Source: Agapetus fuscipes
Taxonomy: Eukaryota > Arthropoda > Insecta > Trichoptera > Glossosomatidae
Assembly: GCA_951799405.1 (NCBI GenBank)
Contig: OX637362.1
Location: forward strand, 7,518,703 to 7,582,702
Direction: 5' to 3'
Length of the DNA stretch: 64,000 nucleotides
In this document: positions 1 through 64,000 of the stretch, piece by piece
How positions within the stretch are numbered: position 1 is the stretch's first letter
Layout of the letters: the number at the start of each line of letters is the position of its first letter
Program-made: the position numbers and the translations under genes
The notes under the pieces: model-generated
Database searches by the model: none
What the model was told of the DNA's origin: nothing
Seen by the model: the letters and a program-made list of their open reading frames with translations, nothing else

Positions 1-2
1 AC

Positions 3-1244
3 AAGACCAGGACCACTGCGCTACATCCACAGTCTGATGGAATGGTGGAAAGGATGAACCGTACCGTGGGGAGGTACTTAGCCAAAGTAGTGTCCAGCCA
101 TCAGCGGGACTGGGACCGACATCTGCCTTTGTTCTTATTGGCTTACCGGTCGGCTGTTCAGGAAACGACGAAGAAGACTCCCAGCAGCATACTGTTTGGG
201 CGAGAAATGCGACTTCCTTGTGATCTCAAATTTGGCTGCAAACCAGGTGAAGACCTAGCCGGAGAAGACTATGTGACAGACCTTCGCAGGAGGCTGGATG
301 ACATCCATGATCAGGTCCGCATGAACATCGGGGAAGCCAGCGATCAAATGAAGGAGCGCTATGACACCAGAGCTGACAGCATGGGGTACAAAGCTGGTGA
401 CTGGGTGTGGCTTTTTGACCCCAAGAGGCGCCAAGGATACTGTCCGAAACTTCAGCGTTCCTGGGACGGGCCGTACGAGATCTTGGAGCGCATCAACGAT
501 GTGGTCTACCGCATAAAAAAGAGACCAAACGGAAAACCAAGGGTCGTGCACTACAATCGCCTCTCACCATACCTAGGCGATAATGATGACCAACCAGCCC
601 AAAAAGTACGACAGTGCGTCGCATCCGAAAGATCACCAGCCTTTGAGACGTTTTGGGAGAACGCGAAGGCAGGGCAGAAGTTTCGCCATGGAGTGACCAC
701 AGAAGTCCACAAGGACTTATTTGAGGTCACTAGGGACCACACACTGGCATGCAGTGTACCGGAAGATCTAGATATGTCTAGAGGAATTGCACGGGTCTTC
801 CGATACAAATTCGGAGAACCGCAACCCTCGAGCAGCCCGCAAGGAAGAGCTCTGAGACTACCGAAGGGGCGTCAACAAGCATACTGCCTGGTTGTCCCGG
901 ATTCCAGCAACCTGGAAGAGGACTACAAGGCATTGTGGGACGGCCTTGTTGAGCTGCGTGACTACATGTTGGAGGATCAGCAGGCGCGTCTGGCAATACC
1001 GAAGATGGGTGGCGGCCGCGCTAATCGAGACTGGCGGATAATCCGGAGTATGATTGAAGCAGTGTTCTCGGGAGTCGGCATCAGCGTCATGGTGTGCTGC
1101 GAGCAAGCGCAGCCGAGAGCCAGTGGGGAGAAATCCGTGGACTGCCACTTCTTCCTGACCACAGGGTGTCGACGTGGATCAGCATGCCCCTACCTACACA
1201 GAGTCAAGACTGTTCCGGGACGAAACAGTCTAGGTGGGGGGTAG
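3..1244 (+). CDS. Ty3/gypsy Pol C-terminus: integrase fused to macrodomain and CCCH zinc finger
   Basis: The frame is open from base 3; the 5' part lies outside the window. Residue numbers count from the Met at base 42. Just upstream and through residue 8 is the integrase core end (HPQSDGMVERMNRT), holding the third catalytic acid, Glu3. The core tail (LAYRSAVQETTKKTPS, FGREMRLP) and a chromatin/DNA-binding-like C-terminus (GDWVWLFDP ... PKLQRSWDGPYEI ... RVVHYNRLSPY, about 118-177) follow. Most gypsy proteins of this type stop near here. This one continues about 220 residues in frame: a macrodomain-like region at about 223-352 (HKDLFEV, VPEDLDMSRGIARVFRYKFG, AIPKMGGG, MIEAVF), resembling TARG1/OARD1 ADP-ribosyl-acylhydrolases, then a CCCH finger, C368-X7-C376-X5-C382-X3-H386. 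From memory of TARG1, its catalytic Lys and Asp positions look replaced here, so the domain may bind rather than hydrolyse. The frame has no breaks and ends at the purine tract beside the LTR. Integrase assignment is firm; macrodomain is likely; its role is unknown. Confidence 0.9.
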   Translation, partial: KTRTTALHPQSDGMVERMNRTVGRYLAKVVSSHQRDWDRHLPLFLLAYRSAVQETTKKTPSSILFGREMRLPCDLKFGCKPGEDLAGEDYVTDLRRRLDDIHDQVRMNIGEASDQMKERYDTRADSMGYKAGDWVWLFDPKRRQGYCPKLQRSWDGPYEILERINDVVYRIKKRPNGKPRVVHYNRLSPYLGDNDDQPAQKVRQCVASERSPAFETFWENAKAGQKFRHGVTTEVHKDLFEVTRDHTLACSVPEDLDMSRGIARVFRYKFGEPQPSSSPQGRALRLPKGRQQAYCLVVPDSSNLEEDYKALWDGLVELRDYMLEDQQARLAIPKMGGGRANRDWRIIRSMIEAVFSGVGISVMVCCEQAQPRASGEKSVDCHFFLTTGCRRGSACPYLHRVKTVPGRNSLGGG

Positions 1245-1332
1245 TGTTATGTAAATATAAATATTGAAATAAGTATGGGTAGTTATAGTGTTATGTAAAT
1301 ATAAATATTGAAATAAGTATGGATAGTTATAG
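1245..1332 (+). repeat. 44-bp tandem duplication at the LTR start
   Basis: 1245-1288 and 1289-1332 are two copies of the same 44 bp with a single difference (GGGTAG against GGATAG). The LTR edge is therefore present twice; either could be the functional end. Confidence 0.9.
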
Positions 1333-1553
1333 TTATAAGAATCCTCAAAAGTATTGGTAGGTAAGATCGATAATTATGTATAAGTGTAGAATTCTCTAGG
1401 CTAAGTAGGTATTTGTTATAATTATAGGAATACTGTATTGCATTGGTAGGTAGGATTTTGGTTGTGTCTAGGTAGTACGTGAAACATCGAGAAGTAATAA
1501 TTACTCTGGAACCGTCTGGCGACTTTAGTTCTGGATCATACTGCTCTGAAGAG

Positions 1554-1560
1554 TATAAAG
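1554..1560 (+). promoter_or_regulatory. LTR TATA box
   Basis: TATAAAG in GC-richer surroundings, about 310 bp into the LTR and about 110 bp before the first AATAAA. This is the expected spacing for U3/R. Confidence 0.55.
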
Positions 1561-1760
1561 GTGCGAATGGCCTGCAGAGCGGGCCAGTATCATAGAGACT
1601 TACAAACACATCGAAGTCATCTGATCAGTGAACCAAAACCAAGTGGAATAATCGAGAAAGTAGTGTGAAAATAAATTTTGTAACTGTGTAAAATAAATAA
1701 CTATTGAAGAAGACCTGTGTATTTTTAATTTGAAGACAATTGAACCCTAATTTCGTAACA

Positions 1761-2196
1761 GTATTATTTGAAAAATTAAAGATGATTTTTTCGCGGTCTA
1801 AAGCGAATTGATCCCACAACTTTCTGAGCCCAAAGCGTTAACCCCTAGACTCCGGACCGGTTTCTTGCTGGTCTCGTATTTCAATTTGTTTTTGCGTTCA
1901 AAAATACAATCATCCCTGTGTTCACGGGTAGATGGGACAAAATTATGGCAGCGTGCTATCTTTTGAGAATTTAAATTTTAATTTTGAAATGCAATCACTG
2001 TCTTATGGCCACTATCCCGTAGTGTTGGTTGTCGTGAGGCTGGTCACCGCCCGCAACAATCACCGAGCTCCCTTGTCATGATTAGTAATGCGCCGCCAGC
2101 TGATAGATAGAATACACGCCGAATGGAAAATCCTAATTTCAATCCGCGCCAACCAACTAACTAACTAAGTAGGTGGGAATTGGCTATCGGGCCACG
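1761..2196. other. Flank of the gypsy element
   Basis: No gene seen. On the minus strand, 1790-1865 faintly resembles a tRNA-like SINE head (a TAGGGGTTAACG A-box-like and a GTGGGATCAATTC B-box-like stretch), too degenerate to call. Confidence 0.4.
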
Positions 2197-2515
2197 AGCG
2201 CTAGCGGAAGCACGAGCACTAGCGGAAGCACGAGCATTAGCACGAGCATTAGCACGAGCATTAGCACGAGCACTAGCACGAGCACTAGCACGAGCACTAG
2301 CACGAGCACTAGCACGAGCACTAGCACGAGCACTAGCACGAGCACTAGAACGAGCACTAGCACGAGCACTAGCACGAGCACTAGCACGAGCGCTAGCACA
2401 AGCACAAGCACGAGCACTTGCACTAGCACAAGCATTAGCACGATAACTAGCACGGGCACTAGCATAAGCACTAGCACAAGCATTAGCACGAGCACTAGCG
2501 CAAGCACTAGTACTA
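2197..2515. repeat. Minisatellite of AGCACG/AGCACT hexamers
   Basis: About 320 bp of alternating AGCACG and AGCACT hexamers (12-bp higher unit), most regular at 2260-2400 and decaying at both ends (ATTAGC, ACAAGC variants). The unit length is a multiple of three, and only two of six frames meet TAG, so long Ser/Thr, Ala-Arg-Ala-Leu, Ser-Ala-Arg-Ala and Val-Leu frames appear by periodicity. I do not call a protein. Confidence 0.95.
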
Positions 2516-3159
2516 TGACGGGCACGGCAAACATCAAAAGAGCAATCACGTGCGACAATCAACAAATCTGAATATCCTCGTGCTCCGTGCTCCATACAGT
2601 TCCAAGAGAAAGCCTGGCAGACAAAAGGCAGGTACCTACCTCAAGCCAGAGAGATATTGTATAGCGCGTAGGATCGCCACATTGAAACCCGAATTCTCCA
2701 ACAAGTCAACGCGTCACTTAAAATAAAGATGTCAGCTAGAATGCATTTGTATTTTTTGAATAAAAAAATTACAAATCGCCACCTAAAAGATAAAAACTGA
2801 ATAAGTGCTGATTTACTGCTTAGAGAAATCGTAGATAAAACATTTTATTGGGAGTAACTTCTTATAGTAAGTCAACTTATTATAAGGAAATGCGCATGAC
2901 AAACTTCTATACCACAGTATTTTCACACTAATTTAGTGTTTTCTCTCATAGGAAACAGGGGAAAGGTGCATTTATCTGAGAAACCCATGTTAGCTTCATA
3001 TGTCACTTAGTCAGTTTTACCTTTAAAGTAAATAAATCATATATTAATCAAATCAACAGAGTTCCAATTCACTTTTTACGATATTTTATTTCTGTCTAGC
3101 ACTTTCGCCTACAAGGCATCATCAGGACAATGACAATTCAAATTTTTGAATGAACGACT
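2516..3159. other. No gene seen
   Basis: AT-rich unique-looking DNA; 3060-3125 is moderately GC-rich but has no usable frame. Confidence 0.5.
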
Positions 3160-3260
3160 GACAACTAATCAGCTGTTCACTTGCGGCCATCTTGGATTGG
3201 CAGGTCTTCATACAAATGCATCATTAGTTTGTCAACGCGTGGGCTCAACGGACGACTAAA
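3160..3260 (-). mobile_element. Foldback element M3, half copy
   Basis: Matches, in reverse, the left half of the full copy at 31540-31754. It contains TTAGTTTGTCAACGCG near the end and finishes with the CGACTAA terminus; the other end is missing. Confidence 0.7.
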
Positions 3261-3968
3261 ATGTCTAAGAATACAAGTTTGATTTTGTTAATTGTAAATT
3301 AAGTCTCAATTTTTGAGGTCTAGTTTTTTTTAAATGTACATGCAGCATGTGTGAGTGCCAACTTATACGTGTCTTCTCATGGGCATGAATGAACTAGAAT
3401 CTCAAAATTCGATGCATCTATCATATATCTTGTTTATATGTTTGTAACTATTGTTTCTGAGTATGTAATTTTGTTCGTTCACACACGTTACTTTTGTTTT
3501 TTGTTTGTTTGTGTTACTCTTGTTAGCGTATATAATTTTTGTTTGCATATATGTAAATATTCGCAGATTGATATTGTACGTCCCTTGCGTTAATGCACTG
3601 TAATAATTTATGTAAAACTCGTTCAATCACGTCGCTTTATTACACTCTTGTTTGAATATTCGCGAACAAAGTTTACAGTTTGTTTAACAGCGTTTCAAAT
3701 GCATCGGAAATTATTCTTTAATATCATTTTGCTCGGTGTAATCATGCCCAAAAATATTGTTATGGAAACAATTCACAATCAATATACATGTAAAATACAT
3801 TTCTCGTAATATACGAGTACTGTAAATTTTTAAAGAGCATTTTCACTGCTAGGGCACATTTTTTTGCATTAATTTAATACCAAAGAACGCAACTAAGGTC
3901 CGGTGTTTTTAAATTAAATACTAAAAAATAAAAAATAATAAAAATTGTAAATAAATAGAGTACCTATA
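3261..3968. other. No gene seen
   Basis: AT-rich, with poly-T runs and short TTTGTTTG repeats around 3490-3520. Short open frames here look random. Confidence 0.5.
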
Positions 3969-4020
3969 CTAAAATCCGAAACGTCCTGAAGTCACAAGCC
4001 TCGCTCCAAAATCTTTGAAA

Positions 4021-4364
4021 TCATTACAATGCCATTTAAAAGCTTTTAAAAATGGAAAAAGGATTGAGTATAAAATATTTTTAACTGTCTTTAAGCCGAC
4101 ACAGTGTGTTGGTCCGCCGTATATTTCAGAGCTTTGTGGGAGGGACTCAGTGGATGGTAAGTGGCTGGCATTAAGATCTGCAAGTAGTGCTGGTGTGAAA
4201 AAATTGATAGATCCAAAACGATCTAATAAAGCAAAATACTTGGATCGCGCCTTTTGCATAGCCGGCCCTGTGCTGTGGAATGCTCTACTCCATGAGCCGT
4301 AGAGAGTGAAAGTGCATTTAAGTCGGGATTGAAGACATGTTTGTTTCGGAGATGTTACAGTTAA
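4021..4364 (+). pseudogene. L2/CR1-like LINE, end of the reverse-transcriptase ORF
   Basis: Translates to the conserved C-terminal block of L2/CR1-clade ORF2 proteins: KRIEYKIFLTVFK, then PPYISELC, LRSASS, and DRAFCIAGPVLWNAL. A one-base frameshift lies near 4290-4300; after it the frame resumes (ESESAFKSGLKTCLFRRCYS) to the stop at 4362-4364. The finger, palm and endonuclease parts are absent, so this is a 5'-truncated dead copy. It is followed at once by the element's 3' hairpin and a TTA tail. Confidence 0.8.
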
Positions 4365-4366
4365 AC

Positions 4367-4427
4367 AGTGCCCTTGCAGTGGTTTATCACAAAACGGCAC
4401 TATAAATATTGTCTTAATATTATTATT
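4367..4427 (+). other. LINE 3' stem-loop and trinucleotide tail
   Basis: AGTGCC (4367-4372) pairs with GGCACT (4396-4401) around an inner GTG/CAC stem; then TATAAAT and ATTATTATT. Same plan as hairpins at 4817, 31296, 45837 and 57890. In L2-type LINEs such a stem-loop is what the reverse transcriptase recognises. Confidence 0.7.
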
Positions 4428-4694
4428 AAACAAACAACTGATTATAAAAAAAACAAATATATTAACTTTATCAAGCTGGAAAACGACAACCAAATTGTGA
4501 TTTCGATGTATCCTTACATAAAAAAAAGTAGCTGCTGTCAGTGAAGATGATGCCATGTTGAAAATTGTTAGTTTGTTCATTAAATAAATACTGGTGAAAT
4601 TCGGTGAGCTAAATATTAATTAAGATTGCATTTCAGTTTACTTTACTAAACTTGAAAATACCAGAACTAAGCTGCAGATCTTGTCAAAGTTCTT

Positions 4695-4972
4695 ACCGCG
4701 TTCTCCCCGTATAGGTCGCATGTGGCGTGTGGAATCTATTTATTTTTACATGAAATGTGGCTGGCCTTACACCAACCACTTCACTTGTGGTGATGATGAG
4801 TTGGTGATTTATGTATAGCGTCGTTTTGTGATGTAGTCACTCCAAGGGCGCTTGTGGAGACTTCCCAGATCTTGGGGGGCTGGTTCTCATTAACTGTGAA
4901 CACCCTTGGTTGAAATCAAACTCTATCCCTTGGCATGAAATGCAAGTATTCTCCCAACTCAGCTGTTTCTAG
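4695..4972 (-). mobile_element. SINE-A copy, interrupted
   Basis: Reverse complement of the SINE-A body (CGCATGTGGCG block, TTATTTTTACA, CCAACCACTTCA) and part of the tRNA-like head (GGCATGAAATGCAAG). The B-box part is deleted. A LINE tip (4783-4855) sits inside it. Confidence 0.75.
4783..4855 (-). mobile_element. Ultra-short L2-like LINE 3' tip inside SINE-A
   Basis: Only about 70 bp: GATGATGAG tail, TATA, and the hairpin 4817-4852 (AGCG...GGGCGCT). Near-identical to the LINE end at 57865-57930. CTTGTGG occurs on both sides and may be the target duplication, though part of it could belong to the LINE. Confidence 0.65.
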
Positions 4973-5065
4973 TTTTTACCTTCTGAAACCGTTCATTTAA
5001 ACTGAAAATATCCAGATTACAACTTTTAATTTGAATTTAAAAAAACAACTTAACTCGATAAACAG

Positions 5066-5135
5066 TGTAACTTCTTGCCGCGCTGTCACCGATAAGCTCG
5101 CATTTGCTGAGTGGAATTTATTTATTTTTGCACGA
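5066..5135 (-). mobile_element. SINE-A 3' fragment
   Basis: CAGTGTAACTTCTTGCCGCG and the following TTTATTTATTTTTGCACG match the reverse of the SINE-A 3' half. Confidence 0.65.
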
Positions 5136-5431
5136 AAGTCAAGCTTTTATCTTGAAGATGCGTTTTCCTGTTCCCGCCAAACCAACTTTTTATTTATTGT
5201 ACAGCCATAATAAATGTCATGTTTTTCTTCCGTGTTGTATTGCCCAAAAAATAAACAACCTTCCGTGGGTTAATCCAGGCATCATTCATTTAATCGAGAA
5301 CTTCTCATCTTTTCTTTGTGTGTGAAGTATATACACCTGCAAGAAAAACTTTTTCAGCCTGAAACACTTGAAATTTCAGTCAACTCGTCTCGCATTCATA
5401 ATATGCAGGTATCAGGCGAGCAGGCGCTCGA

Positions 5432-5645
5432 GGGGTGTCCCTTTTCCTAGTACCGAGAGCGAGCTTCTAGTACCGAGTCACCAGTACTAGTAACGCAGAT
5501 CTTCTACCTCCTGCACTAGCTGCGCTCCTAAAACCAGGCGCCGAGGGGGAGGGGCCGGGTGAGCGAGGGGGGAGGGGCAGGGGGAGGGGGCGGAGCTTCA
5601 CAGGGACACGCCCACTCGACACGTCACCGAGTAACCCTTCAGCGG
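5432..5645. promoter_or_regulatory. CpG- and G-rich island, possible promoter
   Basis: Sharp GC island in AT-rich DNA. 5546-5592 has at least five runs of four or more G with short spacers, a strong G-quadruplex candidate. 5450-5495 repeats CTAGTACCGAG. No TATA box seen. It lies 0.7-1.2 kb upstream of the GC-rich stretch ending in a splice donor at 6673. A host promoter is inferred, not shown. Confidence 0.35.
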
Positions 5646-5921
5646 CTCATGAAAACACATCGCTCAAGGCTACGCATGAAAATGTTCGTGTAATAATGTT
5701 TTGCTTTTCGCATGTATTGTTTCCTGTTATCTAGGCAAAAGAAAATTAGCAAAGGCTGATTTATTTTATAAAAAGATTCGGATCACTATTTACCTAACAA
5801 TTTTAAAGAAAAATATTCAGAAAATTATTTCAGGACACGAAGTAATTCAGAAGATTTAAGATTTTAGCGCTATACTATTTGATAACCATTTGTGCTGCTT
5901 TCGGCTTTTTATGAAATCAAG
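5646..5921. other. No gene seen
   Basis: AT-rich stretch between the G-rich island and a SINE-B copy. Confidence 0.5.
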
Positions 5922-6180
5922 TTCCTTGACTTATAGGTTGGTATGTGGCTGACCACCCATATTGTAAAAATGGTTCACTTTGCCAATATCACCACTGTTT
6001 CAGGGAAGGACGGCAAGAGTTGCAGGGTGTATGAATATCCATTTGAAATTTGGTTTTTATGTTGTAGGTTCACATGCGGTATGTGCAAGGGTGAATTTGT
6101 ACGTGTCTGCTTGTGAGAGTGCATATAGTGTGAATCTCCAATGTAACATATCTTTGCAACTTAGATTAGATTTGATTAGA
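5922..6180 (+). mobile_element. SINE-B, full length (LINE-N-linked subfamily)
   Basis: Starts TTCCTTGACTTATAGG and ends TTGCAACTTAGATTAGATT. It carries the subfamily markers GGACGGCAAGAG and AATCTCCAATGTAACAT shared with the copies fused to LINE-N. Confidence 0.85.
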
Positions 6181-6366
6181 TGGTTCAAAAGAAAAAGGGG
6201 CATTTAATATATTAAATAATTTTCTCGGCTGCGGTTGACATTTTTTTATTGTTCTGACTTCATTAACATTTTTCACAACACTTACAAAAATAACTCTGCA
6301 AATTGATTTCATTCCAATTGAAAATTCTACCGAAAACTTCTATGAATTTTCCTATTTTTTCCTAGG

Positions 6367-6672
6367 TTGCATTTCTTCGGTTGCAATCGCGGTGCATCTG
6401 CGCATGCATTCCCTCCCCTATCGCCGTCCTCCTCTCGCCTCCCATCCCTCCCATCACAAGTGCATCCATCCCTCTCCGCCGCCGGATGCACTCCGTTCAT
6501 AACCGCCAGCCCTTGCAGATCAGAGCTTAGTTCGTCGCTTGCACTTCGCACGTGCGGTTCGGGACACCACGCGCCTCCCCGGTACCAAAGCTGGAAAGCT
6601 TCGCGTCGTTTGGACTGTAAAGCGTGTAGCCCTGCGTGTAACGAGGTATCAGGCGCGCTCACGAAGCAGGAG
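6367..6672 (+). other. Candidate host exon (5' end uncertain)
   Basis: GC- and CpG-rich stretch, quite unlike the flanks, open in one frame for 110 codons (Met at 6367, Pro/Ser-rich start, then CKACSPACNEV). It ends CAGGAG before GTAAGAAA at 6673, a strong 5' splice-donor match. Upstream CCTCCC-rich DNA could be a TATA-less promoter or 5' UTR. The frame has no recognisable domain, so this may be a non-coding first exon. The minus strand is also open for 128 codons, which weakens the coding case. Confidence 0.35.
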
Positions 6673-6719
6673 GTAAGAAACGCAAGCTCTCCCATATAAA
6701 TTGTACTAAGCATATAATA

Positions 6720-8031
6720 TCACACAACTTTCAGCCTGAAACTTTCCCGTTTTCAGGCTTGAAGGATAAAGTAAAGTATCGTAGCGTGCACATGAATATT
6801 CTGATGAATTACATTTTTTTCCAGCAGAAAATGCATCATTTTGTTTTTATAAAAACAATGTTAAAATATCAAGGCCAATGCATTTTTTTTTTTAACAAAA
6901 ACATAAAAAATAAGCTATAATTGTAACAGTAAAAATTATGTGGATTTTATCTAATTAACAATATATTTTTCAATACTGTGCTCATTTATTTTTAGTAGTT
7001 ACATAATAGTTTGACTTTGTCCAAACATTAACGGAAAAGTATTTATTTAGGATTGTCACAAAAGATGACTTATTTATCTTAATTTGGTTAAAAATTCATT
7101 AAATGTTCTACGTTGAAATGCCATACTTTTTTTCCTGAAAAGTAAGATAAGCGTGTACAGTTCTCAACAAGCTATGTCGGCTTTACATATTTTCCACGAT
7201 GGAAGTTTATAATGCTATTTTCATGTCATTTTTTATGAGTGAATTCTAAATTCGTGCTTCTGTAAGTATAAGTAATTTAAATTTAATTTAAGCTCAAATA
7301 TCGTAGCTGTAACTCATCAGTATTCAAACTTGATTATAAAAAAAGCAAATAGGTTTACTATTTTTTTAAATGACCTTACGTAATGATGCCCTTTAGGCAT
7401 ATTTTGTATGAATGCGAGTGGCCCAGTTTCCGGAGATGAAGTTTTTACGAGTGCACAAATATAATAATATAAGGCTCGGTGTGAATTTACTAACTGCTAC
7501 GTTTTCCGACCATTAGGGGTGAATTATTGACATCAGCGATTTTCCCAAATTTTCATTACTTTGCAAGCGAATTCATTTTAAACGAACAAAATTGTATAAA
7601 AATTATCGCCTCACGTCAGATATCGTTATTTATTTATTTCAACGACACATTGTGTCTTTTACACACAACTTAAAAACTAAAATTATAAACAAATACAAAA
7701 AAAATGCATTACCTCGAAAACAAAAAAGAGAAAAAAAGAAAAAGCAAATAAAAAAGCATAAAACGAAAACCAAAATATACATGAGAGCTACAATTAAAAG
7801 CGATATGTTTAGTCCGCTTCTTTTTTTATGTCCACCTAAACCATCCTGAAATATCATGAAAAAATAAATTACATGACGTGTAAAAATGAAAACAAAAACG
7901 TAATTTTGAATTGGGCAGCGTTTTAAACATTTTTCGATAATGTTGTAAACTTTGATTTTCATTTTCATTTTAAATTGCATTTTATGGATATTTAGTTTTT
8001 TTTATATTGTTTAATGTACAGGATTATATTA
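6720..8031. other. No gene seen
   Basis: Very AT-rich. 7627-7850 begins with TTATTTATTTATTTC and is A-rich; it could be a decayed LINE 3' end on the minus strand but I cannot show it. Confidence 0.45.
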
Positions 8032-8180
8032 TTCCTAGACTTATAGACTTATGAGACTGACCACCCATTTTATACAGATTAGTTCACATTGCCAATTTCC
8101 CCCTTGTTTCAGAGAAAGTCGGCAATAGTTTTACGGTTTATATTAATTTGAACTTTGGATTTTTATCTTGAAAGTGGACT
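8032..8180 (+). mobile_element. SINE-B, 5' half, diverged
   Basis: TTCCTAGACTTATAG, GACTGACCACCCAT, GTTTCAGAGAAAGTCGGCAA; the 3' half is missing. Confidence 0.7.
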
Positions 8181-8495
8181 TTTAATTTATTTTTAGTTGG
8201 TCATTTTTTCCTTCAGCGCCGTACTATGGCAAATCCCTTCAACAGCGCTTTACATCGTTAATTAATTTCTTAATGAAAATGAGCTGTAAAAAAATTAAAT
8301 TGACAGTAAATAATTAAATTAAAATAAATACGTAAATAATTACGCAAAATCAAAAGACAAATGGAAGCAAATTAAAATATCAACGAAAATTAACACAGTC
8401 ACAATACAGATAAAAAAAAACATATAAAATTATTTACTATTTAAAACTATAATATTACATGCTTCAAAATTTGCACTGTATTTCCATTTGCCATA
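8181..8495. other. No gene seen
   Basis: AT-rich, A-rich on the plus strand. Confidence 0.5.
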
Positions 8496-8752
8496 TCGCT
8501 GCCTTAGTTTTTGTTTGCCGTATAGACCATTAAGCTAATTTTACATGAGCAATGTTTGCATGTGTACTGGACCAATGTGTCGTATGAAAACAGGAAATTG
8601 ATTTAAAAAATATTTTAAACCACTCTCACATTATCGAGTTTTACGTTTTTTCTTAGCTCAGATTGTGTAGAATTTAATTCTTAAGACAACTGCATTAAAA
8701 AGTCATATTTGACAGAACTGGTCTATACGGAAAACAACAACTGGGGGAGCGA
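8496..8752. mobile_element. Foldback element M2
   Basis: Inverted ends TCGCTGCC...TTTGCCGTATAGACCA and GGTCTATACGG...GGGGGAGCGA, about 35 bp. A second copy at 19559-19815 aligns end to end. No coding capacity; a non-autonomous DNA transposon (MITE). The target duplication is not clear. Confidence 0.75.
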
Positions 8753-9300
8753 AATAAGTACCAGGGTGTTATATTTAAGAGTATCATAAATCTTTTAAAT
8801 GCGATATGCCATGAATGCAATTTTTGACAGAACAAAATGAATGCATTAAAGTTTTACACGCTTGACGCATTCCCTATAACAATAAATTGATGGCTTCCCT
8901 TGAACTCTACCCTGCAATATTCATCAGTACACTCGTAGAGTATCTAGTCCCTCTGCTTGTACTCGTACATCAGCTCGCAATTACATTATTGTTCCTGCAA
9001 TGATAATTGCATCGACAAAGAAATTTATTGCCGCTTGTAAGTGAAATAATGTTAACCCTACGATTTTCAGGAGGCACTTTTCAACAATTAACATACCAAT
9101 GCTTCGTTCAGGCAAGCATATATTTTGGACGGGCTTTAGAAATCAATTTGAAAGTTTTTTTTATTTAAAATTGGGACTTCTAGATTTAATGATATTTAAG
9201 CTGGGAAAAATGATAATTTATATAATTTTTCAGAATCGAAATACAAAAAATACCTTTAAAATTTTTAAAGCTAAGTAATGAATTAATGTTATAGCATCTT
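8753..9300. other. No gene seen
   Basis: AT-rich unique-looking DNA. Confidence 0.5.
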
Positions 9301-9523
9301 TCATCTATAATCTAAATTGCAAAGATAAATTAACATTGTATGTTCATATCAAATGAATGCTCACAGACAAACACGTGTAGTTCGCGCTTTACAACGCTGA
9401 ATGTGTACATACAAATAAAATCCAAATCTCAAATGAACATAGCCCCTACAACTTTTGCCGACCTTCCCTTACACAGGGGTGACATTGGTGGTCAGCCTCA
9501 TACCAACCAATAAGTCAAGGAAT
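9301..9523 (-). mobile_element. SINE-B, internal deletion
   Basis: Both ends present on the minus strand (TCTAAATTGCAAAG; AATAAGTCAAGGAAT). About 30 bp between GACATTGG and TGGTCAGCC are missing, joined at a shared TGG. Confidence 0.8.
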
Positions 9524-9620
9524 CATGTATATAATTCTGTTAACGTAGTTGCAAATATATGAAACATTCAATATTCACATTTAGCGCACACCTAAATAGA
9601 CACATGTGTGATTGCGCTTC

Positions 9621-9827
9621 TAAATCTAATCTAAATAAATCTAAGCTGCAAAGATATGTATCATTTGAGATTCATATTAAATGCATTCCCACAAGCAGAC
9701 ATGCATAATTTCGCGCTTACACATGCTGCATGTGGACCTACAATATAAAAACCCCAATCTCAAATGAACATAAGCCCTGCAACTCTTGCCGACCTTCCCT
9801 GAAGCAGGGGTGACATTGGAAAGTGGA
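9621..9827 (-). mobile_element. SINE-B, lacking its head
   Basis: From the tail AATCTAAGCTGCAAAG to CAGGGGTGACATTGG; the first about 45 bp of the SINE are absent. Confidence 0.8.
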
Positions 9828-10553
9828 GTCTTACTCACACAATAACCAGATTCTTAAGAGGGCATACATATATACGGAAAATTTTGTTTGTGAAAAATGT
9901 TGTATCTTACCCAGTTGACTTTTTTAGTAGCAATGTTTTTGTAAAACAAATTGTCTAGGTAATTGTTTAATTTTTAAAAGTTGTATTGTGCATTCTTTAT
10001 AATATAATGATATAATTGTATCGCGTTTAATACGAGAAAGTCACGTCAGTTTGAGAAGGTATTGTACTGCCTGAAAAAAAAAGAATTTTCGTGCTCCGCG
10101 AGTAAGTATCGTAGGGTTAAAGTGAAAACTACGTATTGCACAAAATACATTAGAGGAAAAATTGGACTCGATGTAAGATTCTCAGGTCTTTTTTTTTCGC
10201 CTCCTGCCAGAACGACTTTCTTCAATTGAAAAGGAAATCGAGTTAGGGCTGTCGTACTTTATCTCTCAGCGAAACATCTTATTGTTTTAATTATTCTCCA
10301 TACCAGAATCTGCACAGACGGGGAAGGTAGATTGCGTTTTTATTGCTATTTAAGAGGCTATGGCGGATGCAGCGCCAAGCCCTGATTCATAGATAATTTA
10401 ATCTGAATGATGTAAAAGAGTACAGCCTTTCTCTGCGTCCCTTACGCCTGCTATCACAAAGAGTGACGACTAGTTTTTTAGGGCAGTTGTCAAGTATAGT
10501 ATTGTACAGAATCGAATTTATTTAAAAATTATATGTTTTATGAACGCAACGTG
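9828..10553. other. No gene seen
   Basis: Mixed AT-rich DNA with no frame or repeat I recognise. Confidence 0.45.
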
Positions 10554-10779
10554 TTCCTTGACTTATAGGTTGGTATTTGGTATGGCTGTGAAAAGTGGTT
10601 CACTTTGCCAATGTCACTGATGTTTCACAGAAGGTCGGCAAGAGTTATCGGTATTATGTTCATTTGAGATTGGGTTTTATGTTGTAAGTCCACATACGGC
10701 AGGTGTGAGCGTAAACTTATGCTTGTCTGCTTGTACGAATGCGTGCTATATATCCTCGCAACTCAGATTATAAATAATT
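10554..10779 (+). mobile_element. SINE-B copy
   Basis: TTCCTTGACTTATAGG start and CGCAACTCAGATTATA end, with small internal deletions. The flank that follows recurs next to another SINE-B at 16.3 kb. Confidence 0.8.
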
Positions 10780-10794
10780 ATTATACATTATAAA

Positions 10795-10965
10795 GAACGT
10801 CGAGAAATGTTTACAATACTAGCTGCGAGTATTTAGGCAAGTGTTTTAAATGCAATTAAACGCAACGCAGCTAAGCTCCACACATAGTGAAACCTCTTAT
10901 GTCATCCTATTTATATTCAAAGGTAGGGCCTTAAGCCAACCACTTCTGGTGCTTTGGGCCTTTGA
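10795..10965 (-). repeat. Shared spacer plus SINE-A tail fragment
   Basis: 10795-10860 (CGAGAAATGTTTACAATACT onward) is repeated in inverted orientation at 16275-16345. 10858-10965 then reads as a decayed minus-strand SINE-A 3' part (ACGCAGCTAAGCTCC, CCTTAAGCCAACCACTTC). Confidence 0.6.
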
Positions 10966-11936
10966 GGTGTGACACACACAAAAACGGCGCTCTTTTATCA
11001 TGTAAAACCTAAAATAAATCATCCTCATATAACAAATATTCTTTGTTATAATTCACGTGAGTTTTTATTTTTTAAACACTACCGGTTTCGGGAGAAACAA
11101 TACCTCCCATCTTCAGGTGTAAATCTAAACTTTCACTAAGTAACTGCTAAAAACCTAGATAATATAATAAATATTCTATTGAAGTAATGGTTTTGCTACT
11201 TCCGGCAGAGTGGGTGTCCATTTGTAAGCATGAATAACCTTGCCGCTTCTCTGTTACTTTCAAATTATGTTTAGGAATATTAAAATAAAAAGTTTCACGC
11301 TTTATCTGTAATGAATCTCCATATTGTTAGCATTCGAAAAACTTTGACTCGGATTAAAAGTAAATGGTGGCAAAATTAAATGACGATACAACTACAATTT
11401 ATCTATTCCACGGCTAGGACACACATCCACTAAACTACTATCCAAACCACTTACACTGTCTGTAAAAACGGCACAAATCTGTGCAAAAGAATGCTCAACC
11501 GAGACGTCTTGTGGATATATTTGAATAGATAATGCTCCATTGTTCAGACCGTCAAAGTTGCCAACTGTTTTTTTTTGTCGTTGTGTATTTTTACATTGAG
11601 AAAATCGCTTAAGTTTCCTGATCGTAACTCTATCACTTAAAAATAAAGGAAATTCTTCTTAAGAAGTTGCGATCATTGAAATGTTTGCACTTGTATATGA
11701 TAACGTTCCTTGATAATAAGAAGGTTTTTACCAAAAATTAAATGCTTTTTTTTCTATCTAGTAGGTATCTTTGTGACGGTAATGCTTTTTTCGGTATATT
11801 CTAAATAGGAGAATTTAATATGATTATCATAAAGAGAAATGCAATCCACTTTTCCATTATTTTAGTACAATTTTAAATTAATATTTCATCGTTCTTTAGT
11901 TAGATTTATTATTATTATGTAAAATATAATGTAAAA
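10966..11936. other. AT-rich; one foldback half
   Basis: 11048-11130 (CACTACCGGTTTCGGGAG, TACCTCCCATCTTCAGGTG) matches one half of foldback element M4. No gene seen otherwise. Confidence 0.5.
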
Positions 11937-12216
11937 TTCCTTGATTTATAGGATAGTATGAGGCTGAACACTCATAATTCTTTGACTTATAGGTTAGGAT
12001 GAGGCTGACCACCTGTACTGTACAAAATGGTTAACTTTGCCAATAGGTTTACAAAATTTGTAGGGCTTATGTTCATTTGAGATTTGAATTATAATTTATT
12101 ATTACACATGCAGTTTTTGAGCGTGAAATTACACGTGTCTATTTGTTAGTACATATGTATTGAATATGAATTTTAAATTTTAATTTATCTTTGCAACTTT
12201 GATTATAGATTATTAT
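11937..12216 (+). mobile_element. SINE-B with duplicated head
   Basis: The first about 41 bp (TTCCTTGATTTATAGG...) are followed at 11978 by a second, better head (TTCTTTGACTTATAGG...) and the rest of the element to GCAACTTTGATTATAG. Confidence 0.75.
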
Positions 12217-12228
12217 GTACATATATTT

Positions 12229-12361
12229 CAATGTCACCCTTGCTTCAGGGAAGGTCGGCAAGAGTTGCAGGGCTTATGTTCATTTGATTTTGGGTTTTTT
12301 TATATTGTAGGTCCACATGCGGCATGCGAAATTATGCGTGTCTGCTTGTGGGAATGCATTT
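12229..12361 (+). mobile_element. SINE-B, left part, split by a LINE
   Basis: Body from AATGTCACCCTTGCTTCAGG to GGGAATGCATT. The missing 3' part continues at 14388 beyond the LINE insertion. Confidence 0.8.
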
Positions 12362-14387
12362 TTTTTTTTTATTTTATTTATTTTATTTTAATAGGACAAC
12401 AAACAGCGTTACATAAGAAATATAATAGTAGCAATTACAAAAAAAACATGGCCAATTATATGTTGCCACGGATATCAAATTTAGGAAGTTGGAAATAATT
12501 ACAAGATGGTTATTACAAGTAACTAATTACAAGAAAAAAAAATAAAAAATACTGCTCTCAAAACAGAATATGATGTAAATTTAAAAATAAAGAAAATCAG
12601 TTCTCCCTGAGTGACGCACCCACCGCTTTGCGAAAGTGCGCCGTCTCTAAATGAAAAATATCAATGCTACTGAAACACTTGTTATAAGTTTCACACACCC
12701 GGTAAATTGGCGAGCTCTGAGCATAGTTAGTGCGACACACAGGGAGATGAAAGAGTTGGTCTACCGTGTGCCTGGTTCTGCGAGTTGGAATGTTGAGGGA
12801 TAACATACACAAAATATCAGGGTTATCAATTTTGTTGTGCAAAATGCCGTGGATTAACATCATGTCGCAAACAACACGCCTATCCTCTAGAGAGTCCAGC
12901 TTATGATAGTCAAGGGCTGACTTGTAATCAGGAAAAGATAAGTTAAACTTATAATTTATGTGTTTTATAAATCTTTTTTGTACTCTCTCGATACGTTTTA
13001 TATGCACCGCATAAGAGGGGGACCAAACAGGGGACATGTACTCAAGAAGTGAGCGAACCATTGTAGTGTAGAGAACTTTTAATACCGTAACTTTTTTGAA
13101 GGGTTTGCAAGTTCGCAAAATGAACCCGAGCACCCTGAATGATCTCTCCAAGACATTGTCAATATGATTCACGAAGGTGAGTTTGCTATCCATTATGACA
13201 CCCAGATCACGTACCCGGTCAACAGACTCGATAGGAAAATCGTTAATATAATAAATATGATTTAAGGGTGAAAGTTTACGTGAGAACGAGACCTTGTGAC
13301 ATTTGCTAACATTAATGGATAGTCTATTGGCAGCACAATATTCTGAAAGCCGATCGAGATCTAATTGAAGTCTTGCACAGTCAGATGAATCAGAGATTCT
13401 CAAAAAAATCTTCATATCGTCAGCAAATAGGAGATGCTCTGCATGAAGAAAACAGTCACCAATATCGTGGATATACAAAGTAAAGAAAAGGGGTCCCAAA
13501 TGCGATCCCTGGGGAACACCGGAAGGAATGGTGACAAAGTTTGATTTGTAGCCTCTTATTACCACTGCCTGACGACGATTACGGATATAGGATTCTATCC
13601 ATCTTAGAAGATCACCGTGGATTCCGAGCTTACTCAATTTGCTCAACAGAATGTTATGATTTACTCTGTCAAAAGCCTTGGCATAATCGGTGTAGATAAC
13701 GTCGGTCTGCAATCCACTGTGCATGTTAGAAAATACATAGTCAGTGAAAGGTAAGAGATTAGATAAAACAGATCTATTGCGAAGGAAACCGTGCTGTTGG
13801 TCGCTGAATGATGATTTGAGAGAACCATAAAGTTGGTCGTATATTACACGCTCGAAGAGTTTACTTATAGCAGACAAAATTGAAATCGGACGGTAGTTTT
13901 TGATCAAATTATTGGGACCAGATTTATAAATAGGAGACACTAGAGCCTCTTTCCATATGTCAGGGAAAATACCCTCTCTTAAGGAGCGTGAGAAGAGTAT
14001 GGAGAGCGGCTCCGCCACAACCTCAGCACATCTGGCAAGAAGCAGAGGCGGCACCCCATCACTACCAGCACCCTTCGTTACGTCAAGGTTGGAGAGATAT
14101 GTAGTTAAAATATTTCTGTCAGTAGAACAACAACCAAGGCCAGTCAGGTTAGGTTTTCCTGGCTCAGAAGAATGAACGGTGGAACTATGGGTGTCATGAT
14201 CAAACATAGAGAAAAAGTAATCGGAGAAAGCGATGGAGATTTCCTTGCCACCATTAACAGAATTTGTTCCATCAGTAGACATACACATGGGAATTGAATT
14301 ATTTTTGCGTCTGCTTTTAACAAAGCTCCAAAATGCTCTAGGGTTTTCTTGTATGTTAGTTTCAGCGGAAATAATGAAGTGAGAACT
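12362..14387 (-). mobile_element. 5'-truncated Jockey/CR1-like LINE
   Basis: About 2 kb, read right to left: ORF2 part, a 235-bp 3' UTR, and a poly-A-like end seen as T-rich DNA at 12361-12391. The insertion splits one SINE-B copy between GCATTT and AATATGAATCTC, so the LINE is younger than that SINE. The 5' end, including the endonuclease, was lost, as is usual in target-primed insertion. Confidence 0.85.
12597..14387 (-). CDS. Jockey/CR1-like LINE reverse transcriptase (N-truncated)
   Basis: Copies LINE RNA into DNA at the target site. The first Met is at 14288, but the frame is open upstream to the truncation point, including NPRAFWSFVKSRRKN, the linker usual between endonuclease and RT. 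So the natural start is lost. Motifs in order (from the 14288 Met): YRPISILS (fingers), TDYAKAFDRVNH with the first catalytic Asp, SGVPQGSHLGP, and LLFADDMKIF with the catalytic FADD pair; then LGVIMDSKLTF and a long C-terminal thumb/connection (YMSPVWSPSY, RVQKRFIKHI). No internal stop or frameshift in 597 codons, so the copy is fairly young, although it cannot move on its own without an endonuclease. RT identity is certain; the clade (Jockey against CR1) is my judgement from motif style. Confidence 0.92.
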   Translation of the reverse strand, partial: SSHFIISAETNIQENPRAFWSFVKSRRKNNSIPMCMSTDGTNSVNGGKEISIAFSDYFFSMFDHDTHSSTVHSSEPGKPNLTGLGCCSTDRNILTTYLSNLDVTKGAGSDGVPPLLLARCAEVVAEPLSILFSRSLREGIFPDIWKEALVSPIYKSGPNNLIKNYRPISILSAISKLFERVIYDQLYGSLKSSFSDQQHGFLRNRSVLSNLLPFTDYVFSNMHSGLQTDVIYTDYAKAFDRVNHNILLSKLSKLGIHGDLLRWIESYIRNRRQAVVIRGYKSNFVTIPSGVPQGSHLGPLFFTLYIHDIGDCFLHAEHLLFADDMKIFLRISDSSDCARLQLDLDRLSEYCAANRLSINVSKCHKVSFSRKLSPLNHIYYINDFPIESVDRVRDLGVIMDSKLTFVNHIDNVLERSFRVLGFILRTCKPFKKVTVLKVLYTTMVRSLLEYMSPVWSPSYAVHIKRIERVQKRFIKHINYKFNLSFPDYKSALDYHKLDSLEDRRVVCDMMLIHGILHNKIDNPDILCMLSLNIPTRRTRHTVDQLFHLPVCRTNYAQSSPIYRVCETYNKCFSSIDIFHLETAHFRKAVGASLREN

Positions 14388-14442
14388 AATATGAATCTCA
14401 AATATTACATATCTTTGCAGTTTAGATTAAGATTTAGATTTG
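14388..14442 (+). mobile_element. SINE-B, right part of the split copy
   Basis: AATATGAATCTCAAATATTACATATC then TTTGCAGTTTAGATTAAG continues the copy begun at 12229. Confidence 0.75.
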
Positions 14443-14734
14443 TACTTAATTATCGTAAAAAAATACTATGATTGTACGCAAATATGTAACTTTTAAGCGT
14501 TTCAAGGACTTTTAATATTAAAAATCATTTCAGAGAAGTAAGAATCAAGTCCAATATTGTCTTATTTAAGTACGACATCCACTAAATATTTGAGTATTTT
14601 TTTTTAGCTCTCTCTCCCCAGAGTAAACTTCCGTTATATGGTAAACACCATAAAGTGTAGATAAAAGTAAGAAATTCTAACCACTACACTACAGAGCTGT
14701 CGTTGCATCAAGGCAAAGCCGAATATCAATAAAG
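14443..14734. other. No gene seen
   Basis: AT-rich. Confidence 0.5.
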
Positions 14735-14999
14735 TTGGTAAAATTGCGTGATCGAATCACCAATGAAGAAGTCCTTCAACGAATGCGCACTACAGAGGAG
14801 CTCCTGCCTACCATTAAGCAGAGAAATCTAATTGGTAAAGCTATGTGAAAGCCATTGGTAAAACCGCGTGACCGAGTCACCAATGAAGAAGTCCTTCAAC
14901 GAATACGCACTACAAAGGAGCTCCTGCCAACCATTAAGAAGAGAAAGCTTAAGTACTTCGGTCACTTTATGAGAAATGAGAAGTACCGTCTCCTTCATC
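14735..14999 (+). pseudogene. RTE-like LINE ORF fragment, internally duplicated
   Basis: Encodes RVTNEEVLQRIRTTKELLP, then KRKLKYFGHFMRN, the region after the RT thumb in RTE-type LINEs. 14735-14840 and 14850-14945 are near-identical copies of the same segment, so part of the coding region is duplicated in tandem. It is cut on the right by a SINE-B copy. Confidence 0.7.
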
Positions 15000-15001
15000 T
15001 T

Positions 15002-15248
15002 ATCATCTATAATCTAAGTTGCAAGGATATATTCATTTAAAGCTCTCAGATGTATGCCCACAAACCAACAAGTGTAGTTCGCGCTTACAAATGCTGAATG
15101 TGTACTTACAAATAAAATCCAAACCTCAAATGAACATAAGCCCCACAACTTTTGCCGACCTTCCCTGAAACAGGGGTGACATTGGCAAAGTGAAGCATTT
15201 TTTACAGTATGGGTGGTCAGCCTCATACCAACCTTTAAGTCAAGGAAT
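15002..15248 (-). mobile_element. SINE-B, full length
   Basis: Tail ATCTATAATCTAAGTTGC on the left, head TTTAAGTCAAGGAAT on the right. It truncates the LINE fragment before it. Confidence 0.85.
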
Positions 15249-15319
15249 ATGAATGAATAATAAATTACATTTAAATATAAAAAAGAACAAAACCTTACCT
15301 AACATATCATACAGGGTAA

Positions 15320-15516
15320 AATTGAGGGGAGAAGATCTCAGGGACGCCGAAGGACATCGTGGCTGAAAAACTTGCGACAGGGGTTCGGCAGAAACACCAA
15401 GTCCTGGTTTCGAACCGCAGCTTCTAAAGTCAAAATAGCCATGATGATCGCCTATCTTCGATAGAAGTGGCACAAAAAGAAGATGAAGAAGAAGAAAGCC
15501 GACTTGGGAAGTTGCG
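15320..15516 (+). pseudogene. RTE-like LINE 3' end
   Basis: Frame SQGRRRTSWLKNLRQGF, then WFRTAASKVKIAMMIAYLR and a stop, a C-terminus common in insect RTE-like LINEs. After it come AGAAGTGGCAC and a GAAGAAGAAG tail. The same tip recurs at 40466-40506. Confidence 0.7.
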
Positions 15517-15729
15517 GTCAATCAATATATCGTAATAAAACTTGGATTAACTATTCATGGCGCCGCTTCCTGAAGCTGAGACGTGTTGAGGTGATCACGT
15601 GAATATTGCAGGCGCTAAACAAATGATATCCTATGTGCGAATAAATAAGTTAGCGCTGTCTTTAACTCTATCCATGCCGTCAACTTGAGACCGAGTATCT
15701 GTACTCTATACTCAATATTGCAAAGATAT

Positions 15730-16204
15730 CGACGGTCAAAAGGCAGTATAAGCGACATAAACTAAATTGTTCAGAAGAGCAGTTTAAAGTTTGCAGAAAA
15801 ATCGCATAACTTCATAACGTTATCGTTATCATATCGTTAAAATTAAAACTGCTCAAAAATTAAAGAAAAAAAAGGATTTATTGACACTCTTATAAATGAT
15901 CCCGGAAAGCATCACTCCAGCATCATCAGCCGGCCGTGTAAGCCTAAAAATCTTATTTCTATAAATGTGGTGTTACGATGTTATACGATTTTTTATGTCA
16001 CAAGCGCCTTTAGAAAAAAAGGCCAAAATCTTGGTCGGTTACACCAAAACCATACTTTGAAAACGCAGTTGTTTGCTTGGTCATAAAAATTATCGTAGAG
16101 CTGTGAGAGTTAGCGCATTAGAAAAAGCGGAAAATTTCAAGTAGGATAGCATTCATAACTCATTTTTAACCGAATATTTATGCCCTACTGCCTTTTAACC
16201 GTCG
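15730..16204. mobile_element. Foldback element M8, inserted in SINE-B
   Basis: Ends CGACGGTCAAAAGGCAGTA and, inverted, TACTGCCTTTTAACCGTCG. The flanks are the two halves of a minus-strand SINE-B tail (TTGCAAAGATAT before; TATATTAACATTTAAAATTC after), so the interior 475 bp were inserted there, probably with a TA duplication (Tc1/mariner style). No coding frame inside. Confidence 0.65.
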
Positions 16205-16242
16205 GTATATTAACATTTAAAATTCATATTAAATTTGCAATG

Positions 16243-16346
16243 AGAGATTTCACTACATGTGGAGTTTAGCTGCGTTGAGTTTAATTGCATTTAAAATACT
16301 TGCCTAGTACTCGAAGCTAGTATTGTAAACATTTCTCGAAGCCCTG
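16243..16346 (+). repeat. SINE-A tail plus shared spacer (inverted copy of 10.8 kb)
   Basis: TTTCACTACATGTGGAGT with TAGCTGCGTTG is a SINE-A tail. 16275-16345 then repeats the 70-bp spacer of 10795-10860 in reverse. Both sit next to a SINE-B tail. Confidence 0.6.
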
Positions 16347-16605
16347 TATAATCTATAATAACCTATAGCCTGAGTTGTAAAGATATATGAACATTTAAAA
16401 TTAATATTAAATGCATGCCCATAAACAGACATGTGTAAGCTCACGCTTACAAAAGCTTACAAATTAAAATCCTTACCTCAAATGAACATAGCCTCTGCAA
16501 CTTTTGCCGACCACCCCCGAAACAGGGGTGACATGGGTAAAGTGAACCAGTTTTTACAGTAGGTATAGTTAGTCCTCCTCTTACCAACATATACGTAAAG
16601 GAATT
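16347..16605 (-). mobile_element. SINE-B, full length
   Basis: Tail AATCTATAATAACCTATAGC on the left; GAAACAGGGGTGACAT in the middle; head ATACGTAAAGGAAT on the right. Confidence 0.8.
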
Positions 16606-16632
16606 TTATCTTGCTATAAACGATTAAGTTAA

Positions 16633-17060
16633 AACACAACGAAGCTAAATGTAAAGTGTAATTTCTTGTCACATTGTTGCATGTGGCGGGTGAAACCTAT
16701 TTATTTTCACAGATAAGAGATCCGGCCTAATGCTAACAACCACTTGAGTTGTAGTGAAGGTCTTCCAGAATTCAAGGGAGCTGGTTTGAGGATATGTGGA
16801 ATAGAAAAGAGGAAAAGAAAGACCGAGAAAAGTAAAGCTTTTTTAGATTGGTGAAATTGTTACAGAATGGGATATACAAAGCGAATGAATAAGGAAATGT
16901 ATTAAAAAAGTGATGGATTAATGAATTGAAAGAAGAATGTAAGGATAGGAAGAAGTTGAGGCAAATCTGCAAAGGCTCTGGTCACTCTTTGCGGAATGGT
17001 GACAGAGTTACAGTTATAGTAAATCATTTTTGATGCCGTCGGCGAGATTCGAACCCAAAC
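16633..17060 (-). mobile_element. SINE-A copy split by a LINE-G insertion
   Basis: 16633-16793 is the SINE-A 3' half (reverse) and 17014-17060 its head with the B box (GAGATTCGAACCC). The 220 bp between are LINE-G sequence, so LINE-G entered an existing SINE-A. Confidence 0.7.
16795..17013 (+). pseudogene. LINE-G 3' end inside SINE-A
   Basis: Decayed copy of the LINE C-terminus (GRPRK, WDIQSE-like) and 3' UTR (AAAGGCTCTGGTCACTC, GGAATGGTGACAGAGTTAC) ending in a GTTACA-type tail. Homologous to 30895-31180 and, inverted, 27491-27870 and 51345-51660. Confidence 0.75.
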
Positions 17061-17611
17061 CAGTAACATAATTTTTTTTTACAATTTATCTTGTTTTGAC
17101 CAAAGTAAGGATATCCTTTGACGGGATAACTCGTCTTCGACAATAAACGGGTTAAGCGATCGCTTTTCTTTGAACAAATGTTCTGCATTATAGATGTCGC
17201 GAAAATCAGCTGTTGTCTGTTAGTAGACGATGAAGGCTTTACATATAAAAGTGTAATGTACGAAACCCCTAAGCGGCGAGCTCATTCATTATTCAAACGT
17301 AAATTACAGGCTTAAGGAAAACTATGTACTTAATGCAGGCAATGAATTTAACGTCTTTTTTTGCAAAAAAAAAACTTTAGCTGGAGCTACGTTCGTTTAA
17401 CATATAAAAATTACTTTCAAAATTACTTTAAATACTATAAAAATTACTTTTCGGTTATAAGACCGTTATGGGAAAACTTATATTATTCAAACTTAGTCGC
17501 AGTAACCGTACGTTGAGTAACCATAATCGAATACAAAATTGTTTATATTTTATCTTTTGAAAAAAAAATGTATTTATCAATTCGAGTATTTTATAAAAAG
17601 AATCGTAACGA
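17061..17611. other. No gene seen
   Basis: AT-rich, with a GC-richer patch at 17100-17160 (GACGGGATAACTCGTC) that could be a LINE end; not established. Confidence 0.45.
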
Positions 17612-17812
17612 TGCTACGAAGATATTAAAATGCAAATCCTCAGCAGACACGTGTAAGTCACTTTTGCACATGCTGTATGTGTACATTAAAACGGCAAATC
17701 TCAAATGAACACAACAAATTTTGCCGTCTTTCTATAACACAGGGGTGACATTGCAAAGTGATGTGTATTAAAGTATCGGTAGTCAGCCTTATATACACCT
17801 ATATATTTTATT
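17612..17812 (-). mobile_element. SINE-B, diverged
   Basis: ACACAGGGGTGACATTGC and CAGACACGTGTAAGTC are preserved; both ends are eroded. Confidence 0.7.
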
Positions 17813-18342
17813 ATTAACCTGAAAAAGTAACTCCTCAAATAGATCAATTTTTTTAAAAACAAATCAAGAAAACAGAATGTGAGTTGTTGAAGGTTTTCTC
17901 AAAAATGAAAATAGAATATTAATTTGTATCGGAATTCGTGTTTTCTCTTGAATATTCAGGAGACTTCGCAGTTGCTTTATTTAATAACAGGTATTGGAGT
18001 TCTCGTAAGACAATTATGCAATTCTATGAAATAGCTTTTAACCATTTTCAAACCAATTTCATACAATCCCTTCATATTTTATAACCAGGCAATTTAAAAA
18101 AAGAAGTTGAAGTTATAAATTTGAAAATTTATTTTAAACTGCAAATTTCAGTCATATTTTTTGCGAAGTTGACAAATTAACTGACGATAAAAATCGCTAA
18201 TTGTGACTTTTATTGAATGTTTTTAACACTAAAACCTAAGTATAAAATGTAGCGTAAATACTAAACCATTGTGTAGATAGTAATATTATAGGACAATTCT
18301 ACGAAAAATATTTTTTTTTGTTCACATTTTTTTCTGTTTTTA
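17813..18342. other. No gene seen
   Basis: AT-rich. Confidence 0.5.
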
Positions 18343-18593
18343 TTCCCTGACTTATAAGTTGGTATGAGGCTGACCACCCATACTGTAAAAAAATGGTTCA
18401 CTTTGCCAATGTCACCCCTGTGTCAGGGAAGGTCGGCAAAAGTTGTAGGGCTTATGTTCATTTGAGGTTTGGATTTTATTTGTAAGTACCCATTCAGCAT
18501 TTGTAAGCGCTAACTACACGTGTTTGTTTGTGGGCATACATTTGAGAGCTTTAAATGAATATATCCTTGCATCTTAGATTAAAGATTATTATA
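18343..18593 (+). mobile_element. SINE-B, full length
   Basis: TTCCCTGACTTATAAG start; CATCTTAGATTAAAGATTA end. Same subfamily as 15002, 23126 and 38784 (TTTGAGAGCTTTAAATG). Confidence 0.85.
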
Positions 18594-18875
18594 GACGCGA
18601 TGTTTGAGTATTAACGCAATGTGTTGTACTCTAGATACTTCAGCTGAATTTTTACAACAGTTTCTCGTGGACCGGAACATATTTCTGATTTGATTTTGAA
18701 TCAAAATTATCGACCGAACAGTCTGGAATTTTCCATTGTAAATTGCATGGAAATACTTTCGCAGTATTGCAAACCTTACGGCAATTCAGTAGGATTTTAT
18801 TCTGGGCATACATTTTTTATTGTTGAACTTTTAACACAGTGAAAGTCAATTTTTAATCATTTTAATTATTGGTAA

Positions 18876-19076
18876 TCATTCTGTTCCTGAAGATGCCTCA
18901 TTAGCTACGATGTTTGCAAGTCTTTTATGTTTCAATTTGGAAACATGATCTTTCCAAAACCTCCTCCTGGATCTGCATAATCTTAGTATGTCTTCTACTT
19001 CACAAGCTTTTTGTATATGTTTATTATGGGTGTGATCCCACAATGTTCTGCCTGTGATCATTCTTAGATGTTTCAT
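18876..19076 (-). pseudogene. LINE ORF fragment (RTE/Proto2-like C-terminus)
   Basis: Encodes LRMITGRTLWDHTHN, VEDILRLCRSRRRFWKDHV and RLANIVANE. This resembles the region after the RT thumb in RTE-like LINEs (an ITG...L.DR...I...RR..W..H pattern). Short and flanked closely by SINE-B on its 5' side; a dead fragment. Confidence 0.65.
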
Positions 19077-19091
19077 TTTGGATGTTCAGAG

Positions 19092-19332
19092 TTCCTTGGC
19101 TTATAGGTTGGTATGCGGCTGACCACTCATGCTGTAGAAAATGGTTTATTTTGCCAATTTCCCCCCTGTTTTAGGGAAGGCAGCAAGAGTTGCAGGGTGT
19201 ATGTCCAGTTGAGATTTGGGTTTTTATGTTTTATGTTCACAACGCGAACTTGTACGTGTCTGCTTGTGAGAATACATTTAAAATGAATCCCCAATGTTAC
19301 ATATCTTTGCAACTTAGATTAGATTAGATAAG
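19092..19332 (+). mobile_element. SINE-B, full length (LINE-N-linked subfamily)
   Basis: TTCCTTGGCTTATAGG start, GAATCCCCAATGTTACATAT marker, and a TTAGATTAGATTAGAT tail. Confidence 0.85.
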
Positions 19333-19558
19333 ACATAGTCTTTTGGTTCTTGTTTTGTCCGCTCTTGTTTCTACAGCGTATAATACACAGGTCTTACACA
19401 TTTTTCATACATTTGTTCGTATCTTACTTTTTTCCATTAAATATCAATGATACTGCTAAGGTGTTTTATTATTTTCCAATCAAATATGTACAAATATATA
19501 TACATACCTGTGTTTAACTGAGTAATCACCTCGTTTAAAAACGCTTCATGTAAGTAGT

Positions 19559-19815
19559 TCGCTGCGTTAGTTCTTGTTTGCCGTATACGCCATTGAGAAA
19601 ATTTTACATGAGCAATGTTTGCATGTGTACTGGACCAATGTGTCTTATGAAAACAAGAAATTTATTTTAAAAATATTTAAAAGAACTCTCATACTATCGA
19701 GTTTTACGGTTTTTCTTAACTCAGATTGTGTAGAATTTGATTCATAAGACAACTGCATGAAAAAGTCATATTTGACAAGATTGGCGTATACGATAAACAA
19801 GAACTGGGGGAGTGA
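19559..19815. mobile_element. Foldback element M2, second copy
   Basis: TCGCTGCG...TTTGCCGTATACGCCA at the left and GGCGTATACG...GGGGGAGTGA at the right form inverted ends. The interior matches 8496-8752 (CATGAGCAATGTTTGCATGT). Confidence 0.8.
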
Positions 19816-21557
19816 GTTGTCAAACTGAAGAAATGTAAGATTTTTGTACAAAAATCAACAATTCAGTTTGTTAACGCAGCTGACATCACGCCTTTATTTC
19901 CACCATACAAATTGTTACAGACTACCATTTACTGTGCGGGGGATTAAGACCCCATCAAGGCGCCTTGAGCGTCGAATCTCATTAACTTTTAAAATAAATA
20001 TACCCCTTTTTCAAGGACGACGTAATAAGATATTTCACTATATGTGCAGCTTACATTTAGAAGTTTTATCATACATTGTTGGTAAGTTATCCATATATCT
20101 GGCCTCTGATGGATCTGAGCGTGGAATAGGGTTCCACAAATTGGTAAACTGCCAAATGTAACAAATTGCCGCCATTCCTGATCTCCCCATTCTGCACAGA
20201 TATTGTCAAATAAATTCTGCATGTAAAATAATAAAATATCTCCGGAAGGCTTTCATATTTTTCCCTACACCATATATTTCATACCGAAGTCACATATAAT
20301 TTATACAGCAGTTTTTTAAATAATTTATTCATTAAAAACATATTTCAGAGATTCATAAAATTTAATATTTATCTTCAATTGCATGAAATGAGTTTAATTT
20401 ATTTAAATCCCTGACGGTTTTAAATAAATGTGGATAACAAATATTGTGAAATTTTCTGTAAAATGTTTTTGTATAATATGTGTAAGTGTATGCATAATAT
20501 TTTACAGTTTCAAATGCAAGAAAACATGAAAAATTCTAGAAAAATATAAATGAGGCCCCGAAAATACCTTTGTTTTTTATTAAAAAAAAACGTTTTTCAC
20601 GGAATGTTGACAAGAGTTGTATGCTTAATTTTTTTGTTGAGATTTTATTTTGTTTTGAAAATATATGCTCATGTAGATCTTAATTCTTGTAAAAGTGTAC
20701 ATTTTTTTTTACTTAATTTAAATACAAAATCATTTTTGTTTATGCTAAAATTCACTTCTTGGGGTTATTTTGTACGCAACCGGTTTTTAGAGAAGCTGTA
20801 CCTCCCACCTTAAATTTTATTTTACGTGCCTAAATTTGATCCCGTCTTTAGGTGTACAATTTAACTGAATTAAAGTAAACATTCACAAAGTTTCTGTCGC
20901 AAATCTACATAGATAGTTTCATTTTATTTTTATTTAAATTTTATTATTTTTATCGTCTTTTTACAATAAAAAAGTAGGTACTACGACTTTGTAATGAAAG
21001 GTTTTATTTAGATGCTGTAACTTATTTTTAAAAAACCTGAAATGCCTCTTCTTTTGTCATTGAAACTACCGCACCACTTTTTTTTAAATGGTCATAAAAC
21101 CTTTTACATTTTGATGTTACAGTTCAAAAATTATTATAAGGACTCAATATGTCTTTGGCGTATGTAACGACACATAAATTGTCTCAAAGCGTAATCCATT
21201 TGGCTTTCCCGGCGACTGCAGTCGAAAAAAAACTATGTTCAGGACTACGGCAAACTGAGGACGATGTATTAGGCTGGACTTCCAGAAGGGCCATAACATA
21301 GTTACATACATGAAAAGCTTCGATAATATTATGTGCTATAACATAGATAAAGAAACATACAGGCATATTGAGAACTAGAAATATTTTTCAAACTTGTATA
21401 AAACTGATATTTAAAACATTATAAAAGTCACATCACGTTAGTAGTTGCACTAGATGTGCAACATAGTTGCTTCGTGTTTTAAATTTTTAACCAACATACA
21501 CAGTAGACCTCATTGTTTTGCAGTTGAATAGGAAGGATTAGTATTCTTTAATTTTTA
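19816..21557. other. AT-rich, no gene seen
   Basis: Long AT-rich interval. 20748-20830 (AAATTCACTTCTTGGGG, TTTTGTACGCAACCGG) is one half of foldback element M4. Several 60-105-codon frames exist but show no domain, splice context or codon signal. Confidence 0.5.
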
Positions 21558-21786
21558 ATGTATAATCTTAGCTGCAAAGATATGTTAACATTTAAGGCGC
21601 ATATTAAATGCATGCCCACAGACAGGCACACGTAGATTCGCGCCTACACATTCTGCATGTGTGCACACAAATAAAAAAACGGCACATGAGCATAAAACTT
21701 GCGACTTCTGAAATCGGGGTGGCATTGGAAAAAGCGAACGAATTTTTACAGCACGGGGGATCAGCCTCATACCAAACTATCAGTCA
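21558..21786 (-). mobile_element. SINE-B, diverged
   Basis: TAATCTTAGCTGCAAAGATA at the left; GGGGGATCAGCCTCATACC at the right. Confidence 0.75.
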
Positions 21787-21824
21787 CAATGTAAAAATTT
21801 AACAAAAAATTTAAGTTTTTCTTC

Positions 21825-22240
21825 GGGAGTTGATTTATTTCCTCGAGCGCTTTCAATGTTATCACACCATTATCAAGAGAACAACAAAAACAAATTTTAA
21901 ATGAGTCTTTGCAATGTCTATACACAAACTATTGTTAATATGATCGAAGGGAGTAAAAGCATTTTTGTATTTTTTAACTTTAAATATTTTTCATAAAAAA
22001 ACTTGGATCGTTTGCGGGGAATAAATACAGTAATTATTTGAGCGCGTTACGTGACGAAAGCTGTGGAGAAATGTTGCACTTGACCGCCCTGATAACATAA
22101 TAACTAGTAAACGTCTACGATCACGCCAAGCTAGCGCTACGCCAGGTCCGGCGTAGAGGCGTGCTAGCTTCCCAGGTCACAGCAGCTAAAGTCAAATGTA
22201 TAGCTTCTCTTACATCGTAGCACCTCAAGCTGTTAGATTG
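21825..22240. repeat. Left member of a diverged duplicated segment with CTACG/CGTAG motifs
   Basis: 21825-21960 resembles 23440-23590 (TTTATTTCCTCGAGCGCTTT against TTTATTTCCTCAAGCGCTTT and further matches). Both follow a minus-strand SINE-B and both lead into GC-rich DNA rich in CGTAG. 22130-22168 is a nested palindrome (GCTAGC, TACGCC / GGCGTA, GCTAGC). Confidence 0.5.
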
Positions 22241-22277
22241 ATCAGTTACGCTTAAAAGTGAATTTGTCTAATATTAT

Positions 22278-22440
22278 TGTTACGAACTATGACATCAAAG
22301 TACCTACCCGCACCTATACATGTACGATAGTGTGGGTAGAACAATCTGGGAGTGGTCTATGATGGTGGTAGTGCATAGAACGGCATTTTGGTGTAAGCGA
22401 GAATTTGAAAAATTATAAGGAATATGCGAGAAAGATCTCT
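22278..22440 (+). mobile_element. LTR fragment
   Basis: Starts TGTTACGAACTATGAC. GTAGAACAATCTGG and TATGATGGTGGTAGT match, in reverse, the LTR piece at 39722-40060. Only the 5' part is present. Confidence 0.55.
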
Positions 22441-22481
22441 TTTGTACCTACCTGCATATAGGGACTGCAATGGTGCAACGC

Positions 22482-22814
22482 AAACGCAACTACGCAACTA
22501 AGCTACACATATAGTGTTACTTCTTGCCGCGTTATCCCCGAAGGGGTCGCATGTGGCGAGTTGAACCTTATTTATTTTTACAGGTAAGGAGGCCGGCCTT
22601 TCGCCAATCACAGTTGAAGTGGGGGTTTCCCAGCTCTCGAGAGGGTTGGTACTCATTTCTTGTTAAGGCTGTGTACACCTTGCTGGTATTTTATTTGGAG
22701 TTTGAAATAAACAACGAAACGGGAAATCATTTCTAACACCCTCGGTGAGATTCGAACCCGAGCTCAAGGCATTGAATGCAAGCACTTTACAAACTGAGCT
22801 ATGGACCGGACACG
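22482..22814 (-). mobile_element. SINE-A, full length
   Basis: Complete in reverse: tail side GCAACTAAGCTACACATATA, body, and tRNA-like head with GAGATTCGAACCC (B box) and TGAGCTATGGACCGGAC (A-box end). Confidence 0.9.
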
Positions 22815-23125
22815 ATTTTAGCATAGGCCGCTACGTTTTAAACAACACTAATTTTAGAATAGCTCTTCTTTCGTTTACTTATAGGTTGTTACACTATATG
22901 TTTAGCTTAATTGCGTTACGTGGAAGCCCTCATTGTGTTTTTTATCGTAGCCCCCTAATTATTTGATATTTTTAAATTGAAACCGCCTGAGCAACGTAAA
23001 CACCGTAGCGAGTCTGATATCACGCTAGTTTAATCACATCAGCCTAATCAAGATAAGCTCTTTGAATTCAGTTCATCACAGCGTATGTTGTATTTTACCA
23101 TACATAATAATAATAATAATAAATA
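22815..23125. other. No gene seen
   Basis: AT-rich; 23105-23125 is a short (TAA)n run. Confidence 0.5.
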
Positions 23126-23361
23126 ATAATCTAAGTTGCAAGGATATATTCATTCAAAGCTCTCAGATGTATGCCCACAAACAAACACGTGTTATTCGCG
23201 CTTACATAATATGCTGATTGTGTACTTACAAATAAAATCCAAACCTTAAATGAACATAAGCCCTGCAACTCTTGCCGACATTCCCTGAAACAGGGGTGAC
23301 ATTGGCAAAGTGAACCATTTTTTACAGTATGGGTGGTCAGCCTCATACCAACCTATAGTCA
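23126..23361 (-). mobile_element. SINE-B, full length
   Basis: AATAATCTAAGTTGCAAGG at the left; CCTCATACCAACCTATAGTC at the right. Very close to the 15002 copy. Confidence 0.85.
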
Positions 23362-23439
23362 TTGTTCAAAGAAATATTTATTTTTGCTAAACCCTTTAAT
23401 TTAAATTAATTATGTAAATATACAACACAAAGTTTTTCT

Positions 23440-23950
23440 TCACGGGTTGTTTTATTTCCTCAAGCGCTTTTGATGTTTATCATACCATTAACAAGGAATT
23501 ACGTGATCAAAAAAATTGTGTTTTACTTCTACATAATTAATTTAAAATTTATCTTCACATTGTCAAAACACAAACCCATAAACTTTCACTTTAATCTATT
23601 TATCTCGTGTTAATTTTATTAAGCAACAATACTTTCTTTTTTTAAATATTTAAGTATTGGTTTATATAAAAGTATCGTGCGTCTATGTTTGTATACGGCG
23701 TAGCACACATGCGCCCATTATCGTCCTACCCCAACTGTCTACGTCTGAGCGGCCTACAGTCGTAGCTCTTCTTGAGGCGTAGACCTGAATCAATACTCGC
23801 CGGAATTCGTAAGCGCTCCTTTACCTACCACAATGCCGAACATCGTAGGCGCTCCACGGTAATTGAAAACGCCTCTTCGTAGAGGGCTCCCGAGCTTGCG
23901 TAGGCATATGCTACAGCCTACAGCGCAATATGATTCGCGTAGCACTAAGA
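23440..23950. repeat. Right member of the duplicated segment; CGTAG cluster
   Basis: 23440-23590 matches 21825-21960. 23690-23950 is a GC-rich patch with at least seven CGTAG pentamers plus CTACG on the other strand, many inside GCGTAG. No coding frame. I do not recognise the motif. Confidence 0.5.
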
Positions 23951-25564
23951 AAGTGGATAAAATAATGAGATATTTTCATATTCTGATTTCGTAGAAAAAA
24001 CATATAACCCACTCTTCGGGAAATACAAATGAATAATATACATGGCGAAAGTTTTTTGGTGAGAATTTCATTTTTAAAGACAAATGACTACTGGCCTTGT
24101 GGTTGCTTGCAAAGTGACAATTTCTCAAAAATATCCAGTTTCTTTAAGGCTAGATGAACCTTTCTTGAACAGTCTATGATAATGACAGTTGAATTTCTCA
24201 AGTCAGAAAATAATGTTGATGAAATAGACTTTTTGATCATTCAAAAAAACAATTCACTTACTTTCTAATTCAAAGCCTAAAAAATGGATTCCGGACTAGC
24301 TCACTTTTACTTTTTTTATTTCCGATGATGAGTCATTAAAACGTCAACATGGAACAGGAAAAAAAAGAAACCAAGTTAAAGTGTAAGAGGGTAATTACGG
24401 GACCGCGTTAACTAGAACAACCATTTTTAAGCGTGCTTTATTTTTTACATACTAAAAAATTGCGTGCATGTCGAGCTTAAGCCAACGATGGAATAAAAAT
24501 ACATATCTTTAGACGCTCATCACACTTCAAGGAATTTTACTAGGTGTAACCTTTTTTTCTACACGAATAACATGAATTAAAAAAAATGGTTTTGTCCAGT
24601 TACTTGTACCACATGAATCACTGTGCGGTACGGCGTACCGATTTGGAGTATTACATTGTATTGTATTGGAAGACGGCTACGAAGTATCATCGACTTGAAT
24701 GGAATGAATGTTTGTTCAAGGAAATCATTTCTCGTCTATCTGTGTTCTGGATTCCGCTTGTTTTAAGGAATGTTAAAAAGTATTACATTTCAAAACGATA
24801 TCCTAAATTTATATGATAAATCAATTGAATATTTTAATTAAATAGCATTCGTTTGCAGCAGTTAACGATAGATTTTTGTTTACATTTTACAATTAAGGTT
24901 TTTCATCCGTCAATAAATTAAGAGTTTATTTATTTTCCATCTTCAATTCACCACGCAACTTTTAAATTAAGTATTTTTTTAGTATGTACCTACATAATTT
25001 TATTTTATTTTTTTATTTTATTAAGGAGAAAAAACAGATACAGACACAATAACAAAGACAAGAAAAATGTAAACATAAACAGTAATGTAAATATCTTTAA
25101 TATAATATAGTGCATTAAACTTAATATAATAAAATTAAATTTAATATAATATAGTGCAATAAACAGAGTGCCTTAATCCTAAAGAATTCCCACAGATATG
25201 TAAAAAAATTAAAGCAGCTGACAAAAAATAAATCGAAGAAGTAAAATTTAAATCAAATTAATAACAGAAATAAAGATAAAAATAAGTGGAAAGAAGAAAA
25301 AAAGAGACAAGATAAACTAAAAATAAACTAAAAATACCTATATAAAAATAAAAATACCTATATAAAAATAAAAATATTATAATAATGTTATGAGGTACAT
25401 TGAACACATATATAAAATATATAAATAAAATATATAAATATATAAAAAATAAACAATGTTTATTTTTTATTAATCACTTACTTAATTTTCAATTCACATT
25501 CAATTTAGTTTCTTTCACAGGAATCAAACTCAAAGCTTCAAAAATATTCGAGGTTTTTTTGTAG
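23951..25564. other. AT-rich, no gene seen
   Basis: 24990-25040 is T-rich followed by AAGGAGAAAAAACAGATAC, much like the poly-A side of the Jockey-like LINE at 12361, so a decayed minus-strand LINE 3' end is possible. 25320-25450 has short tandem repeats (TACCTATATAAAAATAAAAA; TATATAAATA). Confidence 0.45.
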
Positions 25565-25665
25565 CTTGTCGAAAATGAATATTAAATACGATCCGTCAAA
25601 CACTTCCTCCTGTCACACTTCTGTCAGGCGCCTCAAGGTTTCCCCGTACTGGGTCCCGTTACCAG
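25565..25665 (+). other. Candidate internal host exon
   Basis: A 101-bp GC-richer block between TTTTTTTGTAG (acceptor) and CCAG before GTGAGCAC (donor), both good consensus matches. Only one frame is open; it reads SNTSSCHTSVRRLKVSPYW in its middle and stays open past the donor. I recognise no family. Exon status is inference from splice signals and composition. Confidence 0.35.
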
Positions 25666-26574
25666 GTGAGCACGCTCAACGAGGAGGTGTTTCATACAGC
25701 AGAACACTATGCAGCCTGGTACCTCCATGGAGATGGGGTGGGGGAGGGGCCTGTTACGTAAGCGGCTATGTGTGTGTATGTGTGTGTGTGTGGGCTGTAA
25801 TGTTACAGTTATGTGCTCCTAATAGTTCCGATACTTTGAGTGAATGGAATGGATACACAGAGTGAATGTGAAAGAAGGAAATGTATTGTAAATTTAACGC
25901 ATGGTTATAAAATTAAAAGAAAAATATAGAAAAAAACGCTGTGGACGTTCTAGCTACTCCTAAAGCAAACACCACATATCAAGAGTTTAATATTTGCAAA
26001 GATATGTTACTTTTAAAGGGATAGCTTAAACCTATCTATTTACACAGGTAAGAGATGATTCTACACAACCCCCTTCATTATTATAATGACTTCTCAACTT
26101 TTAAACACTGATTCAATAAACACTAAAACGTGTAAAAAATAAAACCAACATTGCTTTAGATTATTTTAAGTATATTAAGTTCACGAAAGTTTCCCCGAAT
26201 CTAACCGATTACATCATCATGTGACTTAATCAATACTATCTGATGATGCAAACAGTTTGTTTGAGAAACTGGTGGTGGAAGTTGATATCCTCAAAGTAAT
26301 CTAAGCAAAGTCAGTTTTATTATTTATCTTGTAAGATGAAAGATTACAAAGTAAATTCCTCTACAATCAATGAAACATTGAAATTTTTTTAATTTATGTT
26401 TAAAATGTTCTAAAATTAACTCCAAGCATTCATAAATTATGTCTTAAAACCTAAAAGATTCAAACCGTTTATTTGAATTTAAAATTATGAAGCAAAATAA
26501 ATAATTTAATGCAAAAGAACCCGAAATAACTATTTCACATAAAACTAACTTTCTTGACGTTTAAAAATAATTGA
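25666..26574. other. Microsatellite and AT-rich DNA
   Basis: 25737-25755 G-rich; 25766-25795 (GT)n. 25990-26060 holds a SINE-B tail scrap (TTTGCAAAGATATGTTAC) next to a SINE-A scrap (AAACCTATCTATTTACACAG). Nothing else seen. Confidence 0.5.
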
Positions 26575-26720
26575 AATGTCTCCAGTGAAGGGTCTACGCG
26601 ATGCATTTCTCGGGTAAAGTTTCCCTGCCTGTATAACGGTGACGCCTTCAGCGCTGCGAGCTTCCGGCCTAACAGAGCGGACGAAGCTTCCTCACGCCGG
26701 TTTGTTGTGAACGAAACCTC
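26575..26720. other. GC-rich patch, nature unknown
   Basis: CpG-rich in AT-rich surroundings (GACGCCTTCAGCGCTGCGAG). Frames are short; no clear splice pair. It could be an exon, a promoter or an old repeat. Confidence 0.3.
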
Positions 26721-26924
26721 ACATTTTATAAGTAATAATTTATTCGTATTTTTTCAAGGCAATATTCATGACATAAAAATGGACCAATTTTCACAGACAA
26801 AAATATTGTGACGTCATTCAAACATTTTTTCTAACATTTAGAAGTAAAATTTATGAATGAAAAAATGTCTAACGACCGTAATCATAATTTAAAATCTTTA
26901 AATTTATGATATTGATGGGTACCT

Positions 26925-27185
26925 ACTCACGCGTGTCTGTTGGAGGGCATGCATTTAATATTAATTTTAAATTTTATATTTCTCTTTGCAACTTAGATTA
27001 TAGATAGTCCAGTGCATAGTTTTGATAGTAGAATGCTTCACTTGGCCAATTTGAGATTTTGGGTTGTGTTGTAGGCACAAATTGAATGTGAATCCTAATC
27101 TTATCTAATTTAATCTAAGCTGCAAATAAATACATCATATAAGATTTATATTAAATGCATTCCCACAAGCAGACATGTATAATAA
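26925..27185. mobile_element. Three SINE-B scraps in mixed orientation
   Basis: 26930-27008 is a plus 3' end (CATGCATTTAATATT, CTTTGCAACTTAGATTATAG). 27025-27100 is a plus middle part. 27105-27185 is a minus 3' part (TAATCTAAGCTGCAAATAA, CATTCCCACAAGCAGAC). Confidence 0.6.
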
Positions 27186-27198
27186 ACAAGCTCGTAAA

Positions 27199-27490
27199 AA
27201 GTTCGGTCAAAAGCTTAGCTTGTAGCATACTTGCAAGGGCTCGATCCCCACCGAGAGTGATGGAAATGATTTCCCGTTTCGGTGTTTATTTCAAACCCAT
27301 AATAAATGCCGGCAAGGCTTACTCATCTTGACAAGAAAGGCAAACCAGCCCCCTCCGAGGGCTGAGCAGTGAGCAGCCCCCACTTCAACTAAAGTGATTG
27401 GTGTGAGGTCGGCCCTCTAGCCCGTTAAAAAAAAAACGACCCTTTCGGGGGTAACACAGGCAAGAACATGCACTATATATGTGTAGCTGT
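27199..27490 (+). mobile_element. SINE-A, nearly full length
   Basis: Head with TAGCTTGTAGCA (worn A box) and GCTCGATCCCCACCGAG (B box), body, and the tail-side ATATGTGTAGCT. A minus-strand LINE-G end abuts its tail. Confidence 0.8.
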
Positions 27491-27870
27491 AACTGTAACT
27501 CTGTCGCCATTCCACTAGGGGTGACCAGAGCCTCTGCAGAACTGCTCGCATTTCTTCTTATCCTTACATCTCTTTCAATTCATTCATATCCATCACCTTT
27601 TTCATGCATTTTCTTCTTTTACGCTCACTTTGTATATTCCATTCTTTCACAATCTCCTCAATCCGATCACTCCATACTTTTCTTGGTCGCCCCTTACCTC
27701 TTTTTCCTTTCACACTTCCTCTGTAAATATACTTCGTCAGTCTATCATCATTCATTCTTTCCATATGCCCAAACCATCTCATCATATTCTTTTGTACTTT
27801 AACTTTCACATCCTCTTTCAACTTACATTCTTTCTTTACCCATTCATTCCTAGCTCTAAAATTCCTACAC
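27491..27870 (-). pseudogene. LINE-G ORF end and 3' UTR
   Basis: Minus-strand frame: VKVKVQKNMMRWFGHMERMN, DDRLTKYIYRGSVKGKRGKG, RPRKVWSDRIEEIVKEWNIQ, KKVMDMNELKEM. This is the RWFGH-R-GRPRK tail of ORF2 in RTE/Jockey-style insect LINEs. The 3' UTR (GCAGAGGCTCTGGTCACCC) and GTTACAGTTACAG tail lie at its left edge, touching SINE-A. Stops are absent over 85 codons. Only the 3' end is present. Confidence 0.8.
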
Positions 27871-28199
27871 CTAAGCTAAGTTGTGTTTTTTTACCAGTGG
27901 TTGATTTTTAGACACTGTTGGTGGCAAGAGTTGCTACATATTATGTGAGCAAGCATAACGCCTGAAGCACTCCTCTTACAGATGACATGTTGAAGTTTTC
28001 ATTACGAAAATCAAACCCAGGCGCGCAGCCTTCGTCAGCCAGACTAAGCGTTACATGCACTTTAATTAAGATACCCAACTACTTCAGGCGCTCCTCAAGC
28101 ATTCTCAGACGTCTAAACATAATCTAACTTGTCTAATTATGCTCACATGTACACAATATACTCGTAGTACCACTGTAAACGATCAATTTATATCATAAA

Positions 28200-28455
28200 G
28201 AGTTAGTATGCTTGCGTTCCATGCCAATGGGCTAGGGTTCAGAAATTATATCCCGATTCGGTGTTAATTTCAAAACCAAAATAAAATACCAATAAGGTTA
28301 ACTCAGCCTTAACAGGAAATGAAAACGATTCCTCTTGAGAGCTGCCCCGACTTCAAATTAAGTGGATGGTGTATGACGCCTTTACCTATGAAAATAAAAA
28401 GATTACAAATACTATTTGGAAAAAGTTGTACTATATGTGCAGTTGCGTTTTAGTT
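28200..28455 (+). mobile_element. SINE-A, decayed
   Basis: TATGCTTGCGTTCCATGCC (head), GAAATTATATCCCGATTCGG, and GTTGTACTATATGTGCAGTT (tail side). Both promoter boxes are damaged. Confidence 0.7.
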
Positions 28456-28544
28456 GCATTTTTTTATTGTTTTGCTGTCGCTTTTGCAAGGAAAGACGGC
28501 AGGAGTTACAAGTAATGGCTTATATTTTTATTGTACACATTCAG

Positions 28545-28680
28545 TTCCTTGACTTATAGGTTAGACCACCCATGCTGTAGAAAATGGTTCACTTTGCCAA
28601 TGTAGCCCGTTTCATGGAAAGTCGGCAGGCGTTGCAGGATATATGTTCATTTGAGATTTAGGTTATTAAATTGTAAGTCC
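28545..28680 (+). mobile_element. SINE-B, 5' half
   Basis: TTCCTTGACTTATAGG start; lost after TTGTAAGTCC. Confidence 0.8.
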
Positions 28681-29171
28681 AATCCACCGTTTTATTTAAC
28701 TTTGTATACCATAGCTTGTTATTGGCATAAATATCATTTTTATAACGTCTCAATTTTGAAACTTATATTTTCTCCGCGGTTTAAAAAATATTCACATTTA
28801 TTTTCCTTGAGGCTGATAAAGTCGTTGAAAAGCAGAATAGCCAGTAGCGGCGTTTGTATCAGAAAAACTCCGGGTGCGATGTAACGGAAAATTCCGTTGC
28901 AAAGGCGCGCTTGGGCGGAAACAAACGGAAAATAAAACAACGGAAAATCTGATTTCCTTTAGCAAGTCTTTCCACTGCCCAGTGAAACTCAGATAATATT
29001 AGTACCTCCTGTAAATGAGTTGTATACACAATTTGCTTGTCTCCAAAAACAAATATTCACTCATGTGTGACAATTGTGTATGAATCTATAATATTAATTG
29101 CAAGGATTAACTAAAATTTAAGACAAGACTGAGAAAGGCAGGGCTTTACTAAATTAGTAAATTTGTGTATG
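28681..29171. other. No gene seen
   Basis: 28840-28930 is GC-richer (GCGCGCTTGGGCGG) with no supported frame. Confidence 0.45.
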
Positions 29172-29475
29172 GTCTATAGTTCAGTAGGTAGAGTGCTTAC
29201 ATTCCATGCCGAGAGCTCGGGTTCGAACCCCACCGAGAAATGATTTTCCATTTACGTGTTTATTTCAAACCCAAAAAAAATACCCTCAAGGTTTACTCAA
29301 CCTTCACAAGAAATGAGCTACAGTTCCCTTGAGAGCTGGGAAACCCCCACTTCAAATTAAATGGTTGGCGTAAGGCCGGTCCTCTTACCTGTAAAAATAA
29401 ATAGGTTCCACTCGCCGCATGCGATCCCTTCGGGGAATACGCGTTGAAAAGTTGCACTATACATGTAGCTTAGTG
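29172..29475 (+). mobile_element. SINE-A, full length
   Basis: Head with TAGTTCAGTAGGTAGAG (A box) and GGTTCGAACCCC (B box), body GGGAAACCCCCACTTC, and tail side TGTAGCTTAGTGGCG. Confidence 0.9.
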
Positions 29476-29509
29476 GCGAACAGCGCTATAATGGTTTATC
29501 TTTTCATTT

Positions 29510-29590
29510 AGCTGTCGATCGCTCAGTTGGTAGAATACTTGCGTTCCACAACGTGGTAAGAATTAACACTATTTGTGCAGCTTATCTCAA
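29510..29590 (+). mobile_element. SINE-A mini-copy: head joined to tail
   Basis: Head GTCGATCGCTCAGTTGG to CTTGCGTTCCA is followed at once by the tail-side AACGTGGTAAGAATTAACAC and TGTGCAGCTTA. The 250-bp middle is missing. Confidence 0.7.
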
Positions 29591-29675
29591 CTAATAATTG
29601 ATATTAAGTCGCACTGAGGGTAGAATAATATCCCTTGGTAACATTCTTCAAGTATTTTTACTGTATTTCTATCGC

Positions 29676-29756
29676 TATTTTGCTGGGGTTGGCCAGAGCC
29701 TCTCCAGTGTTTACCGCCTTTATACACTTCTCTCTATTTATTTACATCATACATAT
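29676..29756 (-). pseudogene. LINE-G scrap
   Basis: GGGTTGGCCAGAGCCTCTCC matches the LINE-G 3' UTR in reverse. The solo LTR starts at its right edge. Confidence 0.5.
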
Positions 29757-30074
29757 TGTAACGAGCGTATGCTAGTATTAGTGCATGTGTGATCATTATT
29801 ACGCTGGTGGAACAACGTTCTGGTATTGGAATCATCCACTATGTTCGAGAAATCATGAACAGTCGAGAAACGTGCGTATGAACGTATAAAAATATAAGCC
29901 AATTGCGTGCAGGCGATAGTGTCGATTCAATCATTGAGTCGTGAAGTCAAAAGCAAGAGCTAGAAATCAGTGATGGTCAATTATTGTAAATTGTGAACCA
30001 AACCGTATAAAATAAATTCTGTTAAAATAAATAAGTGCAGTTTAATTAAAAGAGAAGCCAGTAAAATCATAACA
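29757..30074 (+). mobile_element. Solo LTR, family L, with ATAT target duplication
   Basis: Begins TGTAACGAGC and ends CATAACA; flanked by ATAT at 29753-29756 and 30075-30078. TATAAAAATATAAG near 29886 is a TATA box, and AATAAA lies near 30009. A second copy is at 37026-37333. The 4-bp duplication and TG...CA ends fit gypsy-type LTRs. Confidence 0.88.
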
Positions 30075-30324
30075 ATATCATTCCCAAGCAATACGTGCAA
30101 AAATGTCACACATGAATGTACAACCATACCAGGCATTATGCTGACAATTTGTTTATGCTCCTCCTCGCCAAGCCTCTCCATGCTCTGGCCACAAGTAGCG
30201 TATCTTTACTTGTGTGTCGCCAGACTTGCCGCCTGTTTGTATGCTAGTTTATCTTTGTCTACAGTCTGTGTACCTGAAGTCTAACATGTCAGGAGTTTTG
30301 CACAAGTTTGTTACATCCAAAACT

Positions 30325-30492
30325 GTACCCCGAGTTTAAAGTATTTACATACACTCCCCTCGATTGCGTAAATCAAAAATAAATGTATGGAATATACGAC
30401 GGCACTCCTAGTGAGTGATTAAGTTTTCAAACATTTTTTGCTATTTACGCAAGCGAAGGGACTTAACCCAATGCTTTATACTCGTGGTGCCG
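30325..30492. mobile_element. Foldback element M6
   Basis: Long inverted ends: CCCCGAGTTTAAAG...CGATTGCGTAAATC pairs with ATTTACGCAAGCG...CTTTATACTCGTGG over about 55 bp, with a short AT-rich loop. One copy; outer edges approximate. Confidence 0.6.
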
Positions 30493-30894
30493 GACTATAC
30501 CCTGAGAATAAAACTTTTCATTCAAACTCAAACGTCGCTTTCCAGCAAAAAACTGTGAAAGCTTAAACGCTTTCTAGTGGCGCAATTTAAGATTTCATAT
30601 ATTTTTTTGGTTGAATTGAGACGTTAAGTTTTACACTTCAGTACTGGAAAATATATTTTATTCATGGCCGAATACAACACAAGACTGAAGAAAAGTTTCC
30701 TTACATTTGCATTGCTTTGTAATAATTTACGTAAATATGCATGTACTTACAAGTTCTGTTGTTTTTACTTTTTTTTAACTTTTTACCTTTCGTCAAACAC
30801 AATTTTTATTCGAGCTTCGAAAGTTATACTAACTGCATATTTATTTATTTTTGTTTTGTGCTACTGAAATTTCCACCATAACATGTTTTTTACA
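30493..30894. other. Short dispersed repeat, else nothing
   Basis: 30545-30612 (CTGTGAAAGCTTAAACG, AGTGGCGC, TTTCATATATTTTTTTGGT) is matched by 58741-58805. Class unknown. Confidence 0.45.
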
Positions 30895-31180
30895 TTTAAA
30901 ATAAACGAAAGATGATAGACTGACAAAGTATGTATACAAAGAAAGTGTGAAAGGAAAAAGAGGGAAGGGACGACCGAGAAAAGTATGGAGTGATCAGATT
31001 GAGGAGATTGTGAAAGAATGGGATATACAAAGTGAGCGTAAAATAAGAAAATGCATGAAAAAGGTGATGGGTATGAAGGAATTGAAAGAGGTATGTCAGG
31101 ATAGGAAAAAATAAAGGCAACTCTGCAGAGGCTCTGGCCACCCCTGGCGGAATGGCGACAGAGTTACTATCGATTGTAAA
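30895..31180 (+). pseudogene. LINE-G ORF end and 3' UTR
   Basis: Plus frame: DRLTKYVYKESVKGKRGKG, RPRKVWSDQIEEIVKEWD and KKVMGMKELKEVCQDRKK, then an early stop, the UTR (CAGAGGCTCTGGCCACCCC) and ACAGAGTTAC. Best-preserved copy of the LINE-G end. Confidence 0.8.
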
Positions 31181-31292
31181 TAGTTTATTAAATTTAATAA
31201 ATGCTCAAATTCATATAATCTAAAGTGCGCGTTGAGAAAGAATCACCTAAGTGCCATTTGTGACCAAGGTAATAATAATAATACAATATTTT

Positions 31293-31480
31293 TATAGCGC
31301 CTTTTCATGACTCTTGGTCATCCCAAAGGCGCTTGATAAAAAGGTACTTTTGGAATCACTAAAGATACCTGCACTTTCCACAGCTTGAAAACTAATGGGG
31401 TAAGGCACTTTACAACAGAGAGAACCCAATCCATTTTTTTCACCAAAAGCTATTTGTTCTCTTTCGCATACATTTAACAA
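31293..31480 (-). pseudogene. L2-like LINE 3' end with hairpin
   Basis: The minus frame ends SSAFGMTKSHEKAL just at the hairpin 31296-31333: AGCGCCTTT pairs with AAAGGCGCT (9 bp) around ATGAC/GTCAT. Then TATAAAAATATTG and ATTATTATTA. The upstream coding part is hard to recognise; the call rests mainly on the hairpin and tail. Confidence 0.65.
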
Positions 31481-31539
31481 TTACGTTTTGTTTTTCATAT
31501 CATACTCTGTAACATCTATCCGTGCTATTCTTCGGCATT

Positions 31540-31754
31540 TTAGTCGCCCGATGAGCCAACGCTTTGACAAACTAATGATGCATTTGTATGAAGACCTGTC
31601 AATCCAAGATGGCCGCAAGCGAACAGCTGATTAGTCTTCATACAAGTATTACCAAAAGACTTTCTTCATACAAATATTTAGAATGACCGTGGTGATGAAA
31701 CTTCCATCCCAGGCATCATTAGTTTGTCAAAGCTTGGGCTCAACCGACGACTAA
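31540..31754. mobile_element. Foldback element M3, full copy
   Basis: 41-bp inverted ends: TTAGTCG...CGCTTTGACAAACTAATG and CATTAGTTTGTCAAAGC...CGACTAA. Interior GACCTGTCAATCCAAGATGG is shared with the copies at 3160 and 49425. Target duplication unclear. Confidence 0.85.
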
Positions 31755-31810
31755 TTTTGTATAGCTGAAAAAATCTACAAAAAAATACGTGGTACCCATA
31801 TTTAACTATG

Positions 31811-32059
31811 TCTTTAATCTATAATCAAAATTGCAAAGATATTATATTAACATTTAATCAAATCATGCCCACAAACAGACACGTGTAATTTACGCTTACA
31901 AATGATGAATGTGTCCTTACAAATTAAAACCAAACCTCAAATGAAAATAAACCCTAAAACTTTTGCCGACCTTTCCTGAAACAGGGGTGACATTGGCAAA
32001 GTGAACCATTTTTTACAGTATGGGTGGTTAGCCTCATACGATCCTATAAGTCAAGGAAT
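31811..32059 (-). mobile_element. SINE-B, full length
   Basis: TTAATCTATAATCAAAATTG at the left; CCTATAAGTCAAGGAAT at the right. Confidence 0.85.
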
Positions 32060-32511
32060 GTAATTAAAATAATAAAAAAATATTTATGTATGTTTTTCTA
32101 TTGTTGCAGGTCGAATCGTCGCGATTTCGGTACATCCGTGAAAAAACATTAAAAACCCTAAAAACACGAACTCTGACAGACATTTCTTTCCGTTCATCAT
32201 TCTAAGTTAACTTAAAAATAAGAGCATCTGATACAAACTAGAAGTACATCCTTACAATAAATTAATCCATAATATTACTCTTTTTAAGTCTTAGCGGTAA
32301 AGTTATACTATAAACTAATATAAGTATTCGTGGAGAGCATTGTTATCTATCTCCTACTATTTTCTGTGGTCCTGGTAGCCCGTTACAAGGCTCCTGCTAG
32401 TGTGTCCGTGGACTGACTGGAAGTGTGTCGGCCGTTCCCTTCCACGTTTTGTATGCTGTAACAGCCACCTCCTCGCATCACCCTCTCAGATTTCTGCTCT
32501 CCTGATCACAG

Positions 32512-32560
32512 GCGCCCGTAGACATGGAACAGGGAAACCCGATAAATCTGGCACCCAAAG
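32512..32560 (+). other. Candidate host micro-exon
   Basis: A 49-bp block between a pyrimidine-rich tract with CTGATCACAG (acceptor) and CCCAAAG before GTAGGTCAG (donor). In frame 1 it reads APVDMEQGNPINLAPK plus one base. The upstream 32330-32510 is also GC-richer than its surroundings. I do not recognise the peptide; this is splice-signal inference. Confidence 0.35.
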
Positions 32561-32886
32561 GTAGGTCAGGTTTTATTAAATTTGTAGAACTATATTTCAT
32601 TATTTTTATACCAACTAAAACTTATATTTTGTGGTTGTTTCATATTTATGTCTATAACTGTGTTATAAAATTGAAACTGATAAACTATATTTTTGATAAC
32701 ACATGTTATTAAAAATGTTAATAATACTACCTACATATTATTAATTATTGATAATTACTTCGAAGACTATTAGGTAGGTACATAAGAACTAAATACATAA
32801 TATTGTTTGTTTGATTTGCATTTTTATGAATGCAATAGGGTTGATTCAACAAACGTCAAATTTAAGTAAAATTACATTTTCTTGAA

Positions 32887-33057
32887 ATTCACTTTTAAGT
32901 TTATTTTGTACACAACCAGTTTCAGGAAAAGCAATAGGTACCTCCCATTATTAGACGTAAATTGAAACTAGCACGTCACATAAAAAATCAAAAATGTGTG
33001 GGCATGATTAATAATTTCGAAACTGGTTGCGTACAAAATAAATTTAAAAAGTGAATT
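32887..33057. mobile_element. Foldback element M4, full copy
   Basis: About 45-bp inverted ends: ATTCACTTTTAAGTTTATTT, GTACACAACCAGTTTC against GAAACTGGTTGCGTAC, AAATTTAAAAAGTGAAT. Half copies at 11048-11130 and 20748-20830. Confidence 0.8.
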
Positions 33058-34504
33058 GTAACAAAAAAAATATTTAAAGGTATAAAAATGATCTTTTACA
33101 AAGTTACTGCGGAAAATCTGGATAAAATATTACGTTTTATTAATATCCATTCAAGAACTGCGTGAGAAGGTTCGTCTATTTACTACAAATTATATATGCT
33201 TGATATTTCTTTCTAGAACTATGCTAGGAAGGTTGATAATATTTACTAAACAATGTATTGGTATGATATTTATTACGATAACTGTTCTAGGACGGTTGAT
33301 ATTCAAACTGGTTTGTAAAATTGGGTTGAAAAGGTATTGAGAAACGTCGTGTATGCATTTTTATTTTGTTTTCAGGAATAAAATAACAGTATGTATTGTG
33401 TGACTTGGTATTGCTGGCGCGAAATTTATTGTTGTATTTTTCCTTTGCAAAAAATATTTCTTTTGTGAAAAATGTTGTACAGAGTTATTTTTTTTCTGTG
33501 TACTTTTTCATTGAATGTCTTGTTTCAAATATTCAGAGTTTTAAAAAAATATTAAAAATACGTCCTTACAATAATTGTTGATTATTTTTGGATCAAATTG
33601 TACCGAAATAATTAAAATTGCGAGTTTCAGCAAAAGTATACAAAATCTTAATTTTGTTAACAAACGTATTTATTTTTACAATAAAAAAACTATTAACAGA
33701 TTGCACTCTAAAAAGCTCTGTCATTTTAGATACTTTGAATCAATTAGTTGGTTTTTAAGGGCTTAAAAAAATTTAATTAAAAGTTTTATTCTATTTAATT
33801 TAAAAACAAATAGTTAATCAATTATTTTGAAATATTTGAATATTTGAAATAAAATCGATTATATTTCATGTCAATTTTATCGATCTTTTTTAGAAAAAGA
33901 GACATTTCTCTTCCATTTAGAATTTATTTACAAAATAAAAAAATACTAACCGATTGATTACACTAGATCTAGTAAACGATAGTTTAAAAATAAATATTGA
34001 AAAATTCAATATTGCATACATGAAAAATCTTACTTGTATGATTTCTTTTTCTAGGAAAGATTGATAAGGGTTGTTCTTTCTTTTCTTATCTCTTATAGGA
34101 AATTTTCAGAGAAACGAGAAATTCCTCGATGATTTCTATTGAAATGGTTGTTTCTAGGAACTGTCAGCGCTCGAGACAATTTCAAAAGGAGATTCGAGAT
34201 GTATCCTGTGATACGATGTACTTCACTACATACAAATCAGAGCATGCATACATTTACACTGCATTTTTTTTATTTTTCATCTACACAGGTATATAAGTGG
34301 TCACAGAAAATCAATACAAATGGAAATTCTAAACAAATTGAAAATAAAATTCAGGAGACTTGGAATTTGAAAGTATACTTCTCATGCATACACTCAAGCA
34401 GGAACGTGTAAGTTCACAATTAAATTAAAAGTAACATTTCGTTTGAAATTTTAAACATGAAAATCTATGTTCACTTCGGATATTTGATGTTTATTCTATA
34501 CTCG
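33058..34504. other. AT-rich, no gene seen
   Basis: Long AT-rich interval with 60-90-codon chance frames only. Confidence 0.5.
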
Positions 34505-34690
34505 GCAAATGTGTCTTATGAAAACTGGAAGTTGATTTTAAAAATAATAAAAATAGCATGCACATTAATATGTTGGACATGGTTTTCTTAGATCAGGTTT
34601 TGTAGAATGTGATTTTTAGGGCAAATTCATTGAAAGGTCACGTTTGAAAAAAATAGCAGATAAGCCAAACAAGCACTGAAGCGACGATAA
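34505..34690. mobile_element. Foldback element M2, decayed copy
   Basis: AATGTGTCTTATGAAAACTGG and GATCAGGTTTTGTAGAATGT follow the M2 interior. The right end AAGCCAAACAAGCACTG is worn and the left end mostly lost. Confidence 0.5.
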
Positions 34691-34965
34691 CACGATGAGT
34701 CCTTTCTGGTGAATCAGATTTCCCTGCAATAAGGGAGGTAGAGGTGTGGGTGCAGGTGCAGGGGGGAGGGGCAGCAAACGAATCACAAATCGGCCAATAA
34801 AGGCAGTGAAAGGCAGCTAGGACTAACAGACAGTCACGCGTATATGCTAGAGCAGGTCCGCAACCTTTTTCCGATAAATGACAACTTTATTTGGTTTCAT
34901 CCATGAACACATTTCATTGGTTTCTTATAATCAAGGACCACAATGTTATAGAATATTTAGAAGAA

Positions 34966-35153
34966 GAAATGAGTACCAGCCCCCTCGGGAGCTGGGAAAC
35001 CCCCACTTCAACTGAAGTGGTTGGCGTTAGGCCGGCCCCCTTACCTGTAAAAATAAATAGGTTCAACTCGCCACATGCGACCCCTTCGGGGATAACGCGG
35101 CAAGAAGTTACACTATATGTGTAGCTTAGTTGCGTTAGTTGCGTTGCGTTAGT
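34966..35153 (+). mobile_element. SINE-A, 3' half
   Basis: GAAATGAGTACCAGCCCCC through GGGGATAACGCGGCAAG to a clear pentamer tail (AGTTGCGTTAGTTGCG). Truncated on the 5' side and preceded by AGAAGAAG. Confidence 0.85.
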
Positions 35154-35221
35154 CATTTCAATCTGAACAATCTGAACATAAACATGAATTATCATTTCTT
35201 TACAAATAAATAAATAGTATA

Positions 35222-35440
35222 GTGGTTTCTCGGTTTAATAGATTGGTATGACACTGACCCGCATGCTGTATAAACGTGTTTAACTTTTACCAATGCCACC
35301 TCAGTTTCAGGGAAAGGACACAGGAGTTACAAAGTTTAAGTTCATGTGAGGTTTGGTTAATTTTGTATGTACACACGCAGCATGTGTGAGCGGCCCCTAA
35401 CTTATGCCTGCTTGTGGGCATGCATTAAAAATGAACGTTA
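35222..35440 (+). mobile_element. SINE-B, diverged
   Basis: GGTATGACACTGACC, CAGTTTCAGGGAAAGGA, GCTTGTGGGCATGCATT. Confidence 0.65.
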
Positions 35441-35606
35441 GTTTGAGGTAATTTTAGCCACAGATATTAGATTTTTAAGAAAGTGTTAAAGCGTAATACG
35501 TTCAAGTAATAACATAAATTGTATCTCAACTTATGTAAAATGCAAAAGTAATATCATAATAAGAGAATATTACAGTCGTAATTTCTATTAAATTATTCAA
35601 CACAAA

Positions 35607-35795
35607 AAAACTAAGCTACACATATAGTGTAACTTTTTGCGGCGTTATCCCTAAAGGTGTTCGCATGTGGTGAGTGGAACCTTTTACCGAAACGGGAAAT
35701 CATTTCTGACACCCTCGGTGGGATTCGAACCCGAGCTCACGGCATTGAATGCAAGCACTCTACCAACTGAGCTATCGACCGGATTCAAGATCAGC
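35607..35795 (-). mobile_element. SINE-A, internal deletion
   Basis: Reverse tail CTAAGCTACACATATAGTG and body, then a jump at about 35690 to the head CCGAAACGGGAAATC, with B box GGGATTCGAACCC and CTGAGCTATCGACCGGA. Confidence 0.85.
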
Positions 35796-35871
35796 CGAAA
35801 CTTTTATTTCAGTTTCGGTTACAGATATCCATAACATCCCTGATACAGACACGCCCTTGCAGATCCGATCT

Positions 35872-36250
35872 ATCTAATCTAATCTAATCTAATCTAAGTT
35901 GCAAAGATTTGTAACATTGGGGATTCACATTATATGCCGATGTTATGGCCGAGGGCCCAAGCGGACTGATCTTTCCAGCGTATTGGTTCGATCCCCGCCT
36001 GAATCATTTGACCATAACTTTGACACTGGTTCAACAGATGTTATTGAGTAATTATTAATTAATAATTCATTAACATAAACAATAATGAATTATTAATTGA
36101 TGATATTAATACCTGTTTCTGGCCAGGCAGAATAGCAACCTCTTCGCAAATTTATTTAAAAATATGGATGAATGCATTCTCACAAGCACACACGTACAAG
36201 TTCGCGCTTGCGCATGCCGCATGTTAACCTACAACATAAAAACCCAACCA
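35872..36250 (-). mobile_element. SINE-B split by a SINE-C insertion
   Basis: 35872-35936 is the SINE-B tail with (TCTAA)n and GGGGATTCACATTATATG. 36169-36250 continues with GAATGCATTCTCACAAGC to ACAACATAAAAACCCAA. The 232 bp between are SINE-C. Confidence 0.75.
35937..36168 (+). mobile_element. SINE-C (tRNA-Leu/Ser-like head), inside SINE-B
   Basis: Head GTTATGGCCGAGGGCCCAAG with B box GGTTCGATCCCCGCC. The body (CATTTGACCATAACTTTG, CAACAGATGTTATTGAGTAA) matches 41848-42095. Confidence 0.8.
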
Positions 36251-36557
36251 TGTATCCTTACTTGGCTTTTAATTCTTGTCCATTCCTTGAGGACTCTTTT
36301 GTTCACGCTACATTAGCTATTTTCGAAGCCCTCTCCAGCTAACGGTTTAGAACTGCTGTGCCAGATGACGCCATGTACGTCCACGCACGTCCACAGGTTC
36401 CATTGACATAGCGAGATCCTCGTCTGCAGCTCAGGAATCTGGGAACTCGTGACGACAGACGTGATTGGGGGATTGATGGTGAAGAATGTGCTATCACACC
36501 TTTCCTTCACAAGCATACGCATTGTTGTATTAAATAATAAATATTGTGTACGATCTT

Positions 36558-36872
36558 GTCCGGTCGAAAGCTCAGTTGGTAGAGTGCTTGCATTCCATGC
36601 CGTGATCTCGGGTGTCAGAAATGATTTCCCGTTTCGGTGTTTATTTCAAACCCCAAAATAAAATACCGGCAAGGCTTACTCAGCCATCACAAGAAATGAG
36701 TACCAGCCCTCTCGGGAGCTGGGAGAACCCCCACTTCAACTGAAGTGGTTGGCGCAAGGCCGACCCCCTTACCTGTAAAAATAAATATATTCAACTCGCC
36801 ACATACGATCCCTTCGGGGATAACGCGGCAAGACGTTTCACTATATGTGTAGCTTAGTTGCGTAGTTGCGTA
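36558..36872 (+). mobile_element. SINE-A, B box deleted
   Basis: Head GTCCGGTCGAAAGCTCAG is intact, but CTCGGG jumps straight to TGTCAGAAATG, removing the B box. The body and pentamer tail (TAGTTGCGTAGTTGCG) are complete. It cannot use the usual internal promoter now. Confidence 0.88.
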
Positions 36873-36886
36873 TTTTACTTGGGGCT

Positions 36887-36932
36887 CTCCTTTAATTGAA
36901 GTGCAATTATTTATTTTAACAGAATTTGGGAA
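36887..36932 (-). mobile_element. LTR scrap, family L
   Basis: CTCTCCTTTAATTGAAGTGC and AATTATTTATTTTAACAGAA match the reverse of the family-L LTR 3' part. Confidence 0.5.
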
Positions 36933-37025
36933 CAATTTTGGGAATTTTAACAATTTTGGGAATCTGACCGCATAAAATTTAGGAAAAAACGACTACGCAT
37001 TTTTGTTTAAACACTTTGTACATAT

Positions 37026-37333
37026 TGTAACGAGCGTATGGTAGTATTAGTGCATACGTGATTCTTATCACGCTGGTGAAACAACGCTGTGGTGTTGGAG
37101 TCATCCACTATGTTAGATAAATCGAGAACAGTCGAGAAACGTCCGTATGAACGTATATAAATGTAAGCCAATTGTGTGCAAGCCGGAGTGTAGATTAAAA
37201 CATTGAGCCATGAAGCAAAAGCAAGTGCTAGAAATCAAAACATTGTAAGTTGTGAACCAAACCGTGTAAAATAAATTTTGTTAAAATAAATAATAGCAGT
37301 ATAATTAAAAGAGAACCCAGTAAAACCATAACA
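37026..37333 (+). mobile_element. Solo LTR, family L, with ATAT target duplication
   Basis: TGTAACGAGCGTATG start, CATAACA end, and ATAT at 37022-37025 and 37334-37337. Same family as 29757-30074 with moderate divergence. Confidence 0.88.
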
Positions 37334-37409
37334 ATATGATCGATTGAAAAGTTCTGAAAACTAAGAGTATAAAATTTATTTTTCAAGTCATTAATTGCGA
37401 GAACTTTGA

Positions 37410-37742
37410 TTTAGCCCGGCTGTAAAAACAGTTTCAGGAACTTTCAGCCCTTGGAGCGAGGCTCGTAAAATCCCATGAAGGATTGCCACTTAGCCGTTTT
37501 AAGTAGTCGGATTTTTTCAGACACACAAACGGCTCTGGCGCAGACGGGAAGTTTACTCTCTATTCGGGGAAGCAGTTTACAACTTCCGGGTGGTATTAAA
37601 CTGACATCACTCCTGTTAAAAATGCTCTCATTTCACAGGTTACCAAGCAGTGGGACGCAAAGCAGGCGCGCGAACTGTGCTCGTAGTAAAAAACATCGCT
37701 GTTATGGTCAAGGGGGTAAGGCGTCGGCATCCGAATTTGCGT
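37410..37742. other. GC-richer DNA, no gene called
   Basis: A plus frame of 133 codons crosses 37475-37876, but its 3' half lies over the minus-strand LINE and its sequence has no domain. 37701-37735 (GTTATGGTCAAGGGGGTAAG) faintly resembles a Leu-tRNA-like SINE head. Confidence 0.4.
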
Positions 37743-37991
37743 TTATTTTTGTAAATCCTGCTCGGGAGGCTCCCCAATTCTTTCTTGTGGGTCTATGCTA
37801 CCCTGGAAGGGTGCCGCAGAGGTGTTGCTTGAATTGTTGCTTCTGTCGTGAGGCGCTGCAAGGAAGTGGCGATTGATGTTGTTTGTGAATAAAACCGGAT
37901 TAAATTGGGAAGGGTACACAGATACTGGTAGATCATTCCATAAACGGGCAGTTTGGCAAAAAAATGAGTTACGAAAACGCCAAGTTCTCAT
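37743..37991 (-). pseudogene. Jockey/I-like LINE ORF C-terminus
   Basis: Minus frame: FRNSFFCQTARLWNDLPVSV, YPSQFNPVLFTNNINRHFL. The TARLWN-LP-YPSQ-NP-FK-like block is the usual C-terminal signature of Jockey-group ORF2. The rest of the ORF is absent. Confidence 0.7.
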
Positions 37992-38114
37992 AAAACGGGA
38001 ATGAGTTTAGCATGAATCTTAACTGAAATAAACTTTGTAACTTAGATTATAGATTATAGTACTGCATCGTGATCCAGCAGTAATCCCACAAGGAATTTTG
38101 CCATCCTGTAACTC

Positions 38115-38368
38115 AAGGGTTTTCGACTTATGAATCTGGCAACCCATACTTTAAGAAGTTTATTATTTTTTCCAATATCACCCCTGTATCAGGGAATGGC
38201 TGCAGGACTTGCAGGGCTTTATTCATTTGAGATATGGGCTTTTATTTTGTTTCTATACAAGCAGCATGTGTAAGCGTGAATTTATATGTTCTGCTTGTGG
38301 GCATACATAAATTATGGATTTAAAAAAATACATATCTGTACGACTTAGATTAAAGATTAAAGATTGAG
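38115..38368 (+). mobile_element. SINE-B, diverged
   Basis: CCTGTATCAGGGAATGGC, GCTTGTGGGCATACAT and a TTAGATTAAAGATTAAAGATT tail. A separate SINE-B tail scrap lies at 38027-38056. Confidence 0.7.
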
Positions 38369-38783
38369 AACCAGTTATCTAGATGGATTCGTTTCCAGCG
38401 AGGAAATAGCTGAAACATAACAATCCTGGTTCCACGGTGGTGATGCGTGACGGCCCCACAGACCCTCACTCAACAATCGACATTCTTGCGTGTCATCTTC
38501 TATGAAGGCATATTATTTTATTTATATTAACTCAGAACGGTGTAACTCAAAGTAATGAATTCTCGTTTTTCATTTCTTCACATAAAAGGATATGCATTTC
38601 ACGGCATCATCTGGCTTGTGCCAGAAAACTCCAACACAAACACACGCATGCACTTGCTAGATCCTTCCTTACAATTATTATTATGAACAACGTATACACA
38701 CATATTTGCTGTTTAGATAACAGTATGCTTAACAGATAACAGATAAGAGTTTGGTCTTTTTTTATACATAAATGTTATTTGTA
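38369..38783. other. No gene seen
   Basis: Mixed-composition DNA without recognised features. Confidence 0.45.
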
Positions 38784-39041
38784 TTCCTTGACTTATAGGT
38801 TGGTATGAGGCTGACCACCCATACTGTAAAATATGGTTCGTTTTGCCAATGTCACCCCTGTATCAGGGAAAGTCGGCAAAAGTTGTAGGGCTTATGTTCA
38901 TTTGAGGCTTGGATTTTATTTGTAAGTACACATTCAGCATTTGTAAGCGCGAACTACACGTGTTTGTTTGTGGGCATGCATTTGAGAGCTCTAAATGAAT
39001 ATATCCTTGCAACTCAGATTATAGATTATAGGTTATAGATT
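38784..39041 (+). mobile_element. SINE-B, full length
   Basis: TTCCTTGACTTATAGG to GCAACTCAGATTATAGATTA; close to consensus. Confidence 0.88.
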
Positions 39042-39048
39042 GACAACA

Positions 39049-39392
39049 GATTCCTTAATTCATCGGTTAGTATTAAGCTGGCCAGTGACCACCCACACTT
39101 TATAAATTGATGATTTTTAAGAGTTACTCGTTTTTCGGGGGACATAGACATACGTTTCAGAGTTAATGTTCATGAGAGATTTTGTTTTTCTTTTCTAGTC
39201 TAGTTTTCTTGTCTAGCTCTGCAACTCTTGCCAACGTTCCCTGACACAGTGGTGACATTGGCAATATGAACCGTTTTTTTACAGTATGGGTAGTCAGCCC
39301 ATACCAACCTATAAGTCAAGGAATTACCAGCCTATAAGTCAAGGAATTTAATAAAATGTTAATATACCTTTGCAACTTAGATTATAAATTCT
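39049..39392. mobile_element. SINE-B pieces in both orientations, head duplicated
   Basis: 39049-39195 is a diverged plus 5' half. 39216-39325 is a minus head half (CAACTCTTGCC to AAGTCAAGGAATT). 39326-39348 repeats the last head bases (CCTATAAGTCAAGGAATT). 39352-39392 is a plus tail. Confidence 0.65.
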
Positions 39393-39721
39393 AGATGGAT
39401 TTTATAGTTCGGTATATTTCAGCGCTACATAAACGTTATAGAATGTAACCCATCGCAAAACGTGCACGGATGTTGAGTGTTGAATGATTATCTGTAGGAG
39501 CTATCACAATAGGGATAGTGCAGATTACAAAATCCATAAAAGCTCCAGCCAAGATTGGACAATGGGTGATGGCGGAGTCTGGAAAGTTAAAGGGCTGTTA
39601 GTGAGGAAAGGGGGAGGGAGAAGCTTAGTTATGGGGGGAGGATAATCAAATATTGAAATTCATTAACTTTTTAAAGAAGCGCAATCGATTGTATTTTTTA
39701 TATGGATTATTAATTAATATT
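39393..39721. other. No gene seen
   Basis: 39598-39650 is purine-rich (GGGGGAGGGAGAAG). Confidence 0.45.
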
Positions 39722-40060
39722 CTTAAGATTTTACTGGCTTCTCTTTTAATTAAGCTGCAATTATTTATTTAAACAGAACTTATTTTACACGGTTTGGTTC
39801 ACAATTTACAATAATTGATAATCTCTGCGTATATGGTATTCACAGCTAAATGTTGGTTACAACTAATCAACTGATGCTCTTTTCAGTCCGTATATATAGG
39901 TACAAAAGGGATCATTCTTGCATATTCCAAGACATTCGATCTTTCGCTCATACCAGACCCGCCGTACTATGACCTTACTACTACCATCATACTAGAGCTA
40001 GATTGTTCTACACAATAGCTTACATTTTCAGGCGCGCGTGGGTAGAAATTCTCGTTTAAA
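39722..40060 (-). mobile_element. Related LTR, nearly full length, reverse
   Basis: The left part matches the reverse of the family-L LTR end (TTTACTGGCTTCTCTTTTAA, ACACGGTTTGGTTCACAA). The right part matches the LTR piece at 22278 (AGATTGTTCTAC). Both terminal bases are worn. Confidence 0.6.
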
Positions 40061-40061
40061 C

Positions 40062-40465
40062 ATGCCACATATAAACTGACAACATAAAATAAAAATCTCA
40101 ATTGAACATAAGCCCTGCAAGTTTTGCTGACCTTCCCTGCATTTGAATAATTTTTTTATGATTCATGGGTGGTCAGCTTCTAAGCCTAAATGTAAGCTAC
40201 AAAGATATATATAATTTAAGATTCTTATTAAACGCATTTCCACAAGCAGACACGCATAATTTCGCGCTCACACATGCCGCATGTGACCTACAATATAAAA
40301 ACCCAATCTCAAATGAACATAAGCCCTGCAAGTCTTGCCGACCTTCCCTGAAACAGGGGTGACATTGGCAAAGTGAACCATTCTTTACAGCATGGGTGAT
40401 CAACTTCATACCCACCTATAAGTCAAGGAATATAATATATTCATACCAACATATAAGTCAAGGAC
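40062..40465 (-). mobile_element. Two SINE-B copies in tandem plus an extra head
   Basis: 40062-40181 lacks its tail and has an internal deletion. 40185-40432 is full length. 40441-40465 (CATACCAACATATAAGTCAA) is another head scrap. Confidence 0.75.
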
Positions 40466-40506
40466 CGGCTACGTTAGAAGTGGCACTGAAAAAAGAAGAA
40501 GAAGAA
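40466..40506 (+). mobile_element. RTE-like LINE 3' tip
   Basis: ACGTTAGAAGTGGCACTG followed by GAAGAAGAAGAAGG. Same tip and tail as at 15450-15516, so only about 40 bp of LINE. Confidence 0.55.
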
Positions 40507-40987
40507 GGTTGGTGGATCCCATCACAACGTTTTGAAAATAATAAATACATTTGTGTCATGTAATATGCAGTAGATACCAGGACATCAGAAATATTCTTGG
40601 CTTGTATGAGAGACTCTATTCCAGAGAGTGCATCCATACAGCGATTCCAATATGGCGAATACGTAGATGCGAGCGGGAATTTGAGTTGAAGTCCTTGTAA
40701 CATGAATACCTTGATTTAATAAAGTGTAGTGTAGTACATGCGAGAGTAACAGATACTGTCGTAGAATTAATAACATGGTTTTGGAAAACTCAACCGCTGA
40801 GTCGACCAGAATATTGAGATAGAGGGGAGCAGTGGACTTAGCTTTACTTAACTTATTCCAAAATATCTAAGATTTCATTATCAAATCTAAAAAGTATATT
40901 TCTTATAAGACAGTTATGTTTTTTTAGAAACACTGAATTTTATTTTCACAAATTGAGCATTTGTTTCCACTCAAGTACTTTCGACTT
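40507..40987. other. No gene called
   Basis: A minus frame of about 80 codons (40458-40703) has no recognised domain. Confidence 0.4.
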
Positions 40988-41233
40988 CTAATCTATGTTG
41001 CAAAGATATGTAACATTGGGGATTCACATAACATGCATTTTTCACAAGCAGAGACGTTTGTGTTAGCGCTCAAACATTCCGCATGTGGATTTACAATATA
41101 AAACTCAAATCTCAAATGAACATGCACCCTGCAACTCTTGCCGACCTTCCCTGAAACTAGGGTGATATTGGCAAAGTGAACCATTTTTTACAGGATGGGT
41201 GGTCAGCCGTATATCAACCTATAAGTCAAGGAA
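40988..41233 (-). mobile_element. SINE-B, full length (LINE-N-linked subfamily)
   Basis: GTAACATTGGGGATTCACAT marker; head CCTATAAGTCAAGGAAC followed by ATACGCAACAG, which resembles the LINE-N junction. Confidence 0.85.
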
Positions 41234-41420
41234 CATACGCAACAGATGGTTGCTTATAATTATTATACCTCTTAATAATCTTAAGTCCAAGCTCCAAGAA
41301 ACTGGTTTATTTGGACAGTGAGAAACCAAACTGTAAGAAGCATTTGTACAAAATTATAACACTTATGTTTTGAAGGCTTAAAGTCATAGGTGCTTATTTA
41401 TTGCAAGTAAGCCGTTGCAG

Positions 41421-41512
41421 TATTTAATGTAGAGTTTGTAATAAACACCGAGACGAGAAATCATTTTTAACACCTATAGTGGGGATCGAACCCTGGCCCT
41501 CTGACATGGACA
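41421..41512 (-). mobile_element. SINE-A head fragment
   Basis: AATAAACACCGAGACGAGAAATC, GGGGATCGAACCCTGG (B box). Confidence 0.7.
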
Positions 41513-41621
41513 GACAAAAGACGCGCCCGTACAATAATAAATGGTACAGTGGCTAGGGAATAACTATCACTGAATGTTGAGGCTCCCTTAAGTCCTTAAG
41601 GAGGGGTTCGTGTCATGGAAC

Positions 41622-41847
41622 AGAGCAAGTGGCTTAGTGGTTAGAGGCGAGTATTGGAAATAGTTCAGGCTCGCATTACGGACTGCTGGGTTCCCATAAA
41701 ACCAGAAAAGACCTCCCCGCTGGAACTGCGGCCGTAAAATCCTGACAAGGAAGTTGCTGAAGGAGATGGGCGAAGATTGTCTGAACGTTTGTGTGAAAAA
41801 TTACCTTTTCATGTAACTTTGCTCCGAATAAAAAAGTTTGAACAATT
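41622..41847 (+). mobile_element. SINE-D (tRNA-like head), single copy
   Basis: TGGCTTAGTGGTTAGAG is a very good A box. GGGTTCCCATAAAACC stands where the B box should be. A 130-bp body follows with AATAAAAAAGTTTGAACAAT at the end. SINE-C follows directly. Confidence 0.55.
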
Positions 41848-42095
41848 ATGTCGGTGTTATGGCCGAGGGAGCCAAGTGGAGCTTTCTAGCGTATTTGGAA
41901 AAGAATAACGTTGGTTTGATCCCCGCTTGGGTCACTTGACCATAACTTTGCCCCTGGTTCAACAGATGTAATTGGGTAATTATTAATTAATATTCATTAA
42001 AAATAAACAATAATGAATTATTATTTCATGATACTAATACCTGTTTCAGGCAGAATAGGTTGGTGAATAGTATTCCTCTTTTGAAATCAATTTAA
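41848..42095 (+). mobile_element. SINE-C, second copy
   Basis: GTTATGGCCGAGGGAGCC, GGTTTGATCCCCGCTTGG, CTTGACCATAACTTTGC; body as at 35937-36168. Confidence 0.8.
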
Positions 42096-42254
42096 AAAAA
42101 AATTGAATTATTGAAATTGATCAATCTGAACCGTTGTGACTTGAAATCTTACATATATTTGAGATACAAGAGAGCAGGATAGAAGTCTATGTATCAAGGA
42201 CTACTCTTACGAACTATGGATTCGTTGTACGTGAGCCTAGGCACGCTGATTGGT

Positions 42255-42295
42255 ATGTGTGTGTGTGTGGGTGGGTGGGTGTGTGTGGGTGTGTG

Positions 42296-42361
<66 letters not shown>
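42255..42361. repeat. (GT)n microsatellite
   Basis: About 100 bp of GT with GGGTGGGTG interruptions on the left, immediately upstream of LINE-N. Confidence 0.97.
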
Positions 42362-42362
<1 letters not shown>

Positions 42363-42390
42363 CGTCTCTGGTATAATGTAGAACAATGCT

Positions 42391-42949
42391 GGTAGAATAG
42401 ATGGATGTCGTGGTAGAGGAAGACCGAGAAAGGTATGGATGGACCAAATATCCGAAATTGCGAATGAATGGAATATCCAGAGTCATAATAAAAGAAGAGC
42501 CTGTATGAAGAAAATTATGACTCTGGAGGAAATGAAAGAAGTATGTAAGGACAGAAAGAAATGGCGGTTGATCTGTAATGTTGGCGGCTAGGGTTTATTA
42601 AATTGGAATTTGTTTTTATTTGTACATGGATATTTTGTATTTGGATTTTATTATTTAGTGATGTATAAAATGTAATTTGTCGTGTGTGTGTGTTCCTTGA
42701 CTTATAGGTTGGTATGCGGCTGACCACCCATGCTGTAAAAGTGGTTCACTTTGCCAATGTCACCCCTGTCTCAGGGAAGGACGGCAAGAGTTGCAGGGTG
42801 TATGTCCATTTGAGATTTGGTTTTTATGTTGTAGGTTCACATGAGGCATGTGCAAGCGCGAACTTGTACGTGTCTGGTTGTGAGAATGCATGTAATGTGA
42901 ATCTCCAATGTAACATATCTTTGCAACTTAGATTAGATTAGATTAGATG
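42391..42949 (+). mobile_element. LINE-N 3' end carrying a complete SINE-B
   Basis: The ORF end (GCRGRGRPRKVWMDQISEI, NEWNIQSHNKRRACMKKIM, RKKWRLICNVGG) stops at 42591. A 100-bp AT-rich UTR ends GTAATTTGTCGTGTGTG, then SINE-B starts at 42693 (TTCCTTGACTTATAGG) and runs to a GATTAGATTAGATTAG tail. The copy at 56156-56885 has the same LINE, UTR, junction and SINE-B, so the unit moved as one. Confidence 0.8.
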
Positions 42950-42952
42950 CTC

Positions 42953-43192
42953 TAATACCATCCTTTATGGAAGTATCTACCATGTTCTCGAAGCAAGAAT
43001 CGTCTCTGCGGTACATATAAATACGAGCAAAGATTCTGTGGGGAGACAGAGTCGCTTTGATCATTGTAACACGAACACGTGCAAGCAGAGCGTGAAGAGT
43101 AAACAGTACATTGTAACCTATATTGTGAAAAATTAAACTTGTGAAAAAAAAACCGCAAATTAATGAAAAGAACCCCAGGTCTAATCTTAACA
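42953..43192 (+). mobile_element. LTR fragment, 3' part
   Basis: CATATAAATACGAGC (TATA), GTGAAAAATTAAACTTG and the end CTTAACA follow the layout of family L. Its 5' edge is cut where the SINE-B tail ends. Confidence 0.6.
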
Positions 43193-43663
43193 ATACAGAG
43201 TCAGCTTAGACATCAGAATTATTTTTTACGGTACCAATGGTCCGACTCATACTAATTCACATATCAAGAAAGCGACACAATTTTTCCATTACATTTATTT
43301 AAAAATAGTCTGAATATTCACATTCCTGCTTGCTGCCTACAGTTGGAATATTCATATTATTCTCGGCATGGAAAAAACTTTTTAAAATTACAGCTTTTAC
43401 ATTTCCACGTTGAGCTTACTCGTAAAAGCTTAGGCTTAAAATGCAGCTCTCTACTGAAGGTTATGTGAGAGATCCATACTCCACAGTTTATTGTGGTCTA
43501 GTGGTATATTACCCTTTTATACCATCGCTTAACATTCAACATGCGTGGTTGATAAATAAATACAAAAACATCTTTACTACGTACCTGAAGTAGCTAATGG
43601 AATATCATGATTCGGTATTCTCTTCTAATCCAAATATTAGCCAAATATTTATTTAAAGTTGTA
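43193..43663. other. No gene seen
   Basis: AT-rich. Confidence 0.5.
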
Positions 43664-43920
43664 TTCCTTGACTGATAGGTTGGTATGCGGCTGACCACCT
43701 ATACTGTAAAAAATGGTTCACTTTGCCAATGTCACCCCTGCTTCAAGGAAGCTCGGCAAGAGTTGCAGGGCTTATGTTCATTTGAGATTGGGTTTTTATA
43801 TTGTAGGTCCACATGCGGCATGTGTGAACGCAAAATTATGCGTGTCTACTTGTGGGAATGCATTTAATATGAATCTCAAATGAGACATATCTTTGCAACT
43901 TAGATTCAGGTTAGATTTAG
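43664..43920 (+). mobile_element. SINE-B, full length
   Basis: TTCCTTGACTGATAGG start; CAACTTAGATTCAGGTTAG end. Confidence 0.87.
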
Positions 43921-43944
43921 ACAAGAAAAAAAAATCTAACCTGT

Positions 43945-44042
43945 CGAGAGCATGAAGCCCCCACTTTAAATTTGGGAAAAGTCGGTTCCATTACCTGTGC
44001 AAACAAATAAATTACACTTGCTAAAAGCGACCCCTTTTATGA
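43945..44042 (+). mobile_element. SINE-A body fragment
   Basis: GAGAGCATGAAGCCCCCACTT, CCATTACCTGTGCAAACAAA and GCGACCCCTTTT follow the SINE-A 3' half. Confidence 0.65.
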
Positions 44043-44360
44043 ACAGACTTTTATGCGAATAAGCTACGTTTTTTTTTGCCACGCTGTTATTTTCCGTCAT
44101 AAATATTGCGCCTCAGAGTCTCGCATGCAAAAATGGAATAAAAAAAAGAACTTTGAATGCCGAGTGATGTGGTGGATAAGCAGATGCATGGGCCTTCAGA
44201 TAATATGATGTGTGCACACTCGTTGTTACAGTGCAAGGGTGTAAGAACAGTCCATTAGCATTCCAGGCCGGAGTTTGGTTGTGCTCAGGGCATTACACAC
44301 GCTATTTAACTTCCAAACTACAATATTATGATATCCATCATATGAATATGACCACAAACA

Positions 44361-44477
44361 GTGTTATTCACAAAACATTCAATCCATAGCTGATCCACGG
44401 GTCTTCGTTATTTTTGTATGGAAAATTCACTCTAGGTGGCATATGAGCCACGGATTTGCTGTGCGTGAATAGTACCT
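44361..44477. mobile_element. Foldback element M7
   Basis: Ends GTGTTATTCAC and GTGAATAGTAC are inverted; interior CATAGCTGATCCACGG pairs with CCACGGATTTGCTG only in part. A diverged copy is at 46627-46743, and one end recurs at 44898. Confidence 0.5.
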
Positions 44478-44612
44478 TATGTTTTAATAAAGTATACCTG
44501 AAAAATGGAAAAAAAAAATGTAGTTTGCAAGATTTTTTTGATTTCATTTAGGGTCAGACAGCTATCTTAGATCTTTTCTAAAGTGTGACAAATGTATTGA
44601 AATAGTGAAAAA

Positions 44613-44832
44613 GTACGGTCGAGAGCTCAGCTGTTGTTAGAGTTCTTGCATTCCATACCATGAGCAAGGGTTCGATTCCCACCAAGGGTGTCAGAAATGA
44701 TTTCGTGTTGTAGTGCTTCTTTTGAAACAAACAAAAAAAACGGAAAGGTTTTATCAACCTTCACAAGAAATAATAACCCGCCCCTTATGAGTGAAAATAA
44801 ATATATTCCACACGCCGCATGCGACAATTTTT
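44613..44832 (+). mobile_element. SINE-A, decayed
   Basis: GTACGGTCGAGAGCTCAGC head, GGTTCGATTCCCACC B box, and worn body to CACGCCGCATGCGAC. Confidence 0.8.
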
Positions 44833-45600
44833 GAAAAAAAACTGAACTAATTTTTAAGTTTTTTTCGGCATCCGTCACACTCTATGTGGTGAGCGTCCTT
44901 AGAAGCTATTCACAAAGTATTTGTTTGCCTTTTCGCTAGCAGCGCGGACGTGTGACGTCACATTTCTTTGTCGCTCAAATTTGTTAAAAATCCATTTATT
45001 TCTTTTGTATTGATTTTAAAATCACTAGGTACCAATTCTTCACACCTTTTTTTCTGAAAATTCAATATTCATAGAAAATATCCATCTATTAAACTATACG
45101 CTATTATTCTATGAATAAAATTTAATAAACCAACAATCGCTCATCTCTTTTTTAAATCCCTTTTGTATTCACTGAACTCAATGTTTACAATATTTTATCA
45201 TGTTTGAGCATCACGGGCGTAATCTGCAGGTATAGATGGATTTTGCGCATGATAACTGAAAAAGTGAATATATTTTGATCAGCATACATAATCTGTTGCG
45301 GACTCGGCGGGACAGAAGTAATGTATTCAAAGAGAACTGTGTGCACTTTTATTGTAAAATGATCGGATTTACATAGACATAGAGTGGACAGAGCGGCTCA
45401 TGGTTATTCATGGGAGAGAGACCAGGGACAGTGCGCATGAGGGCCTCTCTGCCCGTGTACCTCCATACGTGTAACCACAAGTGACCTCAAACCTTTGCAC
45501 AGGGTTGAAATTTCATTGACTGTCACTTTTGTGATTATTGTGTGGAAGGAGGATTGATGTATGGAAAGTATGCATGTTTTTAACGCCCTGAGAGGAGTGC
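44833..45600. other. No gene seen
   Basis: 45300-45500 is GC-richer (GGACAGAGCGGCTC, AGGGCCTCTCTGCCC) without a supported frame. Confidence 0.45.
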
Positions 45601-45610
45601 CCCATCATAC

Positions 45611-45900
45611 TTGTGTGAATTGTGCAGAGTCGACCATATAGGTGTAAAACGACGCACTCTTCGTTCTGCACAGAGTGACGCCGTAAACAGGCTTCAACTG
45701 CCACTTCGACGGAACAGAACCGATTTCGGAAACAGGGCTTTAAGTTCGGATGGTCCATCCTGCTGGAACAGTCTACCTCTGGAGTTGAGAACAAAGACCA
45801 GTGTTGGCAGTTTCAGGAAGTTTCAACACATAAAAACGCCCTTGGGGTGGCTAGTGCCACTAAACGGCGCCATATAAAAATTGGCAAATTATTATTATTA
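45611..45900 (+). pseudogene. L2/CR1-like LINE ORF end with hairpin and tail
   Basis: KRRTLRSAQSDAVNRLQLPL, RALSSDGPSCWNSLPLELRT and SVGSFRKF are the L2/CR1 C-terminal block (LRSA, RALS.DGP..WNSLP). The frame reaches its stop at 45877, inside the hairpin region: CGCC (45837) with GGCG (45869) around GTGGC/GCCAC. ATATAAAAATTGGC and ATTATTATTA follow. 5'-truncated copy. Confidence 0.8.
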
Positions 45901-46099
45901 TGTGCGAGAGAAATAGACAGCAAAAAGTTAAGCGTCCACGAATGGTTTATTGCTTGTGTGTGTTTGTTAGAAGTGATAGCAATGGATGACAGCTATCATC
46001 GACAGTGAGGGTTAGCAGCAGTACTATGAAAAGTTGACATAACAACCGCGTAAAAAACAAAAATAAAGCCACGCTAAGCAATGTCAAAGTGACAGCGAA

Positions 46100-46525
46100 T
46101 TATTCATTTTGTTCGTTCTATACCAGTGCTGATGGAAGTGTCGAGGGCCTGTTGCGTGTTGTTGCTGGTGCTATCAGGTATATGAGATATTTTGGTGCAG
46201 TCCCACGCAGAGTCTTGAACACCAGCAAGCCTATTTTGAAATGGATTCGTTCCTTCATCTTCAGCCAGGGAAGAGACTTGAAGCAGTTGAACTGTTTTTT
46301 TCGGCTGGCTATATTTTTGCAAAAACGCAGGTTCTGGACCACTTCCAGGGCGTGATGAAGGGTATAAGGTATTTTTGTTTGCACGTAACTAAAGCCTGAG
46401 ACAGCCGAGGACGTAAACTGCGCACTTCTATGCATATTAAAGCGCGGCCCTGAAATGTATGGAAAATGGTTATTCAGATTTTTCTCTTGTAAAGTTACAA
46501 CTGTATGCGCCCATATCATAAACAC
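46100..46525 (-). pseudogene. CR1/L2-like LINE ORF fragment
   Basis: The minus frame includes LPWLKMKERIHFKIGLLVFK and GTAPKYLIYLIAP, the block just before the LRSA-DRAF motif in CR1/L2 ORF2. Upstream SGFSYVQTKIPYTLHHALEV may be decayed RT thumb. No 3' end present. Confidence 0.65.
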
Positions 46526-46626
46526 GCCTGAGGGATGGAATGTAAATGGGCTGTATTTAAATTGAAATTCAAATGAAAAATATAATTATAATAGGGATGG
46601 TTTAAAAGCGCTTATTCAACACAATC

Positions 46627-46743
46627 AGAGCAATTCACAAAACATTTAATGTATAGCTGATCTACGGATCATTATTGTTTTGTAGATAAAATTTACGTTA
46701 GGTTACGTGTGATCCATGGCTTTGCTGTTTGAGAATAGCACCG
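46627..46743. mobile_element. Foldback element M7, second copy
   Basis: CAATTCACAAAACATTTAAT and TTGAGAATAGCACC; interior aligned with 44361-44477. Confidence 0.5.
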
Positions 46744-46898
46744 AATGGATATACTCTTTACTATCAACATGTGATTAAAAAAAAAGTGATTGTGATTGAA
46801 GTTCAGATGGACTGCGATGCTAAATAGTATAAAATCTTCGACAGTTCTTTGTCGATCAAATCAATAACGGTACAAACTAAATATGTATATATTTTTAA

Positions 46899-46985
46899 CT
46901 AAGCAACACATATAGTGTAACTTCTTACTGCGTTATCTCCAAAGGAGTTGCATGTGGTGAGTGGAACCTATTTATTTATAATGAA
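46899..46985 (-). mobile_element. SINE-A 3' fragment
   Basis: CTAAGCAACACATATAGTG, CTTCTTACTGCGTTATC, GTGGTGAGTGGAACC. Confidence 0.75.
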
Positions 46986-47561
46986 AATCTTTTTTGAAGA
47001 GATATAAATGAGCATTTCTAAATTTACGTTGGAAGCAAAGAAACATTTACATAGTCAATCAATCTAATACCAACCTACACATAATTTTAAGGTCTTTTCA
47101 AAGTTCCTATTGCAATTATAATTTCATTTATAACGCTGTTTGCTTTATTATATTTCTAGAAAGTGTCAACACTCATTATAGAAGTGATCTGTAAATAATC
47201 GGTTGACCTATTTCCATTATTTCCTTGGAACGCAACAATCATAACAATCATAGAAATAATTATAACTGGATTAAAAATGAGTCTGCAGCTTTCTTCCGCT
47301 GAGGCAACATCAGAAAATCACAGTGAAAACTTCAGTATGAGATGAACCACGACGGGGAGATCACGTTAATTTTTAAAGTATGGGACAAAACTTCAAAATA
47401 TTTTCTTGTGTTGTAAGAAAGAGCAATTTTAGTGTCAGTTCAGGCTTCACTTCCATACATCAATGTATGAACTTAAAGTGACACCGAAATGAGTAAGATA
47501 ATAATAATAACAATATTAGGATGGTCTATTTGGGGAGCGCTGTTTTTGTGTGAATCACACC
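46986..47561. other. No gene seen
   Basis: AT-rich. Confidence 0.5.
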
Positions 47562-47563
47562 TT

Positions 47564-47660
47564 TTCTTGACTTATGGTTGGTATGAGGCTGATCACCCAT
47601 ACTCTAAAAAATAGTTCACCTTGCCAATGTCACCACAGTTTTAGGGAAGTTCGGTAAAAG
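47564..47660 (+). mobile_element. SINE-B, 5' third
   Basis: TCTTGACTTATGGTTGG through TTTTAGGGAAGTTCGG. Confidence 0.75.
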
Positions 47661-47904
47661 AAACAAATGACGAGCATGGCAGGAAAGCTCTAAAGAGATA
47701 GAATGAGATCCGCAAGGGAATTGGCTTAGACAATATTGTGACATCACCCGGCCGGTTTGCTAGGTAGAAGCCAACAAATAAATTTGTTGTTGGTTGCTAA
47801 GGACCGCAGTTCCATTCAAGACTGACTGATGGTTGCCCGGGGAAAAACGTTGCAAATTTAATTATGTTGTGAATGAAAAATTAAAGATGCAAAAAAATGA
47901 AATA
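47661..47904. other. No gene seen
   Basis: 47758-47830 has a short inverted repeat (TTTGCTAGG / GGTTGCTAAGG region), unassigned. Confidence 0.4.
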
Positions 47905-48247
47905 ATTTAGGCATGTAGAAAGAATGAATGATGAGAGACTGAAAAATTTAATGTACAGGGGACAATTAAATGGAAAATATGAAAGGGAAGCTCCTTGTAA
48001 AATACGTTGGTATGAGGCTGACCCCCCATGCTGTAAAAATTGGTTCACTTTTGCCAATGCCACCCCGGTTTCAGGGAAAAAGGGCAGGAGTTGCAAGGTT
48101 TATGTTCATGTGAGTTTTTTTTTTTTTTTTTGTATGCACACTTGCAGAATGTAAAGGCGCGAGCTACAAGTGCTTATCTATAGGAATGCGTTTAACATGA
48201 GCCTTAAAGTAAAAACATATCTTTGTAGCTTAGATTATAGGTTTTAG
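47905..48247 (+). mobile_element. LINE ORF scrap joined to SINE-B
   Basis: 47905-48004 encodes ERMNDERLKNLMYRGQLNG, a worn copy of the LINE-G/N RWFGH-ERMN-RL region. It breaks off and SINE-B follows at 48005 (GTTGGTATGAGGCTGACC) to 48247. Here the join is inside the LINE ORF, unlike 42391-42949. Confidence 0.65.
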
Positions 48248-48724
48248 AAGACCGAAAGAAACCTAAATGAATATTAAAAATAATATTAAAGAGCGTGCGA
48301 GCTATGTGCAAATCATTTCTATTACTTTTATGAGATATTTCCAAGTCCAAGCATAATTGTTCCATTTTACATCCTATGAAATAAATTCCCTCATCTTTAG
48401 TGTCGTTAGTAGAAAATGCGGTTTAAATTACAACTCCATTACAAAAATTGAATTGTGATTTCTGCGCTGAAGAAAGAGCGTAAAATAATTTCAAGTCGTT
48501 AAACCATTCTGGCTTCCCTTCAAACTTTCAGGCTCCCGCGCAATTCTGCATTTTCCCATTTTTTGTTTGCTCGTTTGTTTTTTCCTTTTCTCTGAAAGCG
48601 TCATAATTTTTAATGCCTTACTTGGCACACGAATAAATTTTTAAATTATAACTAAGAGTAATAAATTTAAAGTATTTTTGGTTACTTCACAACATAATAT
48701 ATTTTCTAGATATCATCATTCATA
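48248..48724. other. No gene seen
   Basis: AT-rich. Confidence 0.5.
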
Positions 48725-49115
48725 TTGATAATGTCACCACTGTTTCTGGGAAGGACGGCCAAAGTTGCAGGGCTTAAGTCCATTTGAGGTTTCGATTTTT
48801 ATTTAGGAAGTTCACATGCAGCATATGTAAGTGCGAACTTATATACGCCTTTTTGTGGGATAAAATCATAAATCAGAATTCCTTGACTAATAAGTTGCTA
48901 TGAGGCTGACTACCAATACTGTGAAAAATGGCTCACTTTTCCAATGTCACTCCTGTTTTAGGTAGAGTTGGAAAGAGCTGCAGGGCTTACATTTATTTGA
49001 GATTGGGTTTTATATTATAGAATTTATAGATTCACATGCGTCATGTTTAAGGGTGAACTTAAACGTGTCTATCTGTGGGAATACATTTAATATAAACCTC
49101 AAATGTAATATATAT
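48725..49115 (+). mobile_element. Two SINE-B copies in tandem
   Basis: 48725-48863 lacks head and tail (AATGTCACCACTGTTTCTGG to TTTTTGTGGGAT). 48879-49115 has a head (TTCCTTGACTAATAAG) and most of the body. Confidence 0.75.
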
Positions 49116-49424
49116 ATTTCTTTATTATTTATTTGGTATGATTTGTAAGTTAAAATACGCAATTTTAGAATACGGTAATAGGCGCGATGAAATGTAAATT
49201 AATATCCTATAGATGTACAAAATAACTTTTTCTACTCCCATTTGGTAATTTACTAATTACAAAACGGCTAACGCAATCACAATGCCATACATTTCTACAC
49301 CCGTTGCATAATGTTACATTATGCAACCGGTAACCGTGTTAAAATGAACATGTGCGCATGCGCATTGTCAGAATTGGAACCATTTTTTAATTTCAAATGT
49401 CAACCTTGTATGGGGGTATAAAGA
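49116..49424. other. No gene seen
   Basis: 49295-49345 has a short near-palindrome (CCCGTTGCATAATG / CATTATGCAACCGG). Confidence 0.5.
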
Positions 49425-49535
49425 CCTGTCAATCCAAGATGGCCGCAAGCGATCAGCTGATTAGGCTTCATACAATATTAGTGATATTCGGTAGGTAGGA
49501 ATTACCGTGGTGATGAGACTTTCAGCCCTGTTCAG
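49425..49535. mobile_element. Foldback element M3, partial
   Basis: GACCTGTCAATCCAAGATGG and TACCGTGGTGATGAGACTTTC match the M3 interior of 31540-31754; the inverted ends are lost. Confidence 0.65.
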
Positions 49536-49721
49536 ATGAAAATAAATAAGTATATTTTATGTGTAGAGTCAAATAAAAATTGTTAATAGTGCTAAAATTT
49601 ATCGAATTTATTTATCGGATTGCTCCAAATAAAGCTTTCCTTTTTTCAATGGAAAATAAAAGGCTTGAAAGGAAAACAATACAAAAAATTTCACCGCAAA
49701 AAATAAACAAACTCAAAAAGT

Positions 49722-49950
49722 TACTTGGTTAATAGGTGAGTATGAGGTTGATCACCTATGCTGTACAAATTTGGTTCACCTGCCAATACAACTGCACGGC
49801 ATATGTTTATTTGAGTTTTGGGTTTGAATGTTTAAGCTTATATGCAGGATGTAAAAGCGCGACCTTATACATATGTGTCGGCTTGTGGGCATGAATTCAA
49901 TATGAAACCTAAATATAATTTATTTTTACAACTTAGGTTAGATTAGATAA
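49722..49950 (+). mobile_element. SINE-B, diverged
   Basis: GTATGAGGTTGATCACCTAT, GCTTGTGGGCATGAATTCAA, and a CAACTTAGGTTAGATTAG tail. Confidence 0.7.
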
Positions 49951-50822
49951 TCGAAGGGAATGATAAATCACACGTTTTGACAAAGGTAAGGTTTTAATTA
50001 CTTCAAATGGACGAGTACATTATAATGACTATTATTCACTATTTTGTTAATTCTCTCATGGTTGTAGAAAAAGTATTGTATGCCACTGCACGTAATTAGT
50101 CTTTGTAACACTCGTGCTTTCTATTGTGCCATTCGGCTGCGCCTCATGGCACAAACTAGCACTCGTGTTAAAAAGACTATCATTACTTGGCAGTGGCATA
50201 AATAACTATTATTTAATTCTGCTGTATTCTTGTTTATAAATAAAAAATAAAAATAAAAAAACTGATTAAAAATTATATTGGTGCAATTTCGTTTGACACA
50301 AAATTCACTCTATAAATCTGATAGCATGTCCGTTTAAAATCCCTTGTAAATTTACATAATTTCCTTACAAAATTACACAGTTACAACCTCATGCATTTTC
50401 AACACCATGTAATATGTAAAGCGAAAAGATTACAGTTGAGGGTGAAGTTCAAGGGTTTGGAAAAGTTCAGGGGTGTCCAGGAACTTTTAACAGCCGGGAC
50501 TGACTAAAAAAAAGACTGAGGGAAGAGAACTTGAGTAATCGACTCAGTAAAAAATAAAAGGTTTAGAACAGCGTTACTGGGAGACGAGTTTTTTAATTGC
50601 TTAGTTTGTTTCTGGATGAACTAAATAGACACCGATTAAAAAGCTAAGATTTTCTGCAAAATAAATAAGTTTTTTTTTGTTTTATCTAATTAACAAACCG
50701 AACAATACAATAATGGGTACGATACTTAAGAATATAAAAAAAGATAAAGAAATAACGTATTGCTCCAATTACATGTTGACATTAAAAGATACCGAGATAC
50801 TAAAATAATAAATCAGTTACAC
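49951..50822. other. No gene seen
   Basis: 50115-50170 has a short inverted repeat (GTGCTTTCTATTGTGCC / GGCACAAACTAGCAC). Otherwise AT-rich. Confidence 0.45.
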
Positions 50823-51033
50823 TAATCTAAATCTAAATCTAAGTTGCAAAGATATGTAACATTGGGAATTCACATGCCGCATGTGAAGCTACAGCATAAA
50901 AACCCAAATCTCAAATGGACATATACCCTGCAACTCTTGCCGTCCTTCCCTGAAACAGGGGTGACATTGGGAAGGTTAACCATTTCCTACAGCATGGGTG
51001 GTCAGCCGCATACCAACCTTTAATTCAAGGAAC
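50823..51033 (-). mobile_element. SINE-B, internal deletion (LINE-N-linked subfamily)
   Basis: Tail (AATCTAAATCTAAGTTGC) and head (CCTTTAATTCAAGGAAC) are present; about 50 bp near CACATGCCGCATGTG are missing. Confidence 0.8.
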
Positions 51034-51344
51034 ATTATCGATCAATCTCTGCAAACGTCATGAGATTCCTATATCATCTCCATCACTCAGTTCCGCTGCT
51101 ATGCCGCACTCATCCGTCCGTTCGTCCGTCAGTGCTCAGCCTAGAGCCACATGTCCCGCATATGTAGTGCCCGCCTCCCTCCCAGATGCATTGTCCAGTC
51201 CACGTTATCTGTCAACCACTTGCACTGGAGACGTACCAGGCACCTACTGATGTGCGGAGGGATATGGAATGCTGACCAGTGAACACAGAACTATGCCATG
51301 TATGTTTGTACGCTAAGGGCCATTGCAGACACAACACATGCTGT
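51034..51344. other. GC-richer unique patch
   Basis: 51090-51280 is clearly GC-richer than its surroundings (CCGTCCGTTCGTCCGTC). Frames are short; it could be an exon or UTR, without proof. Confidence 0.3.
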
Positions 51345-51660
51345 AACTATAACTGTAACTCTATCGCAATTCCACTAGGGGTGGCCAGAGCCTCTGAAGA
51401 TGTGCCACTATTTTTTCCTATCCTTGCATACCTCTTAAAGCTCAATCATTTGCATCACGTTTTTTATACACTTCCTTATTTTCTATTCGCTTTGTATATC
51501 CAATTCTATCACAATTTCATCAATCCAGACATACTTTGCTCGGTCCTCTTTTTCTTTTGACATGTTTTCGTATAAGCACTTTGTAACTCTTTCGTCATCC
51601 ATTTTTTTTAAACGTCCAAACCATCTCATCACATTATTTTGTACCTTTCATTGCATTTGG
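51345..51660 (-). pseudogene. LINE-G ORF end and 3' UTR, decayed
   Basis: UTR and tail (TAACTGTAACTCTATCGC, GGGGTGGCCAGAGCCTCTG) at the left. The reverse frame further right is the RWFG-ER-K region with several breaks. Confidence 0.7.
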
Positions 51661-51730
51661 GCCCGGATTGTCTATTGCTTACCGGACAAATTGTGTGAAA
51701 GCTTTCATATACTTCCATACACACCTTGCC

Positions 51731-51838
51731 TGTGTTTGAAATAAACACTAAAACGGGAAATCATTTCTGACTCCATTGGTGGGATTCGAACCCAAGTTCT
51801 CGGCATGGAATGCTAGCACTCTACCAACTGAGGTATTC
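51731..51838 (-). mobile_element. SINE-A head
   Basis: AACGGGAAATCATTTCTGAC, GGGATTCGAACCCAAG (B box), CTCTACCAACTGAGG (A box). Confidence 0.85.
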
Positions 51839-52289
51839 AACATTTCAAAAACAAGAAACCAACAATTAAACCTACATCAATTTTGGCATCAGCTTGTAGA
51901 AAAGTTATTTCATTTGAAAAAGATGAAGAGATAACTGAAACGAAACAAAAATAAATCTTTTATTCCAACTTACAAGAGAACTGAGGAGTGCATCTAAGTA
52001 TATCATCAGTTGTTGTTTTCCAAGCTCTGCTGAAAAACAAGAGTATTAAAGCCAATGTAAATGTAGCGACCGCAAATTAAAACCGAGCAATGAGATTAAG
52101 GCCCCTTGCCGGGAATCGACCATTTATCGAACAAAATAAATGGGTCACGAAGTGATTGTAGAGAGTTGAAAGCTAAAGGGACCTGTATACTGTATATAGC
52201 TGCACAAGTTGGTGAGCTCGCGATCTGTAATCTTCTGATGCGTTGGTATTCAACCTTTTATTTAAAATGGTTCTACAAATGATTTTATT
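51839..52289. other. No gene seen
   Basis: No recognised feature. Confidence 0.5.
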
Positions 52290-52490
52290 ATAGTATAATA
52301 GGAGGCTAAACCCCCATTCTGTAAAAACTTTTATTTTGGCCGGTTTTAGGAAGAGGTTTATGTTGATGTGAGATTTGAATGTGAGGCACAGATAAGCGTG
52401 AACTTATCTGGGCCTGCTTGTGGGCATATATTCAATATGAGCCCTAAATGTTCATATATCTCTGCAATTCAGATAAAAGATTAAAGATCA
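52290..52490 (+). mobile_element. SINE-B, diverged
   Basis: GGAGGCTAAACCCCCATTC, GCCTGCTTGTGGGCATAT, CTCTGCAATTCAGATAAAAG. Confidence 0.6.
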
Positions 52491-52549
52491 TCAGCTTTCT
52501 AAATAAGGGTTTTTGTGCAGAAATCAAAAAATACAGCGTGGAGTTGGGC

Positions 52550-52700
52550 GCCCACAGTTGCGTTGGGGCGACGATGTTCAGAGAAGTGCGGGACTTGCCT
52601 GGATGCGGATCGCTCAGGATAGAAATGAATAGAAAATGTGAGAGGAGGCCTATGTCCAGAAGTGGACGATCAATACAGGCTGAAGAAGAAGAAGAAGAGT
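52550..52700 (+). pseudogene. RTE/Proto2-like LINE 3' tip
   Basis: AGAGGAGGCCTATGTCCAG, AAGTGGACGATCAATACAGG, then GAAGAAGAAGAAG. The GGAGGCCTATG-CCAG-GTGG-ACAGGCTGA pattern is a familiar 3' end of insect RTE-like LINEs. Coding remnant upstream is short. Confidence 0.6.
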
Positions 52701-53035
52701 GCAGAAATCAGTGTAAGGCAGTAACTCCTGTTTCAGTTTTTTCAAGGCAAAGAAGTCTCTACATGTATACATATATATCGGAAGATACCGATCTTATATG
52801 TAGTTATATAGAAGGCACTAAAACATGGCCGCTCCTGAAACGCTGATTTCAAGGTCAAATTTAAGGAAAGCATTTCCAGCAGTTTACGATCTGCCATGTT
52901 TAATCGCTTTCTGTCTAACTATGTGATCGATAATTAATTATATCGAGACTGCTGAAGCCGATCTAAAAATCGGTAACTATTTTCAACGCATACAAGACAT
53001 GAAAACCAATGTTGGCATTTTTGTTCATGCTACGG

Positions 53036-53120
53036 TCGAGTGGCAAGGGCGATATTCCGGCGTATGTTTAAATTATAACTGCTCCAGTTGGATTCCCGTT
53101 AGGTCTGCTAAATGATTACT
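53036..53120 (+). mobile_element. tRNA-like SINE head (SINE-C-like), fragment
   Basis: GTCGAGTGGCAAGGGCG (A-box side) and CAGTTGGATTCCCGTT (B-box side) at tRNA-like spacing; no body recognised. It abuts the MITE at 53131. Confidence 0.4.
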
Positions 53121-53130
53121 TTGATCCTAA

Positions 53131-53373
53131 GGGCCTGTTGCACCTACCTCCAATCAATATTTGATTGACACATCAAATTTGATTGCTTAATTCTGGTAAG
53201 GACCTCGGTTAAATATTTCTCGGAAGTGGGTTATAAGATGATGGAATTCGAACAGGAAATATGATGTACATTAGCGGACTTACGTATATGCAACTACTTT
53301 TTTTTTTATTTAAATGGGAGAAATCACGCATAATTTTGATTTTTGTCTGATTGGAGTTTGGTGCAACAGGCCC
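53131..53373. mobile_element. Harbinger-like MITE M1
   Basis: Inverted ends GGGCCTGTTGCACC...CTCCAAT and ATTGGAG...GGTGCAACAGGCCC. Flanked by TAA (53128-53130) and TTA (53374-53376), a TWA-type 3-bp site as for PIF/Harbinger. The interior matches 63618-63850 in reverse. Confidence 0.82.
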
Positions 53374-53376
53374 TTA

Positions 53377-53996
53377 GTCTACAAAGATTTTCCACAACAT
53401 TTTTTCTCCCAGGAATTTCTTTACTTATCTTCAATTTTCTTGGAGTATTGTATCGAAGAAAAACAATGAAATTCAATCAAGTGCCGCGGGTTGTATACAA
53501 CTATCGTGTAAGTACTCTTCCATAACCTGTCCTTAGAGCTCCCTCGGAGCTGGAATATCCCATTAAGTCTCTATTCAACGAATAATATCATCCAACTCCT
53601 GTACTGCTGGTAGTAGGGGGACAAACATCTCATAGGATGATGTTGACAGATTCGTGTAAAGTCAGAGCAACTCTATTCCATATCACATCTTCTTACTTAC
53701 CTAGTGTGATGTTTAATTGCAATAAGTATTGTTTTAATATAGTTTAAAAGTGACTACTCCTGTCTGTGTTTGCACAAACATAAAAATTGCTTCTTATACA
53801 TTTGGTTAGGTAGATTTGGCATCGTTGCTCTCTGCAACTCATGTAAAAGTATTCAGTGGATAGTATTCGTTTTCTCACAAGTAACATTTACCCGCTGTAG
53901 TAGCTAAAACACGAGTTCAAATAACAGTAAAAGAGAGAAACCCGCTGTCATTAATGTCGACCAACATTTCAACGATCCATTGAATACCACACTTAG
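53377..53996. other. No gene seen
   Basis: No recognised feature. Confidence 0.45.
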
Positions 53997-54560
53997 TCAG
54001 CCACTGTAGTCCATCACAGAAAATAGACCTTTCCCATATCTCTCCAGGCACCTATCCCAGAACTTCTGCATCCAGTCACCAGCAGTTCTCTTTATGTGGT
54101 CTGACCATCGTGCTAGACGCCTTCCTCTACTTCTTTTGCTTTCCCATTCATTCGCTATTCCAGGAATTTGTTCCATCGATACCATTATTGGTCTTCCTCT
54201 ACCACAACATACATCCGTTCTTCAGTACTTCATCTTTCTTTCTTACACTTTCTCTTTCCCCACATTCTTCTCTTACAAAATCATTCCTCACCCTATCACA
54301 CCGTTATTCCCCATTCATACTTATTAGATAGTCCATTTTTACCTAATGGACTGATCTCACTTGCGTTCATCGTCCAAGATTCACATGAGTATGCAAACCA
54401 ATCGAACATTTTTCGAAAGATTTTGGTTTTTGGCGATACAAGCGATCAATCACACACCTACTCTTCATTAGTCTTCCTTCAATTTCACCAGTCATTCTTC
54501 CATCTTTTTCAAACTTACTTTCCAAATATACAACGTGCTACTAAAAAAAAAAGTAGCCAA
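53997..54560 (-). pseudogene. Chimeric LINE ORF remnant
   Basis: Read on the minus strand: 54540-54340 is decayed RT C-terminal region (CESWTMNASE), and 54330-54135 matches LINE-N (ECGERESV-like, GRGRP, QIPGIANEWE). 54130-54000 is a different LINE C-terminus (GRRLARWSDHIKRTAGDWMQ, FWDRCLERYGKGL). In the last join the frame runs through without a stop, giving a chimeric tail. Confidence 0.6.
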
Positions 54561-55507
54561 ATTGTTCGCTAGAATGTAAAGGCAGAGTAACATCTTGGAA
54601 TTGCAAGACATTTAATCAAAATTGAAAGTAATGACCCCATTACTGGGAGAAGACATGCACTCTAATTTAAGAATACAATATAACGTCATCGCATGCAGAT
54701 TGCTTTATTAGCGTCTTTTCAAAGTTCAAAAATATGTTTCCACAAAAATTGAAAAATTGCCTCAGTCTGTCACCATGCGTAAAGGGGGTGCATATAATTT
54801 TGTCATCAACAAATTTTACAAAAATGATTGAAAAATGAAATTCTATTTTACAGAAAATAGTGACGTTGACTCGGAAAGAAAATTTGAGGAAAATAGATGA
54901 AATCATTTATGAATTAGTAACGAAAACAAAAGAATTTACCATTATAATTACTTCGCTGTTAGGTAATTATACTTTTCAGAACGTACATATAAAAACGCAG
55001 CCAACGTTTTCAGGAGGTAGCCTCACTGTACGAAAACTGAGGATGAGCTAAAGAAAAAACATTGTTTCATTCAAAAGAATCATTGGATTAAAGACAGCAA
55101 CCTATGGTTTGTAATTCGGAGATTAGCCAGTTATACTGAAATCACGACTAAATTATTTCCTGTGCTTTCCTTACTTACTTTATTTTCGAAAAAATTCTCG
55201 ATTGCCGTACTTGATTCTATACGACTCATGAATGAAAATCAATCTCTCTGAAGCACATCGCAGCACTCGAATTTCAATCTTTTTTTTAATTCATGACAGG
55301 ATACAACTGAGGTGAAATTGTATCACTCGAAGCTTTTGTATCAGCTCCTGTATCAGAATTTCATGATTCCACCAAAACCTCGGCTGTAATTAGTACTGAA
55401 GCTTCATAGGTGATATATTAGTCGTACTGAAACAAAGACGGCAATCTATGTTTTTTTTCTAAAATGAGATAAACATTTGAAGGTAGAGAATGTAATTTTA
55501 TGTGTTA
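54561..55507. other. No gene seen
   Basis: 55195-55240 is a direct repeat of 55790-55835 (CCGTA, TTCTA, ACGA, TCAT shared blocks). Confidence 0.45.
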
Positions 55508-55766
55508 ACATATCGCACGTTTAATAATAAAGAGAAATAACTCGAAAATTGGGAAAATCGAGATTTTGTAATAAAAAGCAAGAACAATGCGAGAAGAATG
55601 CGTAGAATGCGATAGCCGTTCAATTTGGACGAATATGACCGAGATAAAACATCGGCCGTCTTTTTCATCCCATACAAGTTGTACTGGGTGTCTGAACTTC
55701 AAACGCGTTTTCCCAACATTCATGTTTTTTGAGTTATTGCTCTTTATTATTAAACGTGCGATATGT
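55508..55766. mobile_element. Foldback element M5
   Basis: Inverted ends of about 40 bp: ACATATCGCACGTTTAATAA, TAAAGAG, AATAACTC against GAGTTATTGCTCTTTATTAT, TAAACGTGCGATATGT. One copy in the window; no coding frame. Confidence 0.75.
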
Positions 55767-56155
55767 CTATCTCATTGTAGAGAAAACTCTTAGATTCCCG
55801 TATTTGGTTCTACACGATTCATACAGCAATATCGCATACTCCAGCTGTAATCTGTTACCCTCGCTGACGTGGCATTGGCTTTGGGATTCCCCACCAACCC
55901 TGCCTTGCGCCAACCGCCCTCATTATCTGCACATTCATCACTCGCTATTACTCTCATTACGGCCAAACAGACACCGGCAAACTGTGTGTGCATTTTAAAG
56001 CAGTTGTTTCATATTAAGTGTTCAGCGCACGTACCAAGAAAAAACATGCACAAAAACCTTCACTCCTAAATTGCATTCACAAATATATTTTACAGTACCC
56101 TTCTACGTATTCGTTTTGTTTTATTTTCCCGTAATAATGCATCTTTTTAGGATGT
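55767..56155. other. No gene called
   Basis: 55850-55990 is GC-richer (TTGCGCCAACCGCCCTC); frames on both strands are short and domain-free. Confidence 0.4.
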
Positions 56156-56885
56156 TCTAATCTAATCTAAGTTGCAAAGATATGTTACATTATAGATTCA
56201 CATTACATGCATTCTCACAACCAGACACGTACAAGTTCGCGCTTGCACATGCCTCATGTGAACCTACAACATAAAAACCAAATCTCAAATGGACATACAC
56301 CATGCAACTCTTGCCGTCCTTCCCTGAAACAGGGGTGACATTGGCAAAGTGAACCATTTTTACAGCATGGGTGGTCAGCCGCATACCAACCTATAAGTCA
56401 AGAAACATACACGACAAATGACATTTTTTTTAAATCAATAAATAATAATATATATATCGACATCAAAAACTAAAACATAAAACTAATTTCACTTTAAAAA
56501 ACCCTAGCCGCCAACATTACAGATCAACCGCCATTTCTTTCTGTCCTTGCATACTTCTTTCATTTCCTCCAGAGTCATAACCTTCTTCATACAGGCTTTT
56601 CTTTTATTATGACTCTGGATATTCCATTCATTCGCAATTTCGGATATTTGGTCCATACATACCTTTCTCGGTCTTCCTCTACCACGACATCCATCTATTG
56701 TACCAACATATACTTTATTTGTCAGTCTTTCCTCATTCATTCTCTCCATATGCCCAAACCATCTTAACAAACTTCTTTTAATCTTCACTTTCACACTTTC
56801 TCTTGCACCACATTCTTCTCTTACAAAATCATTCCTCACCCTGTCACTCCGTTTTTTCCCAATCGTACTTCTTAGAAAGTCCATT
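56156..56885 (-). mobile_element. LINE-N 3' end carrying a complete SINE-B
   Basis: 56885-56504 (minus) encodes RKKRSDRVRNDF, LLRWFGHMERMNEERLTNKV, GRGRPRKVCMDQISEIANEW and KKWRLICNVGG, stop at 56504, 126 codons without a break. An AT-rich UTR follows to TGTCATTTGTCGTGTATG, then SINE-B from TTTCTTGACTTATAGG (56405) to its (TCTAA)n tail at 56156. Same architecture as 42391-42949. Confidence 0.82.
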
Positions 56886-56944
56886 TCAACAGTATGGACC
56901 TGATTATTAGGTTACTTAGGATTATTATTTGATATCCACTATGT

Positions 56945-57645
56945 GCGTCTCTTGATAAGTTCAATCTTAAAATGAATAGCACCAAAACCAAAACAATGAT
57001 GGTTCGAAGAGATCAATCCCGCTTCCATCCCTAAATAAAACTGGCGAACACAACAATCAAAGAGTTAAAACAGTTATGTTATCTGGGTAACACCCTAACA
57101 TACGACAGAAAATCTACTCAGGATATAAAAAAGGGAATAACGCTAGCCAGGCAAGCATTCATTAAAAAATATAACCGTTTCACAAATGCTTATTTAAAAA
57201 TGGAAACAAAAAAAGGATTTTTTTTTGGAGCATTTTGTTGTATGGATGCGAAACCTGGACCATCCAGAAATATGAAAGGACCGACTGGAGGCATTTGAGA
57301 TGTGTATTTGGAGAAAAATGTCCAAGACATCATGGACCGAAAAAAAATCCAACGAAGAGGTGTTGCGAGACGTAAAAGAGAGAAGAGAGCTTAAAAGTCA
57401 CATCTTGAAGAGGAAAGCCAAGCTAATAGGGCACTCGATTAGACATAGCACCTTTCTTAACAAAATCTTCGAAGGTAAAATCTTGGGAAGACAAACAAGA
57501 GGTCGTCCAAGAACTTCATACTTCAAGGATGTGAAGCGGCTCGTGGATGTCTCCTCCTATTCGCATCTCAAGAGGATGGCAACAGACAGAGACAAATGGC
57601 TGACTCAACAAGGCGCTGCTTTTAGAAAATGATGATGATGTATTT
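56945..57645 (+). pseudogene. RTE-like LINE, RT end to 3' tail
   Basis: Broken frames in 56945-57290 give KMNSTKTKTMMV, LCYLGNTLTYDRKS and YGCETWTIQKYE. From 57300 an open frame gives MCIWRKMSKTSW, KAKLIGHSIRHS, ILGRQTRGRPRTSYFKDV and HLKRMATDRDKWLTQQGAA, with a stop at 57632 and a TGATGATGATG tail. This is the C-terminal third of ORF2 from just after the catalytic region; RTE-type LINEs end in such short tandem repeats. At least two frameshifts, so dead. Confidence 0.8.
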
Positions 57646-57864
57646 ACGTCTCATTTGTTTGAGTACAGGCAAAATGCCTGCCCACGCAGACACTCCTATA
57701 CTAATACACATACTCGATCTGCCTGCTCTCGATCCGTCTGAACCAAGCATTAGGATGACCCTGCAACTCTCTCTCTTTTTCCGACCTTCTCAGAAACAGG
57801 GGTGTCGTGTGTTTGTATTTTTAACCGTACATTTTTCATGAAAACATACAACCTGCATGATGAT

Positions 57865-58150
57865 TATGATGAGTTGATGATTTCTTTATAGCGCCGTTTC
57901 GTGATGTAGTCACTCCAAGGGCGCTTGTGCAAATGATGCCAAAAATTTGCTTGTCTTCAGTGCATTCCGGAACTTTTCATGGTCCTCTAGCTCTCTCACA
58001 TGATGTGGCAGGTGGTTTCAGGCCAGAGCACCAGCAACTGCAAATGCACGCTCTCCAAATATTGTGTTATCAGCGTGTAATCAGCTGTTTACGCACTGCC
58101 ATGTTTTATTGCTTGATACGATAAGATCTACCGCGACGCCCGTTGAGTCT
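57865..58150 (-). pseudogene. L2-like LINE ORF end with hairpin and tail
   Basis: The minus frame reads GERAFAVAGALA, a stop in place of the conserved Trp, then NHLPHHVRELEDHEKFRNAL and KFLASFAQAPLE to the true stop. The hairpin 57890-57925 overlaps this stop: AGCGCC with GGCGCT, inner GTGA/TCAC. TATAAAGAAATC and ATCATCA-type repeats follow. Same subfamily as the tip at 4783-4855. Confidence 0.75.
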
Positions 58151-59317
58151 GTAGACCCTGGAATGACGGCATAGCAAATGGAGAGGTTATACAAGAAATC
58201 AGAGTAGGAAGGCACATACTCAAAGCTCTGTCACAAAGGCGTGCAAGATACGGGCACACAATACACCACGAAGTTGTTTTCCATACTAGTATTGAGGGAA
58301 TGATTCAGGGCACGAACGCCCGAAAGTTTATGAAGGCAGTATTGGCAGATGACAATTAATGTGTATCCCTTTAACTTCAAAAATGGAACCATTCATTCAT
58401 TTTTTTGAAGATGCATGGCTTCAAGTTATGTAATGTCTAGAATACCATCCCATATAATAGCGAGGTACCTTAAAATCTCCCCAAAATGGCATATTACGAG
58501 GATACAAGCAAAGAAAATGACATTAAATGAATAATTTCCTTTATGCGAATAAGGCACCGATTGAACGATTGAAATTCTTTAAAATAAATTTTTAATCTGC
58601 ATTATTGGAACCCATTTTTCACTTCTGTAAAAGGCGAATAAGAAATTGAATAAATTAAATATTTTAATCTCATCAAATATTGAAACCTTCGTGTTTGAAG
58701 AAGCACTATCCAAGTACACAACTCAACCACAGCGTTATTCCATAAACGTGTGAAAACTTAACGGTTTACGAGAGGCGCTGTTAGGATTTCCATATGTTTT
58801 TCGGTAAAACGCTATGGATGAGTGTAAAAGTATCGTTTTATACTTGCAGAGCAAAAGTACATGTATTCATTTCAGTATGTAAAAGGCGGATCTAATCATA
58901 GAAAGAAACTAGTGACGTCACACGCAGGCCCGGATTTAGAGCACTGGAAGCCCTAATGCGAGGAGAGACATGGGGCCCCTTAACCCGAATTTGTTTTACT
59001 TATTATAAATAAAAACATACCTGAAGACTGACAATGGCGTGTAAGGTAAAGTTTAATATTTTTAAGCCGTATATTCGTATCAGTAGCCAATTTACATGCA
59101 AATTTGCAGTGCTTTGATTCGCTGTTGTTCATTGAGTTTATTTAACCTTATAAAATATACCGACAAAATAACTTCAAAATATTTATTATAATTTGTCAGG
59201 ACCAATCAAAAAACTACCCTCATTCCTGAGAATGTTTCCTCACAGAGATTTATGAGGATAAGGTTTTTTTTTATTCTTCTTTAAAGCCCCCATGGCCAAC
59301 AGTCCTTAATATATAAT
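58151..59317. other. No gene seen; dispersed scraps
   Basis: 58741-58805 matches 30545-30612. 58925-58980 (CAGGCCCGGATTTAGAGC, GGGGCCCCTTAACCCG) looks like a hAT-type terminus but has no partner end that I can find. Confidence 0.45.
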
Positions 59318-59552
59318 ATTTAATCTAAGTTGCAAAGATATATTGACATTGCCGGCTCATAAATAATACGCGCCCACAAGAAGGCACGTGCAAGTGCATG
59401 TGTATACATGCTGCAGGTTAAGTAAAAACATAAATCAAACATCTTCCCAGCAACTCCAGCCGCCTTTCTTCGAAATCTGTGTGGCATTAGCAAAAGAGAA
59501 CCAAGTTTTACGGCATGAGGGATCAGCTTCGTACAATTTATTAGTCAAAGAA
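59318..59552 (-). mobile_element. SINE-B, diverged
   Basis: TTTAATCTAAGTTGCAAAG at the left; GGGATCAGCTTCGTAC and TTAGTCAAAGAAC at the right. Confidence 0.75.
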
Positions 59553-59716
59553 CTATTATAACCGTCTTAAACTAATAATAAATTTACTTCAAAATATTGC
59601 TCATGAAAAAGAAAGCGCAATTGAGCAAGGGCTCTCCCACAGAGATATAAATACTTACTCGTATGTATGTTATTATTACTATTTTTTGTATTAGTATTGC
59701 CAAGGGTCTTGTTTAA

Positions 59717-60092
59717 CCTAATCTAAGTTGCAAAGATATGTTACATTGGGGATTCACATTATATAGATTCTCACGAGCAGACACGTACAAGTTCGCGCTT
59801 GCACATGCCACGTGTGAACCTATGTACAACATACGAACCCAAATCTCAAATGAACATACACCCTGCAACTCATTCAAAGCTCACATCAAATGCATGCCCA
59901 CAAACACACACGTGTAAGTTCGCGCTTACAAATGCTGAATGTGTTCTAGCTAATTAAAATCCAAACCTTAAAATGAACATAAACCCTGCAGCTTTTACCG
60001 ACCTTCCCTGAAGCAGGGGTGACACTGGCAAAGTAAACCATTTTCTACAGCATGGGTGATTAGCCGCATTCCAACTTATAAGTCAAGGAACA
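59717..60092 (-). mobile_element. Two SINE-B copies in tandem
   Basis: 59717-59872 is tail half only (LINE-N-linked type). 59873-60092 lacks its tail but has the full head (CTTATAAGTCAAGGAAC), followed by ATACACAACAAATTACATTT, the reverse of the LINE-N 3' UTR end. Confidence 0.8.
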
Positions 60093-60431
60093 TACACAAC
60101 AAATTACATTTTAGAAATAAATAAATAATCATTTGTATAAACAATAAAGTTATGTCCTTAAGGGGCCGGTTGCGCCCTTAATCCAGACCTGGTATACGTG
60201 CATGTTTTAAGCGTATGCATAACAGCTGTAACTTTCTCATGGAGCCCTTTGTGCATAATGTGTGTCTGGTCAATGTAAAATGAGCCATGCGAGAAAGAAC
60301 AAACATTATAAGTATGTATGTATTCTTAGAGAATAAAAGAGTACAAAAAATAAATAAAAATGTTGAGTTTTAAGGTTGAATGCATTTATTATTGAGTGAT
60401 TTATTGATTATTGATTTACTGCAGTTTATAT
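60093..60431. other. LINE-N UTR scrap and one MITE end
   Basis: 60093-60125 is the LINE-N UTR remnant. 60158-60180 (TTAAGGGGCCGGTTGCGCC) resembles one end of M1 without its partner. Confidence 0.45.
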
Positions 60432-60655
60432 CTTCTTGATCAATAGGTTGGTATGAGGCTAACCTCCATGCTGTAAAAACTTGGCTCACTGATGCTAATG
60501 CCAACCCGGTTGAGCGCCAGGAGTAATATTTTTTTTTTTTTTTTTAGTCCACATGCAGCATGTGTAAGCGCGAACTTACACGTGTCTGCCTGTGGACGTA
60601 CATTGAGTATACACCTTTAATATCCAAATATGTTTGCAACTTAGATTAAAGATTA
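60432..60655 (+). mobile_element. SINE-B copy
   Basis: CTTGATCAATAGGTTGG head; poly-T expansion at 60528-60545 replaces part of the body; TTTGCAACTTAGATTAAAG tail. Confidence 0.8.
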
Positions 60656-60882
60656 GGTGCATGGCTAACTTCACGTTGTAATTTCAAAAGTGTCGTTATA
60701 CAAGACGGCGTCGTCAGTTTTAATTTTTGCCACTTGTAGGTCTATATTGCGATAAATAGACATCTATTGCCAGATTGTCGAAACTTTTTGTACCCTTAAG
60801 TACAAACAATCTCAATAATTTATACAACAAAATATATTAATCTCATCTATTGTCTATAGTTCAAGTACTAATAACATGACAC

Positions 60883-61216
60883 GTCCGGTCGATAGCTCAG
60901 TAGGTAGAGTGCTTGCATTCCATGCCGTGAGCTCGGGTTCGAATCCCGCCGAGGGTGTCAGAAATGATTTCCCGTTTCGGTGTCTATTTCAAGCCCCAAA
61001 AACAAACTATCGGCAAAGCTTACTCAGCCTTCACAAGAAATATGTACCAGCCCACACAGGAGCTGAGAAACTCCCACTTCAAATGAAGTGGTTGGCGTAA
61101 GGCCAGCCCCCTTAGCTGTAAAAAAAAATAGTTTCCACTCGCCACATACGAAACCCTTCGGGGATAACGCGACAAGGAGTTACACTATATGTGAAGCGTA
61201 GTTGTGTTGCGTAACC
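60883..61216 (+). mobile_element. SINE-A, full length, best promoter boxes
   Basis: Head GTCCGGTCGATAGCTCAGTA with A box at 60893-60904 and B box GGTTCGAATCC at 60936-60946, spaced as in a tRNA gene. The acceptor arms do not pair, and a 260-bp body follows (TGTCAGAAATGATTTCCCG; GGGGATAACGCG), so this is a tRNA-derived SINE rather than a tRNA gene. It ends at a GTTGTGTTGCGT tail. Confidence 0.92.
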
Positions 61217-62081
61217 GGTCGATTCTGTATCAAAGACCCCTACAGTTAAATTGCACGGCGAGTCTCGGATAACCTTGAGAAGATTGGGGTAGCCTGAAAA
61301 CTGGAAGGCAAGATGGAGAGATGAAGATTTTTGGCAGCACAGTATGGATCAGCTCCGGAGTACCTACCTGACAAGGTCATTGAAGAAGACGGTCGTGACA
61401 GCAATTACGCAGACTCTTCGATTATCAGATTCTTCCAAGACTCTCCTCCATATATTGAAAACAACGGTTAAAACAGTTCTTGAAGAACGCGCTTTTAGTA
61501 CAGTGATGCAGTAAGCCTAGAACTCGTTACTTTCATGTCAGAGGTGGTTCCTGACAGAAAAATCTAGGAAAACAACTTAAGATTTTCCTGTTTGCAGGGT
61601 CACACCAAGAGCTTTTGAAGTGACTGAGGCAGTCTTCAACAGAAAAAGGCCTTAGGAGAACATGATATTATACTGGTTTTTCTCATTAATTTAAAAATAT
61701 CACAAATACTGCATTCTGATTGAAAAGCCATCGCAAGTGAAATAGGGCTTCAGTTTCTTGGAGTATTTCTTCCCTAAAGAAGTAGGTCACCCTCTCATAT
61801 CGAGTACACGCCGCACCGGTTAACAATTTTCCTAAGTGACGTGCACTGCCTATCGCCTGTCGTCTACTTGAAGTCGCAAGGAGGCGTGCTCCTTCCATGA
61901 AGCGATTTGTAGCGGACGCGACTACAACTCAATGTTTCTTCTTATTCGAATCACAACTATTTACTACCGTATTATTGAATCTTGTACAAACAAATAATAA
62001 GCAACTTCTCAGCATCACAAATTGCCGTTTAAATTATCCTTATTCTATTGTTAGAGAGCTAGAGTTTAATCCACATTTATG
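61217..62081. other. No gene called
   Basis: 61320-61510 holds two overlapping plus frames of 47 and over 60 codons without recognised domain (one ends VLEERAFSTVMQ). They could be an old LINE or exon remnant. Confidence 0.35.
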
Positions 62082-62342
62082 GTGTGAGACATGCTTTCCC
62101 GTTTCGGTGTTTGTTTCAAACCCAAAATCTAAATAAAGATAAGGCTTACACCTTGCCAAGGCTTACTCAGCCTTTACAAAACATAACAACCAGCTTCTTT
62201 GAAACCTGGAGGACCTCCACTACAACTCCAGTGGTTAGAGTTAGGACTTGAGCTGACTAGGAGCTTGAACTTTTTGTTTCCACTCGCCACGTGCAACAAC
62301 GTGGCAAGAAGTTACACTTTACGTGTAGCTTAGTTGTGTTTT
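62082..62342 (+). mobile_element. SINE-A, headless and diverged
   Basis: CTTTCCCGTTTCGGTGTTTG, CAAGGCTTACTCAGCC, CGTGGCAAGAAGTTACAC, TGTAGCTTAGTTGTG. Confidence 0.8.
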
Positions 62343-62380
62343 AACTTGATCTTTTATAACAAGATTATACAATATAATAT

Positions 62381-62636
62381 AATTCATTGACTTATAGGTT
62401 GATATGCGGCTGACCACCTGTGCTGTAAAAAATGGTTCACTTTGCTAGTTTCACCTCTGTTTCATGAAAGGTCGGCAAGAGTTGCAGGGCATATGTGCAT
62501 TTTAGGTTGTGGTTTATGTTGTAAATCTATATGCAGCCTGTGTAAGCGCGAACTCATATGTGTCTGTTTATGGAATTGCATGTTATATAAATCTTAAATG
62601 TAATGTATCTTTGCAACTTAGATTATAGATTATAGA
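62381..62636 (+). mobile_element. SINE-B, full length
   Basis: TTCATTGACTTATAGG start; TTTGCAACTTAGATTATAG end. Confidence 0.87.
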
Positions 62637-62741
62637 CGTTCCTGCTTATGTATGTATGTGAATAAAAGACAATTTTATTTTTCATTTACTTCTGCTATAA
62701 ATAATCAATCGCAAATTCAACAAGTAAAAATAAACAACGGT

Positions 62742-62826
62742 GATCAATATTCACATTGATCTAATCTAATCTAATCTTACATATCTTTGCAACTTAGATT
62801 AGATTAAATTAGATCAATATTCACAT
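62742..62826 (+). mobile_element. 55-bp SINE-B tail insertion with 15-bp target duplication
   Basis: GATCAATATTCACAT occurs at 62742-62756 and 62812-62826. Between them (62757-62811) lie about 35 bp of SINE-B 3' end (TTACATATCTTTGCAACTTA plus GATTA repeats) preceded by the same tail repeats in inverse (TCTAATCTAATC). Confidence 0.85.
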
Positions 62827-63617
62827 GCTACGGAAATCGTGTACAAGTCGCCGCGTCTGTGTTTGAAACCGAAGTGTATCGTCTGGTTGGTAACTGCGAA
62901 CAAACTTTTAATGATAATTATTTGATGGGCGAGCTGTAAGTGATTTACACAACTTGTAAGGAGATCAATAAACAACTTCGATAAGTTTAATAATAACATC
63001 AAAACTAAAAAAAATATAAATAGTTGTAATGATTTGGTGGGGCCAAGTTTGACTCCACCTAGTGTAAAAGACAAACGGAGATTGAGTATTGTTTGTTAAT
63101 TTAATTTGACGTAAATCTGCCAAAGTCACAGGCCATCAGGATACAAGGATAGGAGTCTTGACCTTACCAGAAAGGACTCACATCACTCCCGAATGATCTT
63201 TTTTTTTATTTATCTCCCTGTCAACCGCGCCTGACTTGTGACGCAGCCGAAGAGACAAGATACGTCTCTTCACATTCGATAATTATCGTTATATTTATTT
63301 ATTAGGACCACACATATGAAATTAAAGTTTTGCCAACGCAACTTTAAAACAGCGCAAATCATATCTTCACATCTTTTAATTTCTCACATAAAATATACAT
63401 TATTATACAACCATACTTACACTTGCTGGCCTTTGAGCTAAAATAATCAATCAAATTTTATTTCAGGAGCTGCTTTTGGTGTTACGAGTACGGAAACATT
63501 GCATTCATTGCAAGCGAATAGTTGGTTGTTTCAACTTACGAGTGCATTAATGAGATGTTTTATGAACAATTTGCAATAAGAATACTTTAGAGAATTTTAG
63601 AAATTGTGAAATAATAA
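62827..63617. other. No gene seen
   Basis: 62940-63110 has a minus frame of 86 codons with no domain. 63200-63220 is a T-run before GC-richer DNA, perhaps a LINE end. Confidence 0.4.
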
Positions 63618-63850
63618 GGGCCTGTTGCACCAAACTCCAATGAGACAAAAATCAAAATTAAGTGGGATTTCATCAAATCAAAAATTTGGTTGTAATCAGC
63701 TGATGTACATCATCATCCCTGTTCATATTCCATCATATTATTATTTATTACCCACTTAAGAGAAATATTTAACCGAGGTCCTTACCAGAATTAAGCAATC
63801 AAATTTGATATGTCAATCAAATGTTGATTGGAGATTGGTGCAACAGGCCC
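63618..63850. mobile_element. Harbinger-like MITE M1, second copy
   Basis: GGGCCTGTTGCACCAAACTC and GAGATTGGTGCAACAGGCCC are inverted ends. Exact TAA duplications at 63615-63617 and 63851-63853. Interior (AAGTGGG, TAACCGAGGTCCTTACC) matches 53131-53373 in reverse. Confidence 0.87.
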
Positions 63851-64000
63851 TAAGCCTATCTTCAAGCAATATTTTTTGTACAAAATTAACAGTATTTTAA
63901 AGCCTCATCACTCTTGCTTCTTACATCTCATATTAAAGATTTTTTCTTTAGTAGATTAATAAAATATATGCTTAGTGTATTGTAAGTTGAAACAAGTAGC

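Follow-up and report, generated by a model that had tools for sequence, protein, structure and literature searches.

A TARG1-type macrodomain and a CCCH zinc finger in the Pol protein of a Ty3/gypsy retrotransposon of Agapetus fuscipes

The chromodomain of gypsy elements is placed after the integrase and reads histone methylation. Retrotransposon polyproteins are known to carry accessory domains, and the chromodomain is named as well known in excerpts of one report (PMC6338049); the element described here resembles the chromodomain elements in carrying an accessory domain in an LTR-element polyprotein, and differs from them in that this domain is a TARG1 macrodomain with a CCCH zinc finger. 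Fish epsilon-like endogenous retroviruses are likewise retroelements with a macrodomain, extra macro-domain ORFs being mentioned in excerpts of PMC4977317 (citing Basta et al. 2009), and given these viruses the occurrence of a macrodomain in a retroelement is not without precedent. In those excerpts the macrodomain takes the form of additional ORFs, whereas here it is of the TARG1 type and is fused into a Ty3/gypsy Pol. No account of a TARG1 domain inside gypsy Pol was found among the best-ranked open-licence PMC matches.

Human TARG1 (OARD1, C6orf130; PDB 4j5q, 4j5r, 4j5s and 2eee) aligns across the whole macrodomain, with identities of 29% for the window copy and 38-46% for ten relatives that keep the catalytic Lys and Asp; it is a free-standing protein, whereas the element domain is fused to Pol. 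The DarG antitoxin macrodomain is the next solved family after TARG1 in a Foldseek comparison, and the phage TARG1-like protein LpeD matches the element in tblastn (E 2e-8); the DarG and phage TARG1-like proteins are bacterial or phage proteins that are more distant and have neither integrase nor CCCH finger. Additionally, 283 phage records match the window extension at E up to 1, and the phage proteins of PHROG 335 (phrog_335; L001, L002 and L004), which that entry names phosphatase, resemble TARG1/DarG macrodomains. LpeD, read by eye, keeps the Lys/Asp pair, and scans of viral_contigs with phage proteins or A2 as the query return three contigs with phage TARG1-like genes.

The stretch of DNA analysed here, termed the window, comprises 64,000 nucleotides (C30:7518703-7582702) of the 618-Mb host genome, and the features of the element are collected in Table 1. 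Positions 3-1244 form a single open frame of 413 codons that enters from the left edge of the window, and F217 in the linker is invariant in alignment A3. In a copy that reaches approximately 900 bases further upstream (L009), the matching stretch contains Integrase_H2C2 (1.7e-18) and rve (8.1e-16), and a profile matches Ty3-G Gag-Pol (7q5b) with an E value of 1.9e-8. The LTR pair of the window copy (3' LTR 1247-1760 compared with the 5' LTR in L037) is identical at 514 of 514 bases. A gag is present upstream (L037:1682-2899; Retrotrans_gag, 24.7 bits against a cut-off of 24.1), and in the window family its first domain, in the same interval, is SAP (PF02037, E 1.3e-8, above the cut-off). The LTR pair, the target-site duplication, the integrase type and gag identify the element as a Ty3/gypsy LTR retrotransposon. 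No env gene follows pol, the stop codon (1242-1244) directly adjoining the LTR start (1245), which rules out a retrovirus or errantivirus with env.

Table 1. Positions of the element features in the window
Feature	Position	Strand	Evidence or remark
Integrase end (gypsy), frame residues 1-190	3..572	+	Pfam PF22938 8.1e-13, PF24626 8.1e-8; upstream part outside the window
SH3/p58 C-terminal domain of integrase	about 396-572	+	Pfam
Linker joining integrase to macrodomain, residues 191-229	573..689	+	Mean identity 37% (66 family pairs)
TARG1-type macrodomain, residues 230-367	690..1103	+	Lys84 to Pro, Asp125 to Ala
CCCH zinc finger C-x7-C-x5-C-x3-H, residues 381-399	1143..1199	+	PF00642
G-rich tract GGTGGGGGG within the last codons, putative polypurine tract	1233..1241	+	Assigned by position only
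pol TAG stop codon, adjoins LTR	1242..1244	+	Sequence
44-bp unit in tandem, LTR start	1242..1333	+	Other copies: LTR lengths consistent with 1 to 4 units
3' LTR, TGTTATG...CGTAACA	1245..1760	+	LTR comparison
Target-site duplication GTAT	1761..1764	+	Second GTAT adjoins the 5' LTR in L037

Elsewhere in the window, a 12-bp tandem array CACGAGCACTAG of about 27 copies lies shortly 3' of the LTR (2193-2510), and a LINE-like open frame of 609 codons (RVT_1, 5.2e-30) is present on the minus strand at 12597-14426. Rfam at the gathering threshold and a tRNA scan give no matches in the window. A SAP start is also present in two Aromia gene models (P0023 and P0042), in which it is joined to an integrase of the same kind.

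The 218-residue extension finds 1,410 candidates in the host genome, and the best 150, which as the top-scoring copies are a biased sample of identity, are all 100% identical and free of stops; by hand count, 112 of the 150 sit in a frame of 1,422 residues. Over the final 1,239 bases of pol, 30 of these copies show 0-3 differences from the window; the extension has no nonsynonymous change among them, as follows from their choice by score. The LTR pairs are 99.8-100% identical and have matching 4-bp flanks in all eight copies examined (that of the window included), with target duplications of RTAY in seven and ATAG in one. The window family is thus a recently multiplied element. Additionally, LTR lengths (counted from 1247) mostly lie near 427, 471, 515 or 559 bases (27 of the 30 copies L007-L036 with an LTR end found). 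A single-copy artefact or assembly fusion is ruled out by the 150 scored copies, the relatives elsewhere and the contiguous open frame.

A comparison with the PDB reveals TARG1 entries as the only matches to this stretch of the frame below an E value of 0.001 (7.6e-11); the macrodomain alone matches TARG1 at 4.1e-11, and a profile matches it at 1.4e-40. TARG1 is the best fold match of both structure models, and the solved families rank in Foldseek as TARG1, DarG and then the alphavirus macrodomains. Among the solved macrodomains the window domain is therefore nearest to TARG1 by sequence and by fold, and that a TARG1-type macrodomain is fused to gypsy Pol is practically certain. The agreement of single-sequence match, profile match and fold rules out a chance match, and a viral-type macrodomain is rejected, as the domain resembles TARG1 more than the viral ones. 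The Pfam Macro model gives no match in the window copy and stays below its cut-off in ten relatives. The CCCH finger (PF00642) scores 21.6 bits in the 218-residue piece and 19.4 bits in the whole frame against a cut-off of 20.5, which P0033 alone reaches (20.5) among ten relatives. Its C-x7-C-x5-C-x3-H spacing is found in 23 of the 36 proteins with the extension motif, several rows being cut short or fused gene models, and P0041 contains the macrodomain and lacks the finger. The sequence-only reading of the window had proposed one frame running from an integrase end through a macrodomain and a CCCH finger to a stop, a purine tract and an LTR, with the macrodomain being of the TARG1 type and captured by a gypsy element; Pfam, PDB and sequence agree with the first proposal, finger included, and the PDB and fold matches to TARG1 with the second. 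The extension is also not confined to one copy, as it occurs in the 150 scored host copies and in relatives from other genomes.

With the integrase portion as the query, 44 proteins are retrieved among 114 candidates, many from Aromia moschata and the remainder from Exocentrus, Molorchus, Harmonia, Trichonephila, Stegodyphus and further contigs. The extension start motif is present in 36 of 45 proteins (the window and P0002 counted in), a number that comes from pattern matching to the GVT motif and takes in truncated rows and gene models; P0021, P0023 and P0027, which are among the 36, have little or no macrodomain, and P0038, which is outside them, has part of the domain. P0035, P0036 and P0039 (Trichonephila) end 4-5 residues past the HYDRLAPY motif with no extension, and as the three sources end alike, this would be a true stop and an ordinary gypsy C-terminus without the extension. 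The notion that the extension is itself the ordinary gypsy C-terminus is rejected on these three proteins. P0006 ends 7 residues past the same motif, yet groups with extension-bearing rows, and may represent a defective copy or have lost the extension. In the integrase tree, a branch with support 100/100 parts P0035, P0036 and P0039 from 12 rows (11 with the extension, and P0006). Because the tree splits off these extension-less proteins, the extension was probably gained in the lineage now found in beetles and the host of the window, with the polarity taken from a midpoint root. For the trees, 12 of the 36 extension-bearing proteins were chosen; P0007 stands for Aromia, and P0043 is omitted from the integrase tree (gap). 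Protein searches with the macrodomain alone (4 candidates) and with the extension (805 candidates) return P0002 only, and scans of viral_contigs and genome_contigs give no copy of the element or its integrase. One record of 5.3 kb (L006, NZ_CP087956.1), deposited as a plasmid of Wolbachia from the moth Corcyra cephalonica, contains a gypsy integrase with broken frames that is 48% identical to P0031; the tblastn match covers residues 3-129 of P0031, not the macrodomain, and the record may be a host retrotransposon circle or a contaminant.

With human TARG1 aligned, 30 of the 36 rows are readable at both Lys84 and Asp125, the latter of which we take to be the catalytic partner of the former. Both residues are kept in 27 of these 30 rows, many of which are Aromia near-copies; outside Aromia the pair is kept in P0003, P0004, P0005, P0025, P0031, P0032, P0033, P0041 and P0043. 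The pair is also present in the TARG1 exons of the host and in a second gypsy lineage of the same genome (family B, described below). It is lost in the window protein and its near-copy P0002 (Pro/Ala), in P0030 (Arg/Gly) and, as read by eye, in two further families of the host genome, family C (Arg/Ala) and family E (Pro/Ala), and in every case seen Lys and Asp are lost jointly. According to excerpts of PMC8501950, the K84A mutant of TARG1 fails to act. G121, G123 and Asp20 of TARG1 are retained in the window copy. Near the pocket, the rows that keep the pair have G41 replaced, as do all readable rows, and mostly have Ala in place of S35, a Ser being found at this position only in P0004, P0005, P0030 and P0037; therefore the choice of substrate may differ from that of TARG1.

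Families C, D (the window family) and E form one group in the larger macrodomain tree (98/94), with P0030 outside it, which suggests that the catalytic pair was lost once or twice, the deeper forks of the tree being weakly resolved. Within the C-terminal clade of this tree, which is itself weakly resolved inside, path lengths as drawn are 1.34 for P0030, 1.15 for the window, 1.13 for E and 0.80 for C where the pair is lost, and 0.24-0.63 in ten rows where it is kept. End branches in the smaller macrodomain tree are 2.82 for the window and 2.66 for P0030 against a median of 0.54, although that of human TARG1 is just as long (2.78), and the integrase end branches are ordinary (window 0.37, P0030 0.17, others 0.024-0.47). 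The macrodomain thus appears to evolve faster where the pair is lost, which is not the case for the integrase. Because 27 of 30 rows and the second gypsy lineage keep the pair, hydrolysis is the likely ancestral role, and the ancestral form can with fair assurance be taken as catalytic on this distribution. Hydrolysis is unneeded for the present spread of the most abundant family seen, as this family has lost the pair. Judging from the residues, the domain of the window family is more likely to bind ADP-ribose or to have a structural role than to be a hydrolase; that the domain is specifically a non-catalytic binder there may well be so, at slightly less than an even chance. The sequence-only reading had noted that the catalytic Lys and Asp seem changed, as the alignment with human TARG1 demonstrates (Pro and Ala), and its preference for binding over hydrolysis holds for the sub-lineage of the window and fails beyond it, where most readable rows and the second lineage keep the pair.

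Selection on the domain was assessed by dN/dS (Nei-Gojobori with bootstrap ranges), a comparison that the earlier reading had proposed. Between the window family D and family E, the value is 0.176 (0.093-0.285) for the macrodomain and 0.043 (0.000-0.096) for the integrase, which indicates that the non-catalytic domain is constrained, apparently less than its integrase, although the bootstrap ranges touch. The macrodomain values are 0.164 (0.000-0.340) for D-C and 0.195 (0.000-0.376) for E-C, and in family B the macrodomain value of 0.076 (0.000-0.158) is equal to those of its flanks (0.086 and 0.083); dS is near-saturated in the D-C, E-C and B comparisons, and 0 is the lower bound of their bootstrap ranges. 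Macrodomain values from within-family pairs that differ at few sites are 0.24-0.42, and the finger and tail give 0.43 between D and E. Selection has very probably kept the macrodomain. Synonymous divergence between D and E (L066) is 1.97 for the integrase, 0.97 for the macrodomain and 0.10 for the finger and tail; this contrast (window 1104-1241 compared with L066 and L075) points to recombination near the 3' end.

The search of the host genome with human TARG1 gives 993 candidates, of which 150 were scored. The top matches are three exon-sized, host TARG1-like sequences of 44-46% identity, and the element families rank after them; two host TARG1-like exons are seen in L078. The three host TARG1-like loci (L045-L047, L078-L080) are 92-96% identical around the large exon and are probably recent duplicates of the host gene. 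In family B (L048-L055, with L056 truncated; for example C21:11274489, C12:10913253 and C30:6583091), the TARG1 domain lies between RNase H and integrase and keeps both catalytic residues. In L053, RVT_1 (7.1e-41) and RT_RNaseH (1.9e-40) precede the domain, Integrase_H2C2 (6.4e-19) and rve (4.6e-11) follow it, and the domain alone matches TARG1 with an E value of 3.6e-20. The larger tree places the C-terminal domains in one clade (96/91) and those of B in another (100/100) on a long branch of 1.63. A single capture followed by recombination between gypsy lineages, rather than two captures from host TARG1, can be entertained with some reserve: a branch with a non-significant support of 65/79 has the B and C-terminal element domains together on one side, and the D-E recombination near the 3' end is visible, whereas the positions in Pol differ, the integrase of family B is only 34% identical to that of the window family (77% for family C), and the domain of B sits on its long separate branch.

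The best explanation overall, for which the case stands about even, is a captured eraser of ADP-ribose in Pol that serves as a binder or structural part in the window family. A gypsy lineage, with named hosts so far being beetles, would have captured a TARG1-type ADP-ribosylhydrolase, which together with the CCCH finger became fused to the integrase C-terminus, and in a distant gypsy lineage a TARG1 domain lies between RNase H and integrase. Because the domain belongs to Pol, it would be made and packaged beside reverse transcriptase, integrase and new cDNA. The ancestral job would most likely have been the local removal of ADP-ribose from integrase, particle proteins or the ends of cDNA or RNA, where it would have been put on by host transferases, such that removal would keep the integration complex functional; the CCCH finger would anchor the domain to the element RNA. 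In the three families of the C-terminal form seen in the host genome (C, D and E), the domain would most likely be an ADP-ribose binder or a structural part of the integrase because the catalytic pair is lost there. That the domain acts beside integrase and cDNA against host ADP-ribosylation is put forward tentatively from its place in the protein. According to excerpts of PMC8501950 and PMC11920425, the targets of TARG1 include acidic residues, thymidine in single-stranded DNA, nucleic-acid ends and RNA, and this chemistry would suit the removal of ADP-ribose from a complex of cDNA and integrase. In Drosophila parp-1 mutants, mobile elements mostly rise, those of the gypsy superfamily included, as stated in excerpts of PMC7712786; many of these changes miss significance, and according to the authors the effect is possibly indirect.

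A different role is that of a reader, in which the domain would bind chromatin-borne ADP-ribose or poly-ADP-ribose and help to select or retain the integration site, as the chromodomain of gypsy elements would. The position directly after the integrase C-terminus, the retention of G121, G123 and Asp20 and the low D-E dN/dS despite loss of the pair in C, D and E are consistent with this role; the hydrolytic pair kept in most readable rows argues against it, as does family B, in which the domain precedes the integrase and misfits a C-terminal tether. The RTAY and ATAG duplications reflect a local site preference and say nothing about chromatin, and the reader role is considered unlikely. Counter-defence against cytoplasmic host ADP-ribosylation, as thought for the alphavirus and coronavirus macrodomains, would agree with the shared fold, the TARG1 catalytic pair in the relatives, the macro-domain ORFs of fish endogenous retroviruses (excerpts of PMC4977317) and the structural rank of the alphavirus macrodomains after TARG1 and DarG. 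However, the closest match is TARG1 and not a viral macrodomain, a Pol-fused domain is scarce and tethered, and no such insect defence against retroelements was found in the accessible portions of the open-licence PMC literature. This role is rather improbable. A functionless passenger captured by chance through template switching is very improbable and is largely refuted by dN/dS: the loss of both catalytic residues in the most abundant family seen, the missing finger of P0041, the early end of P0006 and the faster macrodomain evolution in the lineage of the window would suit it, but the frame is open, the D-E and B values are low, elements of the window's host and of several beetle species share the domain, and two gypsy lineages carry it at two positions.

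In the fullest form of the eraser explanation, which is speculative and unlikely to hold in every part, hosts would restrict LTR retroelements through ADP-ribosylation of their integrase, cDNA ends or RNA, two gypsy lineages would have responded independently and built the TARG1 eraser of the host itself into Pol at two positions, and one of these would later have become an ADP-ribose-reading pseudoenzyme that is now spreading in the genome of the window. A TARG1-type hydrolase in Pol would mark ADP-ribosylation of the reverse-transcription and integration complex as contested by hosts and retroelements, a contest that is otherwise hard to see. The domain occurs in two lineages at two positions, and a catalytic pair that is likely to be ancestral has been lost while selection continued; together these provide a natural comparison of an eraser with its non-catalytic descendant, which is testable with the isolated domains.
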